From Candidatus Bathyarchaeota archaeon (GTDB lineage: Archaea; Thermoproteota; Bathyarchaeia; Bathyarchaeales; DTEX01): 64,000 nt of DNA. Location of the stretch: the NCBI GenBank assembly GCA_018396995.1, contig JAGTQB010000001.1, forward strand, positions 1-64,000, in the 5' to 3' direction. The notes beneath the pieces were generated by a model. That model was not told the DNA's origin and searched no databases. It saw nothing but the letters and a program-made list of their open reading frames with translations. Shown here piece by piece: positions 1-64,000 of this stretch. Every line of letters starts with the position of its first letter. Positions within the stretch are counted from its first letter, which is position 1. The position numbers and the translations under genes are program-made.

Positions 1-396
<396 letters not shown>

Positions 397-402
397 AGAA
401 GT

Positions 403-431
403 ATTTGTGGAGCGGCGCTAAGCCCACAAAT
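403..431 (+). repeat. Inverted repeat ATTTGTGG...CCACAAAT just 3' of 16S (processing stem or terminator)
   Basis: Perfect 8-bp stem read directly at 403-410 and 424-431. Confidence 0.6.
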
Positions 432-500
432 TCCTCAGTCTTATATGCATGCTCGGTTTTGGGATAAGGCATTTAAATTTATCTTTATTTTTAGTTTCCT

Positions 501-1271
501 ATGAGGGGGTGGTGTTTTATGGGTGTGATTAAGGGGGTTATTTTATGTGGTGGGCCTGGAACTAGGCTTAGGCCTCTTACCTTTTATTTTCAGAAGGCTA
601 TGATTCCTATTGGGAAGGTTCAAAAGCCTCTACTCGAATATATAGTTAGATTATTAAGGTTTTATGGCGTTTATGATCTGATTCTGCTAGTGGACTATAA
701 GGCTGAGCAGATAATTAATTATTTTGGTGATGGGTCTAGGTTTAACGTGAAGATGAGTTATGTTTATGATGACCCATCTCTTAAGGGAACTGCTGGTTCG
801 ATAATCAACGCGTATAGAAAGGGGGCCATAGGGACTGATGAAACATTATTGATATATTATGGAGATATTTTAACAAATATGAATATCAAAGATTTCCTAA
901 TTTTTCATAGGGAGAAAAGAGCGGATGTAACTGTGGCTTTGGCTAGCGGATTTACCGTCAGGGTTGGTGTGGCTGAGCTTGAGAGCGATGGTAGAATAAA
1001 GTTATTTCAGGAGAAACCTAGAATAGAGAAGCCAGTAAGCATTGCTATAGCTGCATTAGAGGGTTCACTTCTTGAGGAAATTAATGGGATGGCCTGTGAA
1101 AAGCGCTCACTCGACTTTATGGGGGATGTAGTGCCACACCTAATAGAGAACGGTAAAAATGTTTATGGTTATCTTACGGGTTCCTTCTGGTATGATGTTG
1201 GGAGCATAGAAGCCTATGAGAAACTTGATCCAGACTTGGTTGAAAAAATATTCGCCTTTCTTTACGAGTAA
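501..1271 (+). CDS. Sugar-phosphate nucleotidyltransferase (start may be 519, MGVIKGVILCGGPGTRLRPLT)
   Basis: N-terminal GGxGTRLRPLT motif and NTP_transferase-like sequence. Confidence 0.9.
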   Translation: MRGWCFMGVIKGVILCGGPGTRLRPLTFYFQKAMIPIGKVQKPLLEYIVRLLRFYGVYDLILLVDYKAEQIINYFGDGSRFNVKMSYVYDDPSLKGTAGSIINAYRKGAIGTDETLLIYYGDILTNMNIKDFLIFHREKRADVTVALASGFTVRVGVAELESDGRIKLFQEKPRIEKPVSIAIAALEGSLLEEINGMACEKRSLDFMGDVVPHLIENGKNVYGYLTGSFWYDVGSIEAYEKLDPDLVEKIFAFLYE

Positions 1272-1276
1272 GATAA

Positions 1277-2941
1277 GTGAGAACGATGCAAACAAACTTT
1301 TATTCAAAAACATTAAGTTTTCCGTTTCTTTTTGATGTACCTGACGTTACTCGGGAAGATGCATTGAGAGAGGAGATAGCAGCCGTATCTTGTTTGGCAT
1401 TTTGTGAACGTAGGAGAATTGGGATAATAGGTGGCAGGACCGAAAAAGTAAAGGCAATATTGAAAATATATTACCCTTTAATATACACTCCATGGAAAAA
1501 AAGATGCTTTATCATTGATGGGCTCGGATTTCTGGGCTTCGCCTTCTCTGACCTAACCATCCCGGACATTTTACAATTTACTGAGAGTTTGAAGAAAAGC
1601 AGCGTTTTACTGAAAGATTTTATGGAGACGCTGGATTATGGTACTAGATTATTCTCTGACATTACTAAGAGCGCCCCCAAAGATTATCGAATTGACTACT
1701 TAATTGGGGAAAGAAATCTGCTTGAAATTCTCTCCTCTCTTAGTAATAAGTCAGCGCTGATTAATTTGATGGAAGAGGAAAAGCCTAAGATGATACAGCC
1801 TAGGCTACAGGCTACTCACGTAAAAAATGTCGTAGAAAGCATCTCTCAAATTCTGATCAGGTTAAGTGCTGAGGTGAATATGTTAAGATACGCCCAAAAG
1901 GTTCTTGAAAGTGAGGTTAGCAGCCACCTTGAAATGCTTTCAAGGGAGAGTTCTCTTGTTTTGCGTGAGTATAGAAGGAAGGAGAAAGAGGTTGATATTG
2001 AGATAAATGAGAAAATTAGGTGTTTTAATGAGGAAAAGTTAAAGGAAATTAATGAAGTAAGAAGGGAATATAATAGGAAAATCAGAGTTCTCTTAAAGGA
2101 GAGGGAAAAAGCTGAGAAAGCCCTACTTAAGAACAAGATTCTCTTGGAAAAGCAATTAAAAATGAGAAGTTATGGCAAGAATAAATATTCAAAGAAGAAA
2201 GTTGACTTACACCTTTCACGTATAGAGGAGCTTACAAGGAGAATTAAAGAGATAGAGAAGGCTATTGAGGAGATTGAGGCTGAAGAGAGTAATAAGATTA
2301 GGGATATTGAAAAGAAATATGAGATGTTAATTATAAATGAAAAGGAAAAGATAGAGGTCCTAAAGGAGTCTAGGGACGCCGACATAAGCAGGATAAATGA
2401 GGACATTAAAAAAATTAGGGAAGCATATTTAGATATCAAAGAAAACATTATGCGAATAATTAGCGGAAAGGAGATGCTGATAAAGTCTATTGAGAACTGT
2501 TTATTTCCAATAAAAGTTGATGAGATTACTATAATTGGCATACCGTTTTATGTAGTAATATATGAGGGGCAGGAAGAGAGCAGGCTTAACTTGTATCCTC
2601 CAATTGGACTCCGGTGTTCGGCGGAGATGGTAAAAGATATCCTTAAACATAATTTAAAGCAGAGAATGACGCGTCTTTTAGAACCCTTCAAAAAATACTG
2701 GAGTGGAATTTTAAATGTTCTTGTTGAAAATTTGGACAAAGACGCGTATTTAAGCGGCGAGGTGAAGCGCATTTTAAATGAAGGAAATAATATCCTTCTA
2801 TCCAGAAACTTTATGGATATTCTAAAAAACGGACTTGAGAAACTCAAGGAAGATCTATGGCTTAATAGTCAAGAAGAAAACGAGATTATAGACTTTTATA
2901 TGAGGGAATTAAAAATAGAAAACAGTGAATTATCTGGCTAA
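1277..2941 (+). CDS. Uncharacterised coiled-coil protein
   Basis: 554-aa ORF with a long charged Lys/Glu heptad-like central region; no family recognised. Confidence 0.75.
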
Positions 2942-3960
2942 ATGTCCTTGACTGGTAGGGGTCTAACTTTCATTACTTCTGGGTTCACAAGGTTGGGTGG
3001 TACCCTTCCTTCAAAGAAAGCTATTAAGTTGTCAGCTGTCATCTCAGCCATCTTTGATCGGGTCTCGTAGCTGGCGCTCCCAATGTGCGGGGTTAAAACT
3101 ACGTTATCAAGCTTTAATAGCGGGTTATCCATTGATATTGGCTCCTTCTCGAAAACGTCTAAAGCAGCTCCAGCGATTCTCCCCTCCTTTAAAGCTTCAT
3201 AAAGGGCTTTTTCATCAATAACCGCCCCCCTAGAAGTATTTACTATATATGCTGTTTTCTTAACAAGACGAAGCTTTTCAGCGTTTAACATATGATATGT
3301 CTCCTTAGTTAATGGGACATGTATTGTTATAAAGTCGGACTCTTTAAGTAATGTATCTAAATCCACGTATTCAGCGCCAACTTCCTTTTCAAGATCTGGT
3401 CTCCTAACGATATCATGATATAGAATTCTCATATTGAAGCCTTTGGCCCTTCTGGCTACAGCTGAACCTATTCTCCCAGCGCCAATAATGCCTAGCGTTG
3501 CGCCGTAAACATCTCTTCCAAGCAGCATCATTGGGTGCCAGGCAACTTTCCATTTACCCTCACGCACGTACCGGTCTGCTTCGGCAATCCTCCTAGCAAT
3601 AGCCATCAAGAGGGCCCATGTGAGGTCAGCCGTGGTCTCAGTTAAAACTCCGGGAGTGTTAGTTACGTATATGCCTCTCTTAGTGGCCTCCTCAATGTCT
3701 ATGTTATCGTATCCAACAGCCATCTGCGCGATAATTTTGAGTCTTGGCGCCGCATTAAAGACTTCCGCATCAATTTTGTCAGTTAATAGAGTTACAAGGG
3801 CATCTGCATTCCTAGCTTTCTCTATTATAATCTGCTTTGGTGGCGGACCATATTCCGGCCAAACCTCTACATCAAAGCGCTCAATAATCTTCTTTAATCC
3901 TCTTTCTGGAATCTCACGTGTAACATAGACTTTTGGTTTACGCATTTCACTTCCCCTCAT
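2938..3960 (-). CDS. gyaR: Glyoxylate/hydroxypyruvate reductase, D-isomer-specific 2-hydroxyacid dehydrogenase
   Basis: [53 protein letters not shown] and VLTPHIGSA motifs. Confidence 0.9.
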
Positions 3961-4046
3961 TAATTTTGTTTGGTTATGATATCGTCCTAAATAAGGATAT
4001 TGTTAATTGTAGAAATTGATTTAAAGCTTGATAGTCAATCAAATTT

Positions 4047-4769
4047 TTGGGTGCATCGATATTGGTATTACCTGCAAAGATTTTTGAAATTAAGGAAAGC
4101 GTCAATTTATTCTTTGCAGCTCAAAAACTAAGGGATTTTCACGAGGAAGAGATTTATAAGACAGTTAGTGGCGAAACTATAACCCTAACATCTGAGGTAC
4201 TAGACTTAAAGTTGAGTGGAGACGTTCTTTCGGGGATCTTTAGTAGAGACTTTGTTAGAAGTAGAGTTTATAAGCGTAAGGTTATAGAGACGCCTACAAC
4301 TGAGGAGTCACCTTTCTGGATAAAAAAGTTTGGTGAGAGGTTTTTCTTGATAGTGCTAGCTCCGTCAACAGCTCGCGGCTTAAAGAAGCTACTCACAAAT
4401 TATGTTGCAAACAAACTTAGCAGAATCTTATTTATAAAGCCTAATGTCATACTTGAAGTAGAGATTCCGCATGAAAAACTTAAGGTTCTTCATGAATCAA
4501 ACCCGCAGGCAACTAAGCTAATATGGTTTGATAACGTAGATATACCTGGCGTGGAGAAGCTTTGTTTAGCTGGCTCCGATTTGACTGATACAAGCCTTTA
4601 TCAAGAGTATCTTAAGCATGGAAAAATATGGTACGTTGTGTTTGAGGTTCAGAAAAGGGGTATTGTTGTTGGGGTTACAAGAAACTGTGTTATAACACTC
4701 TTCAGCAAGAGCTCAATAGAAGACTTTATCAATTATATTATGGAGGAAATTTTGCCACTAATATCATGA
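4047..4769 (+). CDS. Conserved hypothetical protein
   Basis: 240-aa ORF in an otherwise empty gap; no recognised family. Confidence 0.65.
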   Translation: MGASILVLPAKIFEIKESVNLFFAAQKLRDFHEEEIYKTVSGETITLTSEVLDLKLSGDVLSGIFSRDFVRSRVYKRKVIETPTTEESPFWIKKFGERFFLIVLAPSTARGLKKLLTNYVANKLSRILFIKPNVILEVEIPHEKLKVLHESNPQATKLIWFDNVDIPGVEKLCLAGSDLTDTSLYQEYLKHGKIWYVVFEVQKRGIVVGVTRNCVITLFSKSSIEDFINYIMEEILPLIS

Positions 4770-4845
4770 TGAGAAAACATTAACCATATTCTAGTCCTCA
4801 GAAGAATAGAAGATTTATTAAGTAATATTCCTACTGATAAAGATT

Positions 4846-6255
4846 ATGGCTAATGCGGAAAGTGAAGCGGGCGAAATTATTTCCATAGGCAGGTATAGAG
4901 AAAAGATAGTTCATGGACCGATTATTCGCACATTATTGTGGTTAGGCGCTCCTCCCCTCCTAAATCAATTGGTAATTATTGCCTATAATACCGCGGACGC
5001 ATACTGGCTTAGTCAGTACAATGATACTCTAGTAGCTGTTCCAAGGCAAATGTGGCCAATCTATATGCTATTTAACGCTTTTGCAATGGCTTTAACAGCA
5101 GCCAGTCTAAGTATGGTCTCACAATATATTGGAGGAAAAATGTTTAATGAAGCTAGTCGATCAGCATCACGTTTCTTCACAGTATCATCCTTTCTAGGGG
5201 CCCTTCTATGCACAGTACTTTTAATCTTTAAGGAGAAAATTTTCATGCAATTATTAGCTACACCGCCGGAGATTTTCAATGAAGTGATTAAGTACTCAAC
5301 TATAATAGCATTTGACATATTATTCGGGTACACTTCATTAATATTTACAGCCCTGCTTCAAAGTGTAGGTGAAACAAGGAGACCCGCTATAATTAATAGC
5401 ATCCTAGTCAGTCTAAATATGCTATTTGATCCATTCTTAATTTTGGGGATAGGCCCCTTCCCCAGGCTGGGTGTTATAGGCGCGGCGCTTACAGATGTCA
5501 TGGGAAAATTTATATCGACAATATTGCTAGCATACGTCCTTAAAAGATATTACCCAGGCTTTAACGTGGTTTTCACTAGAGACATAGATCTCGAGTGGGT
5601 TCTTCTAGTGGCTCGTGTCGGCCTACCAGTACTTGTACTTGGATTAGCAAATAGTTTCGCATTTGTAGCGCAGCTGAGAATTGTGAATGATCTCGGCATA
5701 GTTGCCGCGACCTCTTATGCTATAGGGTTTGTTATCATGGATATTGTTGATGGCGCCCTCTTTGGTCTTACCAGCGCGGTTTCTATAATGATTGGGCAAA
5801 GCTTAGGGGCGGCGGATTTAAAAAGGGCTAAAGAAATATCATATAAGGCTTGTCTTCTAATATTCTTTTTTGTAACTTTAGGGGTGATTGCCATTTACCC
5901 AGTTAAGGAAACTTTGATAAGAGCTTTTAGTGATGATCCAATAATATTTGCTGAAACTAACTTGTTTCTTGAGACGTTATTGCCAACGCTGCCATTTTTT
6001 AGCCTTTTCATGGTCGTTATATCGGTGGGCAGAGGCTCCGGTCACACGCTTACACCAACATTGATTGGAATGTTTAGGCTTTGGGGTATTAGGGTGATAT
6101 TAGGTTATGTATTAGCGTTCGTATTTAGTATGGGTTCGTGGGGAGCTTGGTTAGCAATAGCGTTGAGTAATGCTATAGGAGGCGTTTTTGCGGTCCTATG
6201 GATAAAGTATGGTAGATGGGCTAAGCCAATAATTGGGGTTGTGGAACAAAAATGA
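4846..6255 (+). CDS. MATE-family efflux transporter
   Basis: Multi-TM protein with MATE-like sequence (PLLNQLVIIAYNTADAYWLSQ, QSVGETRRPAIINSI). Confidence 0.88.
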   Translation: MANAESEAGEIISIGRYREKIVHGPIIRTLLWLGAPPLLNQLVIIAYNTADAYWLSQYNDTLVAVPRQMWPIYMLFNAFAMALTAASLSMVSQYIGGKMFNEASRSASRFFTVSSFLGALLCTVLLIFKEKIFMQLLATPPEIFNEVIKYSTIIAFDILFGYTSLIFTALLQSVGETRRPAIINSILVSLNMLFDPFLILGIGPFPRLGVIGAALTDVMGKFISTILLAYVLKRYYPGFNVVFTRDIDLEWVLLVARVGLPVLVLGLANSFAFVAQLRIVNDLGIVAATSYAIGFVIMDIVDGALFGLTSAVSIMIGQSLGAADLKRAKEISYKACLLIFFFVTLGVIAIYPVKETLIRAFSDDPIIFAETNLFLETLLPTLPFFSLFMVVISVGRGSGHTLTPTLIGMFRLWGIRVILGYVLAFVFSMGSWGAWLAIALSNAIGGVFAVLWIKYGRWAKPIIGVVEQK

Positions 6256-6974
6256 TGAGAAAAATCGAATATTTCTTGAGAAAAGTTACTGGGCTTATAC
6301 TTGCTTTGTCAAATATTATGCCGTCACTCATCGTAATCTTTAACCCACTATTTTTCATAATGTTTCTTCCTCTTGGAGTTTACGCTGTCCTTACTTGGCC
6401 TTGGATTATCCTAAAGGATATTCCTGATCCATTTCATCCGGGTGAGAGCTTATATTGGCTCACCTATGCAATAAAGTTCGATGAAAATAACATTTTCCTT
6501 CCATCGTTACGTAGATGGGGATTAATAGACATGTCCTTGCTAATGGTTGGCTCAGCAATCTTTCTAATAGCCTTTATTTCATGGATGCTCAATTTAAAGA
6601 AGAGCGGAGACTTGATTACTACTGGAATTTATAGATTTCTTAGGCACCCGCAATATCTCGGAATAATACTCTTGTCACTTGGGCTAACCATTAGGTCTCT
6701 CAGACCAATATCACTTATTGCATGGGTAACTCTTTTAACTGGATACTTGATTTTGGCGAGTCTAGAGGAAAGAAGCTTGATTAAAGTCTATGGGCAAAAG
6801 TATGAGGATTATTCTAAACGGGCAGCATTTCTTATACCATTTCTGAGGTTTAGGGCTCCGAAGTGGTTATCTGTAATAAAACCTTACAGATACATTATCT
6901 TTATAGCTATGTGGCTCATTTTGACTATAACAATAATGGTTTATATGAGAGACTTCGTCTTTGCGCTTAGGTGA
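6252..6974 (+). CDS. Isoprenylcysteine carboxyl methyltransferase / phospholipid methyltransferase-like membrane protein
   Basis: TTGIYRFLRHPQYLGIILLSLG ... EERSLIKVYGQKYEDYSKR motifs. Confidence 0.85.
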   Translation: MMRKIEYFLRKVTGLILALSNIMPSLIVIFNPLFFIMFLPLGVYAVLTWPWIILKDIPDPFHPGESLYWLTYAIKFDENNIFLPSLRRWGLIDMSLLMVGSAIFLIAFISWMLNLKKSGDLITTGIYRFLRHPQYLGIILLSLGLTIRSLRPISLIAWVTLLTGYLILASLEERSLIKVYGQKYEDYSKRAAFLIPFLRFRAPKWLSVIKPYRYIIFIAMWLILTITIMVYMRDFVFALR

Positions 6975-7075
6975 AAGTGTTATGTTTCATGTACCATTAA
7001 TCAAATTATAATGTACCAGTAGCTGCCATATTATACGTCGGCGTCACCATTTCACGTAAAGATTAAATATTAATT

Positions 7076-8572
7076 ATGAAGGAGCATTTTCTATTGAGGT
7101 TTATTAGCAGGGAGAACAATATGGCTAAGTCGGAATCATCCTCCATAAATACTTTCCTCTCTTTTCTAGAAAATCCCCTCCTCCGACGCTTCCTCCGTTT
7201 TTCGTGCACTCACTACTTCAGCAATGGAAAGAGTTATCTTGAAGCAGCGCTTGAAGACCTCGCTGGGGTTGGGGGAAACGGCTTCTCTCTTACAAGGCTT
7301 ATTTTCTCAGGCGTAATTAAGGCGGCTGTGTACCTTGGCTGTATGGGACTAAATGTTGATAAAAAAACGGTGGTAGAGTCTCTAAAACTTCCATATTTTA
7401 GAAGAGGTTTAGTGAATGTTTTAAGTGGTATTGGTATTTATGGGGTCACCAGACCATATAAAGTTCCAGCACCCTTTCTCGTCGTCTGGAACTACACAAA
7501 CGCCTGTAATCTTCGATGCAAGCATTGTTATCAGCGTGCCGATAGGCCATCTCCAGACGAGCTCACAACTGATGAGAAACTGGCAATAATTGATCAACTT
7601 GTCGAGAATAACGTTTCTATGATAGCGTTTTCTGGTGGGGAGCCACTAGTTTGCGAAGATTTCTTTAAGGTTGCAAGATATGCTTATGAGCGGGGGCTAT
7701 ATGTTTCAATTGCTACAAATGGAACGTTACTTACGAAAGAGAACGTGGCCCGTCTAAAGGAGGCCGGGGTCGCATACTTAGAAATAAGCTTGGATGGCGC
7801 AACCGAAGAAACTCATGATTCATTCAGGGGTGTAAAGGGATGCTTTAAGAAGACGATAGAGGGTATAGCGAATTCTGTAAAGGCCGGAATGTTTACGTGT
7901 ATTGCGACAACAGCCACGAAGCACAACTTAAACGAGATTCCGAAAATAGTTAGTTTGGCTAAAGAATTAGGTGTAAGAAGAGTTATAGTTTTCAATTTCA
8001 TACCGACGGGGCGTGGAAAAGAAATAACTCAGCTGGATCTTACTCCGACTGAAAGAGAGGATCTCCTTAAGTATCTATATAAGGAGCTTGCAAGTGGTGG
8101 AATCGAGTCTCTCTCAACAGCTCCGCAGTTCTCAAGAGTCTGCTTACAACAATCGATGATTGAGGGAACGGATGTTCTCTCACCAACCCATTTCGCAGCT
8201 CTTGCCCTTCATGGAAAGGCAAGACAACTAACAGATTTCTTAGGTGGATGTGGTGCTGGGAGACTTTATTGTGCAATCCAGCCCAATGGCTTAGTTACAC
8301 CTTGTGTTTTCATGCCGATCGTTGTCGGCAACTTAAGGAGGCAACCTTTAAAAGAGATATGGCTGAACTCACAGGTCATGAACGACTTAAGAGATAGAAG
8401 TAAGCTTAGGGGTAGATGCGGTCGCTGTGAGTATAAGTATGTTTGTGGCGGATGTAGGGCAAGAGCCTACGCGTATCACGGGGATTATCTCGCGCCAGAT
8501 CCCGGGTGCATTAGGGAGCTTGAGGAGCCGAGTATACACCCTATACTGAACGTGGAAAGGGATTACGGGTGA
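7076..8572 (+). CDS. Radical SAM protein with SPASM-type C-terminus
   Basis: CNLRCKHCYQ, SGGEP, and C-terminal Cys cluster CGRCEYKYVCGGCRARAYAYHGDYLAPDPGC. Confidence 0.92.
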   Translation: MKEHFLLRFISRENNMAKSESSSINTFLSFLENPLLRRFLRFSCTHYFSNGKSYLEAALEDLAGVGGNGFSLTRLIFSGVIKAAVYLGCMGLNVDKKTVVESLKLPYFRRGLVNVLSGIGIYGVTRPYKVPAPFLVVWNYTNACNLRCKHCYQRADRPSPDELTTDEKLAIIDQLVENNVSMIAFSGGEPLVCEDFFKVARYAYERGLYVSIATNGTLLTKENVARLKEAGVAYLEISLDGATEETHDSFRGVKGCFKKTIEGIANSVKAGMFTCIATTATKHNLNEIPKIVSLAKELGVRRVIVFNFIPTGRGKEITQLDLTPTEREDLLKYLYKELASGGIESLSTAPQFSRVCLQQSMIEGTDVLSPTHFAALALHGKARQLTDFLGGCGAGRLYCAIQPNGLVTPCVFMPIVVGNLRRQPLKEIWLNSQVMNDLRDRSKLRGRCGRCEYKYVCGGCRARAYAYHGDYLAPDPGCIRELEEPSIHPILNVERDYG

Positions 8573-8578
8573 CCAGCC

Positions 8579-9970
8579 TTGAGGGTCACTTTAATAAACC
8601 CTCCATCTCAGAACGTTGAGCTGCTTAACATTGGAATTAAGGCACCGCCCTTGGGTCTCGCATATCTGGCTTCTGTGCTTGAGAAAAATGGATGCGAGGT
8701 TAAAATAATTGATGCTTTAGCTTTAGGCCTATCCTTATCTCAAGTGAGAGGTGCTCTTAATATGGATCAGCCAGATATTATTGGTATAACTGCGTCTACA
8801 CCAATGATTTATGATGCTTATAATGTGGCGCGGGTCGCAAAAGAGGTTTGTCCTAACTCAACCGTGGTTCTCGGGGGTCCACACCCAACATTCCTTCCAA
8901 TGGAGACCCTTAAAGAGTGCCCCTCTGCCGACATTGTATGTATAGGTGAGGGCGAGGAGACTATGGTCGAGTTAACTGAGGCAATAAGGAGAAAGACAGA
9001 CCTATCACGTGTGAGGGGGATAGCTTTTAGGACTAGTGATGGTAAAATAGTTAAGACGGAGCCCCGTCCGCTCATAAAGGATCTAGATTCGCTTCCGTTC
9101 CCAGCATGGCATCTCTTACCAATGGATAAATATACGGTTCTTGGAAAGAAAACTGTAATATGTCATATAATGTCAAGTCGAGGCTGCCCCTTCCATTGCA
9201 TTTTCTGTTCATCGTCACGAATATTTGGAAGGAAGCATAGAGCTAGGAGTGCAAAGAACGTTGTTGATGAAATAGAGTTCTTAATATCTGAGTATAATCC
9301 CAGCTACATTGAGTTTTCGGACGACGAGTTTACGTTAAATCAAAAGAGGGTTGAGGAGATTTGTGATGAGCTTAAGAAGCGTGGGATAGATATTGCTTGG
9401 GCATGTGGGTCGAGGGTTGACACGGTCTCAAGGAGCCTTCTAAAGAAGATGAGAGAAGCAGGTTGCTCCTTCATATACTACGGTATTGAATCCGCCTCTC
9501 AGAGGATATTAAACTTCATAAAAAAGGGAATAACAATTGAGCAGATTAAGAGAGCTGTGATGCTGACTAAAGAGGCTGGAATAAAGATGATGGGAGCATT
9601 TATAGTAGGTTTTCCGGACGAAACAAAGGAGGAAATTAAAAGCACTCTTAATTTTCCGAAAAAATTGAAAGTTGATTATGTTCAATTCACTATTGCAACT
9701 CCATATCCTGGAACAGAGTTTTATGAAATGATTAAAAGAGAGGGTTTATTACTTACTGAAGACTGGTCACAATATACTACACTTAAACCAGTAATAGCTT
9801 TGAAAAACATAAGCGTTAAAGAATTGCAGAAGCTCATTAAAAAGGCTTATATAAGCTTCTATATGTCGCCGAGGATTTTAAGGGAAAACTTTGGCAGGTA
9901 TGCTCTTCCCGCCCTCAAAATAGTTTTGAAAGGATTCTTAAATTATTTAAAGTTCTGGGAGCGGCCCTGA
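8579..9970 (+). CDS. B12-binding-domain radical SAM protein (TTG start)
   Basis: N-terminal cobalamin-binding-like domain (INPPSQN...PPLGLAYLASVLEKNG) and SSRGCPFHCIFCSSSRIFG. Confidence 0.9.
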   Translation: MRVTLINPPSQNVELLNIGIKAPPLGLAYLASVLEKNGCEVKIIDALALGLSLSQVRGALNMDQPDIIGITASTPMIYDAYNVARVAKEVCPNSTVVLGGPHPTFLPMETLKECPSADIVCIGEGEETMVELTEAIRRKTDLSRVRGIAFRTSDGKIVKTEPRPLIKDLDSLPFPAWHLLPMDKYTVLGKKTVICHIMSSRGCPFHCIFCSSSRIFGRKHRARSAKNVVDEIEFLISEYNPSYIEFSDDEFTLNQKRVEEICDELKKRGIDIAWACGSRVDTVSRSLLKKMREAGCSFIYYGIESASQRILNFIKKGITIEQIKRAVMLTKEAGIKMMGAFIVGFPDETKEEIKSTLNFPKKLKVDYVQFTIATPYPGTEFYEMIKREGLLLTEDWSQYTTLKPVIALKNISVKELQKLIKKAYISFYMSPRILRENFGRYALPALKIVLKGFLNYLKFWERP

Positions 9971-10116
9971 AAACGTGTCTTCCAAACTTAATATCTTGAG
10001 GATCTTAGGCGTTATATTTATTAGGTGGTCAAAAAATTATCTAGGAGATTACTGAAGATTTGGGGGATAATATTTTTAGTGAGAATGGAGAAGATTAACG
10101 TTCTTTTAAAGGAGGT

Positions 10117-10488
10117 ATGGCAAATTATATGGACTGTCAGAGGGTTTGGTACCCAACCATCTTCCCGGATAAATGTGATGGCTGTATTAAGTTTAATGAA
10201 GCTAGATGCGTTAAGTTCTGCCCACATGGGGTTTTTGATCTCCGTGATTGTAAGGCTGTGGTGGTAAATCCCTTAAACTGCATTTACGGTTGCACTGCAT
10301 GTGAAAATATATGCCCGAGGAAAGCAATAATATTTCCACAGCGGACATCTATCGGACAGAGTTCTAAGAAAGATAAGTGTTTATTGAAGAGGGTCAGATG
10401 CAATATATGCAATAAAGTCTTCTGGACAAATGAGGATGTAAACCTTTGTCTTGACTGCAGGAAGGCTACTAAAATTTTCACATCGTGA
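10117..10488 (+). CDS. 4Fe-4S ferredoxin-type protein with extra C-terminal Cys motif
   Basis: CDGCIKFNEARCVKFCPHG, CIYGCTACENICPRKAI and C-terminal CNICNK...CLDC. Confidence 0.8.
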   Translation: MANYMDCQRVWYPTIFPDKCDGCIKFNEARCVKFCPHGVFDLRDCKAVVVNPLNCIYGCTACENICPRKAIIFPQRTSIGQSSKKDKCLLKRVRCNICNKVFWTNEDVNLCLDCRKATKIFTS

Positions 10489-10798
10489 AGTAAGAATATA
10501 GTTTTATCTCCTTATCACCAATATTAGATTTAATGAAGTTTATTACGTCCTCATCACTGATATACATGTTACTAAACTCATCAACTCTCAACTTTATTCC
10601 TGTCTTTCTTAACATATTACCAGCAGCTGTATCTACAAAAACGTACTGGGCGTCAGGGGTTGGAAGAATAAGCCTAAGTCCCGTCAAATTTTTAGCTGGG
10701 ACACCCATTTCAATACGGTATACGATTTCCTTAATACGATACCTCTTAATTAACTGTTTAAACTCCTCCCAAGAGTCAACCCTGATAACTTTACCCAA
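10478..10798 (-). CDS. Conserved hypothetical protein
   Basis: 106-aa ORF, small overlap with the preceding gene; no family recognised. Confidence 0.6.
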   Translation of the reverse strand: MGKVIRVDSWEEFKQLIKRYRIKEIVYRIEMGVPAKNLTGLRLILPTPDAQYVFVDTAAGNMLRKTGIKLRVDEFSNMYISDEDVINFIKSNIGDKEIKLYSYFTM

Positions 10799-10843
10799 AG
10801 TGGGCGCCCCGCATAGAAACCTATTGCCCTCTATTAATGTTTA

Positions 10844-11818
10844 CTAGAGAATATAAAAGTTGCCAACGCTACTCCAGACGAAGGCATCTGGCATAGCTTC
10901 ATATATTGCGTAGCATGCGCGCCAACCAGTGCAGTGTGAGGGAACTATAATCCGCGGTCTTATCTTTTTTAACTCTTCCACCGTCTGAGTTATACGTTCT
11001 TCAAGGTTCTTTCCTGATAGATGTAGGCCGCCGAGAATAGCGTATATATTCTCAATGCTGGTGAGACGCTGCGAGTGAAGTACGGTGTTTATTATGCCTG
11101 CGTGGCTGCATCCAGAGAGAATTATCAGCCCTTTTCTCCTAACGTTTATCACCAGTGCGCGCTCATCCCATAGCCATGGGTCAGGCTCCCACTTTCCATT
11201 AACAAATGCTTTGTGCTGCGGATAACCGAGTTCAAATGGTGTGACTCTTGGAATCTCACCAGTAATTAACACTAATCCCTTAGCTATTAAGTGCGGTTCC
11301 TTTGTATCAATATACTTTGCAGGTCTAACAGCATCCTCTAACGGAAACATTGGGTATTCTCTTATAGTGCCATTGGCTCTCTCCACACCCCTCTTCTTAA
11401 ACATATCCTTATGGATCATTATGGGTAATTCGCTCTTCTTTATGGCCTTAACGACGGCTGGCAACCCGGTGAAATGGTCGTAGTGTCCATGGGATAAAAC
11501 TATACATTCAATATCACTCAAGTTGACTCCCATTCTCCTAGCATTCATTACCACGCCACGTGGGCTGATTCCAGTATCAAATAATATATTGTGTGACTCA
11601 TCTCCATCATAAACACGAATGAGCATCGAGAAGCCGTGTTCGGCAATGGGGTGGCGATTTTCTTTCTTCACCCAGTCCCTAAGAGGCTTAACTTCCTCCC
11701 TTTGTGATGACAGTAATAGGTCTATAGAGTTATCCATGATGCTAATTATCTCTACCCTATCAGCCTCCCTAAGCCTTAAAGGCGAATTTCTCCCACCCAT
11801 ACTGTTATCTCCATCCAT
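10844..11818 (-). CDS. MBL-fold metallohydrolase (DHPPP synthase-like family)
   Basis: LSHGHYDHFTGLPAV, FDTGISPRG, LSGCSHAGIINT, LGGLHLSG and PSHCTGWRA motifs. Confidence 0.88.
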   Translation of the reverse strand: MDGDNSMGGRNSPLRLREADRVEIISIMDNSIDLLLSSQREEVKPLRDWVKKENRHPIAEHGFSMLIRVYDGDESHNILFDTGISPRGVVMNARRMGVNLSDIECIVLSHGHYDHFTGLPAVVKAIKKSELPIMIHKDMFKKRGVERANGTIREYPMFPLEDAVRPAKYIDTKEPHLIAKGLVLITGEIPRVTPFELGYPQHKAFVNGKWEPDPWLWDERALVINVRRKGLIILSGCSHAGIINTVLHSQRLTSIENIYAILGGLHLSGKNLEERITQTVEELKKIRPRIIVPSHCTGWRACYAIYEAMPDAFVWSSVGNFYIL

Positions 11819-11966
11819 TTAACTCAAAGTCTAATCATATTTTGGTGGTAATGGTATATTTAAGCATCATACAAGTCTCCTGAGAATAAAGAGAGTTTAG
11901 AAGGAGATATCTACTAGATATTGAGGAATAAGAAAAGGAGTATATGAAGTAGAACTTTTATTATCT

Positions 11967-12785
11967 CTAACGCCTCTTAAGTCTAGTTAGGTGGGTTATT
12001 AAGAAAATAGCTGTAGATATGAGAGCTATTGCGCCACTTGTGGGGATGTTAAGTTGGTATGAAAGAGCTATCCCAGCCAACCCAGATAATAGCGCCATTA
12101 TAAAGGATGCTAGAAGCATTATATTTATGCTTCGGGTTAAAGCTCTTGATGCCGCGGCTGGAAGCGTGAGGAGCGTTACCGAGAGCAGCACCCCCACAGC
12201 TTTAACAATCACGGCAACGGCGATAGACGTTGTTACGAAAAGCAAGATATTATATAGTTTAACCCTTAACCCAAGCGCTTCAGCAGTATCTGCATCAAAG
12301 CATATATAAATAAACTCCCTATAAAACATTATAGTAATTGTGAATGCGATTATAGACGCTATTGCCAAACTCAATAGGTCTATGATTGAAAGGAGAAGTA
12401 TGTCGCTTATAAGATATCCATCCACAAGGATTTTCTTTTCAATTGGAAGCCAGCTCCTTATAACTGCGTAGATAGTTACGCTTATAGCAAGTAGGGCGCT
12501 AAGCATTGCTCCGAGCGCTTGCGGGCCGCTCCTCCCTGCATAAGCCGCGAGCACTGCTGTGATTAAACAAAACAATAAGACTATGAGAAATGGGTTTACT
12601 AGAACTGGAGAGATCATTTGCAGTAATACTCCAAGGGCAGCTCCGCCTAACGCGGCGTGCGATATTTCTGGAGTTATGTAGAGTGAACCTCTTAAAAGCA
12701 TTATAACCATTATTGGCACAGAAAGCGACATGAAAAATGTGCCCATAATTGCCCTTAAAATGAATGGGTCAAACATGCCTATCAC
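11967..12785 (-). CDS. Zn/Mn-type metal ABC transporter permease
   Basis: Multi-TM ZnuB/MntB-like protein in operon with ATPase and binding protein. Confidence 0.88.
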   Translation of the reverse strand: MIGMFDPFILRAIMGTFFMSLSVPIMVIMLLRGSLYITPEISHAALGGAALGVLLQMISPVLVNPFLIVLLFCLITAVLAAYAGRSGPQALGAMLSALLAISVTIYAVIRSWLPIEKKILVDGYLISDILLLSIIDLLSLAIASIIAFTITIMFYREFIYICFDADTAEALGLRVKLYNILLFVTTSIAVAVIVKAVGVLLSVTLLTLPAAASRALTRSINIMLLASFIMALLSGLAGIALSYQLNIPTSGAIALISTAIFLITHLTRLKRR

Positions 12786-13548
12786 CTAAAACGATTATAC
12801 GCCTACCATTTTTCTCAATCAACTTTAAATGTGGGTAAATACGTTTCAGCTTCTCCTCACTCAGAACTGAATTTGGCTCACCGTATGCATGTATACACCT
12901 ATTTAATACTAAAACCCTGTCAGCAAGAGTTACTATTGGATCGAGCTCATGCTCAACGACAATAATAGTCCTTCCACTCTCTTTAAATTCTCTAAGAATA
13001 TTAAGCAGATTTTCTTGGCTTTCAAGGTCTAGGCCAGCAAAGACTTCATCTAGTAGTAGTAATAAGGGGTTGGATGAAAGTGCCCTAGCTATTAGAACTC
13101 TTCTCTGCTGACCCCCACTAAGCTCACTGAAGAGGGAGCTCCACTCATCTTCCATACCTAAATATGCCAATGCCCTTCTAGCCATCTCAATATCTTTCTC
13201 AGAAACGGTTCTGGGCGGGCTTTTTCTTAATAATACACCCATCAAGACAACATCGCCAACGGTGAGTGGTGTCTCATACGAAATCTTATCTTTCTGTGGA
13301 ACATATCCAATAAGTCTTCTAACCTTCATCTGCTCCTTAAGCGGATTGAGACCGAATACCCTGACCTCACCCCTATATGGCCTAGTTATTCCGAGTAACG
13401 TTTTGAGTAAAGTTGTTTTTCCAGCACCATTTGGCCCGATTACCAGCAGAAGAGATGGTTTCTCAACCTCAAAACTAATGTTCTCTAACACGATATGATT
13501 ACTTATTTTGACGGTAACCTTGTTGATGGATATTATTGGCGTCTCCAT
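12769..13548 (-). CDS. Metal ABC transporter ATP-binding protein
   Basis: GPNGAGKTTLLKTLLG, LSGGQQRRVLIARAL and LLLLDEVFAGLD. Confidence 0.93.
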   Translation of the reverse strand: METPIISINKVTVKISNHIVLENISFEVEKPSLLLVIGPNGAGKTTLLKTLLGITRPYRGEVRVFGLNPLKEQMKVRRLIGYVPQKDKISYETPLTVGDVVLMGVLLRKSPPRTVSEKDIEMARRALAYLGMEDEWSSLFSELSGGQQRRVLIARALSSNPLLLLLDEVFAGLDLESQENLLNILREFKESGRTIIVVEHELDPIVTLADRVLVLNRCIHAYGEPNSVLSEEKLKRIYPHLKLIEKNGRRIIVLGDRHV

Positions 13549-14576
13549 TATTTCACCCTTCTTCTGACCAAGAATATCGTTTCAAGGGCAATTATGGTCA
13601 GAAGGGCAATAATTATGGGGAGATACATATCTGAGCTGCTTAGGAGCTGTCTAGGTTGTGTCAGTAACGCACAGCAAATCTGTCCAGCATTATAATACAT
13701 CACCATGTCATATTCCTGTAAGCCGCCAGACGAGACTGTTAGAACGAATGCTACAGGGCAGCTGCTTTCCCTAGAGATTTCTTTAATCGCTTCCTTAGTA
13801 TTCTCTACGAGCACTGCAACGTCAGAGACTATGATGCACGCATATTTTCCAGATTTAAGTCCCTCATAAATGTTTCTTAGAGTCTCTGGACGTATGCTCT
13901 CTCCTTCGCCTATGAGTGCTGAGGCTACTCTTAAGCCGATTGCCTCAGCAACATACTGCTCGGCATAAAAGCCTATTATAACATCCCTCCCATATATATC
14001 ATATTTGTCTAGAATGCGATTAAGGAAGTTTTTGAGAGTGAGAACTCTCCTCTTAAATTCCTCATAGTTTTCTTCAATTTTCTGAGAGATGTCCGGTCTT
14101 ATCCTCGAGATTCTTTCCTTTACTTCCTTGGCTATTAGAAGGGCATTATCTGGCAGGAGCCAGAAACCATGGAGATTCTTTTCCCCATTAAGCTCCAATA
14201 TCCTGAGGCCGCTAAGCTTTGACAAGTCTATGAAAGTTAAGTCAGCTTCAATACCTTTAATTTCAGCAATTTCTTCAATTAGCTTTTTTTCCCATTCCAT
14301 GTGCCCGGTAACGATTATTAGGTCGGATTTGCTTACATTGCTAACGATGCTTGGAGTTAATACAAAGCCATGTGGCTCAACTCTCTCAGAAACAATCGAG
14401 TAAATTTCCCCAACCCCGTTAATTACCGGAGAAATTATTGTTCTTAGTATATCAATGGAGATTGCCACTTTTATAGTTTCATCGGCCCGTTCAATAGGGG
14501 AGATGGATATGTTTAATCCATATATAAATAATAGTGTTATAGCAATTGTCGTGAAAATTACTCCCTTACGCAGCAT
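13548..14576 (-). CDS. Metal ABC transporter substrate-binding protein (ZnuA/MntC-like) with C-terminal TM anchor
   Basis: SIDILRTIISPVINGVGEIYSIV..., VTGHMEWEKKL, LHGFWLLPDNALLIAKEV; C-terminal hydrophobic segment. Confidence 0.85.
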   Translation of the reverse strand: MLRKGVIFTTIAITLLFIYGLNISISPIERADETIKVAISIDILRTIISPVINGVGEIYSIVSERVEPHGFVLTPSIVSNVSKSDLIIVTGHMEWEKKLIEEIAEIKGIEADLTFIDLSKLSGLRILELNGEKNLHGFWLLPDNALLIAKEVKERISRIRPDISQKIEENYEEFKRRVLTLKNFLNRILDKYDIYGRDVIIGFYAEQYVAEAIGLRVASALIGEGESIRPETLRNIYEGLKSGKYACIIVSDVAVLVENTKEAIKEISRESSCPVAFVLTVSSGGLQEYDMVMYYNAGQICCALLTQPRQLLSSSDMYLPIIIALLTIIALETIFLVRRRVK

Positions 14577-14986
14577 GGAATCCCCCTAGGAATATCCTTA
14601 TTGTGGGGGCACTTCTTTGGGTGTCCTAAAATCCTGCACATGGAGTTAACTATCTCCTCGGAGAGATACATCTCAATCCTACGTGCGCACTCGCATGCCT
14701 CATTGAGACTGACTAAAAGAACCTTATGCGCATATGTTTCGAATACCCTATGATTCCTAACAATCTTATTAATCTCCTTAAAACCTAGCTCTGAAAGTCT
14801 CACGCCTTTCCATGGCTCTCTTATAACCAGACCTTTCTCTGAAAGTCTTTTGAGCGTCTCACTTGCGGTCGCGCATGAGACCCCGAGATTATTCGCTATA
14901 TCAAGACTGCTGGCCAAGTCTCTATTAGAGGTTAAGTCAAATACTGCTTTGAGATACTCCACTTCCTTTCTAGTTAAGCTTCCCAT
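14558..14986 (-). CDS. DtxR/MntR-family metal-dependent transcriptional regulator
   Basis: VEYLKAVFDLT...ANNLGVSCATASETLKRLSEKGLV..., ECARRIEMYLSEEIVNSMCRILGHPKKCPHNKDIP typical of the family. Confidence 0.93.
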   Translation of the reverse strand: MGSLTRKEVEYLKAVFDLTSNRDLASSLDIANNLGVSCATASETLKRLSEKGLVIREPWKGVRLSELGFKEINKIVRNHRVFETYAHKVLLVSLNEACECARRIEMYLSEEIVNSMCRILGHPKKCPHNKDIPRGIPCCVRE

Positions 14987-15000
14987 ATAAATTCTCCAAA

Positions 15001-15033
15001 TTTAGGTATAACCTAAGTTAGGTTATACCTAAA
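15001..15033. promoter_or_regulatory. 33-bp perfect palindrome; candidate DtxR-family operator (two adjacent boxes)
   Basis: TTTAGGTATAACCTAA-G-TTAGGTTATACCTAAA, 16-bp arms around one central G, 15 bp upstream of the regulator start. Confidence 0.85.
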
Positions 15034-15194
15034 TTTAAACATTATGTTCTTAGCAAGACGTTTTGGCAGCGCTTAGAGCAGGTATGAAGGAAAAGATCCT
15101 AAGATAAAACATCTTATGTAAGTTCTTAAATTGCAACAAAACTTTAAATAAAATTTAAGGGTAAAGTGATATGTTTGGGTTATAAGAGTTCTCT

Positions 15195-16127
15195 CTACTT
15201 TGGAATAGCTAAGTCTGGCGCTCCTCTCTTGCTTTGCTTAGCTTCTGGGAAGTACTTCTGTACCGTACGTGCGGTGAGTATTGCCTGCCTAGCCATATTT
15301 ACGCCTTCCCTCTCAGTTGTAGGTAACCCGTGAGTGACTAGAGCTGAGTTACCTGTTTTGAGGTATACTGGCGCTGCTATTCTTACTATCTCCGGCGCCT
15401 CATAGGTTCTGATCATTCCACCAGTTGACTTTGGATTATCTACGTGTATATCTATTGGTACTTTAACAGCGGCCCTTAAAGCTGCTATCATTGGCAGTGT
15501 CAAATCTCTAACGGGGTTAATGGTGTCGGCTCCTAGGCTCTCTAGTAACTTGAATGACAATGGGTTTCCATGCCCGCAGTGGGCAGATAACTTAAATTTA
15601 ACATCTTTTGGAAGTTCTCCATCTTTCCTCATCTGGTTAAGTAGCCATAGTAATCCCTCATCATAAACGAGTATTCCTCTAATTCCTAGTTCAACAGCTC
15701 TTTTCACATCCTCAACAGCCCTAACAACCTGATCCATCCCTCGCAGCCTATACCCAACCCTACCAGCCTCAGGGGTTCCCGCTGCCCTTTGTGTGCTAGT
15801 ATCATATTCAGCTCTGGGCCCAACAGACATGTTAAATTCAACTTGATAGTCTTTCGCAAGCTTTTTCATAGCCTCTATTTCTTCATCTGTATATCGCATA
15901 ATTCCCATCGTCTCGTCAATCCGGTTTATTATGACTCCATGCTTCTCTGCTGTTTCAAGAACAGCCCTCATAGCTTCTGGAGAATTAACTGTTGGAACCT
16001 CTATTCTGTAGTGTGCTCCGTCTGGAAATCTTAACGGTGAATCTGGCAGTTCATAAAGATCGCGGTCTGGAAGACCCAGCTTCCTTAAGTACTCCCTGGT
16101 TTTTGCTCCTACAAGTAGATTTATCAT
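15195..16127 (-). CDS. TIM-barrel protein, possibly peptidase U32-like
   Basis: 310-aa soluble ORF with barrel-like repeats; family assignment tentative. Confidence 0.6.
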   Translation of the reverse strand: MINLLVGAKTREYLRKLGLPDRDLYELPDSPLRFPDGAHYRIEVPTVNSPEAMRAVLETAEKHGVIINRIDETMGIMRYTDEEIEAMKKLAKDYQVEFNMSVGPRAEYDTSTQRAAGTPEAGRVGYRLRGMDQVVRAVEDVKRAVELGIRGILVYDEGLLWLLNQMRKDGELPKDVKFKLSAHCGHGNPLSFKLLESLGADTINPVRDLTLPMIAALRAAVKVPIDIHVDNPKSTGGMIRTYEAPEIVRIAAPVYLKTGNSALVTHGLPTTEREGVNMARQAILTARTVQKYFPEAKQSKRGAPDLAIPK

Positions 16128-16266
16128 GGCTTAGTACCCACCACCTTTAAATTCTTTTAAAGAAAAGAAATTGGAGCCTTATACTTAAATGTTTCTACGT
16201 TATATTTAGAGAATCCTTCTATGTATGGCATAAAACTTAAATTAGCCTAGTTTTTGAAAATATGAT

Positions 16267-17322
16267 ATGGTATCCCCTGCTGCTATCCGAGTTAAAGCCG
16301 AAGACCTATTTAACTTTTGTGTAGAAATACTTGGACGTATTGGCGTAAAGGAAGAATATGCTAAAATAGTTGCTGAAAACCTTGTATTGGCTGATCTTAG
16401 AGGTAGAGAATCGCATGGTATTGCAAGGTTACCCTCTTACGTAGAGAGGGTTGTTAGGGGTTTAATTGACCCATCGGGTCCCATTGAAGTGGTGATGGAC
16501 TATGGCGCGGTGGCGCTTATAGACGCTCACAACAATTTTGGCCAGGTAGCTGCAATGAAAGCAACTTTATTAGCGATTGAAAAGGCGAAAAAGTTTGGAG
16601 TGGCGGCAATTGGGGTAAGAAACGCTAACCATTTTGGAATGGCTGCACATTTTGTACTCAAAATAGTTGAAGAGAAGCTTATTGGGGTAGCTTTGTCAAA
16701 CGCTCCGCCAGCAATTGCTCCATGGGGAGGAAAAAAAGCGATGTTTGGCACAAACCCCATCTGTATAGGTTTTCCGGTGGAGGGAGGGAGCCCTATTGTC
16801 TTGGATATGGCTATTAGTGAGGTTGCGCGTGGAAAAATAAGGTTAGCTGCATTGAAGGGTGAGAAAATACCTGAAGGATGGGCTTTTGATGAAGAGGGTA
16901 ATCCAACAACTGATCCAAAGGCCGCCTTAAAGGGAACGCTAGCCCCAATAGGTGGAGCTAAAGGCTATGGTTTAGCCCTTGTAGTAGACTTGCTCTGTGG
17001 TTTAGTTACTGGGTCAAAGTACTTGCAGGATGTTAAAGCTCTTGATGATTTTAGCGCCCCCTCTGGAACAGGGTTCTTTATTGGCGCCATTAACGTGAGT
17101 CTCTTCACACCTTATCATGAATACAAAGAGAAGATTAGTAAATATATAGAGACTGTTAAAAACTGTCCTAAAAGGAGCGGGGTAAAGGAAATATTTTTGC
17201 CAGGAGAGATGGCGAAGAGGGAGATGGATTCTAGAAGCAAACATGGTATACCTTTAGATGAAGAAGTTGTTTTAGCGATAAAGAGACTTGCTGAAAGATT
17301 CGGAATAAAACCCCCATTTTAA
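16267..17322 (+). CDS. Malate/L-lactate dehydrogenase (Ldh/YlbC family)
   Basis: DLRGRESHGIARLPSYV, NANHFGMAAHFV, PWGGKKAMFGTNPICIGFP and GAKGYGLALVVDLLCGLVTG. Confidence 0.93.
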   Translation: MVSPAAIRVKAEDLFNFCVEILGRIGVKEEYAKIVAENLVLADLRGRESHGIARLPSYVERVVRGLIDPSGPIEVVMDYGAVALIDAHNNFGQVAAMKATLLAIEKAKKFGVAAIGVRNANHFGMAAHFVLKIVEEKLIGVALSNAPPAIAPWGGKKAMFGTNPICIGFPVEGGSPIVLDMAISEVARGKIRLAALKGEKIPEGWAFDEEGNPTTDPKAALKGTLAPIGGAKGYGLALVVDLLCGLVTGSKYLQDVKALDDFSAPSGTGFFIGAINVSLFTPYHEYKEKISKYIETVKNCPKRSGVKEIFLPGEMAKREMDSRSKHGIPLDEEVVLAIKRLAERFGIKPPF

Positions 17323-17439
17323 ACCAGCACTTTTAAGCTTTATCCTAACACCTTTGTATCCTTTTATTCTCGTCCAGAAAATCTTATTAAGGTATATATC
17401 GCATTAAAAGACATTAATAAGGCCATGTGGTGAGTAGCG

Positions 17440-18120
17440 GTGAGTGAAACCGATATCGTTCTCAAAGTTATCAAGGAGCGAAGGAGCATAAGAAAATATA
17501 AGCCAACGCCAGTTCCAGATGATCTCATCATGAAGTGTCTAGAGGCTGCCCGCTGGGCTCCTACTGGCGAGGATATGCAACCTTGGCGCTTTATAATTGT
17601 TAGGGATGAGGCGATAAGAAAGGAGCTAGGTAGAATTGCAGGGAGGGGGAGCGGAAGACGCTTCACTGTTGAGTTTTATACTGGAAAGATGGAGGCGCGT
17701 TTTGGAGAAGTTGTGAAGACGTGGCCTGAAGAGAAAAAGAAGCGTGTCTTCGGAAAACTCATCTCCGGGGAAGTATCAGCCTTTCTTGCCGAGGCTCCAG
17801 TTGACATTGTAGTTTGTGCAGAAAAGAGTGCAAATGATCCTAGAGAAGATTGTTGCGCGGCGATTCAGAACATGATGTTGATGGCAAAAGCTCTGGGTCT
17901 TGGAACCTGTTGGGTTATAGCGCCAGTATTCGATGTTAGAGATGAGATCAAAGTTAAACGCCTACTCAATATTCCAGAGGAATATAAGGTGATCAGCATA
18001 ATAGCCTTAGGATACCCAGATGAAGAGCCGAAGCCACGGCCAAGAAAGAGTTTAGAGGAAATAGTGTTTTATGAGCGTTTTGGCCAAAAGATGCCTAAAA
18101 AAGAGGTGGGAAGTGTATGA
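17440..18120 (+). CDS. Nitroreductase-family protein
   Basis: KERRSIRKYKPTPVPDDLIMKCLEAARWAPTGEDMQPWRFIIV and AIQNMMLMAKALGLGTCWV. Confidence 0.92.
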   Translation: MSETDIVLKVIKERRSIRKYKPTPVPDDLIMKCLEAARWAPTGEDMQPWRFIIVRDEAIRKELGRIAGRGSGRRFTVEFYTGKMEARFGEVVKTWPEEKKKRVFGKLISGEVSAFLAEAPVDIVVCAEKSANDPREDCCAAIQNMMLMAKALGLGTCWVIAPVFDVRDEIKVKRLLNIPEEYKVISIIALGYPDEEPKPRPRKSLEEIVFYERFGQKMPKKEVGSV

Positions 18121-18569
18121 GTGCAGGGAAGAGTGGAGAAGAAATTTTCAACAGTTTTGTGAAACATATTCTCTCTGGGTTAATTAAAGTGGTGTATGAT
18201 GGATTTGGCGGCGCTTCGCGGTGTAGATGCTATCTAGTGGGGAGGGAACTAATAAACTATATAACTGGATTAGAGAACTTAGGAATGGCTGAAGCCATCA
18301 AGAAGGTGATGTCGTTTATTAAAGAGGCGCGGATAGTGGATGAAGCCGACGCGTTCATAAGTGAGCCAATACTAGAATTATACTTCCGCAACTGCAAGTT
18401 TTCAGAAGTAGCTGATGAGATTATTAGGTCTAAGATACCGTTATTTGTTTGCCCATGCACAAATGTTTGTCTTGGTCTCCTTGAGGATAAATTTGGCATA
18501 GACACAGAGTTAATATCGATTGAGCGCAAAGATAACTCCTGTAAAGTAAGAGTTTACCTATTTAAATAG
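18117..18569 (+). CDS. Hypothetical Cys-containing protein
   Basis: 150-aa ORF overlapping upstream stop (ATGA); CPCTNVC motif. Confidence 0.65.
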   Translation: MSAGKSGEEIFNSFVKHILSGLIKVVYDGFGGASRCRCYLVGRELINYITGLENLGMAEAIKKVMSFIKEARIVDEADAFISEPILELYFRNCKFSEVADEIIRSKIPLFVCPCTNVCLGLLEDKFGIDTELISIERKDNSCKVRVYLFK

Positions 18570-18593
18570 ACTGGATGAATAGGAGTTGCAAGT

Positions 18594-18785
18594 ATGCCTC
18601 CGAAGGTAGATGTTAATAAATGCATTGGCTGCAGAACCTGCGTTGATGCCTGTCCAAATAACGTCTTAGACCTAGTAGAAGGCGTTGCATACGTTGCAAG
18701 ACCTAAAGACTGTGAAGAATGCGGCTTATGCGAAGCCATATGTAAGCAAGAAGCAATTAAATTGCAGTCGCATAACCCTGAATAA
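18594..18785 (+). CDS. 4Fe-4S dicluster ferredoxin
   Basis: CIGCRTCVDACP and CEECGLCEAICKQEAI. Confidence 0.9.
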   Translation: MPPKVDVNKCIGCRTCVDACPNNVLDLVEGVAYVARPKDCEECGLCEAICKQEAIKLQSHNPE

Positions 18786-18845
18786 GATAAACCTTATCTC
18801 TTTTATTTTAGTACTCTCATATTAAAAAGTTAATTGGTGGTTTAA

Positions 18846-19754
18846 TTGTCCGTTGTAGAGGATAAGCTTAAAACAATGGAGGAAGCTGTTAAGACTATAA
18901 GGGATGGGGATCATATAGCTGTAAGCGGATTTGCTTCAACAAGGAACGCAATGGCTTTTGCTCATGAACTCATCAGACAAAAGAAGCGTGACCTAACTAT
19001 CTCCGTCTGCATTGCAACTTTGGAAACAGATATGCTGGTAGGAGCTGGCTGTGTTAAAAAGCTTATTTATGGGGGAGGACGCCTCGACCGCTTTGGCCCA
19101 TTCTGGAATATTGATCGAGCAAAAGTGGAAAACAGGATTCTTGTGGAGGAATACTCTGGACTCTGTATTTGTCTAAAATATCTTGCTGGTGCGTTGGGGA
19201 TTCCATATATACCATCGAAATCCCTCCTCGGTTCAGACATACTTAGGAGACTTCAAGAAACCGCTCCTGATCAAATAAAGGTAACGGAGTGCCCCTTCAC
19301 GGGGGAGAAGCTTGTCCTCTTACGGGCGCTGGAGCCTGATGTAGCAGTCATCCATGCGCAAGTGGTTGATAGGGAGGGGAATGCATGGATATATGGCCCA
19401 CTTTTTGAGACAAAGGAGAAAGCTAGGGCGGCGAAAAGAGTAATCATTACCGCAGAGGAGATTGTTGATACGGAGATAATTAGAAATGATCCTGAGAGAA
19501 CAGTCATTCCTGGATACAGGGTAGACACCGTAGTTTATGCTCCATTCGGTGCTCACCCAACATCCTGCTATAAATATTATGACTACGACTTAGAGCATAT
19601 ACAGTTGTACTTAGAGGCTTGTGAGAAGGGAGAATTCGAGAAATATCTTAAGGAGTATGTTCTGGGTGTCGATAATCATTGGGAGTATCTTGAGAAGATT
19701 GGTGGCGCTAAAAAACTTTTTAGTCTGAAGGCAGATCCTTATTATGGATATTAG
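18846..19754 (+). CDS. CoA-transferase subunit A (class I; IpdA-like)
   Basis: Family I CoA transferase-like sequence paired with downstream beta subunit. Confidence 0.85.
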   Translation: MSVVEDKLKTMEEAVKTIRDGDHIAVSGFASTRNAMAFAHELIRQKKRDLTISVCIATLETDMLVGAGCVKKLIYGGGRLDRFGPFWNIDRAKVENRILVEEYSGLCICLKYLAGALGIPYIPSKSLLGSDILRRLQETAPDQIKVTECPFTGEKLVLLRALEPDVAVIHAQVVDREGNAWIYGPLFETKEKARAAKRVIITAEEIVDTEIIRNDPERTVIPGYRVDTVVYAPFGAHPTSCYKYYDYDLEHIQLYLEACEKGEFEKYLKEYVLGVDNHWEYLEKIGGAKKLFSLKADPYYGY

Positions 19755-19766
19755 GAGGGGAGGGTT

Positions 19767-20585
19767 TTGGGAAAGGAGTTTGCAAAAGAATGGACTCCAG
19801 GAGAATTAATGGCTGTTGCAGGGGCGCATTTAATCAAAGATGGTGACATAGTTATCTGCGGTATAGGTTTACCCGAGGTCGCCACCCTACTTGCCATTTA
19901 TACACATGCACCTAGAGCAAAAATACTCATGGAGCAGGGCGTCGTCGAGCCTAAGCCAGTACAGTTCAGGAGGGGTGTCTCAATGGGTTTAGCTGATCCA
20001 AGGGAATGGTTTAGAGCTAAATGCTTCACAGATTATATTGATATCATGGGTACAACATTGCAGAGGGGGCTTGTGGATATAGGGATGATTGGAGGTCTTG
20101 AGGTCGACAAATACGGTAACGTGAACAGCACATTGATTGGCTCATATAATAAGCCGCTAAGATACTTTACAGGGAGCGGTGGGGCAAATGATATAGCATC
20201 ACTTGCGAAAAAAGTGGTTGTTATTATGAGACCGCATGAATTGAGGAGATTTCCAGAGAGGGTGGCATTTATAACGAGTCCAGGCTTCATTTCAGGTAAA
20301 GGTGAGAGGGAAAGGGTTGGACTTAGGGGCGGAGGTTCCTGGAGAGTTATAACTGACTTGGCTGTTCTGGGCTTTGATGAGGAGACATGCCAGATGAAAC
20401 TATTGGCTATAAACCCAAAGGTTACTGTTGAGGAAGTCCAGGCGAGAACTGGCTTCAAACTAATAATACCCGAAAAGGTTGAATTAATGAGCCCACCAAC
20501 TATAGAAGAACAGAAGATTATCAGGGAAATACTGGATCGTGAAGGACTTTACACTGGCTGGAAGCAGGCGGCTAAAGGATCCTAA
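19767..20585 (+). CDS. CoA-transferase subunit B (class I; IpdB-like)
   Basis: Beta-subunit-like sequence; 12-bp gap from subunit A. Confidence 0.85.
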   Translation: MGKEFAKEWTPGELMAVAGAHLIKDGDIVICGIGLPEVATLLAIYTHAPRAKILMEQGVVEPKPVQFRRGVSMGLADPREWFRAKCFTDYIDIMGTTLQRGLVDIGMIGGLEVDKYGNVNSTLIGSYNKPLRYFTGSGGANDIASLAKKVVVIMRPHELRRFPERVAFITSPGFISGKGERERVGLRGGGSWRVITDLAVLGFDEETCQMKLLAINPKVTVEEVQARTGFKLIIPEKVELMSPPTIEEQKIIREILDREGLYTGWKQAAKGS

Positions 20586-20788
20586 AAATTCTCTCCTTAC
20601 TAAGTCCCTCAAATTTATTTTCAATTACCCCCATAACTCTATGTCCAAGTTTCATTCTTCCATCAATTTTTAGGATCTTGTTTATGGAGTAAGAGATTGT
20701 TAAATGGTCTTCCAGAAAGGGTAAAAAATAAATACAATTATGTAATAAAAGAGTTAAATTTCAGGTAAGATGAGGAGATGGGAGTTTA

Positions 20789-21628
20789 ATGCCTGGAAAG
20801 AAAAGTTTTTGGTATCAGGAGCTGAGTTGGCCTGAGATAGTTGAGAAGACTAAGGAGTGTGACATCATTTTGCTGCCCATAGGCTCAATAGAGCAGCATG
20901 GACCACACTGCCCTGTTGGCGTGGATTCACTTAATGTTCAGAAAATTGCGGAGCGTGTCGCAGAGAGAACTGGAGTGCTAATAGCTCCTCCAATATGGTA
21001 TGGGGCTCACATGTATATGCAGTATGGTTTTCCAGGGACTATCCCAATTAGATCTGATATCCTCAAACAGTTTGTAAAGGATGTTGTAACTGGGCTTGTT
21101 AAGAATGGCTTTAAGAAAATAATAATACTTAATGGGCATGGCCAGCAATGGGTTTTTATCGGCGCCTTACATGAGCTGGCGTTAGAGACAAAAGCTTTTA
21201 TAGCTATCGCCACTTGGTGGGAGATTGCGAGAAAGACGATAGAGGAAGTAGCTCAGACAAAATTTGTCCACGCTGATGAGGTTGAGACCTCGGTGGCATT
21301 AGAGTTATATCCGGAGCTTGTGGACATGAGTAAGGCTGATAAAGAGTCCGCCCCCTCAATTGTTGATAAGAAGTGGTATGGAAGCCCAACACGCACATTG
21401 CCGGATGAGGGAGGCTTCCCACACCACAATATAACCGCTTCGTACTTTCAAGTCGATGTATATAAACTTGGAATTCTGGGCGATGCAACACTGGCAACTA
21501 AGGAGAAAGGAAAGAAAATAGTGGATGCTGTGGTAGATAAGCTATGCGAGTTTATTGAAGAGCTTAAGAGAAAGTATCCTCCTGGAGTATCTCCGCTTGA
21601 GATGCCTCCACCAGGGGTGAAAGCATGA
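20789..21628 (+). CDS. Creatininase-family amidohydrolase
   Basis: LLPIGSIEQHGPHCPVGVDS, ILNGHGQQ and HADEVETSVALELYPELVDM. Confidence 0.92.
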   Translation: MPGKKSFWYQELSWPEIVEKTKECDIILLPIGSIEQHGPHCPVGVDSLNVQKIAERVAERTGVLIAPPIWYGAHMYMQYGFPGTIPIRSDILKQFVKDVVTGLVKNGFKKIIILNGHGQQWVFIGALHELALETKAFIAIATWWEIARKTIEEVAQTKFVHADEVETSVALELYPELVDMSKADKESAPSIVDKKWYGSPTRTLPDEGGFPHHNITASYFQVDVYKLGILGDATLATKEKGKKIVDAVVDKLCEFIEELKRKYPPGVSPLEMPPPGVKA

Positions 21629-21993
21629 TAGTTGTTAAGAAGGATCAGGCCCCAGTATTTCCCGCACCTCCGCCATCAGGAAAGGTAACAAGAATAATGA
21701 TGGATCCAGTCATTGGATCAAAGTATGTCGCCATGGGCTTCACCGTCTACCCTGTTGGGGAGAAAGGGGCTCCACATGCACATACTGGTGAGGAAACGAT
21801 ATTCATAATTAAGGGTAAAGCCAAGGTTGCAAGTGGCGGTGAGCAGCAGATACTAGAGCCAGGCGATGTCGTCTATCTAGCTCCCGGCGAAGTTCATACC
21901 CTTGAGAATGCGGGTAACGAAGAGTTGCAGTTTGTTTGGGTTTATACTCCGCCCGGCGATGAAAGATCCATTAGAGAGAGGGCTAAGAAGTAA
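21625..21993 (+). CDS. Cupin-domain protein
   Basis: GAPHAHTGEETIFIIKGKAKV...LEPGDVVYLAPGEVHTLEN. Confidence 0.9.
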   Translation: MIVVKKDQAPVFPAPPPSGKVTRIMMDPVIGSKYVAMGFTVYPVGEKGAPHAHTGEETIFIIKGKAKVASGGEQQILEPGDVVYLAPGEVHTLENAGNEELQFVWVYTPPGDERSIRERAKK

Positions 21994-22061
21994 AGGCTGA
22001 AATAGGAATTCCTTATAACCCTAATTTCTTTTATTTTTATTAAGTTATTGGGGGGTAGCTA

Positions 22062-23885
22062 TTGTTCGGTTATATGGGGAAGATCTTATGGATCGATTTA
22101 ACAGAGGAGAGAGTCTCAGCGGAGAGTCTCCCAGAGGAATTTGCGAGGAAATATATTGGCGGCTCTGGGCTAGCAGCTAAAATAATTTATGAGAAGATGC
22201 CTAAAGATATTGAACCATTTGACCCAGAGTCTATGCTAATATTTGCTACAGGACCCTTAACTGGCACGCCAACTCCATGTAGCGGGAGAATCTCTATATG
22301 TGCTAGATCTCCCCTCGGGATATGGGGTGAGTCACATGCTGGAAGCATGTTTGGGCCATACCTAAAGAAAGCTGGCTTTGATGCAATTGTAATTAAGGGT
22401 AAGGCTAAAAAGCCCACATACATCTGGATAGATGATGGTGAAGTTGAGTTCAGAAGTGCTGAGAAGATTTGGGGTAAAGACGTCTATGAAACCTATGAGA
22501 TCATTATGGAGGAGCTTAAGGATAAATCCATAAAGATAGCGGCTATAGGACCAGCTGGAGAAAACCTCGTAAAATATGCATCAATCATCTGCGGTGTTGG
22601 GAAGGCTGGCAGATCTGGGATGGGCGCGGTTATGGGGTCAAAGAATCTAAAGGCAATCGCTGTTAGAGGGACTAAGAGAATTCCCCTAGCAAAAGAGGAT
22701 GAACTTAAGGACTTCGCTAAAGAGGTTCAGATACAATTAATAAAGAGCTCCGCTGCTCAAAGTCTCCACAATTATGGTACTGGTGGAGGAATGGAGGCTT
22801 ACTATCAGTTAGGCAATATTCCAATAAAGAATCAAGGTGAAGGAGTCTGGGACGAAGCTAAAGTTGAAAAGATTGGGGGAAAAAGAATGTCCCAAACAAT
22901 CCTAGATAAAATAACCCCGTGCTGTAACTGTGTGATCGGATGCAAAAGAACAGTGTATATAAGGGAGGGCAAGTATGCTGGTCTCAAAGCTGATGGACCG
23001 GAATTCGAGACATTATGCATGCTTGGATCTAACCTCCTTAATGACAATTTAGAGCTAATTGTTAAGGCAAATGATCTCTGCAATCGCTTAGGGATAGACA
23101 CTATATCCATAGGCGGAGTTCTAGCATTTGCGATGGAAGCGTATGAGAAGGGTCTCCTAACAAAGGATGACACTGGTGGGCTGGAGCTTAAATGGGGTCC
23201 CTCGGAGGAGATTCTAGAGCTGATAAGGCGTATAGCTTATAGAGAGGGAATAGGAGATCTTATGGCTGAGGGTGTACGGGAGTTCTCTAGAAGGCTGGGC
23301 GGTGGAAGCGAGTACTTTGCCTTGCATGTTAAGGGGCTTGAGGTCCCTGCTCATAATCCGCGAGCCTTCTTTGGACACGCGTTAAGTTACGCTACAATGA
23401 ATAGGGGTGCCTGCCACTTAGCCTGGCCGCACAACCCAGATAGAGGAAGGCTGGTTCCGGAAATTGGTATAACGGCGGCAACTAACAGGTTTGAGTCAAA
23501 GGGGAAAGCTGTTGTTGTAAAGAAGATGCAAGATTACATGGAGTTATATGACCTTTTAGTGATCTGCAAATATGCGGCTTCAGCTGGGCTGACACTTACA
23601 CAGCTTACAAAGTTCTATGAGCTCGTTACCGGGAGGGCGATTACTATAGAGGAAATTATGAAGGTGGGTGAAAGATCGTTTAATTTGAAGAGGATTTTGA
23701 ATTGCATGTGGGGGGTTACATCAAGGGACGATGTGCTTCCCAAGAGACTTTTGGAGCCGCAGGAAGGAGGTACTATGCGTAATGTTCCCGACATGGATTT
23801 AATGTTGAAAGAGTACTATGAGGTCAGGGGATGGACGCCTGAAGGTACTCCTTCAAAAGAGAAAATACAAGAGCTTGAAATCTAG
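22062..23885 (+). CDS. Aldehyde:ferredoxin oxidoreductase family (tungsten enzyme)
   Basis: MFGYMGKILWIDLT, GPAGENLVKYASII, RSGMGAVMGSKNLKAIAVRG. Confidence 0.95.
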   Translation: MFGYMGKILWIDLTEERVSAESLPEEFARKYIGGSGLAAKIIYEKMPKDIEPFDPESMLIFATGPLTGTPTPCSGRISICARSPLGIWGESHAGSMFGPYLKKAGFDAIVIKGKAKKPTYIWIDDGEVEFRSAEKIWGKDVYETYEIIMEELKDKSIKIAAIGPAGENLVKYASIICGVGKAGRSGMGAVMGSKNLKAIAVRGTKRIPLAKEDELKDFAKEVQIQLIKSSAAQSLHNYGTGGGMEAYYQLGNIPIKNQGEGVWDEAKVEKIGGKRMSQTILDKITPCCNCVIGCKRTVYIREGKYAGLKADGPEFETLCMLGSNLLNDNLELIVKANDLCNRLGIDTISIGGVLAFAMEAYEKGLLTKDDTGGLELKWGPSEEILELIRRIAYREGIGDLMAEGVREFSRRLGGGSEYFALHVKGLEVPAHNPRAFFGHALSYATMNRGACHLAWPHNPDRGRLVPEIGITAATNRFESKGKAVVVKKMQDYMELYDLLVICKYAASAGLTLTQLTKFYELVTGRAITIEEIMKVGERSFNLKRILNCMWGVTSRDDVLPKRLLEPQEGGTMRNVPDMDLMLKEYYEVRGWTPEGTPSKEKIQELEI

Positions 23886-23925
23886 CAATAAACTAAAAAA
23901 ATAAAAAGAGGAAAACGTGGTTATT

Positions 23926-25230
23926 TTACGGGAAATTTATTACACCTTTATTCTTTAGTTCCATTATTTCTTCATCACTTAATTCAAGCAATCCCTTTAG
24001 AATCTTTACCGTATCTTCACCTATTCTTGTGGGTCCCCTCCACACTCTGCCAGGGGTCTTTGAGAACTTTGGAACAACACCCATTTGTTTAATTGTTCTC
24101 CCGGTCACCATCTCAAAAACCTCTATTATGTCTCCGCGCTGAAGCCAGTGGCTATCTTTAATAATATCTTCTGGCGTTGTTACTCTTGAGCAAGGTATAC
24201 GCCATTTGGCAAAATAATTTTCAAGCTCCTCCTTTGTATACTTTGCGAAACACTCAGTTATTATTTTATACAGTTGGCTACCTTTGGGAGAATCACGTAC
24301 TTGGCACTCTTCATATGGAAAATCGTCAGGGTTTATGCCTGTAAGTCCTGAGAGAGCTTCTATAAACCTGCGATAAACAGCTGGTCCAACTGCTCCAAGA
24401 GCTATCCAGCCGTCTTTCGCTCTATAAAGACCATAAGGCTGCGTTCTAGGATGCGTCTTTTCGTAGCCCCGCCAATCCATGTAACCATCTAAATTAAAGT
24501 ATAATGTATAGTAGAACTCAAGAATCCTCGCTATAGCCTCAAACTGAGCTACATCGACAACCTGCCCCTCTCCAGTTTTTTGTGCATGGATGTATGCTGC
24601 TAGCGCTCCCACCGCGCCGAAGAGAGCTGTAATGTAATCGCCCGTGTAGAACGGGATTCTAATAACGTCGTCGCTGGGGGCCATAAACGCTTTATTCCAG
24701 CCTGAATAGGCCTGCGCAATAAGGTCATAAGATGCTCTGGAACACTTCTCTGGATCTCCTCCAAATTTAGCTTTTCCATATCCGCTTACATGTACAATGA
24801 CAATTTTCGGGTTCACACTTAATATTTGCTCATCTGAAATCCCAAATCTCTCTTCCAGCCAGACCATATTCTCGATGAAAATATCGGATTGATTAATGAG
24901 ACCATAGAAGATCTCCTTTCCCTCCTCCGTTCTAAGATTAAGGGCTATGTGAAGCCTATTTCTTACACTGGAAGCATATTCAGAACCTATCCTTCTTCCA
25001 TCCCCCTCTATAAAGGGGCCCACGTACCTCCACGCCTCTCCATCAGTTCCCTCAATATGTATTAATTCGGCGCCACAGTCCGCTAATAATATGCCGATAA
25101 ATGGGCCGGCAACTATGCTTCCAGCACTTAGAACCCTTATTCCACTTAAAGGTCCATGGGACGGAGCGAATAAAGGAGCACTCTTTCTCTTAAGATTCCT
25201 AAGAGACTTCATATAGCCAGCATCCTCCAC
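23926..25230 (-). CDS. CaiB/BaiF family (type III) CoA-transferase
   Basis: GPLSGIRVLSAGSIVAGPFIGILLADCGAELIHIEG and FYTGDYITALFGAVGALAAYIHAQKTGEGQVVDVAQFEA. Confidence 0.94.
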   Translation of the reverse strand: MEDAGYMKSLRNLKRKSAPLFAPSHGPLSGIRVLSAGSIVAGPFIGILLADCGAELIHIEGTDGEAWRYVGPFIEGDGRRIGSEYASSVRNRLHIALNLRTEEGKEIFYGLINQSDIFIENMVWLEERFGISDEQILSVNPKIVIVHVSGYGKAKFGGDPEKCSRASYDLIAQAYSGWNKAFMAPSDDVIRIPFYTGDYITALFGAVGALAAYIHAQKTGEGQVVDVAQFEAIARILEFYYTLYFNLDGYMDWRGYEKTHPRTQPYGLYRAKDGWIALGAVGPAVYRRFIEALSGLTGINPDDFPYEECQVRDSPKGSQLYKIITECFAKYTKEELENYFAKWRIPCSRVTTPEDIIKDSHWLQRGDIIEVFEMVTGRTIKQMGVVPKFSKTPGRVWRGPTRIGEDTVKILKGLLELSDEEIMELKNKGVINFP

Positions 25231-25308
25231 AGTAACATTTTACAGTCAATAATAGCATATAGGTTGAAGATTAAAAAAATAAAGATTATGGAAACTTACT
25301 TTCTTTAA

Positions 25309-27282
25309 TTAACGCCCTTTAAAGTTTGGTGTTCTCCTGTATGTAAATGCTTGAATTCCCTCTGCAACATCGTCTGTGAGAGATATGTCTCCAGAGGCCT
25401 CTGATTCGAGTAGGCATCCGGTCTCTAATGCTGGCATAACACCATACGCTATAATCTTCTTCAAGTACTTGACGGCTACCGGTGGTAGCGAGGCCACATT
25501 ACTTGCAAATTTTAAGGCTTTCTCCCAGAACTCTTCATCCTTATAGACTTCTGAAACTAATCCAAGACTAAGGGCTGTTTGTGCATCAATATTCTTCCGG
25601 AGCATTATTATCTCCTTAAGTTTACTAACTCCAATCATGTAAGCGAGCCTTTGCGTTCCACCCCAGCCTGGAGTTATACCTAAGCCGAGTTCAGGCAGAC
25701 CGAGATAGGCTTTCTCACTCATAACCCTTAAGTCACATGCGAGGGCTAGCTCAAATCCCCCGCCTAAAGCTGGCCCATTAATTGCAGCGATCACTGGCTT
25801 TGGATAAAGCTCTATCTTCCTAAAGACTCTATGACCCATCTGACTTGTCTCGGTAACTAGTTCTGGTCTTCCAGAGGCAAACATTGATATATCTGCGCCT
25901 GCACAGAAGTTCCTGCCGACACCAGTAATAATTATAGCTTTTACATCTTCATCTTCTTCAAACATTTCAAGAGCGTCCTCGATCTCCGCGAGGAAAGTCA
26001 TGTTAAGGGCGTTGGCCCTCCTAGGTCTGTTGAGTCTGATAACGCCTATCCTATCAATCTTCTCAGTTAAAACAAACTCATAATTACCCTTTCCATATTT
26101 GTAGAAGCCTTCCCCAGTCTTCCTTCCAAGCTTCCCCTCTTGGAGCATCTTTTCCAGAACCGGGTTTACTTTATATCTATCTTCTCTATACTTCTCGTAA
26201 AGCTCATTTAACTTAGCTACAATTTTATCTATCCCAACTTCATCAGCCATTCTTAGCAGGCCTCTTGGATAGTTAAGTCCATGCAGGACTGCGAGGTCTA
26301 CTTCCTCTGGCGTAGCAACACCCTTCTCAATTAGCCATGCAGCCTCATTAACTGCTGGAGCCAATAATCTAAGCAGATCAAATTTAGCTCCGGCCCTAAG
26401 GGGCACCTCATTGGTCTTTCCTCCAGTCCAATCATAGAATCCCTTTCCAGTCTTCTTTCCAAGGTGTCCAGCCTTATAGAGTTTCTCAAAGAGGGGTGCT
26501 GGCCTATAAGTCTCGCCGAGCTTTTCCCTGAAGTACTGGAGCACGTGGTAACTGAGGTCTATGCATCCATTACCAAGGAGGTCGTGTAGCTCAAAGAGCC
26601 CCATTGGTAGCCCCATTCTATACTTTACTGCAGAATCTATTTCCTCAATAGTTCCCTCGCCCATATCAACGGCCCATGCAGCCTCATTTGCCATAGTATT
26701 GAAGATTCTATTTGCGATGAAGCCTGGAACGTCCTTTCTAACGTGGACTACCACCCTCTCAATCTTCTTTGAGAATTCCTCAACAATCTTAGCTGTCTCC
26801 TCGCTAGTCCTCTCGCCCCATACGATTTCGAGAAGTCTAAGAACCTTTGGCGGATTAAAGAAGTGCATACCGATGAACTTGTCGGGCCTATTTGTCGCCT
26901 TAGCCAACTCAGTTATACTAAGGGATGATGTATTAGACGCTAGGATCGCATGCTTAGGAGCATATTTATCGATCTCGCTGAACACTTTCTTCTTTAAATC
27001 GAGGTTTTCAGGTATGGCTTCTATTACTAAGTCTACGTCTTTAACAGCCTCCTCCAGGTTAATGGTGGTTGTTATTCTACTCATGACAGCATCAATATTC
27101 TCCTTAAGGTATCCTCGCTCATAGCTGCTCTTTAGACCTTCCCTGATTCTTTCAAGGGCTCTCCTAAGTATATCCTCGCTTATATCCTCCAGTTTCACGG
27201 TAAAGCCGTAAGAAGCAACCACTTCGGCTATAGCTGAACCCATTACGCCAGCTCCGACTACCGCAACTTTCTTTATTTCCAT
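25309..27282 (-). CDS. 3-hydroxyacyl-CoA dehydrogenase / enoyl-CoA hydratase fusion
   Basis: N-terminal VAVVGAGVMGSAIAEVVASYG and GMHFFNPPKVLRLLEIV; C-terminal crotonase domain (GVGRNFCAGADISMF, AINGPALGGGFELALACDLRV). Confidence 0.95.
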   Translation of the reverse strand: MEIKKVAVVGAGVMGSAIAEVVASYGFTVKLEDISEDILRRALERIREGLKSSYERGYLKENIDAVMSRITTTINLEEAVKDVDLVIEAIPENLDLKKKVFSEIDKYAPKHAILASNTSSLSITELAKATNRPDKFIGMHFFNPPKVLRLLEIVWGERTSEETAKIVEEFSKKIERVVVHVRKDVPGFIANRIFNTMANEAAWAVDMGEGTIEEIDSAVKYRMGLPMGLFELHDLLGNGCIDLSYHVLQYFREKLGETYRPAPLFEKLYKAGHLGKKTGKGFYDWTGGKTNEVPLRAGAKFDLLRLLAPAVNEAAWLIEKGVATPEEVDLAVLHGLNYPRGLLRMADEVGIDKIVAKLNELYEKYREDRYKVNPVLEKMLQEGKLGRKTGEGFYKYGKGNYEFVLTEKIDRIGVIRLNRPRRANALNMTFLAEIEDALEMFEEDEDVKAIIITGVGRNFCAGADISMFASGRPELVTETSQMGHRVFRKIELYPKPVIAAINGPALGGGFELALACDLRVMSEKAYLGLPELGLGITPGWGGTQRLAYMIGVSKLKEIIMLRKNIDAQTALSLGLVSEVYKDEEFWEKALKFASNVASLPPVAVKYLKKIIAYGVMPALETGCLLESEASGDISLTDDVAEGIQAFTYRRTPNFKGR

Positions 27283-27482
27283 TCTAAATCACACCGTTTG
27301 ACTCGCTTTTAAAGATAATATCTAGCTGACTCTTTTAAACCTTTATCCTTAAATATCACAGACATCTAAACTATAGTTAATTCAAAAAGACTTAAACTAA
27401 ATAAACCTGAAAAACAAGTTTAAAAAACTTTTAAATAGCTTTCTATTCTAATTCTTTTAATTTACCCTGGAGGGGAAAATTA

Positions 27483-28676
27483 TTGCCAGGGGTAAAGGAT
27501 AAAGTTGCTATAATTGGGATGGGCTGCACAAGGTTTAGTGAGCACTGGGATAAGAGCGTCAACGACTTAATTGTTGAAGCTTGTTATGAGGCTTTTGAGG
27601 ATGCTGGAATAGAGCCTAAAGATATTCAGGCGGCCTGGATTGCTACAGCCTGGAGCGGTGAGCTCGGTCGTACCTTAGCATACCCCCTCAAATTGAATTT
27701 CATACCGGTAACAAGAGTTGAGAATAGATGTGCTAGTGGGCATGATGCTTTTATAAATGCTTGTTATGCTGTGGCTTGCGGGGCTTTTGACGTAGTCTTG
27801 GTTTGTGGAGCTGAGAAATTAAAGGATACGGGGTTACCGATTCCTGGAGACTATAACCCAACGACCCTCTACACAAGTAGGGTTGATACAGGATACCTTC
27901 CAGTAACTGCTTGGGCCATGTTCGCCTTAAGATATTTCCACCATTACGGCATTCCAATTGAGGAGGGTAGAAGAATCTTGTCTAAGATAGCCGTTAAGAA
28001 TCACTTTAACGGTTATTTAGCTCCGAAAGCTCAATTTCGCCGCAGAATAACACTTGAAGAGGCTCTTAAAGCCCCGATTATAGCATGGCCGCTGGGGCTC
28101 TATGATTGCTGTGGGATAGCTGATGGCGCCGCCGCAGCGATACTCGTTAGAGCTGATTTGGCGAGAAATTACAGGGATGATTATGTGCTTGTTAAGGGAG
28201 TGGGCATGAGTACTGGCGTATATCAAGGCCAGATAATGGATGACTTTCCTTTGGCATATATCGAAGAGAATTTTAGAGCTTCAAGGATGGCTTATAAGGA
28301 AGCTGGAATAGAGAATCCGAGAAAGCAGCTGGATTTAGCCGAGGTTCACGACTGCTTCACAATTCATGAACTCGTTATCTACGAGGACTTAGGTTTTTCC
28401 CCGAGGGGCAAGGCGAAAGAAGATGTTGAGAATGGAACATTTGAGCTGAAGGGTGAGCTTCCAGTGAATACTGATGGCGGACTAAAATGCTTTGGGCATC
28501 CCTTAGGAGCTACAGGACTAAGAATGATCTATGAGGTTTATAAGCAGCTTCAGGGGAAAGCTGATCAACGTCAAGTTGAAATAAGAAACCAACGGGGGCT
28601 GACACATACGTGCGGTGGAACCCCAATAGATGCTCAGACAGCCGCCGTGGCTATTCTTGGTTTAAGGGGGGTATAA
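27483..28676 (+). CDS. Thiolase-family protein (acetyl-CoA acetyltransferase/SCP-x type), TTG start
   Basis: VENRCASGHDAFINACYAV (catalytic Cys), GHPLGATG and THTCGG. Confidence 0.92.
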   Translation: MPGVKDKVAIIGMGCTRFSEHWDKSVNDLIVEACYEAFEDAGIEPKDIQAAWIATAWSGELGRTLAYPLKLNFIPVTRVENRCASGHDAFINACYAVACGAFDVVLVCGAEKLKDTGLPIPGDYNPTTLYTSRVDTGYLPVTAWAMFALRYFHHYGIPIEEGRRILSKIAVKNHFNGYLAPKAQFRRRITLEEALKAPIIAWPLGLYDCCGIADGAAAAILVRADLARNYRDDYVLVKGVGMSTGVYQGQIMDDFPLAYIEENFRASRMAYKEAGIENPRKQLDLAEVHDCFTIHELVIYEDLGFSPRGKAKEDVENGTFELKGELPVNTDGGLKCFGHPLGATGLRMIYEVYKQLQGKADQRQVEIRNQRGLTHTCGGTPIDAQTAAVAILGLRGV

Positions 28677-28677
28677 C

Positions 28678-30084
28678 ATGGTTGGAATAGTCTCTTATGG
28701 AGCTTATATTCCGATATGGAGAATCAGCCGTGATCTTCTAAGTAAGGGAGCGCCCGGCGAAAGATCCGTTGCTGGAAAAGATGAAGATAGTCTAACAATG
28801 GCTGTTGCAGCCGCACAAAACTGTCTAAAAGACTTTGATCGAGAGAGTATTGATGGTGTTCTCTTTGCCTCAACAACATCTCCCTTCAGAGAGAAGTGCG
28901 CGGCCAGCACAATAGCCGCGGCCCTCGACCTCCGCCGCGACATTTTCACAACCGACTTCGCTAATTCACTCAGGGCTGGAACGAGCGCATTGAAAGCCGC
29001 GCTTAGCATGGTTAAATCTGGAATGGCTAGACAAGTGCTCGTTACAGCGGCAGATTGCCGCCTAGGGCCCCCTGGCTCAGTTTTTGAGCAGACGTTCGGT
29101 GATGGAGCAGCCGCTGTTTTAGTGGGGATGGAGGGCTTAATTGCTGATTTTGAGGGAGATTTCTCCATAACTGATGAAATATATGATGTCTGGCGAAGGG
29201 ACATAGATTTATACGTAAACTCTTGGGAGGATCGGTTCATCTTCTTGCATGGCTATCAGGCTGTCCTCAGTGAAGTTATCTCTGGCTTAATGAAGAAGAT
29301 GGGTGTTGAGCCAAAAGATGTTAGGAAAGCTGTTTTGCCAGCCCCTGATCTCCGTAGGGTTATGGATTTAGCGAGAGCTCTAGGTTTTGATCCAAAGACT
29401 CAGCTTCAAGATCCATTAATTGATAATGTCGGTAACACTGGAGCAGCTCAACCCCTCATGCTCCTCGCCGCAGCCTTAGAGGAGGCCAGTCCAGAAGATC
29501 GGATTCTCCTAGCAGGTTATGGTAACGGCGGCGACGCCTTCATATTCAAGGTGAGGGCGGAGATAAAGAAGATTGATAGCAAGTGGAGGGGTGTGAAATC
29601 GTATCTTCAGAGGAAGAAGCATGTGCCAGACTACGCTACATATCTCATGTGGCGTAAGCTTGTCCTAACGCCTCCTCCAAGGGTTCCAATGTCGGTATCC
29701 TATCCATCGGCAACAGCGATATGGAGGGAAAGAAAGCGTATATATTCGCTCCACGGAGTGAGATGCAAGGTATGCGGTACAATCCAGTATCCTCCGCAGC
29801 GGGTCTGCATTAAGTGCCGTGCAAAAGATAACTTCGAGGAAGTTGGATTAGGCGGCAGGAGGGGGAAGCTCTTCACGTACTCATTTGACTTCATAAGGGG
29901 GAATGTGCCAATCGGCATAGTTAACCTCGAGGGCGGTGGGAGACTATTCTTAGAATTAACTGACGTTGAATCTGGAGACATAAAAATAGATATGCCAGTA
30001 GAACTGGTCTTCAGAAGACTCGACTTATGGCGAGAAGACGGTATATACGGCTACTTCTGGAAAGCAGCTCCTGCAAGAGATTGA
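28678..30084 (+). CDS. HMG-CoA synthase-like protein fused to C-terminal DUF35 zinc-ribbon/OB domain
   Basis: N-terminal KAS III/HMGCS-like fold sequence; C-terminal GVRCKVCGTIQYPPQRVCIKCRAKDNFEEVGL rubredoxin-like zinc ribbon plus OB. Confidence 0.88.
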   Translation: MVGIVSYGAYIPIWRISRDLLSKGAPGERSVAGKDEDSLTMAVAAAQNCLKDFDRESIDGVLFASTTSPFREKCAASTIAAALDLRRDIFTTDFANSLRAGTSALKAALSMVKSGMARQVLVTAADCRLGPPGSVFEQTFGDGAAAVLVGMEGLIADFEGDFSITDEIYDVWRRDIDLYVNSWEDRFIFLHGYQAVLSEVISGLMKKMGVEPKDVRKAVLPAPDLRRVMDLARALGFDPKTQLQDPLIDNVGNTGAAQPLMLLAAALEEASPEDRILLAGYGNGGDAFIFKVRAEIKKIDSKWRGVKSYLQRKKHVPDYATYLMWRKLVLTPPPRVPMSVSYPSATAIWRERKRIYSLHGVRCKVCGTIQYPPQRVCIKCRAKDNFEEVGLGGRRGKLFTYSFDFIRGNVPIGIVNLEGGGRLFLELTDVESGDIKIDMPVELVFRRLDLWREDGIYGYFWKAAPARD

Positions 30085-30116
30085 TAATTAAAAAATTAAA
30101 AATTTTCTTTTTTATT

Positions 30117-31277
30117 TTAAAAATCGACACTTCTCCCCTCATATATATAAGTGTAAAGTTTTTTGGTCTCTTCTAGGTTTAGTGTCCTTGGGTTTCCTCT
30201 AAGAACAACGGATCTAATGGTTTTATTAGACACGTCTTCCAGCTTCCTCTCAAATTCCTCAGCTGAAACTCCAGCCTCCTTTAGTGACGATGGTATTCCG
30301 AGCTCCCGCCTAAGCTGTAAAATGTTCTCTAATAGGGTCTTCACAGCCTCATCGTCCGTTTTAGTCTCTATACCTATCGCCCTCGCTATCTCAGCATACT
30401 TCCGCATAGCCACCCTAGAATTATATTCTATTGAGTATGGTAAGATTATCCCCATTAATTTCCCATGAGGTATATGAAAGGCTCCTCCGGCAACATGTCC
30501 TATAGCGTGAACCATACCAACTTCAGAATTTGTGAAGGCTATCCCAGCCATCATTGATGCTATATGCATCTTTTCTCTAGCCTCTTTATCCCCGGTTACA
30601 TATGATCTCCTGAGATACTTGAAGATTAACTGTATAGCTTTAAGCGCCATTGCGTCTGAAAAGTCGTTGCTTAGCGGCGAGACATATGCCTCTATTGCGT
30701 GAGTTAATGCATCAAATCCCGTATCGGCAACGAGACTCCGCGGCATCGCCATTGGAAACTCTGGGTCAATTATGGCTATATCTGGCACAAGCTCTTTATT
30801 GGCTAGCTCCAGCTTTCTCTCCTCAGTAACACTTGTTATAACGGTAGCCCAACTAACCTCTGAACCGGATCCGCTCGTCGTGGGTATACATATTAATTTA
30901 GCCTTCCTCCTCAACCCAAGCTTTATAAACGGATTTATTGATGAGACTTCAAGGTCAGGTCGCTCATAAAGAACCCATATCGCCTTGGCAGCGTCCATGT
31001 TACTTCCTCCACCAAGCCCTACTATCAGATCCGGCGCGTATTTTCTAGCTAACTCCGCCCCTCTCACAATAGTCTCCACAGAAGGCTCCGGTTCAACCTC
31101 AAAAAACTCAGATTCTACTCCAGCCTCTTTCAAGTAGTTCGCCACCTTATCAGCAAATCCCATCCGCCTGACGGTTTTACCTGTAATTATTAATGCTCTC
31201 TTCCCCTCAATGCGTTTTAAATACTCTGTGGCTCTCTCCCCCACAACTATCGTTTTTGGAAGGGATATCTCCAACAT
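30117..31277 (-). CDS. Iron-containing alcohol dehydrogenase
   Basis: GLGGGSNMDAAKAIWVLYE, IPTTSGSGSEVSWATVIT, DALTHAIEAYVS and HAIGHVAGGAFHIPHGKLMGIILP. Confidence 0.95.
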   Translation of the reverse strand: MLEISLPKTIVVGERATEYLKRIEGKRALIITGKTVRRMGFADKVANYLKEAGVESEFFEVEPEPSVETIVRGAELARKYAPDLIVGLGGGSNMDAAKAIWVLYERPDLEVSSINPFIKLGLRRKAKLICIPTTSGSGSEVSWATVITSVTEERKLELANKELVPDIAIIDPEFPMAMPRSLVADTGFDALTHAIEAYVSPLSNDFSDAMALKAIQLIFKYLRRSYVTGDKEAREKMHIASMMAGIAFTNSEVGMVHAIGHVAGGAFHIPHGKLMGIILPYSIEYNSRVAMRKYAEIARAIGIETKTDDEAVKTLLENILQLRRELGIPSSLKEAGVSAEEFERKLEDVSNKTIRSVVLRGNPRTLNLEETKKLYTYIYEGRSVDF

Positions 31278-31389
31278 ATTTTTCCCTCCTCAAAATACCA
31301 TTATGGCATTCGCTAAATAAGTATTTAGGATTTCCCACAAAGCGAAATCCTTTTAAATTTAATGTTTCACATATCTATGAAGATGCGCT

Positions 31390-32742
31390 ATGAAGAAAAT
31401 TTTAGTAGTTTTGGGTGCATTTTTGATCTTAGGCATCTTCTCTTCGTCTTCGTTGATAAGAGTTGCGCTGTGCTTTCCGCTTAGATCGATTCCACCAATA
31501 GTCTCAACGGACTGGTTATATGAAAATCTTGATCTACCGGGACTTATAGTGCTTGATATTAGGAGCCCAGAAGAATATAACGCTGGCCACATTCCCGGGG
31601 CAATAAATGTTCCTAGCTACATGTGGTATACGAACCCGCCTTTTGGCGAAGCTGTTCCGTGGATGGAGATGCCGCCCCAGGACTATCTCTTTGAATTAAT
31701 TGGTAACTCCAGTATAACGAGATACTCTAGAGTTGTTGTCGTGGGTAGTACTAGCGGTCCCCTATCTCCGGTACCCTTTGCCCTCTATAACACAGCTACT
31801 ATAACGAGGGTTGCTATAACGCTATTATATGCAGGTCTTGTAGACGTCGCCATTCTAGATGGAGGCTATGATAAGTGGGTTGCCGACGGATATCCGGTTG
31901 AAATCACTCCCAATGTGCCTACCCTCAAAGTATACAGTGGTATTTTAAAGAAAGATATGATAGTCTCTAAAGAGTATGTTGCAAGTAGAGTTGGAAGAGC
32001 TGTAATCGTTGATAGTAGAGACCTTGAAGTCTACTTAGGATTTATACAGGAGCCTTGGACAGCAAGGCCTGGCCATATACCAACAGCAAGGAGCTTCTCA
32101 ACGCCCTGGCTCTGGAACATCCACGTAAATGTGACCACTGGAATGGCGGTCTATACTACATACCGCGATATTGAGTCGCTAAGAGTCTTAGCTGAATGTA
32201 TAATTGGAGCGGATAAGGAGCAGGAGGTGATAATTTACTGTGGTGTGGGCGGTTATGCTTCAACAATGTACTTTATTTTAGCTGAGGTTCTGGGATACAC
32301 AAATGTTAAGATTTATGATGGCTCAGCCCAAGAGTGGACTGCTGATCTAAGCCTACCAGTCGTATATGAAGGGCTGGGCTCTGAATACATGGAACTCTCC
32401 AGAAACTATACGATGCTCCGAGAAACCTACGATAGCCTACGAGAAACTTACGATAGCCTACAAAGAGCCTACAATGACCTACAAGAAAAATATAATAGCT
32501 TACAAAAAACTTACAATGATCTGCGAAGCAGCTATGATAAACTTTCAAGCGACTATAGTAAACTCAAAGGAGATCACGAGAAACTCACAAGGAGCTATGA
32601 AGAACTCTTAAGTAAGTATAATACACTGGTCGCGACAACGGTCCCCTCTCAACTCTTATACATGTTCATTGCAACAACAATCATCTTCATAATAGTATCG
32701 ATCTACCTAGCAATTAAAGTTAGAAGGGTCGGCAGGAAGTAG
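31390..32742 (+). CDS. Surface-anchored tandem rhodanese-domain protein with coiled-coil stalk and C-terminal TM
   Basis: N-terminal signal, LDIRSPEEYNAGHIPGAINVP, second domain VIIYCGVGGYAS, heptad repeats, C-terminal TM. Confidence 0.87.
   Translation: MKKILVVLGAFLILGIFSSSSLIRVALCFPLRSIPPIVSTDWLYENLDLPGLIVLDIRSPEEYNAGHIPGAINVPSYMWYTNPPFGEAVPWMEMPPQDYLFELIGNSSITRYSRVVVVGSTSGPLSPVPFALYNTATITRVAITLLYAGLVDVAILDGGYDKWVADGYPVEITPNVPTLKVYSGILKKDMIVSKEYVASRVGRAVIVDSRDLEVYLGFIQEPWTARPGHIPTARSFSTPWLWNIHVNVTTGMAVYTTYRDIESLRVLAECIIGADKEQEVIIYCGVGGYASTMYFILAEVLGYTNVKIYDGSAQEWTADLSLPVVYEGLGSEYMELSRNYTMLRETYDSLRETYDSLQRAYNDLQEKYNSLQKTYNDLRSSYDKLSSDYSKLKGDHEKLTRSYEELLSKYNTLVATTVPSQLLYMFIATTIIFIIVSIYLAIKVRRVGRK
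32401..32631 (+). repeat. Imperfect 21-bp tandem repeats encoding 7-aa coiled-coil units (xxTYDSL)
   Basis: Repeated 'gaaacctacgatagcctac / gagaaacttacgatagcctac / aaagagcctacaatgacctac'. Confidence 0.8.
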
Positions 32743-32869
32743 TGTTGTCCAGAAGGCGGCTGACAATTCCCGAACCTACATCATAAACCTCAATTTTTTA
32801 ACTATCAGTAAATTTTAAATAATTATTATTCTATTTAATTCCTCATTAGTATTCGGGGGGAAGAATACA

Positions 32870-34201
32870 TTGAGCCGTTTAAATAATGCAGCTATTACTA
32901 AACTTCAAGCGATAATAATAATTGTTGTGATCATTATAATTGCTGCCGTGGCCGGAATTGTTTATCAACTATTCTTCTATAGACCACCAGTAGGAGTAGG
33001 TTTGCCGCCAAGGGATAAAGTAGTCGTTGGTATTGTACAATCTCTATCAGGAGCTCTTTCGCCCCAAGTAACGATGTACCACCCGTACTATAAGTGGGTT
33101 ATAGAGGACTATAATGCCAAGGGAGGGCTCTATGTACCAGAATATGGCAGGAGGTTCCCGATCACTTACATAGAGTATGATGACGAAACAGATATTCACA
33201 AAATGCTCACCCTAACCGAGAAGCTCATAACAGTGGATAAAGTTGACTTGCTCTTTGCACCGTGCAGCACGGGATTCGTTTATGCAGCCTCCTCACTTTA
33301 CGAGAAGTATCGCTATCCAGTAATAGCCTTAACATATGGTTCGCAGGCGGGAGCTGAGAAGTGCAGAAAAGGCGAGCTCAAATATCTCTTTCAGACGCTT
33401 GCATCTCCCTCAGAGGTCGGCGTTGAAGTTCGCGAGCTCCTCGAATATATAAGGGGAAAGTATGGAGCTGACGCCGTCGGCAACGTTGGAATAATTTACC
33501 ACCTAGAACAGCATGGTGTGGAACACGCTTCAGCAATATTTGGCGAGCTAGCGCTCGTGGGATTCAACATCGTCCTCTATGAGAGCTATCCATTCATGAC
33601 AACAGAGTTCAAGCCACTGATATCGAAGTTAATTGAAAGGAAAGTTGATACCCTAATTATATGCGGCTATGAAGCTATGTTCTTCGTCAGAGAAGCCAAG
33701 GCTATGGGCTATAACCCGAAGATAATGATTGTCGGCCCCTCACTAGAGGTTCCAGGAATGACGTTTGGTCCACTCGGATACACTTTAGACGATGTTAGGG
33801 GAATAATTTTCTATGACGGTTGGCCCTCAGCATCTTATACTGAGAACGATGTCCTAAAGAAGTGGGCTGAAGATCACAAGGTGAGAGCCAGAGCAATTTT
33901 CGGCAACGAATATGCTTATCCATTCCCAGCAGCAGCGCTATTCTACTCTGGCCTACAATGTCTCTTTGAGGCAGTTCAAAAGGTTGGCCTTGACAGGGAG
34001 AAGATAAGGGACGCCTTAGTGACAGAGTACTTTGACACCATATTAGGAAAGATGAAGTTTAGGCCTGGCTACGCCCCAGAGACAACTCTAGGAGGAACCC
34101 TAAGCCAGTGGCAGTACAGGTACATGATGGATACAATTTGGCCTCCAGAGGCTAAGTCTGCAGAAGTTATCTATCCGAAGCCATCTTGGCCACCCTCTTA
34201 G
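32870..34201 (+). CDS. Branched-chain amino-acid-type ABC transporter substrate-binding protein
   Basis: N-terminal signal/TM, Leu/Ile/Val-binding-like sequence (VVVGIVQSLSGALS...), followed by LivH/LivM-like permeases. Confidence 0.9.
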   Translation: MSRLNNAAITKLQAIIIIVVIIIIAAVAGIVYQLFFYRPPVGVGLPPRDKVVVGIVQSLSGALSPQVTMYHPYYKWVIEDYNAKGGLYVPEYGRRFPITYIEYDDETDIHKMLTLTEKLITVDKVDLLFAPCSTGFVYAASSLYEKYRYPVIALTYGSQAGAEKCRKGELKYLFQTLASPSEVGVEVRELLEYIRGKYGADAVGNVGIIYHLEQHGVEHASAIFGELALVGFNIVLYESYPFMTTEFKPLISKLIERKVDTLIICGYEAMFFVREAKAMGYNPKIMIVGPSLEVPGMTFGPLGYTLDDVRGIIFYDGWPSASYTENDVLKKWAEDHKVRARAIFGNEYAYPFPAAALFYSGLQCLFEAVQKVGLDREKIRDALVTEYFDTILGKMKFRPGYAPETTLGGTLSQWQYRYMMDTIWPPEAKSAEVIYPKPSWPPS

Positions 34202-34224
34202 AGGTATAAAGCGCTGAAGGGGCT

Positions 34225-35097
34225 GTGGCTCGCTTGCTAGACATAGCAATTGGCGGTGTACTTTTCGGGGCTCTATACGCCTTGATTGCTGTTGGGCTCA
34301 ACCTACAATACGGTGTCACTAGAATATTGAACCTAGCATACGGCGAGATCCTATTAATCGGCTCCTACATCACCTATATTTTTTTCAAAGATTTTAGGAT
34401 TAACCCATTACTCACACTTATTTTTAGTGGTCTTGTGACCTCAGTCTTAGGAATACTGATCCATGTGATTACCTTCCGTAGATTAGTTCTTTCCGCAGCA
34501 TCGGCTGAAGAGCTCGAATTCAGATCTCTCTTCGTATGCTTCGGTTTAATACTCTTAATACAGAATCTCTTAGCTCACATATTTGGGGTAACACCGATAG
34601 GCACCCCGTATCTCATGGAAGGCGTGGAAATATTTGGAGAGAGATTTAAAATGAACACGGTGGTGGCGGCTATACTCTCCGCAGTTGTTAATGCAATAAT
34701 GTATACCTTGTTGCGCTTCACTAAGTTCGGTCTAGCGATGAGGGCTACTGCAGAGGAGCCTGTTGGCGCGCAAATAATTGGGATCAATATCCTAAAAATC
34801 CATATAGCATCATTTAGCGTTGGATGTCTAACAGCGGCATTGGCTGGCTCAATGATATCCATGATATATTCGAACGTAACGCCCTACACAGGAACAATAT
34901 ATACTGTAATCGCGCTAATAATTCTCGTCCTAGGGGGTAGAGGCAGCTTTATTGGCAGTATAGTTGGCGGCCTCATCATAGGCTGCGCATATTATGCAAT
35001 GATAAGAGTGAGAGCTTCCTTAGCAGACCCCGTCATCTATATTCTCTTAATAATAATGTTATTAGTGAGACCTAGAGGGCTATTCGGGAGGCAATAG
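34225..35097 (+). CDS. Branched-chain amino-acid-type ABC transporter permease (LivH-like)
   Basis: GGVLFGALYALIAVGLNLQYGVTRILNLAYGEILLIGSYITY. Confidence 0.92.
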   Translation: MARLLDIAIGGVLFGALYALIAVGLNLQYGVTRILNLAYGEILLIGSYITYIFFKDFRINPLLTLIFSGLVTSVLGILIHVITFRRLVLSAASAEELEFRSLFVCFGLILLIQNLLAHIFGVTPIGTPYLMEGVEIFGERFKMNTVVAAILSAVVNAIMYTLLRFTKFGLAMRATAEEPVGAQIIGINILKIHIASFSVGCLTAALAGSMISMIYSNVTPYTGTIYTVIALIILVLGGRGSFIGSIVGGLIIGCAYYAMIRVRASLADPVIYILLIIMLLVRPRGLFGRQ

Positions 35098-35099
35098 AG

Positions 35100-36065
35100 A
35101 TGCGGATGATGAATATTTTACCTATTTTAGTAATCGTTTTAGCTTTCATATTCCTCGCACCATTCTTCTTAGATGTTTATAACCTAGGAGTTTTAAGGGA
35201 AACATTAATGTGGGCTGCCTTAACGGCGAGCTGGTTCTTCTTTTCGGGTCTAACGAAATATATTTCGCTTGGGTCAGCAGCATTCTTTGGAACTGGGTTA
35301 TATTTTACGGCTCTATATCTTGAGCAAAGTATTTTCTTAAAGAACTTGCCAGCATTGCCCCTACCCATAATAGTAGTTATGGCTGGGCTGCTAAATTTCG
35401 CAATAGCTCTCGCTATAGGCTTAATATCGCTTAGACTTAAGGGAATATATTTTGCGATAGCGACCCTGGCCCTTGGCATAGCTTGTCAAGGAGTGTTTAA
35501 CTACATTGTGTCGGATATTATGAAAACCTATTATACGCATATACCGCCATTCGACCTCCAAACAACATATTATACAATAGCCATAGCTGCCCTCGTAATC
35601 TTCATAATAATCTACACGTTATATAGATCTAATCTCGGCTTCGCTCTCAGGATGATAGGCGAGAATGAGGATGCTGCAATACACTTTGGTGTGAATGCAA
35701 GCTTAACTAAGACAATTGGTTTTGCTTTAAGCGCAATGTGTATTGGTCTCATGGGGGGCTGCTATACGACAATATTCACCGTCACGGCTCCCACAATCGC
35801 CTTTAACCTACAATTCTCATTCATGCCACCGATGATGGCTATGTTCGGCGGGCTTGTAACATTCTATAGCCCAATCATCGGCGCGGTGATTTTATCCGTG
35901 CTCCGCAATTACCTTGGCATAACTTTTGTTCATCACTTCCTCATAGTCCTTGGAATAATAATAGTAATCATAGCTGAGTTCATGCCCGAAGGAATAGTTG
36001 GATTCGTAAGGAAGATAGTGAGGAAGCTAACAATGAGGAGTCTCAAAGAATCAGAAAAGAGATAG
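35100..36065 (+). CDS. Branched-chain amino-acid-type ABC transporter permease (LivM-like)
   Basis: Multi-TM; LRMIGENEDAAIHFGVN and GGLVTFYSPIIGAVIL. Confidence 0.9.
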   Translation: MRMMNILPILVIVLAFIFLAPFFLDVYNLGVLRETLMWAALTASWFFFSGLTKYISLGSAAFFGTGLYFTALYLEQSIFLKNLPALPLPIIVVMAGLLNFAIALAIGLISLRLKGIYFAIATLALGIACQGVFNYIVSDIMKTYYTHIPPFDLQTTYYTIAIAALVIFIIIYTLYRSNLGFALRMIGENEDAAIHFGVNASLTKTIGFALSAMCIGLMGGCYTTIFTVTAPTIAFNLQFSFMPPMMAMFGGLVTFYSPIIGAVILSVLRNYLGITFVHHFLIVLGIIIVIIAEFMPEGIVGFVRKIVRKLTMRSLKESEKR

Positions 36066-36090
36066 TCTTGAAGATATCCCGCTCTTAAGG

Positions 36091-36819
36091 TTAAAGACCT
36101 AGAAAAGCTTTTTTGATATACTCGTTTTCTAAGAGCTCTATTGACTTTCCATGTATTGTTATTCTGCCAGTTTCCATTACATATGTTCTGTTAGCAACCT
36201 TTAGAGCGTAGTAAACGTTCTGTTCGGCAAGTAAGACGCTTATTCCATGCTCCCTTAGTCTCGCTATTACTCTGAATATCTCGTCTATAACCTTTGGCGA
36301 CAAGCCTTGTGAAGGTTCATCGAGTATGAGTAGGCTGGGGTTCGACATTAGGCCGCGTGCTATAGCCAGCATTCTCTGCTCCCCGCCGCTGAGAGTGACG
36401 GCAAGCTGCTTTTCCCTCTCCTTCAGGATTGGGAATATTTCATACACCATGTTCAGCCTATCTTTTATTACATGACCTCCCTTCGCATTATAGGCTCCGA
36501 GGATAAGGTTCTCCTTAACGGTTAGGTATGGGAAGAGCTTCCTATCCTCTGGCACAAATGATATTCCCATGTTAGCGATCTTATGCGGCGGGAGCTTCTC
36601 AATCTTCACATCATTAAATGTTATTGTGCCAGATATGGGTTTGAGGAGACCAGATATTGTGCTAAGAAGTGTCGTCTTACCAGCGCCATTCGCACCTATA
36701 ATGGACACGATCTCGCTTTTCCCAACCGTGAGCGAGATATCCCATAAAACCTGAATTCTACCACGCAACACATTCAAGTTATTAACGTTTAGCATAAGTC
36801 TCACCCAGATAAGCCTCAA
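36091..36819 (-). CDS. ABC transporter ATP-binding protein (LivF-like)
   Basis: GANGAGKTTLLSTISGLL, FVPEDRKLFPYLTVKENL and LSGGEQRMLAIARGLM. Confidence 0.93.
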   Translation of the reverse strand: MRLIWVRLMLNVNNLNVLRGRIQVLWDISLTVGKSEIVSIIGANGAGKTTLLSTISGLLKPISGTITFNDVKIEKLPPHKIANMGISFVPEDRKLFPYLTVKENLILGAYNAKGGHVIKDRLNMVYEIFPILKEREKQLAVTLSGGEQRMLAIARGLMSNPSLLILDEPSQGLSPKVIDEIFRVIARLREHGISVLLAEQNVYYALKVANRTYVMETGRITIHGKSIELLENEYIKKAFLGL

Positions 36820-37516
36820 TAACCTTTGGATCCTGACTTATCTCTTTAGGGGTCCCCTCAGCTATTTTAACCCCCTGGTGGAGCACTATTATCCGCTCCG
36901 CCAGCCTCATCACGGCGCGCATATTATGCTCAATCATGAATATTGTCAGCCCCTCTTTATGAAGACCTCTAATTATACCGAGCATCTGCTCCGTCTCTGT
37001 CGGGTTCAATCCAGCCATAACCTCATCCAAAAGTAGGAGCTTGGGCTTTGCTGCAAGGGCCCTTGCCAACTCAAGTATCCTCTGCTCGAACACTGTTAGG
37101 TTAGAGGCTGGAACTATACTTTTGTCAGTCAGCTTAAACCTTTCTAAAATCTCTTCTATCTCCTGCCTAATATTTGCGGGCCCCCTTTCTTTTGAGCGGC
37201 CGAAGCGGGCTGCTGCCAAAACATTTTCATATACCGTCATGTTAGGAAATGGCTTCGGTATCTGAAAGGTTCTGGCTATACCCATCTTGCAAATCTTGTA
37301 TGGGCCAAGCCCGGTTATATCTTTCCCCTCAAACTTTATAGTTCCATAGGTTGGCGGAAAAGTTCCTGAGATGACGTTAAAGAGCGTTGTTTTACCAGCG
37401 CCATTCGGCCCTATTAACCCAACTATCTCACCATAATTTATGTAGAAATTAACTCTGTTTAAAGCTACTAGCCCTCCGAAGCGCTTAGTAACATCATTTG
37501 CTTCAAGTATTCTCAA
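36782..37516 (-). CDS. ABC transporter ATP-binding protein (LivG-like)
   Basis: GPNGAGKTTLFNVISGTF, GIARTFQIPKPFPNMTVYENV, LLLLDEVMAGLNPTE. Confidence 0.93.
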   Translation of the reverse strand: MRILEANDVTKRFGGLVALNRVNFYINYGEIVGLIGPNGAGKTTLFNVISGTFPPTYGTIKFEGKDITGLGPYKICKMGIARTFQIPKPFPNMTVYENVLAAARFGRSKERGPANIRQEIEEILERFKLTDKSIVPASNLTVFEQRILELARALAAKPKLLLLDEVMAGLNPTETEQMLGIIRGLHKEGLTIFMIEHNMRAVMRLAERIIVLHQGVKIAEGTPKEISQDPKVIEAYLGETYAKR

Positions 37517-37576
37517 GGCTCTTCTTTTCCCCTCCTGAGCTTTGCAGCTAGATCACTAATTATAAACGGAGAAACA

Positions 37577-37897
37577 TTATAATAAATAAACCTTCCTCAT
37601 TTTCCTGATAATTTTGGAGCCTCCAGCTATCGCTGGCATGATAACGATTTCGTCCATATGCTTAAGTTTTGCATTTAAGCCTCCAATAAACTCTATGCGC
37701 CTACCATTAACTAAAATTGCCACACTAGAGTCCCCTAAATTTACCTTTACTCCCCTTTCCCTCTCAAGTTCCGCTAAAACATCTTTTATCGTGGGTACGC
37801 TTTGAAAGGATATCCATAAGTCTTCTATGCTGAACTTCTTACGCATCTCTCCAATAAACTTCACTCTAACCTTCACATGAGACAAATCTTCACCCAA
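37577..37897 (-). CDS. MoaD/ThiS-family ubiquitin-like protein
   Basis: Beta-grasp-like sequence VKVRVKFIGEMRKKF...DEIVIMPAIAGG adjacent to an AOR. Confidence 0.82.
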   Translation of the reverse strand: MGEDLSHVKVRVKFIGEMRKKFSIEDLWISFQSVPTIKDVLAELERERGVKVNLGDSSVAILVNGRRIEFIGGLNAKLKHMDEIVIMPAIAGGSKIIRKMRKVYLL

Positions 37898-37958
37898 ATA
37901 TGACTATTAGATTGCTTTAATAATAAAATGAAGAGTAGAAAAATATGTTTAACGCTTT

Positions 37959-39842
37959 TTATGATATTCCTAATGCTTTGGCAACATTGGATAGTCCTAG
38001 CTCTTCCAGCTTCTCTCTTTTGGGTATCCCCTTTTCATTCCACCCTCTAACCCTATAGTAATCTTTAAGCAGCGTATCTAGCTCAAAGATTTGCCCCTTC
38101 GAAGGCTCCCTAGGTACAGGCTCCTTGAGTATCCTTTCAGGTACGGTGTCTTGGCTAACGTTGAAGCCATCTCTAACTATGAAAGCCCTTTCAAGATTAA
38201 AGATTCTCTCGCCAACCAACCACAAATACTTTGGATTCTTAAACTTTTCAATTCCAGTAGCTGAGTAAAGGAGCTTGCTATATAGATCTAGAGTTACCAT
38301 GTCATTACTTATCGGGAATGCACAGAACACTGCAGTTTCGGTGGCAGCTATCTCGTCCTGCACATACTTAGTTATCTCACCTTTGCCCTCAATAGATAAT
38401 GGGTCTACCTTCCGCGGCACCCCCAAAATCTCAAATTTATTCCAGCCAATGCAGTGGCTCGCTCCAATCGGGGACGTCGCATAATTTAGTCCATGAGCTT
38501 TTACTGAGCGTGGGTCGTAAGCTGGAAGTTCCAGCCCCTTAACATGCATGGCATACTTCTCAGCCCCTCTCCCTATGGCTTCAGCGGCCCTTTTAACCCC
38601 CTCACCTAGTAAGGCGCCTATACCTATTCTAAGAGCAATTCTTTTTACAAGCTCTACTAAGACCTCCGGGTCACCCCATCTAAGTTCAAGCCCATCCGTC
38701 TCACTTTTACTTATTATCCCCTTCTCATAAAGCTCTACAGCAAATGCTATGGCTACACCCGTAGATATTGTATCTAAACCATATAGATCTGAGAGCATGT
38801 TGGCGTAAGTTATAGATTCTATATTGCAGTTTCCTAAAACCCCACCATAAGACCAGTGGGTCTCATATTCTGGGAAGTCCCAGACGATCCCGGCGTAGGG
38901 CCCCTTCGTAAGCTTAAACTTTTTCCAGCATCTCATCATGCAGCCATAGCATCCATCATGCTTAACAACGTAGCTGGCTAAAATTTCAGGTGTGAACCTT
39001 TCAACACCTTCTAACGGGAGCTGCTTAAAGTTGTATGTTGGAAAGTTCCCCATAGTGTAGAAGAGGTATACTATGGAGTTTGTGCCAAGGTTTCTAAAGT
39101 GCTCAAAGGCTGGATTTTTACGATAAATTTCTATCTGTTCTCTCACAGCTTCATCAAAGGCGTTCTCATCATATATTTCTGGTCTCTTAGACCCCCTCAC
39201 CACGATGGCTTTAAGGTTTTTTGAACCCATTACAGCGCCTCCACCGCCCCTCGAAGCTGTTCTCATGTCATCTGTCACTATAGCTGAAATTCTAACAAGT
39301 CTTTCACCAGCAGGACCTATCATCACCATCCTAGCTCTCCCATCCGTCTCCTCAAGAAGGAACTCTTTTGTAGCTAGCGTTGTCATGCCCCAAACAAGGG
39401 AAGCATCTCTAAATTCGACCTTATCGTCATTTACCCAGACATAGACTGGCTTCTCTGACCTACCCTCAACAATTATCGCATCATAGCCAGCAAACTTAAG
39501 CTCAGCGCCAAAGAATCCCCCGCCAACACTCCTACAGTATGCATTTGTAAGGGGAGACTTAAACTGTGCAATCCATCTACTCGCCGACTGCACCTTAGTT
39601 CCAGCTAACGGTCCAATTGTGAAAACCAGCTTGTTTTCTGGGCTTAATGGATCCACACCACTTGAAAGCTCATCGAAGAGTATTTTAATTCCGAAGCCGC
39701 GGCCACCAATAAAGTCTTCAACAAGCTCCCTCTTTAAAGGCTCTATGAAATATTTATGGTTAGTTAAGTCTAGCCTTAAAATTCTGCCCATGTAGCCGAA
39801 CCAAGAGTTAGATTTTCTTTCCATAAACAACTTTACCTCCAC
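37959..39842 (-). CDS. Aldehyde:ferredoxin oxidoreductase family (second paralogue)
   Basis: WFGYMGRILRLDLTNHKYFIEPL, RGGGGAVMGSKNLKAIVVRG and CYGCMMRC. Confidence 0.95.
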   Translation of the reverse strand: MEVKLFMERKSNSWFGYMGRILRLDLTNHKYFIEPLKRELVEDFIGGRGFGIKILFDELSSGVDPLSPENKLVFTIGPLAGTKVQSASRWIAQFKSPLTNAYCRSVGGGFFGAELKFAGYDAIIVEGRSEKPVYVWVNDDKVEFRDASLVWGMTTLATKEFLLEETDGRARMVMIGPAGERLVRISAIVTDDMRTASRGGGGAVMGSKNLKAIVVRGSKRPEIYDENAFDEAVREQIEIYRKNPAFEHFRNLGTNSIVYLFYTMGNFPTYNFKQLPLEGVERFTPEILASYVVKHDGCYGCMMRCWKKFKLTKGPYAGIVWDFPEYETHWSYGGVLGNCNIESITYANMLSDLYGLDTISTGVAIAFAVELYEKGIISKSETDGLELRWGDPEVLVELVKRIALRIGIGALLGEGVKRAAEAIGRGAEKYAMHVKGLELPAYDPRSVKAHGLNYATSPIGASHCIGWNKFEILGVPRKVDPLSIEGKGEITKYVQDEIAATETAVFCAFPISNDMVTLDLYSKLLYSATGIEKFKNPKYLWLVGERIFNLERAFIVRDGFNVSQDTVPERILKEPVPREPSKGQIFELDTLLKDYYRVRGWNEKGIPKREKLEELGLSNVAKALGIS

Positions 39843-39963
39843 TATTTGGGTGATAGCTTATAAAATTTAAGCTTATCCCAATGTGCTCATTTTACAATTA
39901 AGGCAAGATGGCATTCGCCTAAAAATTCGGGTTCAAAAATAAAAAGGGAGATTATTAATGTCT

Positions 39964-41247
39964 TCAATATACTCCATATTTAAGTGCGGCGTTAATGTAT
40001 GCTCTCACATTAGCTACTGATGTAGTTTTTGGGAGCTCATTTACTCCGGGTGACAGTATAAAGCCTCCCTCTGGCTTAATTTTGCTCAATAAATCCTTTA
40101 TGTATTCATCAATTTTCTCCGGTGTTCCGCCAATAAGTAGTGAAGTTGGCACGCCCCCCATCACCGCAGTATGCCCTTTAAGTTTCTCCCAGACCTCCAT
40201 GAAATTTTTTGGTCTTTCAAACCACGCAATACCCCAGCCTTTAGGAAGCTCTAGTATTGTATCCACGTGTGGTGAGTGATCTCCCTCAAAAAATATGAAA
40301 CCCTTATATCCCTTCGCAACTAGGGTCTCAATTATCTTCTTTAAGTGGGGCCAATAAAATTCGTTATAAAGTTTTGGTGAGAGCATCTCATTAAGATGTA
40401 AGGGGGCGAAAAATACTGTTAAGGGTGGTACTGGCGGTATAGCTGTGGCAATCTTAAGTATAGGTTCTACTAAAACTTCGCATGCCATCTTGAACTCATC
40501 TGGGCGTCTTTTCATATCAAGCATGGCTCCTGTGGGATATCTAAGGAAGTCACCTATAACATCAGCGGGGGCGTATGCATTTGTTAGTGGGAAACCTATA
40601 TTACCCATCTTACCAATTTCCGCAATTAATTGTGCTTGGAATGAGGCTATTTTCTGCATGGTCATGCCAATTTTTATCCACGCAGCGTTCCACTGTGGTG
40701 ACCCTGGCGTTCCCAGTCCTGGACATGCCCTTGGTAGAATAGTACCATGGATAAACTCTATGGGGTTCTCTATAAACTGCTTATATTCCTCAGGCTTCAT
40801 GAACTCCCCTCCCCTAAACTGTGGATGGAAGTCCTCCTTGATCTCCCTACCTGGCCATTGGGACCACTTATCTTTCAGTATGTCGTGCACTGGGCCTGTT
40901 AGAAATCTTATGGTATTAGAGAAGTCTGGAAAGTCGGCGAAGGCGAGCCCTAATATAAATCCTTCAAGCATCATCGGCGCGAATATTATTCCCCAATCAC
41001 TTGGAAAATTGTGTACAAACTTAAGGACGGCGGGGCGTATCTTTTCGAGGTTATACGATAAATCATACCATGTAATACCCGTATATTCGCATAGAAAATC
41101 TCCAAAGAGACCAGCCACTGGAACCCTATCGGGAACCTTAAGCTCCGCAGCCTTTAGAAATCTGTCAAACTTCTCCTTAGCAACGACGTCAGGTTCTCTC
41201 TCATGTCTCTCAATCCAAAGGTCGATGGGCTCCTTCATTTTAGCCAA
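39964..41247 (-). CDS. Uroporphyrinogen-decarboxylase-family (URO-D/MtaA-like) methyltransferase
   Basis: URO-D-like sequence; immediately followed upstream on the strand by a corrinoid protein gene. Confidence 0.83.
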   Translation of the reverse strand: MAKMKEPIDLWIERHEREPDVVAKEKFDRFLKAAELKVPDRVPVAGLFGDFLCEYTGITWYDLSYNLEKIRPAVLKFVHNFPSDWGIIFAPMMLEGFILGLAFADFPDFSNTIRFLTGPVHDILKDKWSQWPGREIKEDFHPQFRGGEFMKPEEYKQFIENPIEFIHGTILPRACPGLGTPGSPQWNAAWIKIGMTMQKIASFQAQLIAEIGKMGNIGFPLTNAYAPADVIGDFLRYPTGAMLDMKRRPDEFKMACEVLVEPILKIATAIPPVPPLTVFFAPLHLNEMLSPKLYNEFYWPHLKKIIETLVAKGYKGFIFFEGDHSPHVDTILELPKGWGIAWFERPKNFMEVWEKLKGHTAVMGGVPTSLLIGGTPEKIDEYIKDLLSKIKPEGGFILSPGVNELPKTTSVANVRAYINAALKYGVY

Positions 41248-41258
41248 TTCTATTCCCC

Positions 41259-41903
41259 CTATCTACCTCTCTTTTCTTCTGCCCATTTAAGTATTATCCT
41301 TACTCCTGTCGCTGCATCGTTTGTCCAAGCATCGGCTCCCGTATATTCGCATGTAGTCTTGTCTACTCTGCCGCCACCTATTATTATCTTAACCATATCC
41401 CTTAAACTTGCTTCTTTAATGGCGTCTACAGTCTTTTTCATCGACTCTATTCCCGCGGTTAATAGGCAGGACATCCCAACTGTATCTGGCTTATAATCTC
41501 TGATGGCTTCAACAAACTTTTCTGGGGGGACATCAACGCCTAAATCTATAACTTTAAAGCCAGCTGCCTCTGCAAATGCCTTAAAAATATTTTTACCTAT
41601 GTCGTGTATGTCGCCCTGAACGGTGCCCAAAACTATTATTCCGATTGGTTTAATCTCTTTTTTAAGCTGCGGGAGAACAATTCTCATAACACTGTTAAAT
41701 ATCTCGCCAGCTAAAATGAGTTCTGAGAGGAAATATTCGCCCCTCTCAAACTTCTCGCCGATTATATTGGTTGCACTTCTACAAGCTTCAATAATCTCAG
41801 CTGGATCCCCACCGCTCTTAAGAAGATTCTCAGCAATTTTAAGAACTTTTTCCTCATCAAGATCAATATATGCTTCAACAAGATCCTTTAGCGACAAAAG
41901 CAT
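41259..41903 (-). CDS. Methyltransferase-associated corrinoid (B12-binding) protein
   Basis: GTVQGDIHDIGKNIFKAFAEAAGFKVIDLGVDVPPEKFVEA (DxHxxG) and GGGRV. Confidence 0.95.
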   Translation of the reverse strand: MLLSLKDLVEAYIDLDEEKVLKIAENLLKSGGDPAEIIEACRSATNIIGEKFERGEYFLSELILAGEIFNSVMRIVLPQLKKEIKPIGIIVLGTVQGDIHDIGKNIFKAFAEAAGFKVIDLGVDVPPEKFVEAIRDYKPDTVGMSCLLTAGIESMKKTVDAIKEASLRDMVKIIIGGGRVDKTTCEYTGADAWTNDAATGVRIILKWAEEKRGR

Positions 41904-42037
41904 CGCCTCAATTAAAAGTGAGACTATAAAATATATTTAAATTTTTGATGAACATTTTAATAAGTCCTCTACAGCCATATTACCGGAAGATAAATTTTAT
42001 ATTACATATGTGAAGTTTAGGTTTAAGGGGGTTTATA

Positions 42038-42535
42038 ATGGAGTTTTCAGCGAGACTGGTCGCATTGATTATTATTCTAAGCGCTATTGGAAATGTTCTA
42101 GGCCTTCTCGGGATAAGGCTGCCATCTGCGCCAGGTACGACAGTTGAATTCCACCTCTCAGCCTTACCTTCTCTACTTGCCGCCGTGTCTATCGGCCCTC
42201 TCCAAGGCGCCATAACTGGCCTCCTAAGCCTGATAATTTCAACACTCAGAATAGGGAATGTGTTTATACCCTTTGGAAACGCTCTACTCGCTGGTGTGGC
42301 AGGCTTTTTCTCCCAAAAGCTAAGGTTTTCGCCTCCGGTTAGCGGAGCCCTAGCAATGATCCCATACACGCCTTACATCTGGCTTGCATGCTCGGTGTAT
42401 GCCGTTCCACCAGCCATAATAGCCTTTATAGTCACGAAAGCTTGGATAGAAGTCATGATCTCGGGCACAATTATAGAACTTATATTACGCAGGCACGAAA
42501 TTAGAAATTTCCTCGAATCGTTCAAATCCAAGTGA
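42038..42535 (+). CDS. ECF transporter S-component-like membrane protein
   Basis: 165-aa multi-TM protein with substrate-component-like topology; assignment tentative. Confidence 0.65.
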   Translation: MEFSARLVALIIILSAIGNVLGLLGIRLPSAPGTTVEFHLSALPSLLAAVSIGPLQGAITGLLSLIISTLRIGNVFIPFGNALLAGVAGFFSQKLRFSPPVSGALAMIPYTPYIWLACSVYAVPPAIIAFIVTKAWIEVMISGTIIELILRRHEIRNFLESFKSK

Positions 42536-42714
42536 GGGTATTGACGGGAGTTACTGGCATGATGGAGGGGGCGGAGTTTGTCATAATTTTTCATCTATAA
42601 ACCAAATGAACAAAATGGAGATAGAGCAATAAAAAATGTTTGGGATAGGCATTACTTAGTTAGAGAGCATCAGTATCCTCATTTTCTGGGCGGGTGATCA
42701 GTAAGCCCCCCTTG

Positions 42715-43026
42715 CTAGGCTATGTCTCTCAAGGGCCTAAATGTCCGCCACTCGTTCCTCCCAAGCTTCTCCATGCTCTCCCTGAGTGCCGGGCTTAAGT
42801 GAGGTGAGAAAGCATATAGAGACTCTTTTAGAGGGGGTATCCTTCAAGTTTCACAATATGAGTCGGCCTTACCCTTACGCTCCAAGCGCCTAACAAAATT
42901 CGCGAAGCGTTTCCCAAAAGCCTTAGGGCCAGCATCCCTAAGAGTACCCTTAGGATCAGTACCATTAAGCTCACAATAAAGGCACCTAAGATAAACAATC
43001 GCAGTCAATAGAGACTTAGCAGCCAA
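42715..43026 (-). pseudogene. Interrupted ORF, possible degraded transposase remnant
   Basis: 42844-43026 ORF ends SYCET-TGA; the same frame continues IPPLKESLYAFSPHLSPALRESMEKLGRNEWRTFRPLRDIA to a TAG at 42715. Adjacent to tRNA-Val. Confidence 0.45.
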
Positions 43027-43091
43027 TTATCAAACCGGCACTTAGCCCTAAACGCTAAGAAATTGTTACATATAAGGATTCGATTAAAATT

Positions 43092-43195
43092 TGGTGGGCC
43101 GGGCCGGATTCGAACCGGCGATCTTCGCCGCTCTCAAATCCTTAACAATCTCCATTTTGTGAGGGCGACGTCCTAGCCAGCTAGACCACCGGCCC
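43092..43195 (-). tRNA. tRNA-Val(CAC) with 27-nt intron after position 37; CCA encoded
   Basis: GGGCCGG/CCGGCCC acceptor, D arm GTCTAGCTGGCTAGGAC, stem TCGCC-CTCACA[intron]C-GGCGA, GCCGGTTCGAATCCGGC T arm, ACCA. Confidence 0.92.
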
Positions 43196-43370
43196 AACCT
43201 AAAACACTTATAGTAAATTTCAAAATAAAAGTGTATTCTCTGTATAAATTTTCTTTAAGAGGAATACGTTTCCTAATTGTTTATCAATGAGTAATAGATG
43301 GAGGATGTTAGTGTAACGCTTTTTACTAATAAGATTAGTGTGGGCTAAGTTTTGATTCTATGATTTAGTT

Positions 43371-44444
43371 TTAGATGATCTTTACCGATGAGGCTTTAAA
43401 TGATATGAAGATGCGTTTACCTATGTTTAACTTCATCTCTTCAAGGGATTTTCTAGTTATTTTGGCAGTAAATTCTCCTCCACCCCTAACTCTAACCCTG
43501 ACTTTAATTATATTTCCTTGGTCAGATATCTCAAATATCTCCCCCTCAAAGAAATTTCTGGCACTTGTCGGCACTTTTTCGGTAAGGAGGGTTATGCTTT
43601 CTGGTGGTACGTGAATCCGTATAGGTCCGGTCTTTATGAAAGCTGCTTCTATCTTTAATTCTTCACTAACCTCTATAACTGAAGTGCCGTACTCAGTTAC
43701 TCTTGAGAAGCCTGAAAAGACGTTCTCTAGTCTCATGTACTCTGCGAGTTCGTCAATGGGGCTGACTAGTATTTCGTTTGGAGAGCCTATCTTAACTATT
43801 CTCCCTCTATTCAATATGGCTATGCGTTTAGCCAAGTTCTTCACTTGTTGAAGGTCATGTGAAGCCATTATAACTGTTACCATTCCATGTGTGTTAATGT
43901 CAAGAAGAACCTTCTCGATTATTGACGCGCTCTTCGGGTCCAGGTTTGATGTGGGCTCATCTAGAAGGAGGAGACGTGGCTCGGTTACAAGAGCTTGTGC
44001 TAAAGAGACCCTCTGCATCTCGCCGCCAGAGAGTTTTAGTGCATTCCTCCTTTCAAAACCACTTAACTGGACGAGGTCTAATGTTCTTTTAATCCTCTCC
44101 TTAATCTCATGAGAGCTTAAACCCCTAAACTTTAAGCCATAAGCGATGTTGTCGAAGACGCTAGCATTAAATAGTATTGGTCTTTGTGGCACAAACCCTA
44201 TTTTTCTCCGAAATACATGTAGGTCTCGTCTAGAATAATCTATTCTTTCGCCATCAAGCCAAACCTCTCCACTGCTTGGCTTCTCTAACAAATCAATTAT
44301 TCTGAGTAATGTTGTTTTTCCTGCACCATTTGGACCAACCAATGCGAAAAAATCGCCATACTGAACGCTAAGGTCAACATTATCTAGAGCTACTTTTCCA
44401 TAAAATTCCTTAGAGACCCCGCGCATCTCGACGTGAGCACACAT
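43371..44444 (-). CDS. Tungstate/molybdate ABC transporter ATP-binding protein with TOBE/MOP-like C-terminus
   Basis: GPNGAGKTTLLRIIDLLEKPSSGEV, LSGGEMQRVSLAQALVTEP; C-terminal GEIFEISDQGNIIKVRVRVRGGGEFTAKITRKSLEEM. Confidence 0.92.
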   Translation of the reverse strand: MCAHVEMRGVSKEFYGKVALDNVDLSVQYGDFFALVGPNGAGKTTLLRIIDLLEKPSSGEVWLDGERIDYSRRDLHVFRRKIGFVPQRPILFNASVFDNIAYGLKFRGLSSHEIKERIKRTLDLVQLSGFERRNALKLSGGEMQRVSLAQALVTEPRLLLLDEPTSNLDPKSASIIEKVLLDINTHGMVTVIMASHDLQQVKNLAKRIAILNRGRIVKIGSPNEILVSPIDELAEYMRLENVFSGFSRVTEYGTSVIEVSEELKIEAAFIKTGPIRIHVPPESITLLTEKVPTSARNFFEGEIFEISDQGNIIKVRVRVRGGGEFTAKITRKSLEEMKLNIGKRIFISFKASSVKII

Positions 44445-44445
44445 A

Positions 44446-46095
44446 TTAAACCCTTAAGCGGCTTTTTCCGCTCCTACTCTGCATTATAGTTAGTGTTAAG
44501 TTTATTGTGAAGGCTATACCTAAAAGTATTACTCCAAGGAGTAATGCCATCTCAAAATTCCCAAGTTCAACTTCAGTTATTATTGCTGTTGTCAATGTTC
44601 TAGTATACCATCTTATGTTGCCTCCGGCAATCATTATCCCCCCAACTTCAGAGATAGCGGCTCCAAAGCCAGCGATTATGGCCGTTATGATCCCGCCCCT
44701 AGCTTCTTTAATAACCATCCAAGCAGCTTGCCCCTCAGTCGCCCCGAGGGAGAGCGCTCTCTCCCTAACAGCCTCTTCAACTTCAGTTATAGCGTACATG
44801 GTGACGCCGATAATTATGGGTGTGATGAGCATCACCTGGGTTACGATCATCGCCGCGGGCGTGTAAAGTAAACCTAGAAAGCCAAGTGGCCCGGACCTAT
44901 TAAATAATAGGAAGACGATTAGACCCGCTACAACTGGTGGTAAACCCATAAGCGTGTTTATTGAAGATTTAATAGTTACCTCCACAAGCCGTGAGAGAGT
45001 CTTCTTCCTACTGAAGCGTTTGAGACCGAGTAGTGCGCCAGCTGGTATACCCATGGCTGAACTTATAGCAACGGAGGTTAATGACACTTGGAGAGATAAT
45101 GCCGTTATATTGAGAACTTCCCAAATAAAGTTTTCCTGAGGAAAATCTCTTTGACCTGTTTCCACAAGTATCCCTTGGCTCAGATACCAGTTAAGCTCTT
45201 CTGCTTGACTTAAGTAACCCATCTCTCTAGCCAAGTTAATTTCCCATGCAAGGGGCTTAAAGAGGGGTTCATCATTCTTCTTAAAACTTTCAATTAGGCT
45301 CTGACCGCTTCTAGAGATTAAGAAAACTGCCAATGTTAAAGCCCCCTCATAATTTACGAACGGAATCTTCTTAGGATTAACCAGTATCAGGCTATAAGGA
45401 TTATATAGCGGTGGATCACACTCAACTAGCACCGTTAATTTGTCTAATTGAGCCTTATACGAGATCCATGTTGCCCTATCAACGATCGTGTAAGCGCCAA
45501 TCCAATCGGCCAATCTCAGGAGCGAGCCCATTCCACGTTTAGCCTCAATATACCATGATCCGGGGCCTGGATTTGGAGTCACCCCGATGCTCCGCCATAT
45601 GCTTAGCTCCATGAAGTGCGTTCCTGACATATCAGCCCTAGAGAGAAACTTTGAGCGGCTCTCAGCTATCTTACGAAATGCCTCCTCCGCTCTCTCTAAG
45701 CCGCGTATTCCAGCTGGATCATCAGGTGGGCCGACAATAATAAAGTCATTGTACATTAGTCCAATCCTATGGACTCCAAAGCCTTCTTTAATGAAGTCGA
45801 TCTCCTGATCCCTTGAGTGCACAAGAAGTATATCTGCCTCGCCTCTTTTAGCGATCTCAAGAGCCTGTCCTGAACCAACAGGTATCACCATAACCCTGAG
45901 GTTATACTTCCTCTCAAACACTGGTACAATTATGTCAAAGAGCCCTGAATCATACACGCTCGTCGTTGTAGCCATCTTCACGATAGGCTTTTGAGCGCCA
46001 GCCGACCAGAAGCTGGCTAATAAGACCAGAAGTAAAGTAATCGTTACTATGATTAACAGTTTTCTTATTGGTTTGGGCAAGGGCGCCTTCACCAT
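44446..46095 (-). CDS. Tungstate ABC transporter: TupA-like binding protein fused to TupB-like permease
   Basis: N-terminal MATTTSVYDSGLFDIIVPVFERKYNL...GSGQALEIAKRGEADILLVHSR; C-terminal permease with GLPPVVAGLIVFLL and EARGGIITAIIAGFGAAISEVGGIMIAGGN. Confidence 0.93.
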   Translation of the reverse strand: MVKAPLPKPIRKLLIIVTITLLLVLLASFWSAGAQKPIVKMATTTSVYDSGLFDIIVPVFERKYNLRVMVIPVGSGQALEIAKRGEADILLVHSRDQEIDFIKEGFGVHRIGLMYNDFIIVGPPDDPAGIRGLERAEEAFRKIAESRSKFLSRADMSGTHFMELSIWRSIGVTPNPGPGSWYIEAKRGMGSLLRLADWIGAYTIVDRATWISYKAQLDKLTVLVECDPPLYNPYSLILVNPKKIPFVNYEGALTLAVFLISRSGQSLIESFKKNDEPLFKPLAWEINLAREMGYLSQAEELNWYLSQGILVETGQRDFPQENFIWEVLNITALSLQVSLTSVAISSAMGIPAGALLGLKRFSRKKTLSRLVEVTIKSSINTLMGLPPVVAGLIVFLLFNRSGPLGFLGLLYTPAAMIVTQVMLITPIIIGVTMYAITEVEEAVRERALSLGATEGQAAWMVIKEARGGIITAIIAGFGAAISEVGGIMIAGGNIRWYTRTLTTAIITEVELGNFEMALLLGVILLGIAFTINLTLTIMQSRSGKSRLRV

Positions 46096-46118
46096 TAAGG
46101 TTTTATAAGTATTTACGC

Positions 46119-47363
46119 TTAAACCCTTCTTGAGGCTTCTTTGAGCTCTTCTCCATTTTCTCTTATTTTCTCAATGGCATGCACTATATCATCCATGTCT
46201 TCCCTAGAACCTAAAAGTACGAACTGTGGGATCCAGAGCCCCTCGTGATAACACGCTTTCTCGGTGGCAGGCAATGTAACTTTAGAGTAATCTATCGGTC
46301 TATTATAATATTGGCATGAGAGGGGGCATCTCTTAAAGTACTCTAGATACGTCTCCTTATAAAGTGGCTTAGAGTATCCGACACTTACAGGTATGCCCTC
46401 GGCTTGAAGGGCTCTAGCAATAACTGACTTTGAGACCCCTTCAAATGCTTCTGGATCAACCTTAAACACATATAAGTGGTACGGATTTCTTGTTACTCTT
46501 TCATCATTTTTAAGGGGTTTAATTCCGTCAATTTTAGATAATTTTTCCGTCAGGTACTTAGCGTTGTCAATTCGCTTCTCCGTCTGCTCATCAAACCTTT
46601 CCATTTGGGCCAAGAGGATTGCTGCTTGAAACTCAGTCATGCGATAGTTTGAGCCGGGAAGGTAATGTTCATACCATGCTCTATTTGGTAATCTGCCACA
46701 ATTATGTAATGACCATGCTTTAATGTAGAGGTCTTCATCGTCCGTCACTATTATACCCCCCTCACCACTCGTAATGTTCTTGCTTGATTGAAAGCTGAAT
46801 GCCCCTATATCGCCAATTGCGCCGACCCTACGGCCCCTCCACTCAGCTCCCCATGCCTGGCATGCATCCTCAATTATATGTATACCCTCCCTCCTAGCAA
46901 TTGATAGGAGCGCATCCATATCAGCTGGCCTTCCGCCAATATGGACTGGTATAATAGCTCTGGTTTTATCAGATATTAGCGATTCAACGCTCTTCGGGTC
47001 TATTGTGTATGTTTCCGGGTCTATGTCGGCGAATATTGGGACTGCATTCACATATAGGACCGCTATTGCCGTGGCCATAAAGGTGTATGCTGGTAGTATA
47101 ACCTCGTCCCCGCATCCTATTCCCAGAGCTCTTAGAGATATCTCAAGGGCCGCTGTCCCACTTGTGACCGCGACACCATACTTAGCGTGCTGGTATGCTG
47201 CGAAGCGCTCCTCAAACTCCCTCTTCTTCTGGCCGCCAACGCCCCAGAACCCACTTTCAAGAACGCTTAATAGGGCCTTAACCTCCCTTTCATCAAAAAC
47301 AGGCCACTTCGGGAAGGGCTTCCTCCTAACTGGTTCCCCACCGAGCAGAGCGAGCTTAACCAA
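46119..47363 (-). CDS. DegT/DnrJ/EryC1/StrS-family PLP aminotransferase
   Basis: GVAVTSGTAALEISLRALGIGCGDEVILPAYTFMATA, IEDACQAWGAEWRGRRVG, SFQSSKNITSGEGGIIVT. Confidence 0.95.
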   Translation of the reverse strand: MVKLALLGGEPVRRKPFPKWPVFDEREVKALLSVLESGFWGVGGQKKREFEERFAAYQHAKYGVAVTSGTAALEISLRALGIGCGDEVILPAYTFMATAIAVLYVNAVPIFADIDPETYTIDPKSVESLISDKTRAIIPVHIGGRPADMDALLSIARREGIHIIEDACQAWGAEWRGRRVGAIGDIGAFSFQSSKNITSGEGGIIVTDDEDLYIKAWSLHNCGRLPNRAWYEHYLPGSNYRMTEFQAAILLAQMERFDEQTEKRIDNAKYLTEKLSKIDGIKPLKNDERVTRNPYHLYVFKVDPEAFEGVSKSVIARALQAEGIPVSVGYSKPLYKETYLEYFKRCPLSCQYYNRPIDYSKVTLPATEKACYHEGLWIPQFVLLGSREDMDDIVHAIEKIRENGEELKEASRRV

Positions 47364-47445
47364 TTACAACACCATCTCAAAAATAAATATTAAACCTGAA
47401 AAATATTATTGCAGCCCATAATAACAGTTACCATTAAATCTCAGC

Positions 47446-47471
47446 TAACTATTCAAGAACTTGAATAGTTA
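47446..47471. repeat. Perfect inverted repeat TAACTATTCAAG-AA-CTTGAATAGTTA
   Basis: 12-bp arms, 2-nt spacer, just upstream of the TnpB-like remnant. Confidence 0.85.
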
Positions 47472-47497
47472 ACTTTATGTAGAGAATTTCCATAATT

Positions 47498-47884
47498 GTG
47501 GAAATAACACTTTCAGTACCGTTCGGTTATGAGCAAAGCGAGGAAATACGAAAACTCTTAGAAGACTTTAGAGATATGCTGAATTTCTGCATTGAAAGGG
47601 CGTTAAAGGATAACATAACCAGCTATGCTAGGCTGAGGAAGCATATCTATAAAGAATGGAAATCGAGATGGGACTATTCAACACACTTCTGCCACTCGGC
47701 ATGTGCTGTTGCCACCTCGATACTCAAGAGCTGGAGGAGGCTTAAGCGCAAAGGTATGACAAGAAGCGATAGACTAGTTGCCAGGAAACTTTTCATACGA
47801 CAACGGAAGCATAATCTTTATTTCGTACTATTCTTTTTGTCGAGATTAGTCCGTTTTCTCCTGCTGGCTGTTGATGGAATATGA
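47498..47884 (+). pseudogene. 5' fragment of a TnpB (IS200/IS605 OrfB)-like transposase
   Basis: N-terminal TnpB-like LLEDFRDMLNFCIERALKDNITSYARLRKHIYKEWKSRW...; only 128 aa, no catalytic or zinc-finger part, runs into the next gene. Confidence 0.75.
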
Positions 47885-48957
47885 ACAGGCTAGTTAGATC
47901 CCACTGCATTAAAATTCATAAGAGGTTCGGTGAGAAGGCGATAAGGCTTTTAAATAAACTTAGTCTTATAAACAAAGATTTGAAGATATTGAATTTAGGC
48001 GATCACCTACTCATACCTATCAAGGAGAAGCCTTCTAACACGGTTCTAAATGAGATCAGTAAGCATATAGAAGAGTTAGAGTTCTCCCTTCATGAATTTC
48101 CCGTACGCGTGAAGGGGCCTAAGACTATAGTCGATTATCTGGAGGATAAGCTTCCTCCTTATTTATTAGCGAGTCTTCCGAGATCTATAGATTTTATTGG
48201 AGATATAGCGGTTGTAGAAATACCCGAGGAGCTTGAGCCACATAAGTATCTCATAGGCGAAGCGGTACTAAAAGTATATAAGCGAGTTAGGTCTGTCCTC
48301 GCTAAGTCGGGCGCTGTTAGAGGTACTTATCGGGTTAGGGATTATGAGGTTATAGCTGGCTCAGATAATACTGAAACCCTTCATAAGGAGCATGGATGCA
48401 AATATTATCTCGATTTAAGGAAGGTTTACTTCTCGCCAAGGCTATCTTATGAGCATTATAGGGTTGCGTCGCAAGTTCATGATGGCGAAGTGGTAGTTGA
48501 TATGTTTGCGGGGGTGGGTCCCTTCTCAATTCTAATAGCGAAGATGCGTAGCAATGTATTAGTATACTCCATCGACATAAATCCGGACGCAATTGGTTAT
48601 CTTAAGAGGAATATTTATACTAATGGCGTTGAGGGTAAGGTTATCCCAATACTTGGTGATGCACGAGAGGTTATAGGGACCAGACTTACTCATATCGCTG
48701 ATAGGGTTATAATGAACCTTCCAGAGAAAGCTGCGGAGTTTATTGATGCTGCGTGCATGGCGCTTAAGCCCTCAGGCGGCATAATACACTATTACCAGTT
48801 CTCTGAGGCTCCGTATCCGATTGAGAAGGCTAGGGAGAGCTTGATTAATGGTGTCGCGAGTGCAGGTAAATTTATCGAAGCGATATTAACTGAAAGGGTT
48901 GTTAGAGAGGTTGCGCCATATAAATGGCAGATAGCGATAGACGCAAGGGTTCGATGA
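47881..48957 (+). CDS. trm5: tRNA (guanine37-N1)-methyltransferase, Trm5-type
   Basis: CIKIHKRFGEKAIRLLNKLSLINKDLKI, HKEHGCKYYLDLRKVYFSPRLSYE, DMFAGVGPFSI and RVIMNLPEKAAEFID. Confidence 0.95.
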   Translation: MNRLVRSHCIKIHKRFGEKAIRLLNKLSLINKDLKILNLGDHLLIPIKEKPSNTVLNEISKHIEELEFSLHEFPVRVKGPKTIVDYLEDKLPPYLLASLPRSIDFIGDIAVVEIPEELEPHKYLIGEAVLKVYKRVRSVLAKSGAVRGTYRVRDYEVIAGSDNTETLHKEHGCKYYLDLRKVYFSPRLSYEHYRVASQVHDGEVVVDMFAGVGPFSILIAKMRSNVLVYSIDINPDAIGYLKRNIYTNGVEGKVIPILGDAREVIGTRLTHIADRVIMNLPEKAAEFIDAACMALKPSGGIIHYYQFSEAPYPIEKARESLINGVASAGKFIEAILTERVVREVAPYKWQIAIDARVR

Positions 48958-49013
48958 AGAAATAAATGTCCAAGAAATAATATTCTAGTTGGAGCAGCAT
49001 CATTGGGAGAAGG

Positions 49014-50216
49014 ATGTTCACCAAAGTTATAAAGGATGATTCACTCTGCAGGAAATGTGGGTTCTGCGCTACCGTCAACAGATGCCTGAATAGTCAATGC
49101 GTTAGCTGCTTAGCGTGTTACCTTGCATGCCCCTATGAGGCCAGGAGAATAGTTTTGGATGAATCCCCTAGAAAGATGATCAATGTAATAGTTGATGGAG
49201 TTCCATATTATGTGCCCGAGAGGATCACTATTAAGGAGGCCTTAAGGTTATGTGGTTATGAGGTTGGGATATATCCGGATGAAGGTATAATACAGGCCCC
49301 ATGCAGCTCTGGCGGATGCTGGAGCTGCGCCGTCATAGCTAATGGCGAGGTTGTTAGAGCATGCTTAACTGGAGTTAAAGATGGTATGAAGATAAGCACG
49401 GATACGAGACATATAATGCCTCTACGAATAATTCATGGACCCGAGCCGCATACTGTTGGCGGTAAGGCTACCCCCTGGTTTGAGGAGAAGGGGAGAAGAT
49501 ACATTGAGGTTGCTATTTGGACTGCTGGTTGCAACCTCCGCTGTAGGAGCTGCCAGAACTACAGTGTAACATACGATAACTCCTCTAAACCGATTAGTCC
49601 GATTGAGGCTGCCAGAGAGATAACTTATTATAGGAGGATTTATGGGGTTAAAGGCATGGCTATTAGTGGTGGCGAGCCCACGCTAAATAGGCGCTGGCTA
49701 ATAGAGTATTTTAGGGAGCTTAGGAGACTTAATCCGGATAAAGGGGCTAGGCTGCATTTGGATAGTAATGGCACATTACTTACACCCGCATATATAGATG
49801 AACTCGTTGAGGCGGGCGCCAACAACATTGGTGTTGAGCCGAAAGGTATTCGTGTGGAGACCTTCATGAATATAACTGGCATAACTGATAGGAGCCTAGC
49901 CGAGAGATATTTAAAGACGAGCTGGGAGGCTGTAAAATATTTGGTAGATAACTATAGGGATAAAGTGTACATCGGAGTTGGAATCCCATATAATTCGGCA
50001 TTCATGAGTCTTGAGGAGCTCGCTGAGATAGGAGATAAAATAAACTCTATAGATCCAGAGGTTCAGGTGTGCGTCCTAGACTACTTTCCAACTTTTAGGA
50101 GGAGGGAGATTAAGAGACCGAGATATAAGGAGATGCTTAAAGTTAGAGAGATACTCAATGGCAGAGGGCTGAAGTATGTAATAGTCCAAACTATTTATGG
50201 TCATGTCGGCCCTTAG
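49014..50216 (+). CDS. Radical SAM protein with N-terminal 4Fe-4S and plant-type 2Fe-2S ferredoxin-like domains
   Basis: CRKCGFC...CVSCLACYLACP; APCSSGGCWSCAV...CLTG; radical SAM motif AGCNLRCRSCQN and SGGEPTL. Confidence 0.88.
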   Translation: MFTKVIKDDSLCRKCGFCATVNRCLNSQCVSCLACYLACPYEARRIVLDESPRKMINVIVDGVPYYVPERITIKEALRLCGYEVGIYPDEGIIQAPCSSGGCWSCAVIANGEVVRACLTGVKDGMKISTDTRHIMPLRIIHGPEPHTVGGKATPWFEEKGRRYIEVAIWTAGCNLRCRSCQNYSVTYDNSSKPISPIEAAREITYYRRIYGVKGMAISGGEPTLNRRWLIEYFRELRRLNPDKGARLHLDSNGTLLTPAYIDELVEAGANNIGVEPKGIRVETFMNITGITDRSLAERYLKTSWEAVKYLVDNYRDKVYIGVGIPYNSAFMSLEELAEIGDKINSIDPEVQVCVLDYFPTFRRREIKRPRYKEMLKVREILNGRGLKYVIVQTIYGHVGP

Positions 50217-51381
50217 GTGCTGGAAGAGAATGGTAAATCCAGTAGAGATTGCCGAGAAAATAATGCTTGAGTTCGCTTATGAGACGGGTCTATCCTCAAG
50301 CCTAAAGCCTAGGAGATACCTTTGGACAGATGCTTTTGCCGTATGCAATTTCCTAGAATTATATCGCCGAAAATCTGATCTAAGATACCTTCAGTTAGCG
50401 CTTAAGCTAGTCGACCAAGTTCACTACATCCTTGGTAGACACCGTGAAGATGATTTGAGGAGGGGTTGGATAAGCGGGCTTAGTGAAGAGGATGGCTACG
50501 AGCACCCGACGATAGGGGGCCTAAGAATAGGAAAACCCTTACCCGAACGGAGACCAGAGGAGCCATATGATGAGATTTTAGAGTGGGAGAGGGATGGACA
50601 ATACTATCATTACCTGACTAAATGGATGCATGCACTCAACATGGTTAGTAGGGCTACTGGAGACATTAAATATAAGGTCTGGGCGATTGAGCTGGCCAAA
50701 ACCGCGCATAGAGCCTTCATTTATATGGCTCCTGATGGGCGTAGGCGTATTTACTGGAAGATGAGCATAGATTTATCACGGCCACTCGTGCCACTAATGG
50801 GATTGCATGACCCACTAGATGGATTAATCACCTACATGAATCTTTCAATTGACGCTCCAAAGGAGCCAAACCTAAACTTGCTCTCAGAAATTATGGAATT
50901 AGAAGAAATCTGTCTGGGAATGGATTGGACGACGAACGATCCACTTGGCGTTGGCGAACTTTTATGGTCTGCTTATTTCCTCGCCAAAATAATCCTATAT
51001 GGTAAACCTGATAAAATGAGTTTGCTGGCAGATATTTTGAACACGGCTCTCCTGAGCCTGGAGCTCTCGCTGGCAACCAGATTCCTCAGACTTCCAGCTG
51101 GCATGAGACTAGCTTTTAGAGAGGCCGGGTTGTCAATTGGGCTTAAGGCCGCGGAGAGACTTCTCAAGCTAGTTGAGAGCAATAGGATTCTCAGGGACAA
51201 CAGTGAAGTCTACTCTCTTGTGAGAAGTGTAGTGGGGTATAGGTGGATTTCTGAAGAGATCGAGAAGTTTTGGTTAAACCAACTTAACATGGAGAGTAGA
51301 GCATGGAAGGAGCATAAAGACATCAATATGGTTATGCTTGCAACAAGCCTACTACCTGATGGTTTTCTGGGAGTATATTAG
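50197..51381 (+). CDS. Hypothetical helical protein, possibly six-hairpin toroid
   Basis: 394-aa ORF overlapping the upstream radical SAM gene; helical repeats rich in W/Y/H. Confidence 0.65.
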   Translation: MVMSALRCWKRMVNPVEIAEKIMLEFAYETGLSSSLKPRRYLWTDAFAVCNFLELYRRKSDLRYLQLALKLVDQVHYILGRHREDDLRRGWISGLSEEDGYEHPTIGGLRIGKPLPERRPEEPYDEILEWERDGQYYHYLTKWMHALNMVSRATGDIKYKVWAIELAKTAHRAFIYMAPDGRRRIYWKMSIDLSRPLVPLMGLHDPLDGLITYMNLSIDAPKEPNLNLLSEIMELEEICLGMDWTTNDPLGVGELLWSAYFLAKIILYGKPDKMSLLADILNTALLSLELSLATRFLRLPAGMRLAFREAGLSIGLKAAERLLKLVESNRILRDNSEVYSLVRSVVGYRWISEEIEKFWLNQLNMESRAWKEHKDINMVMLATSLLPDGFLGVY

Positions 51382-52286
51382 AAGCTTACGCGGCCCTTAA
51401 GCTCCTCTAAAAGCTCCTCCGAGCTCTTGTATGTTCCTTCGGGTATTGTGTTTAAAAGGTCTCCAAGTTTAACCTGCCTATTAGGCTCTATTTCAACAAG
51501 TCTCCAACCAATCCTATCAATAAGCGCCTTCTTAGTTGCGGGATATCTTGCTGAACCGATGAGCGCTTTTATGGCATCCATACCATAATTGCCAGTTAAT
51601 GGTGGGAAGTACCCGTTTTCGATATAAAATTTAAAGCGCTTCGCATCATCAAACATTGCGAGATTATTAAAGAGAACATATACGCCCATTTCTAAGCCCT
51701 CATACTTCTTAACTGTCTCATGAAGCTTCCTCAACTCATCATTCGTATACTGATAATAGTAAAGTCTCTCGCCTAGCCCATGTAGCCTAAAATAGGCTAC
51801 ATCCGCCACGTAGGCTGGCATAAGCCTTAGGGGATCCGTTACATGCGTCACATTAACCTTGCTTAAAGAGTCCCTGAGGATTTTAAGTCCCTCTTCACTC
51901 TCCCACGTTGGGCCACGCGTCTCCCAGACTAAGACTAAATCTTCCCGTTCAACTCTCTTAAAGAAATCCTCAGCATCATTAATGCTCTTCACGGTGAATG
52001 AGGCTGGCGTCTGTATGAGTATTATCCTAGCCCTCAGTATGCGGCATATCTGCTTAACCTTCTCGAATGACTCTCTGGCCCACTCAATATTAAGCTTATA
52101 TTTATGGCTTATATCCTGATGAGCCTTAACCGTAAACTCGAAGTTCTCTGGGGCTTTCTTTCTCCACCCTTCAACGGTCTTTAAGCTTGGGTATCGATAG
52201 AAGGTTGTATTCAGCTCAACGAGAATAAATGTTTCATAGTATTTTGATTGGGAGACAGGGAAGCCACAGCAGCCAACTTTAATCAT
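51378..52286 (-). CDS. DUF72-family protein
   Basis: VGCCGFPVSQSKYY, ELNTTFYRYPSLKTVEGWRKKAPENFEFTVKAHQDISH and YFRLHGLGERLYYYQYTNDEL. Confidence 0.92.
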   Translation of the reverse strand: MIKVGCCGFPVSQSKYYETFILVELNTTFYRYPSLKTVEGWRKKAPENFEFTVKAHQDISHKYKLNIEWARESFEKVKQICRILRARIILIQTPASFTVKSINDAEDFFKRVEREDLVLVWETRGPTWESEEGLKILRDSLSKVNVTHVTDPLRLMPAYVADVAYFRLHGLGERLYYYQYTNDELRKLHETVKKYEGLEMGVYVLFNNLAMFDDAKRFKFYIENGYFPPLTGNYGMDAIKALIGSARYPATKKALIDRIGWRLVEIEPNRQVKLGDLLNTIPEGTYKSSEELLEELKGRVSF

Positions 52287-52401
52287 CTCTCAATCCCAAT
52301 TATAGCTTTCGTTTAGGGTGCTAAAAAAATAATTAAACGGTAACTGTGTATTAGGGAGGCTTCTCTAAGCGTCTATAAACACCTTTTTGAGTAGTCTTGT
52401 C

Positions 52402-53691
52402 TTAGCCTTCATCTTTCTTCTCTTGAATCTCTGGAGGTTTTAGGAAAACTGCCGCTATTACTATGCCTATTATCGAGAGGATTGCGATTACTGGGAAGAC
52501 GGTCATATAGGATCCAAGAATATCCTTTACATAACCAGCTACCAAGTTTCCTATAAGAGCTCCAACACCATATGCCGTGAAGATAAGTCCATAGTTCCTT
52601 GCATAATCTCTCGTCCCAAAGAAGGATGCTGTTGCAGCTGGAGCTATTGCGAGCCACCCTCCCAGATTTAGCCATAGAACAGCGAATGTGAAGATATATG
52701 CTTGAAGAGAGTTCTGTAGCATGAATGTTGTCAGGGATGCCGTAAGAATTAGAGCGAAAGAGATTATTGCTGTCTTCCTTGGGGTGAGTTTATCGGTTAG
52801 CCAGCCGAAGAGTGGGCGTCCGAAACCATTACATAAGGCGAAGGGTACCAAAAGGGCTGTGAGCAGAGGTGACACCTCCCCCTCACTTAAACCGAGCCTT
52901 TCAGCGATCTCTAAACCAACCTGCTTTGATATGCCAATCGCCATTAAGCCAGCTAAGGTTCCAATTATATAGCATATCCAAAGGGCATAGAAAGTAACCG
53001 TCCTCATAGCTCTCTCCCTACTTAAGTCCATGCCTTCAGTAATCCTTTGTCTTGTAGAGCTCCGTCCATGCGGGGTCCAATCGCTTGGAGGGAACCTTAA
53101 AGATATTGCTGAAAAAATCATGATTATTAAAAAAATGAGGCTAATGGTTCTTAACATCATTTGCGCTCCTAGGCTCGCAGCGAGGTAGTCCGCCAACGGC
53201 CCCACAACGGCTGCAGAGAAACCGAAGCCTAAAACCGTTAAGCCGACAGCTAATCCCCTCTTATCCGGGAACCATCTCGCAGAGACTACGATTGGACAGT
53301 TATAGGCTACGCCGACACCCACGCCGCCAATCACGCCGTATAAGAGAACAAGTATATATGGGGAGGTTGCAAAGGATGCTGAGAACCACGCTAAGCTCAC
53401 TAGAATGGCGCCGAGAAGCGCGACTTTCCTAGGACCATGCTTCTCGATGTATTTGCCCATGAGTGGCATTGTAAACGCGAAGAGAAACAAGAATACTAAG
53501 TAGGGGATCTGCATCTCGGTTGCAGAGATCTTTAGGCCAAATTCTTTAAAGATTTTCTCGAAGTGAATTCTAATGATACTATAAGCGTAGACGGCGCCGA
53601 GACATAACATCATGGCCAATCCAGCTATAACAAAGATCCATCTTCCAGTCTCAGCCTTTAAGCCAAAGGCCTTCAAAGTTTTTTCTGACAT
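52402..53691 (-). CDS. MFS transporter, OFA (oxalate/formate antiporter-like) family
   Basis: FVIAGLAMMLCLGAVYAYSI, ARWFPDKRGLAVGLTVLGFGFSAAVVGPLA. Confidence 0.9.
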   Translation of the reverse strand: MSEKTLKAFGLKAETGRWIFVIAGLAMMLCLGAVYAYSIIRIHFEKIFKEFGLKISATEMQIPYLVFLFLFAFTMPLMGKYIEKHGPRKVALLGAILVSLAWFSASFATSPYILVLLYGVIGGVGVGVAYNCPIVVSARWFPDKRGLAVGLTVLGFGFSAAVVGPLADYLAASLGAQMMLRTISLIFLIIMIFSAISLRFPPSDWTPHGRSSTRQRITEGMDLSRERAMRTVTFYALWICYIIGTLAGLMAIGISKQVGLEIAERLGLSEGEVSPLLTALLVPFALCNGFGRPLFGWLTDKLTPRKTAIISFALILTASLTTFMLQNSLQAYIFTFAVLWLNLGGWLAIAPAATASFFGTRDYARNYGLIFTAYGVGALIGNLVAGYVKDILGSYMTVFPVIAILSIIGIVIAAVFLKPPEIQEKKDEG

Positions 53692-53817
53692 ACCTGCATC
53701 CCCTGCAATAATGAATTGAATAGTCTCTTCATCAGCGCTTATTAAGTTTATCGGAGAAGATCTAAAACTACCATTTTAAAGGTTCTGTGCCGAAAAAGGT
53801 TCGGTCAACTATTAATC

Positions 53818-54699
53818 TCATTCCCTAAGTTTTGGCCCCCTCCCCTCAACAAGGTATGGTAGATTGTCTACTCTGAATACTACAATCTTATCATCAAACT
53901 TATTGAGGTATGATAGAAGAAGCTTCTTGCCTAATCTCGTTAATGCGAAGACAGGTATCGTTACGCCGAGTTGCATTAACGCCCTCGGCCCAACAACCCT
54001 ACGTATGATTTGGGAGGCGCTGGCACAAACTATGTCTGCTCCAGAAGCTATTATTTCGGCATCTTCTTCAGAGATACATGTATTACATACTGAGAAGATC
54101 GCAACCTCCAGTCCTCTCTCCCCCTCTATCCGGCGAATCTCCAATATCGAGCTTGGGCTGAAGCCAGCTACGGTGACTGCTATACGTTTATAGCCTAGCT
54201 CGGCGGCCTTTAAAACACCCTTCTCTTGGCTTATTATAGCGCTTCCCTCATCCAAGATCACTCCTCCCCTACTCTTGATATATTCTATTATCCCCCTAAT
54301 TGGGCTGGTTCTAATTATACCAGTTAACCTAGCCCCAATCTCCTGAACGAGTTTTGGGTTCGCTGTTATGACTGTCCCAGCGCCTTCACAAACTGTTACT
54401 CCACACTCTATAATGCCATCCTCCATACATGTTGATATAATCTCCGAGCTGCCGTAAGGCACTACTTTAGTGGGGTCGAAGACCCTCCACTCACAGCAGA
54501 AACCAATGTTCCTGACCTTCATCTCGACGACTCGCTTAACAGCATCAACATCAACTTCACGGATTCCAGAGAGTTGCTCTAGGAGGGGGCAATATGCCAC
54601 CCTCTGCTTAGATAAAACCTCTATTTTACCCTTTTTAAGTAAGACTTTAGCTCCACAGCAATAAAATTCATGTTCTCCGGATACGTCGGCTAGAGCCAT
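53818..54699 (-). CDS. DUF2099-family / methanogenesis marker 8-like protein
   Basis: YCPLLEQLSGI, CTMEDGIIECGVTVCEGAGTVITANPKLVQEIGARLTGIIRTSPI-like block, IAVTVAGFSPSS. Confidence 0.78.
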   Translation of the reverse strand: MALADVSGEHEFYCCGAKVLLKKGKIEVLSKQRVAYCPLLEQLSGIREVDVDAVKRVVEMKVRNIGFCCEWRVFDPTKVVPYGSSEIISTCMEDGIIECGVTVCEGAGTVITANPKLVQEIGARLTGIIRTSPIRGIIEYIKSRGGVILDEGSAIISQEKGVLKAAELGYKRIAVTVAGFSPSSILEIRRIEGERGLEVAIFSVCNTCISEEDAEIIASGADIVCASASQIIRRVVGPRALMQLGVTIPVFALTRLGKKLLLSYLNKFDDKIVVFRVDNLPYLVEGRGPKLRE

Positions 54700-54709
54700 T
54701 ATATCCCTC

Positions 54710-56803
54710 CTAGCCTAAAGCCTCCTCCACTATTATGCTTCTACCCTCCCTTTTATCAACTCTTATAACATAGTCCGCCTTTTCCGCAAAGGCTTCACTA
54801 TGCGTCACCGCTATGATCTGCTCAATGCTCTTTAGGCGCGAGAGCATCTCAGCTAACTTATCTATTGATCCATCTTCCCTGCCAAGACTCTCTGTCGGCT
54901 CGTCAAGTATAAGTATGCTGAGACCTCTCCCGGATTTGAGGTGCATGATTATCTGGCCTACGCCAAGCCTGTATGCGATGGCTAGGAAAGTTCTCTCGCC
55001 GCCAGATAGGTTATGCGCGCCCCTCTCATACCCTTCCTCGCCCCTCATTATTGGCGTATAACTTTCATCTATGCTGACCGATAAGGGCGGCTTTTCGGGT
55101 CCCATGAGCTCATCAAGTATCTGCTGTACGAGCTTCTCAAGGTACTTCACAAAGTCGCTGCGGATTCTTGGCTGTATGCTCCTATAGGCTGTTCTAGCCT
55201 CCTCAATGAAAGTGAGAATCCTCTTAACCTTCTCTAAGCGCTCCATCTTCTTTTGAGCCATGTCTAGCCGCCACTTAAGATTATTCAACCTATTTACTAT
55301 CTCGCTCCTCTGAGTCTCTAGGATCTGAACCCTGGACTTTATGTTTGAGTACTCCTCGAAGGCCTCATTATAGCGCTTCTGCGCCTCCTCAAGCGCGGAG
55401 TAATCGAAGCCCGCTATCATGGATAACGTTTCTTCGAGCTGTCTCCTCACCTCATTAAGCTCTATCTCTTTAACCCTCATCTCCTCGACAATTTTATTGA
55501 GGGCTTTTTTCTCATCCTCAATCTGCCTAACGATCTCCTCTCTCTTAGGAATTATGCTCTGGAGGCTGGAGAATATTGTGAATAAGGTGCTTCTCAGGCG
55601 CTCCAGCTCCTTAGCGTTTTTATCTAGCTCATTTAGTTGTTGCTTATAGTTCGCTATTTCGTCATAGAAGCGCTTCATTAGCCCCTCTTTATATTCGGGT
55701 GGAAGGGGCTGGAGACATAGAGGACACTTATTCTCCATCGCTAAGCTTGATAGGCGTTGGCTAATCCTTTTAATCTCACTTCTGACGCCTTCCTCCTCAC
55801 CCCGTATGCTCGATATCTGCCCAACAATAGCATTAATATATGCCTGTAGACTCTGAAGCGTCATATCTGCCTGAAAACCCAGCTCCGTAAGTCTCCTCCT
55901 AAAGATGCCTTCTTGACTGAGGAGCGTCTCGAGACGGCCCTCAAGCTCACTTATCTTCCGCTTCCTCTCCTTAACATCACTCATAAGTCTCATGTAAACA
56001 TTCTCAAGAGCACTGATTCTAGACTTAAGCTCCATCTCTTTAGCCCTGAGCTCATCACTTCTCCTGCGCAGCTCCATGAGCTCTCCTAATCTGGCAGATG
56101 TCTCCCTTAGTTTAGCCTCGGCTTCCGCAAGTCTCTTTTTGGCATCCTCTATCTCAGCCTCCTTAGTCACAAGCTCCCTCACAGCCTCGTCATATCTCTC
56201 CCTAACCTCCCTAGCGCCAACGACTTCCGGATCCTTAGAGAGGTTCTCCAGCTCACTCTCATACCACTTTTGGATTGATCTAATGTTAGCCCAAGAAGTC
56301 TCGTAATCAGATATCCCGAAGAGCTGATCGAGAACCCTCTGCCTATCACTTGGCGCCATATCTAGTATTTCCTTTAACCTCTCCTGCCTGATCCAAACGA
56401 TGTTTCGAAAGATATCCTTATCGAGTCCAGTAATCGACTTTAGCTGCTCTATTACTGCTTCGTTCTTCGTCTCGGCGATAAGCTTACTCCCCTCAAAGAG
56501 CTTCAGCAATTCTGGATCGTGGCTTATTTTATCTCCTCTCCTCCTAAGACCTCTCCATATAGCATATTCCTTCCCGCCCTCAACAAACTTTAATATAACC
56601 TTCCCGTAATTGGCTCCTTCTCTGAGGAGGTAATCGTAGCTTCTGCCGAGTGGCTCTCCAAATAGGGCGAAGTCTATAGCGTATAATATGCTGGTTTTCC
56701 CAGCCCCAAGTCCGCCGACAAGACAATTAAAGCCTTTGGAGAACCTCACAGTGGTCTTAACATGTGACCTAATATTCTCTATTATAACGCTTTCTATTCT
56801 CAT
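54710..56803 (-). CDS. rad50: Rad50-like SMC-family ATPase with CxxC zinc hook
   Basis: Walker A GGLGAGKTSILYAIDFALFG, hook CPLCLQPLPPEY, signature LSGGERTFLAIAYRLG, ILDEPTESLG. Confidence 0.93.
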   Translation of the reverse strand: MRIESVIIENIRSHVKTTVRFSKGFNCLVGGLGAGKTSILYAIDFALFGEPLGRSYDYLLREGANYGKVILKFVEGGKEYAIWRGLRRRGDKISHDPELLKLFEGSKLIAETKNEAVIEQLKSITGLDKDIFRNIVWIRQERLKEILDMAPSDRQRVLDQLFGISDYETSWANIRSIQKWYESELENLSKDPEVVGAREVRERYDEAVRELVTKEAEIEDAKKRLAEAEAKLRETSARLGELMELRRRSDELRAKEMELKSRISALENVYMRLMSDVKERKRKISELEGRLETLLSQEGIFRRRLTELGFQADMTLQSLQAYINAIVGQISSIRGEEEGVRSEIKRISQRLSSLAMENKCPLCLQPLPPEYKEGLMKRFYDEIANYKQQLNELDKNAKELERLRSTLFTIFSSLQSIIPKREEIVRQIEDEKKALNKIVEEMRVKEIELNEVRRQLEETLSMIAGFDYSALEEAQKRYNEAFEEYSNIKSRVQILETQRSEIVNRLNNLKWRLDMAQKKMERLEKVKRILTFIEEARTAYRSIQPRIRSDFVKYLEKLVQQILDELMGPEKPPLSVSIDESYTPIMRGEEGYERGAHNLSGGERTFLAIAYRLGVGQIIMHLKSGRGLSILILDEPTESLGREDGSIDKLAEMLSRLKSIEQIIAVTHSEAFAEKADYVIRVDKREGRSIIVEEALG

Positions 56804-58014
56804 TAGAATAGTTCCTCCAGAATCTTCCTGACCTTGCCCTCATCATCTCTAACAAGATATTGAATCAAGTCTATGGCTGCACGTGCTCTCTTCTCAGCCT
56901 CTTCACGACTATAATTGCGCTGTATGAAAAACTGTAGGAAATACTCGTAAGATTTTGTTCTCAAATCTTTCATGCCAGCATTGAAGATACCCTTTATGAT
57001 TTCCTCGGAGATTTCGGTCTCCCTCAAAAACACAATTGGGTGCACTATGAGGGCCTTCTCAGCCGCACTCCTAATTCTAGCCAAGTCAATCTCCTTCTTA
57101 GATGCCCCTACTGGGAGGACCCCCTTTAAGACAGGAACTATAACCGCCCCAGCCTCATCAGCCTCCCTCACAGTCTTCACCGCAGCCTCAACTATATCCT
57201 TTGGATGGAGCCCACTGTAATCCCTCTCTATAACCTTAAACTTGCGTGTTCTTTCGAGCTTTATATAATTTAAATTGACTTCCATGTCTCGGCTGACTTC
57301 GACATAGTAGAAGCCCTTCATGAAGGCTGCGTCTTCATAGCTCACGTTCTCCGTTGAGCCGCTGTAGGCCACGATGCCGCCCCTTAACCTGAAATGGATT
57401 GGTGCGTGTATGTGTCCACCAGCATAATAGTTAAAGCCGTCTGGAATCAGGTTTGGGCTGGCATCCGCCGCAGCCCTGGGAAAGACACTACTTATTTCTG
57501 AAGTATCTAAAGCCATGTGAAAGACAAATATATTAAATTTGTCTTTTCGGGGTGCGGGTTTTTTGAGACTATAAAAGCCTGATATCCTCTCTTCAAACCT
57601 CTCCCTCGTCCTAAAGTTTGGTATGCCGTAAACATAACAGTAATCATTCTCCCAACATGCACCATCATGTCTTGGAAGGTAACATATTAAGCCAGCAGTA
57701 TCAAGTGGATTGAGTATAGTTCCAGTCACAACGTTCGGCGCATGATCATGCGATCCATCAACAACTAGAACTGGAATATTTGCCTCCTTTAGCCTCCTAA
57801 AGTTCCTAACAGCCCTTTCCAGAGTTATGTTTGATGGTCTAGCGTGGTGGAATAGATCTCCAGCAATTATCACGAAATCAGGCCTAAGTTCCAGAACCTT
57901 CTCAACAACTTCGGAGAATGCGTTATCGAAGTCGTCTCGTCTCTCGCTGAGATTATACTGCTCATATCCGAGGTGGGTATCAGCCACATGTATAAAGGCA
58001 AAGCCACTGCTCAA
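56803..58014 (-). CDS. mre11: Mre11-like DNA repair exonuclease
   Basis: HVADTHLGYEQYNLSERRDDFDNAF, IIAGDLFHHARPSNITL, VDGSHDHAP, YAGGHIHAP; overlaps Rad50 start. Confidence 0.94.
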   Translation of the reverse strand: MSSGFAFIHVADTHLGYEQYNLSERRDDFDNAFSEVVEKVLELRPDFVIIAGDLFHHARPSNITLERAVRNFRRLKEANIPVLVVDGSHDHAPNVVTGTILNPLDTAGLICYLPRHDGACWENDYCYVYGIPNFRTRERFEERISGFYSLKKPAPRKDKFNIFVFHMALDTSEISSVFPRAAADASPNLIPDGFNYYAGGHIHAPIHFRLRGGIVAYSGSTENVSYEDAAFMKGFYYVEVSRDMEVNLNYIKLERTRKFKVIERDYSGLHPKDIVEAAVKTVREADEAGAVIVPVLKGVLPVGASKKEIDLARIRSAAEKALIVHPIVFLRETEISEEIIKGIFNAGMKDLRTKSYEYFLQFFIQRNYSREEAEKRARAAIDLIQYLVRDDEGKVRKILEELF

Positions 58015-58225
58015 ACTAAATCAGCACCAATACTTTATAGAAGGGGGACAAGATAATTAAGTTTAGAGCCAGTTAAGAGAAAAAGCTGGTGAAGATTAGA
58101 GCCAATACTATTAAATAATATTCCCCAATTATCAAAAATATACAAAATTTACAGCCACTTTATGGGGAAATTTTCTATGTTTATTCCAAAAAATTCTTAA
58201 GGCAAATTTAAGATAAATCTTAGTT

Positions 58226-58429
58226 ATGCCAATAGTTCACGTATATGTTTGGAGGGGCTTCTCTAGCGAAGCAAAGAGGAAGGTCATATCCGGTGTAACT
58301 AAGGTTTTCATTGAGTTAGGTATACCAGCGGAGGCCGTAGAGGTTCTGATACACGAGGTTCCTAAAGAAGATTGGGGAGTTGGCGGTGAGCCGGCTAGCG
58401 AGAGACTTAAACACGTCCAGCCGCCATGA
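58226..58429 (+). CDS. 4-oxalocrotonate tautomerase-family protein
   Basis: MPIVHVYVWRGFSSEAKRKVISGVTKVFIELGIPAEAVEVLIHEVPKEDWGVGG. Confidence 0.9.
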   Translation: MPIVHVYVWRGFSSEAKRKVISGVTKVFIELGIPAEAVEVLIHEVPKEDWGVGGEPASERLKHVQPP

Positions 58430-58586
58430 TAGCTCCCAGAGCATAACCACGCCTATAATGCAACGTCAGAAGTGGGTATTCTAATTCCACAATAATCTTA
58501 CATATATCCTAACCAACCTTTTAGTAGCATACCTGTAAAATAGCCTTAAATGGGGGTTAATCCATTATTCTTCCGAGAGAGCGAGA

Positions 58587-60620
58587 ATGCTGATAACAGA
58601 AGTGATATTAGAGAACTTTATGTCATATGAGTATGCTAGGATACCCCTTAAACCTGGCGTTAATATAATCTGTGGCCCTAATGGCGCTGGCAAATCATCT
58701 ATTCTCCTTGGAATATCAGTTGCATTGAGCCAATCCTATACTGAGCGCTCTAAAAGGCTCAGCGACCTAATAAGGTGGGGGAAGGATGTTGGTCGCGTAA
58801 CTTTGGTCTTGAATAACGCTAAGGTTAAGGGTAAGCGCCCAGTCCCAAAGATAAATAAGGATCAGATTTATTTGACTAGGGTTTTGAGGCGTGACGGCAA
58901 ATACTGGTTTGAAATCGATAATGCTGTGGCAAGTAAAGCGGATGTTTTAAGGCTCCTATCGCGTTTTAACGTTGATCCAGAGAATATGCTGATAATAATG
59001 CATCAGGATATGATTGAACAGTTTATTCTGCTCTCGCCGCAAGAGAAGCTTAGGCTCATTGAGTCAGCCACTGGTCTAGAGGCTTATCGCAGAAATGTTC
59101 TAGAAGCGCAGAGTAAGCTGAGCCGCGTATTAAGCGAGGAAGAGTCCCTAAGGAAGATGCTTGAGTCGATTGAGCAAACCCTCAATTACTGGCGTGAGCA
59201 ATATGACCGGTACCAGGAAAAGAAACAGTTGATTTTAAAGAGGCGCTTTTTAGAGCGTGAGCTGGCGTGGGCTGAGGTTGTTAGGAGGGAGGATGAGGTT
59301 GAAAAGCTGAAGAGGGAGGTTGAGGCTAAAAAGGCGGAGATAAATGCTCTTGAATCCTTAATTAGTGAGTTGGAAGATAAAACTGCTCTCCTTAAAAGTG
59401 AGGTTGCGAATCTAAAGGAGAAGAGGGGCTCTCTCCTAGAGGAGATAATATCTCTTGAGAGGGAAAGGGCTAAATATATGGTTGATATCTCAAGGAGCGG
59501 CGAAATATTAAGTAGCCTGGAAGACCTTCTCATGCACGCGGAGAAAGACCTCACAGACCTTTTAAGAAGCATTTCAAAGCCCGAAGTAAGCGTTAACTTC
59601 CACTCATGGAGCACTGTAAAAGATGATCTCGTTAGGACTGTAGGCGATTTTGAGAGGAGACTCAATGCCATCAGATCCAAAATCGGTGAGATTAAGGATT
59701 TAATGGAGATCAGCGATGTTAAGCTCGCCAATATTGAAGTTAGGCTCCTAGACATTAAGGATGAGATGCGAAGAGCTGAGGAGGAGATAGATAGATTAAC
59801 TGATACGCTCGTTGACAATAAGGTTGACTTGGCTATCCTCAATTATAAGAGGGAAACATTATTAGGTGAAATAAATTCCCTAGATAAGAAATTAGATTAT
59901 ATGCTCTTCAGCCTTAATGAAGCTGTTAAGAGGGCTGAGGAGAAGGGTGCACGCGTAGCAACTACACGGAGCCCAAACGAGATTATAGAGGAGATCAGGG
60001 TTATAGATGGGCGGCTAATGGCCATGACAGATATTTCGGAGGAGGTAGAGAGAATGTATGAATCATACTCTAAGCTTTACTTTGAATTAAAGGAGAGAGC
60101 TAAGATTGCGGCCGAGAATAAAGAGAAGACTTTGGGGGAGATTAAGGCTCGTATGGAAAAATGGAGGATGGTTATCAAGGATTTATTAAGGAGTGTTGAT
60201 GCCGAGTACCAGAACATTCTCTCAAAGATTGCCGGAGTCGGCTTTGTTCGCCTAATCAACGAGGACGATATTGAGGAGGCTGGAATAGAGATTCACGTAG
60301 GGTTCAGGGGGTCCCAGCCGATACCATTAAACATTTACTCGCAGAGTGGAGGCGAGAGGAGCGCGGCGACAATGGCATTTCTCTTAGCTCTTCAGAAGCA
60401 TATAAAATCTCCATTCAGGGCAATAGATGAATATGATGTGCACATGGATCCGAGGAATCGTGAAGTCTTTGCAAATCTTATAATATCAGCTATCGGTGAT
60501 GAAAGTTCACAATACTTAGTAATAACGCCGAACCAAATGTTCTTTGAGGGAAAAAATGTTCATGTTATTGTTGTTCAAAATATTGAGGGTAAATCACTTA
60601 TAAGGGAGGTTACTCAATGA
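58587..60620 (+). CDS. Smc5/6-like SMC ATPase (compact)
   Basis: GVNIICGPNGAGKSSILLGISVALSQS, QDMIEQFILLSPQEKLRLIESATGLEAY, SQSGGERSAATMAFLLALQ, PFRAIDEYDVHMDPRNR, SQYLVITPNQM. No CxxC hook seen. Confidence 0.9.
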   Translation: MLITEVILENFMSYEYARIPLKPGVNIICGPNGAGKSSILLGISVALSQSYTERSKRLSDLIRWGKDVGRVTLVLNNAKVKGKRPVPKINKDQIYLTRVLRRDGKYWFEIDNAVASKADVLRLLSRFNVDPENMLIIMHQDMIEQFILLSPQEKLRLIESATGLEAYRRNVLEAQSKLSRVLSEEESLRKMLESIEQTLNYWREQYDRYQEKKQLILKRRFLERELAWAEVVRREDEVEKLKREVEAKKAEINALESLISELEDKTALLKSEVANLKEKRGSLLEEIISLERERAKYMVDISRSGEILSSLEDLLMHAEKDLTDLLRSISKPEVSVNFHSWSTVKDDLVRTVGDFERRLNAIRSKIGEIKDLMEISDVKLANIEVRLLDIKDEMRRAEEEIDRLTDTLVDNKVDLAILNYKRETLLGEINSLDKKLDYMLFSLNEAVKRAEEKGARVATTRSPNEIIEEIRVIDGRLMAMTDISEEVERMYESYSKLYFELKERAKIAAENKEKTLGEIKARMEKWRMVIKDLLRSVDAEYQNILSKIAGVGFVRLINEDDIEEAGIEIHVGFRGSQPIPLNIYSQSGGERSAATMAFLLALQKHIKSPFRAIDEYDVHMDPRNREVFANLIISAIGDESSQYLVITPNQMFFEGKNVHVIVVQNIEGKSLIREVTQ

Positions 60621-61477
60621 CGTCAGAAGCGAGTAGTATGTCTAAGAAGGATATTATAGCCGCTCGCGAAGAGCTTTTACGGATAATTAACCTCTGTAAA
60701 TCTATTGAGCTCAAGGGCTTAGATCCTTATTCAGTTGATGTTGAAGATCTCATCAAAGTTATTAAGAGTTACTTTCCTATGTGGAGGGAGAATGAGGATC
60801 TTTGTTTAGACGCGGAAGCTCTTAATCACATAGCATCTGTAGTTAAAATGCAGAGTGAGTGGGTTAAGAAGAGGGCTACTAAACTTTATCGAGATCCCCT
60901 CCTAATAGAAGAAAAGATTCGTAGTTTGCCGGCGGATGAAATTGCTGAAATATTTCTCAGGGCGTGGCGTCCAATAGTTGAGCTTGAGCAACTGACAATG
61001 AGATGTTTCCGTGAGGCGCTTAAGTACTGGGGTAACCTACTCCCGCTTAGCGAGAGGTGGAAGAAAACCAGCTACATTATGACTGAACCAGAGGCTATAC
61101 GGAGAGAAGATGCTATTAAGGAAGGAGTGTTGGCAGACGAGTCCTTTATGTCCGATCTGGAGAGGATTTGGCTTGAACTAAAGAACTCTTTTCTTAAAGG
61201 CGGAAAGATTAAGTACTGGAACTTTATCAATTCAGATACTTTCGAAGAGACTATCAGAAGAGCTTACTTAACCAGTTTTCTTATAACTTATGGTTATGCA
61301 AGGCTTGAAATAAACCCCCTTGAGGACGAAATATTTATATTGCCAAACGATAAGCTTGCACGGCCCCCAGAGAGCGAAGTTATATCCTTCCCAATAGCCA
61401 TAAGCTTTGAAGAGTGGGTGAAATGGAGGGAAAAGCAAGAAGCGGAGAGAGAAAAGCATACCATGCTACAAAAATAA
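60617..61477 (+). CDS. Candidate Nse4/ScpA-like kleisin
   Basis: ATGA overlap with SMC gene. N-term LCLDAEALNHIASVVKMQSEWVKKRA; C-term YWNFINSDTFEETIRRAYLTSFLITYGYARLEINPLEDEIFILP...ISFEEWVKW resembles Nse4 C-terminal domain. Confidence 0.75.
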   Translation: MTSEASSMSKKDIIAAREELLRIINLCKSIELKGLDPYSVDVEDLIKVIKSYFPMWRENEDLCLDAEALNHIASVVKMQSEWVKKRATKLYRDPLLIEEKIRSLPADEIAEIFLRAWRPIVELEQLTMRCFREALKYWGNLLPLSERWKKTSYIMTEPEAIRREDAIKEGVLADESFMSDLERIWLELKNSFLKGGKIKYWNFINSDTFEETIRRAYLTSFLITYGYARLEINPLEDEIFILPNDKLARPPESEVISFPIAISFEEWVKWREKQEAEREKHTMLQK

Positions 61478-62007
61478 GAAAGGCTGCACAACTGCTCTTT
61501 TACAAGAGACACTCCATCCCAGGAGCGAGGGGATGGGAGCTTAAAAAGAAGATAGGCTCAGATTATCTAAAGGTCATAAACCTATTAAATGAATACTTAG
61601 CAAAGATAGGGCTCACAATTAAAACCGTCTTTGAGGAGGAGACTAACCCACCAGAGAACCCGTCAAATGAGCAGTATGATAAGGCAAGGTTTTACATTAC
61701 ATTAAAGGATGAGGTAAACGTTGAAGATGCTAAGATGATGGGCTGGCGAATAGATGACCTAGCGGCACTATGCGCCTCAATAGCATTCATAATCTCTAGG
61801 GGCGGGAAGGCTCCAAGAAAAGAACTAGAAGATTTATTAAGGGCTAAGATTCCAGAGTGGCGTGTTGAAACAAGCATTAATAAGTTTGTGAGGATGGGTT
61901 ATCTGATTGAGGATGAGGATGAAATGATATATATAGGGTGGAGAACAAGGGCTGAAGTTGACCAAAAGAAGCTGTTAGACTTATTGCTCGAAGCCGAAGG
62001 CAAATGA
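61423..62007 (+). CDS. Candidate MAGE/Nse3-like tandem winged-helix (KITE) protein (track start 61414 GTG; in-frame ATG at 61423)
   Basis: KAAQLLFYKRHSIPGARGWELKKKI...LLNEYLAKIGLTIKTVFEE...YITL and LAALCASIAFIISRGGKAPRKELEDLL...FVRMGYLIEDEDEMIYIGWRTRAEVDQKKLLDLLLE follow the MAGE domain pattern. Confidence 0.75.
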   Translation: MEGKARSGERKAYHATKIRKAAQLLFYKRHSIPGARGWELKKKIGSDYLKVINLLNEYLAKIGLTIKTVFEEETNPPENPSNEQYDKARFYITLKDEVNVEDAKMMGWRIDDLAALCASIAFIISRGGKAPRKELEDLLRAKIPEWRVETSINKFVRMGYLIEDEDEMIYIGWRTRAEVDQKKLLDLLLEAEGK

Positions 62008-62033
62008 CTTGAAAACTAGCATTATTAATTTAG

Positions 62034-62194
62034 TCCCTGATTTTCAAAGGATATTTTCATAGAAGACTAGACTATGTTTACTGGAGAGCGGGAACTGAGA
62101 TGGATCAAAAGAAGATAATAAACCTGTTGCTTAAAGCCAAAAGCTTAGAGCTAAAAATCAATTTAATCTATTTAAGAAATCAAGATTTTATATA
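62034..62194 (+). pseudogene. Degenerate duplicate of the C-terminus of the Nse3-like gene
   Basis: In-frame GYFHRRLDYVYWRAGTEMDQKKIINLLLKAKS versus GYLIEDEDEMIYIGWRTRAEVDQKKLLDLLLEAEG at the end of the upstream CDS. Confidence 0.8.
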
Positions 62195-62211
62195 AAATAT
62201 GATATATTAAA

Positions 62212-62523
62212 TTGAAAAGTGTTTCCTTTTTTTCTAAAAAAGGATTACTCAAAGCATTTATAATGGCAAGAGAAATCATATTTAAAGCAACTTGGCTAGG
62301 ATTTAAATTGATAGATGAGATTTGCGAAAAAATATGTTCTATGGCTCGTGACTGGGTGGGCATAGACGTAATATTAGACGTTTTAAGAGGGTTTTCCTTG
62401 ACTGACGAGGAGGCAAAGATCATCTTTAATTTTTTAGTAAAGTATTTTTTGGAAATGGATGAACGTGGAGAAAAAGTTAAAGCAAAAGAGGAATTCTATA
62501 ACTTATATAAGGAAGGTGATTAA
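62212..62523 (+). CDS. Hypothetical protein
   Basis: 103-aa ORF; no family recognised. Confidence 0.45.
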   Translation: MKSVSFFSKKGLLKAFIMAREIIFKATWLGFKLIDEICEKICSMARDWVGIDVILDVLRGFSLTDEEAKIIFNFLVKYFLEMDERGEKVKAKEEFYNLYKEGD

Positions 62524-62529
62524 CACTAT

Positions 62530-62655
62530 TTAAAGCCGCATTTTATCCAAAATGCTCTTAATTCTCCTATAATCCTCTAGAAACTCCTTACCTTTATCAG
62601 TTGTTTTAAATATTTCTGTGTTATTATCTTGCTTTAAATTACTGAGTAAACCTAG
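62530..62655 (-). pseudogene. 3' fragment of a winged-helix regulator-like gene
   Basis: LGLLSNLKQDNNTEIFKTTDKGKEFLEDYRRIKSILDKM resembles the end of archaeal wHTH regulators; the upstream part of the ORF is antisense to the neighbouring fragment. Confidence 0.55.
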
Positions 62656-62975
62656 CGGTTTATTGGGATAACACATGCACAAATCCAGTAACAGCAATAG
62701 ACTGGGGGACAATTCGCCCTGGTGAATCAATGCCACTTGAGATATTTATAAAGAATACAGGGAATGTTCCAATAACGCTGTCATTATCAACGGAAGGTTG
62801 GGACCCCTCTAACGCTGGAAGTTACATAACTTTAACATGGGATTATATAAGTGGGACAAAAGTTCAGCCGGGCAGCGTCTTAAAAGTAACCTTAAAGTTA
62901 ACGGTTTCAAGCAGCGTTCAAGGAATAACAAGCTTCAGCTTTAACATTGTCATAACTGGGACAGAGAGCCCGTAG
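62650..62975 (+). pseudogene. 5'-truncated paralogue of the secreted protein at 63036-63476
   Basis: In-frame VNLAVYWDNTCTNPVTAIDWGTIRPGES-MPLEIFIKNTGNVPITLSLSTEGW aligns to VVGISVYSDKSCRNVLTSIDWGIIRPGSSKSIMVYVKNTGNVIVRLSLSTENW; no signal peptide. Confidence 0.8.
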
Positions 62976-63035
62976 ATTACATAGGATTTCAATGGGTTAT
63001 CCCTCCAGCGTTAAAGAAATCGTGCTGGTGGGATT

Positions 63036-63476
63036 ATGAGAAGGACCCTCATTATATCGTTATTTTTAGCATCATTATTAATGGTTACCTTAGCTGTGAA
63101 TCAATCTTTTGGCTTAAGTGCGTCTAGAAGGAATATTCAAATAAAAGTTGTTGGCATCTCAGTTTACTCTGATAAATCGTGTAGAAATGTTCTTACGTCG
63201 ATTGATTGGGGCATTATTAGGCCCGGCTCATCAAAAAGTATCATGGTGTATGTGAAGAATACTGGCAACGTGATAGTAAGATTATCGTTGTCTACAGAGA
63301 ATTGGATCCCTGAACAAGCCTCAAAATATATCTCACTAACATGGAATTATATGGGACAGAGGCTTCTGCCCGGCAGAGTGCTAAGCCTAACCTTAACGCT
63401 AACGGTCTCGCCAGAGATATCGGACATAAGGAACTTCAGCTTTGACATAGTTATAACTGGACTGGCAATCTCCTAA
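63036..63476 (+). CDS. Secreted/anchored beta-sandwich-like protein (full-length paralogue)
   Basis: N-terminal signal MRRTLIISLFLASLLMVTLAVNQSFG; VKNTGNV beta-sandwich-like segment. Confidence 0.8.
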   Translation: MRRTLIISLFLASLLMVTLAVNQSFGLSASRRNIQIKVVGISVYSDKSCRNVLTSIDWGIIRPGSSKSIMVYVKNTGNVIVRLSLSTENWIPEQASKYISLTWNYMGQRLLPGRVLSLTLTLTVSPEISDIRNFSFDIVITGLAIS

Positions 63477-63818
63477 CAACTTTGTCCTCCCCCTAATAAG
63501 ACTATAAGAGTAATCTGCGTTAACGAACGTGAATAATTTAGGAGCGAAATTTTCCCAGCGTAACAACTTTTTAGAAATCTTGGAGATTTTGGCCAGCGTT
63601 CTCAGAAGTAGACTAAGAGCTTTAAGGTGCGCGCGATGGCTGGGGGATGCAATAATGATTGCAGAATTCACAGTGTAGAGTATCCAATGATAGATCCACT
63701 CCTCAAGTCTCAACCTTTCAATGAAATTCCACAAAATTAGCTACAAAACTTTTAAATTTCTTGGCTAAATTAAAATGATGTTGATATACCAGCTCTTAAA
63801 GTTTGATGAGCATGCTCA

Positions 63819-63907
63819 GCCGGGTTACCCTAGCCTGGTAGGGGGCAGGCCTGCTAAGCCTGTGGCGCGTTTGCGCCGCGCGGGTTCAAATCCCGCACCC
63901 GGCGCCA
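63819..63907 (+). tRNA. tRNA-Ser(GCT), long variable arm, CCA encoded
   Basis: GCCGGGT/ACCCGGC acceptor, stem-loop CAGGC-CTGCTAA-GCCTG, variable arm GGCGCGTTTGCGCC, T arm GCGGGTTCAAATCCCGC, GCCA. Confidence 0.96.
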
Positions 63908-64000
63908 GCCTCCAGGGTCCAAATCCTTTCACCTCCTTTTAAATTTGGGAATAATGAGTTTAGCGTGAAGAGCGAGATCTATGACTATGAGGAGAGGCTT

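Follow-up and report, generated by a model that had tools for sequence, protein, structure and literature searches.

The locus examined here lies near one end of a 64,000-nucleotide stretch (the window) of contig JAGTQB010000001.1 from a Candidatus Bathyarchaeota archaeon (assembly GCA_018396995.1). It comprises three tightly packed genes on the + strand. Gene 1 (58587-60620) encodes an SMC ATPase of 677 aa and shares an ATGA overlap with gene 2 (60617-61477), which encodes a kleisin of 286 aa. Gene 3 (61414-62007) encodes a protein of 197 aa predicted to fold as a tandem winged helix (KITE) and begins inside gene 2, which it overlaps by 64 bp from the GTG at 61414. An alternative ATG at 61423 would yield a protein of 194 aa and a 55-bp overlap, and was evidently the start used in an earlier note that first pointed to the operon. 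This arrangement is not a chance occurrence. All three genes are adjacent and in order in 46 of 50 Bathyarchaeota loci, nearly always with the same small overlaps (typically -4/-1/0 and -34 bp). Three of the exceptions (loci L006, L040 and L042) are cut by contig ends, while the fourth, L017, is a true exception in which the SMC gene has no partner within the 6 kb downstream. The order SMC-kleisin-KITE on one strand is also kept in 36 of 40 loci from other families of the phylum Thermoproteota. Of the remaining four, L117 has the SMC gene nearby on the other strand, and L099, L112 and L121 lack it in the 8 kb retrieved.

Gene 1 matches the Pfam family SMC_N (E=6.9e-34) and carries the expected ATPase motifs. 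The Walker A motif GPNGAGKSS (58674-58700, residues 30-38) has G30, P31, N32, G33, G35, K36 and S37 invariant in 23 sequences. The ABC signature QSGGER (60342-60359, residues 586-591) is likewise invariant, and its glutamine is also found in Smc5. The Walker B region FRAIDEYDVHMD (60414-60449, residues 610-621) contains the pattern PFR...DE(F/Y)DVHMD, which resembles both Smc5 (PFR) and Smc6 (DEFDV.MD). By phmmer against the PDB, the best matches of the whole protein are yeast Smc5 (1.8e-35) and human SMC5 (4.8e-29), ahead of archaeal Smc (3.1e-27), with Smc6 following at 1.2e-22. To avoid bias from the coiled coils, the two halves of the head were searched alone. The N-half matches Smc5 at 1.1e-18 and Smc6 at 2e-15, then Smc3 and Smc2, whereas the C-half matches human SMC5 at 4.1e-22, SMC6 at 3.4e-14 and archaeal Smc at 6.1e-14.

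A maximum-likelihood tree of 62 heads (38 family members, 9 canonical archaeal SMCs, Smc2/3, Smc5/6 of yeast and human, and 8 Rad50s) groups the family with Smc5/6 (SH-aLRT 98.4, UFBoot 99) and places the canonical SMCs with Smc2/3 (96.3/99). When Rad50 is left out, the split between the family plus Smc5/6 and the canonical SMCs receives a UFBoot of 100. However, AU tests do not reject a grouping with canonical SMC (p=0.23) or with Rad50 (p=0.13), and only four Smc5/6 sequences from two species could be used. Smc5, Smc6 and the archaeal family form an unresolved trifurcation (Smc5+Smc6 UFBoot 32; archaeal+Smc6 63). Sequence motifs agree with the tree. The proline of ITP after Walker B is present in 37/38 family members and 4/4 Smc5/6 but in 0/12 canonical SMCs and 0/8 Rad50s. 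The arginine of PFR is present in 37/38 family members and 3/4 Smc5/6, and is replaced by tyrosine in 12/12 canonical SMCs. Finally, QSGGER and LALQ match Smc5.

Interestingly, the SMC chain is unusually short. The distance from Walker A to the signature is 441-563 residues, against 1046-1059 in canonical SMCs of the phylum, and the arms are about half length. No SMC_hinge domain was found in any family member scanned, while the canonical SMC of the same genome shows this domain at 1.5e-24. In addition, none of 78 family proteins has a CxxC hook.

The product of gene 2 is an Nse4-like kleisin. Nse4_C is its only Pfam match (7e-4) and is the top Pfam family in 24 of 25 members (best 1.9e-5). 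It is also found in 21 of 38 divergent members (best 1e-6), with no other family recurring in more than two. The top four PDB matches of the family profile are all Nse4 or EID3 chains, albeit at weak E-values of 0.01-0.08. The AlphaFold2 model (pLDDT 78.6) contains a helical N-terminal domain and a C-terminal winged helix, and its best fold matches are Nse4 in yeast Smc5/6 (3.5e-4, 1.0e-3), followed by ScpA, condensin and cohesin kleisin chains; the whole-chain TM to Nse4 is nevertheless low (0.28-0.31). The N-terminal domain (60644-60886, residues 10-90) is predicted to form helices at residues 10-33, 42-55 and 59-90, with pLDDT mostly about 85-95 but 54-65 at residues 1-10 and 81-90. By inference from kleisin structures, it would bind the SMC neck. 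The kleisin-like character that the earlier note saw in this N-terminus is supported by the predicted fold and not by a significant sequence match (ScpA E=0.37). The C-terminal winged-helix domain (61220-61435, residues 202-273) bears the Nse4_C match, and by Foldseek also matches the C-terminal wHD of ScpA (4i99_C, TM 0.77 by target length).

The assignment of gene 3 is the least secure of the three. Its only Pfam match is MAGE (residues 116-184) at a weak E of 0.07, and sequence-profile searches of the PDB found no Nse3. Across 38 divergent members, however, the recurrent families are MAGE (8, best 2.8e-4) and SMC_Nse1 (7, best 1.2e-4), with nothing else in more than two. The AlphaFold2 model (pLDDT 81.7) is a tandem winged helix, with a first winged helix at 61450-61704 (about residues 13-97) and a second at 61720-62001 (about residues 103-196), the latter including the MAGE-like end WRTRAEVDQKKLLDLLLE. 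All five PDB fold matches with E<=0.001 are MAGE-G1/Nse3/Nse1 chains. Predicted fold, Pfam and operon context agree. Where the earlier note likened the protein to MAGE/Nse3, it is as close to Nse1 as to Nse3 by profile, and so looks like the undivided ancestor of both rather than an Nse3.

The kleisin and the KITE are each found in 159 of 400 genomes sampled across the phylum (79 of 164 genera for the kleisin), in nearly the same genomes and mostly once each, and the KITE is present in 160 of 199 closer relatives. No Asgard loci were returned by the one named genome collection scanned, although the genome search is centred on this phylum. The window's own genome has a single SMC gene of this type, alongside a separate canonical Smc-ScpA-ScpB operon and Mre11-Rad50. 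Intriguingly, some lineages appear to lack the canonical SMC. With the canonical SMC as query, control genomes at about 31-32% identity give 213-501 bits, while 16 genomes in seven families (89-99% complete) give only the short Smc5/6-type gene and Rad50-like or other coiled-coil genes. In these genomes this is the only SMC-kleisin complex found, although they are drafts and a very divergent SMC could be missed.

Taken together, these observations support, with good confidence, a minimal SMC-kleisin-KITE complex of the Smc5/6 branch that is co-inherited as an operon. This agrees with the proposal of the earlier note that the operon encodes a prokaryotic relative of the Smc5/6-Nse3-Nse4 core, except that the SMC lacks the hinge domain and long arms of Smc5/6. 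It is not a full eukaryotic-type complex. In comparison with the eukaryotic core of Smc5, Smc6, the Nse4 kleisin and the Nse1 and Nse3 KITEs (PDB 7qcd, 7tve, 7ymd, 7dg2), the head type, the Nse4-type C-terminal domain and the predicted Nse1/Nse3-type KITE fold are shared, but there is one SMC gene and one KITE gene instead of two each. Moreover, the KITE has a single cysteine and no RING match, and no Nse2, Nse5 or Nse6 is encoded within the operon. By analogy with established SMC biology, it is inferred that two identical SMC chains engage through ATP at the heads, are bridged asymmetrically by the kleisin and join at a short hinge-less coiled-coil apex. A KITE homodimer would sit on the kleisin linker and contact DNA, with ATP cycles driving DNA clamping and probably loop extrusion. 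The inferred cellular role is general chromosome maintenance or repair, alongside canonical Smc-ScpAB in this genome and as the only SMC-kleisin complex in other lineages. In the simplest history, the operon keeps the state from before the Smc5/Smc6 and Nse1/Nse3 duplications, with hinge and arm shortening being either ancestral or secondary. It is possible, though only tentatively so, that this is a living one-copy form of Smc5/6, with a KITE homodimer ancestral to both Nse1 and Nse3, that serves as the chromosome organiser in several archaeal families that have lost or never had canonical SMC. Such a compact three-protein relative would provide a natural minimal system in which to ask what an Smc5/6 machine needs.

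The SMC protein itself is very probably not new. An ‘SMC5/6-related’ class of archaeal SMC proteins has been published (PMC9389158, citing Yoshinaga & Inagaki 2021) and very probably includes this family. As summarised in PMC9389158, that class concerns only the SMC protein, and partners and hinge loss are not mentioned there. The partners, the hinge loss and the sole-complex lineages may be new, although a 2024 preprint on the prokaryotic roots of SMC complexes (van Hooff et al.) may already describe the partners.

Among alternative explanations, a diverged Smc-ScpA-ScpB condensin survives best but remains unlikely. In this view, an ordinary SMC has lost its hinge and is accompanied by fast-evolving ScpA and ScpB, its likeness to Smc5/6 reflecting the shared ancestry of all SMC complexes. 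The three-part composition, with predicted SMC and KITE homodimers, is the same, the kleisin C-terminal domain also matches the ScpA wHD, and the AU test does not reject the grouping outright. However, the canonical operon sits elsewhere in the same genome with clear SMC_hinge, ScpA and ScpB matches. Its ScpA and ScpB are recognised as SMC_ScpA and SMC_ScpB, which genes 2 and 3 never match in any member, and both the UFBoot values and the ITP/PFR motifs place the head with Smc5/6.

A defence or anti-plasmid system of the Wadjet/MukBEF type that restricts foreign DNA is more doubtful still. The predicted fold of gene 3 does match JetABC and MukE chains (ranks 9 and 14 in Foldseek), and eukaryotic Smc5/6 silences extrachromosomal DNA (PMC10586767). 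Nonetheless, the SMC and kleisin differ, no JetD-like nuclease gene lies in the operon, the conserved set has no fourth operon gene, genes 2 and 3 match no PADLOC model, and no plasmid carries a gene 2 relative. Inheritance through most of the class as a single-copy gene, and as the sole SMC in some lineages, suits housekeeping, although an additional silencing role is not excluded. Lastly, a Rad50 or ASRP (coalescin/Sph)-type repair or compartment protein with two unrelated DNA-binding partners is very unlikely despite the short chain and the neighbouring Mre11-Rad50 in the window, since the CxxC zinc hook that is a hallmark of Rad50 and ASRP (PMC9389158) is absent from all 78 family proteins, the ASRP score is 92 bits against a cut-off of 300, the head does not group with Rad50 in the tree, and Mre11-Rad50 was found beside the operon in only 2 of the loci.

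Just downstream of gene 3, at window positions 62078-62145, the DNA reads in frame, as judged by eye, VYWRAGTEMDQKKIINLLLKAKS, a degenerate copy of the C-terminal end of gene 3 (IYIGWRTRAEVDQKKLLDLLLEAEGK) and a remnant of a partial duplication. On the other side of the operon, and divergent from it, lies an Mre11-Rad50 pair (window 54710-58014, - strand), in which Rad50 is only 697 aa long and has the zinc hook. Among the loci fetched, Mre11 and Rad50 were found beside the operon only in two, L001 and L003. Next to Rad50, a DUF2099 family archaeal protein of unknown function (E=4.7e-81) is encoded at window 53818-54699 (- strand).

No canonical SMC was detectable in genomes G008, G062, G109, G189, G218 and 11 further genomes, although these are 89-99% complete, and only the short Smc5/6-type SMC is found there. 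One Bathyarchaeota locus (L017:2027-4072) carries an SMC of this family without kleisin or KITE beside it in the 6 kb downstream.

Other genes recur around the operon. A conserved protein of about 230 aa with no Pfam match (L012:62-760, - strand, in one of the related loci, and relatives in 25 loci) is often transcribed divergently 100-300 bp upstream of the operon. In loci other than that of the window (L090:2-1612, + strand, in another related locus, and relatives in 17 loci; L012:7322-10496, - strand), an Lhr-type helicase (WH_Lhr, DEAD_assoc) often lies convergent just downstream, and RNA polymerase and NusA/L30e-like genes, the assignment being made by eye, are also recurrent convergent neighbors.

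What the first reader, a model, noticed from the sequence alone, without database searches (positions are those of the whole stretch)
58587..60620. SMC ATPase combining Smc5-like and Smc6-like signatures in one short polypeptide
Seen: 'PFRAIDEYDVHMDPRNR' resembles the Smc6 'FRAxDEFDVFMD' Walker B region, while 'SQYLVITPNQM' resembles Smc5 'SQYFxITPKLL' and 'QDMIEQFILLSPQEKLRLIESATG' resembles the Smc5 'PQDKVxEFAKLSPxELLxATQ' segment. 'SQSGGERSAATMAFLLALQ' fits both. At 677 aa the arms are short, and I see neither a Rad50 CxxC hook nor an obvious full SMC hinge; the mid-region 'SISKPEVSVNFHSWSTVKDDL' is the likely turn. Inference: it may sit near the root of the Smc5/Smc6 split and use a minimal hinge.
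Basis: partly seen in the sequence, partly recalled or inferred. Interest (0 to 1): 0.8.

Follow-up and report, generated by a model that had tools for sequence, protein, structure and literature searches.

The report
Archaeal three-gene Smc5/6-like complex
This archaeal gene heads a conserved three-gene unit that appears to encode a stripped-down, single-copy relative of Smc5/6, the DNA-repair machine of human and yeast cells, complete with its bridging (kleisin) and DNA-clamping (KITE) partners but without the usual hinge, which bears directly on how that machine arose.

Summary
The reading is right about the protein and missed its partners. The 677-aa ORF (58587-60620) is an intact SMC ATPase. 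Its family profile matches Smc6/Smc5 best in the whole PDB (the best ten sequences). Head trees put it with Smc5+Smc6 (support 97/94 and 99/97), apart from canonical SMC and Smc1-4, although AU tests do not firmly exclude alternatives. It has no SMC hinge, no CxxC hook, and arms about half canonical length.

Two overlapping genes follow. 60617-61477 is an Nse4-type kleisin: family profile against PDB gives yeast Nse4 9e-6 and human NSE4B 3e-5, and the fold search also puts Nse4 first. 61414-62007 is a tandem winged-helix KITE: fold search gives Nse1/Nse3 first, and its two commonest Pfam matches are MAGE(Nse3) and Nse1.

The trio is conserved across the archaeal phylum: kleisin in 159 of 397 genomes, with the SMC always about 570-730 aa. 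A separate canonical Smc with an ScpA-like kleisin sits elsewhere in the same genome. So this looks like a homomeric, hingeless Smc5/6-type core. "SMC5/6-related" archaeal SMCs are published; no held paper reports their kleisin/KITE partners. Whether it predates the Smc5/Smc6 split is unresolved, and the proposed "turn" is a non-conserved tip, not a minimal hinge.

The parts
58587..60620 (+). Short (677 aa) Smc5/6-type SMC ATPase, hingeless
58674..58700 (+). Walker A GPNGAGKSS (residues 30-38)
59562..59636 (+). Tip of the coiled-coil hairpin (residues about 326-350); least conserved part, absent in about half of homologues; no hinge domain
60339..60362 (+). ABC signature SQSGGERS (residues 585-592), Smc5-like
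60414..60449 (+). Walker B FRAIDEYDVHMD (residues 610-621), Smc6-like
60617..61477 (+). Nse4-type kleisin (286 aa); start overlaps the SMC stop by 4 nt (ATGA)
61220..61435 (+). Nse4_C-like C-terminal winged helix of the kleisin (residues 202-273)
   Evidence: Pfam Nse4_C E=7e-4 for this copy, best 5.6e-9 in the family
61414..62007 (+). Nse1/Nse3-type KITE, tandem winged helix (197 aa from GTG 61414; homologues favour ATG 61423, 194 aa); overlaps the kleisin end

Best explanation
The three overlapping genes encode a minimal archaeal Smc5/6-type SMC-kleisin-KITE complex. By inference, two copies of the one SMC pair through their ATP-bound heads, the Nse4-like kleisin links the neck of one SMC to the head (cap) of the other, and copies of the one KITE sit on the middle of the kleisin and press DNA onto the heads. 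ATP binding and hydrolysis then load DNA through the neck gate and hold it in the clamp. There is no hinge, so either the arm tips pair through short coiled coil or the complex is closed only at the head/kleisin end and works as a DNA clamp rather than a large ring. The likely cellular job is holding or resolving DNA repair/recombination intermediates, working apart from the canonical Smc-ScpA chromosome organiser of the same cell. Shown here: gene order, intact ATPase motifs, kleisin and KITE homology, lack of hinge and hook, wide conservation. Inferred: stoichiometry, clamp mechanism, repair role.
For: SMC: family profile hits Smc6/Smc5 of human and yeast as the 10 best PDB sequences, E 3e-61 to 5e-40 (human SMC5, the tenth, ties with archaeal Smc 5xei at 5e-40), then Smc2 at 6e-31; single-sequence best hits are Smc5; trees 97/94 and 99/97 for {this family+Smc5+Smc6}; shared motifs. 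Kleisin: diverse-family profile gives yeast Nse4 8.8e-6, human NSE4B 3.3e-5, ScpA C-terminal domains 0.012-0.015 and ScpA N-domain 0.1; Nse4_C in 30/34 and 23/39 members, best 5.6e-9; predicted fold has an N-terminal helical bundle plus C-terminal winged helix, and its best PDB match of 350,542 chains is Nse4. KITE: two winged helices; best PDB fold matches are the MAGE-G1/NSE1 and Nse1-Nse3-Nse4 structures (6e-6 to 1e-4), then JetB and MukE; the two commonest Pfam families among members are MAGE (8, 2.7e-4) and SMC_Nse1 (6, 1.2e-4). Linkage: kleisin and KITE are together in 40 of 40 diverse loci, with the SMC directly upstream in 34 and elsewhere in 5 of the other 6 genomes. Separate canonical SMC with hinge and ScpA-like kleisin in the own genome. 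Lhr-type helicase is convergent next to the KITE gene in 21 loci.
Against: No biochemistry. AU tests do not firmly reject the short SMC grouping with canonical SMC (p 0.06, 0.14) or Rad50 (p 0.02, 0.12). Only one SMC and one KITE gene, no hinge, no RING and no Nse2/5/6 gene in the unit, so it differs strongly from eukaryotic Smc5/6. This window's own kleisin and KITE score below Pfam cut-offs; the case rests on families and folds. A designed repeat protein ranks among the kleisin profile hits at 1.2e-5, so E-values near 1e-5 are not by themselves proof; the KITE profile hits Nse1 in PDB only at 0.5. Whole-model TM-scores are low because domain orientation is not fixed. The repair role rests on neighbours only.
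Confidence: 0.78

Rival explanations
1. A degenerate canonical prokaryotic Smc-ScpAB complex that lost its hinge and half its arms; resemblance to Smc5/6 is convergent or retained from the common ancestor of all SMCs.
For: AU test does not firmly exclude a clade with canonical SMC (p 0.06 and 0.14). ScpA domains are the next-best kleisin matches; KITEs also occur in Smc-ScpAB.
Against: A separate canonical SMC (1187 aa, hinge E=7e-26) with an adjacent ScpA-like kleisin exists in the same genome. Heads, kleisin and KITE each independently match the Smc5/6 counterpart best.
Confidence: 0.12
2. A member of the archaea-specific SMC-related proteins (ASRP: coalescin ClsN, Sph), acting alone in chromosome compartments.
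For: Similar length; NCBIfam ASRP model matches at 92 bits.
Against: Far below the ASRP cut-off of 300 bits, and Rad50 of this genome scores higher on it (114). ASRPs mostly carry a zinc hook and have no common flanking genes (PMC9389158); here 0 of 30 have a hook and the flanking genes are strictly conserved.
Confidence: 0.03
3. A Wadjet/MksBEF-like defence system that senses and destroys plasmids or viral DNA.
For: KITE-kleisin-SMC composition; JetB and MukE are the next KITE fold matches; eukaryotic Smc5/6 itself restricts foreign DNA.
Against: No JetD-like nuclease gene in the unit; kleisin and KITE match no PADLOC model; conserved position across a phylum next to an Lhr helicase rather than a patchy, island-like distribution.
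Confidence: 0.05

Closest known systems
Eukaryotic Smc5/6 complex core (Smc5, Smc6, Nse4, Nse1, Nse3)
   Same: SMC heads in the same supported clade; Nse4-type kleisin; Nse1/Nse3-type KITE; Smc5/6 motifs QSGGER, DE-x-D-x-MD-x2-NR, ITP.
   Different: One SMC instead of two, one KITE instead of two, no hinge, arms about half length, no RING on the KITE, no Nse2/5/6 in the unit.
[quoted passage not shown] used again in PMC9389158)
   Same: Archaeal SMCs grouping with eukaryotic Smc5/6; probably includes this family (sequence list not seen here).
   Different: The parts of PMC9389158 read here say nothing about kleisin, KITE or loss of the hinge in that group; the 2021 paper was not available.
Canonical Smc-ScpA(B)
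   Same: SMC-kleisin(-KITE) plan; weak ScpA similarity of the kleisin ends.
   Different: Long arms with hinge; present separately in the same genome.
ASRP (coalescin/Sph) and Rad50
   Same: SMC superfamily ATPases, ASRP of similar length.
   Different: Zinc hook, no kleisin/KITE genes linked.
MukBEF / Wadjet (JetABCD)
   Same: KITE-based SMC complexes; the KITE fold also matches JetB and MukE.
   Different: Different SMC heads and kleisins; Wadjet has a nuclease subunit.

Membership tests
Eukaryotic-type Smc5/6 complex | SMC heads in the Smc5/6 clade | tested here: met
   Branch support 97/94 and 99/97, profile top hits, motifs; AU tests not decisive
Eukaryotic-type Smc5/6 complex | Nse4 kleisin | tested here: met
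Eukaryotic-type Smc5/6 complex | KITE subunits of Nse1/Nse3 type | tested here: met
   a single gene rather than two
Eukaryotic-type Smc5/6 complex | Two different SMCs (Smc5 and Smc6) | tested here: not met
   One such gene in the own genome; the other SMC-type hits are canonical SMC, Rad50 and one weak 944-aa frame not examined
Eukaryotic-type Smc5/6 complex | Hinge dimerisation domain | tested here: not met
Eukaryotic-type Smc5/6 complex | RING domain on Nse1 | tested here: not met
   KITE has one cysteine
Eukaryotic-type Smc5/6 complex | Nse2 SUMO ligase, Nse5/Nse6 | not tested
   None recognised among conserved neighbours; genome not searched for them
SMC-kleisin-KITE complexes (broad class) | SMC ATPase, kleisin with N-helical and C-winged-helix ends, tandem winged-helix KITE | tested here: met
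Canonical Smc-ScpA | Long arms with SMC_hinge and ScpA partner | tested here: not met
ASRP (coalescin/Sph) | Zinc hook and score over the family cut-off | tested here: not met
   92 of 300 bits; no CxxC
Rad50 | Zinc hook, Rad50 head, partner Mre11 | tested here: not met
   Own Rad50 is a separate gene at 54710-56803 next to Mre11; tree
Wadjet/MksBEF | JetA, JetB, JetD partners | tested here: not met
   Kleisin and KITE match no PADLOC model; no JetD-like gene seen among conserved neighbours

The most novel reading that the evidence does not exclude
Archaea keep a homomeric ancestor-like Smc5/6 complex: one SMC before the Smc5/Smc6 split, one KITE before the Nse1/Nse3 split and one Nse4 kleisin, working without any hinge. 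This would mean that the whole Smc5/6 core, not just its SMC, was inherited by eukaryotes from archaea, and that a hinge is not needed for an Smc5/6-type DNA clamp.
Probability: 0.5. Interest if true: 0.9.

Novelty: new variant of a known kind. Interest (0 to 1): 0.78.

Why it matters
Smc5/6 has been treated as a eukaryotic complex whose non-SMC partners have no known archaeal source: a 2023 review lists KITE-based complexes only as eukaryotic Smc5/6 and the prokaryotic Smc-ScpAB and MukBEF/MksBEF/Wadjet (PMC10512200), and archaeal Smc complexes were reported to lack a KITE (PMC7055376). A three-gene archaeal unit with all three kinds of core subunit gives a simple system for asking what the conserved core does. 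Its missing hinge makes a natural test of whether ring closure is needed; in yeast Smc5/6 the hinge is not the DNA entry gate (PMC10191858).

Tried and rejected
Rad50, canonical SMC, ASRP and Wadjet memberships were tested and rejected or disfavoured. The mid-region as a mini-hinge was rejected on conservation. Single-sequence Pfam hits for kleisin and KITE were below cut-offs, so families were built. The Bathyarchaeia-only KITE profile gave no useful PDB sequence hit, nor did the diverse one beyond Nse1 at 0.5; the fold search and member scans did. A viral-contig scan found no relatives. Searches outside this phylum (Asgard, Euryarchaeota) were not possible: no handle to such genomes. Yoshinaga and Inagaki 2021 not held.

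Full report
OBSERVATION. The 677-aa ORF at 58587-60620 (+) exists as described, with intact Walker A, signature and Walker B motifs and a strong SMC_N match. Close relatives occur in dozens of Bathyarchaeota genomes. The window lies in a 1.46-Mb genome, 98.5% complete.

WHAT SURROUNDS IT. The SMC stop overlaps the start of a 286-aa ORF (ATGA, 60617), whose end overlaps a 197-aa ORF (homologues favour ATG 61423 as its start). Pfam gives weak but telling hits: Nse4_C (7e-4) and MAGE, the Nse3 family (0.07). In the Bathyarchaeia loci both genes follow the SMC in the same order, mostly with overlaps of a few to about 55 nt or short gaps. A profile of the 286-aa protein finds matches in 159 of 397 genomes and 84 of 170 genera of the phylum. 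In 40 loci chosen for diversity, kleisin and KITE occur together in all 40 and the SMC is directly upstream in 34. In the six others it lies about 2 kb away (L097), about 9 kb away (G080, G187) or elsewhere in the genome (G307, G014), and was not found only in G385, an 85%-complete genome.

KLEISIN. Using the diverse family (A4), the best PDB sequences are yeast Nse4 (8.8e-6) and human NSE4B/EID3 (3.3e-5), then ScpA C-terminal domains (0.012-0.015) and an ScpA N-terminal domain (0.1) aligned to the other end. One designed helical repeat protein ranks among them (1.2e-5), so the call does not rest on E-value alone. The narrower profile gave Nse4 for its best four hits. Nse4_C is found in 30 of 34 and 23 of 39 members, best 5.6e-9, with no other family of comparable count. 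The predicted structure (pLDDT 81) has an N-terminal helical bundle with a long helix and a C-terminal winged helix. Its best fold match is Nse4 in the Smc5/6 holocomplex (2.7e-4), followed by Nse4 again, ScpA and other kleisins.

KITE. The predicted structure (pLDDT 83) is two winged helices. Best fold matches: MAGE-G1/NSE1 (6e-6) and Nse1-Nse3-Nse4 (5e-5, 1e-4), then JetB and MukE. Member by member, the two commonest Pfam families of 24,736 are MAGE (8 members, 2.7e-4) and SMC_Nse1 (6 members, 1.2e-4), so the family resembles both Nse3 and Nse1. It has one cysteine and thus no RING.

SMC. The family profile gives ten Smc6/Smc5 sequences of human and yeast as the ten best in PDB (3e-61 to 5e-40; the tenth, human SMC5, ties with archaeal Smc 5xei), then Smc2 (6e-31). 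Trees from head regions (N- and C-terminal parts, 329-332 columns) give {archaeal family + Smc5 + Smc6} 97/94 and 99/97, against {canonical archaeal and bacterial SMC + Smc2/Smc3} 97/91 and 99/97. AU tests for joining the family to canonical SMC (p 0.06, 0.14) or Rad50 (p 0.02, 0.12) are not decisive, with a long Rad50 outgroup. The order among the archaeal family, Smc5 and Smc6 is unresolved. Motifs: QSGGER in 74 of 76 family members, DE[YFI]D-x-x-MD-x2-NR in 55 of 76, neither in 7 canonical SMCs and 3 Rad50s.

NO HINGE. Walker A to signature is 437-562 residues against 1039-1066 in canonical SMCs. No member matches SMC_hinge, while canonical SMCs of several of the same genomes do. No CxxC in the arms of 30 members. 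The tip (326-350) is 9% identical and gapped in half of members. A conserved segment of the returning arm (about 450-545) is kept.

TWO SMC SYSTEMS. The own genome also has a canonical 1187-aa SMC with hinge and an adjacent ScpA-like kleisin and Mre11-Rad50. In 7 of 18 genomes checked no long canonical SMC was found and the short SMC is the only one besides Rad50-type hits.

MECHANISM. Shown: gene order, intact ATPase motifs, kleisin and KITE homology, absence of hinge and hook, wide conservation. Inferred from known KITE complexes (PMC10191858, PMC10512200): an asymmetric kleisin bridge between two identical SMCs, a KITE dimer clamping DNA on ATP-engaged heads, loading through the neck gate. 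Without a hinge the complex may be an open-ended clamp or may pair through coiled-coil tips. A role in DNA repair or recombination is suggested by an Lhr-type helicase convergent with the KITE gene in 21 loci and, in close relatives only, by Mre11-Rad50 next door.

KNOWN OR NEW. Archaeal 'SMC5/6-related' SMCs are published (Yoshinaga and Inagaki, cited in PMC9389158). Ten full-text searches found no paper describing an archaeal Nse4-type kleisin or Nse1/3-type KITE partner. bioRxiv and most subscription papers were not covered, so prior report cannot be excluded.

Noticed in passing
L096-L126 (e.g. L096:7280-10177, -): An Lhr-type DEAD helicase (about 960 aa, DEAD_assoc and WH_Lhr domains) is convergent and directly adjacent to the KITE gene in 21 loci from many families; suggests a functional link with the SMC unit.
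   Followed up: partly
29 loci, e.g. L107:3335-4072 (-), L016:65-769 (-): A conserved protein of about 235 aa with no Pfam or NCBIfam match is often divergently transcribed upstream of the SMC gene.
   Followed up: partly
L135:1453-5370 (-): Canonical SMC of another genome (G006) carries an intein inserted at the Walker A motif (GSGK/C; Intein_splicing 1.5e-12, intein_Nterm 5e-7). G022's 1320-aa SMC may carry one too (not tested).
   Followed up: partly
window 54710-58014 (-): Rad50 (697 aa, with zinc hook) and Mre11 lie divergently upstream; a Mre11 gene is near this SMC only in two close relatives (L005, L007).
   Followed up: yes
window 58226-58429 (+): Small 4-oxalocrotonate-type tautomerase gene (67 aa) between Mre11 and the SMC.
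   Followed up: no
window 62640-63476 (+): Two similar secreted-protein-like repeats of unknown function (ITLSLSTEGWDPSNAGSYITLTWDYISG / VRLSLSTENWIPEQASKYISLTWNYMGQ), the first apparently lacking its start; no Pfam match for the first.
   Followed up: no
A lead only.
   Followed up: no
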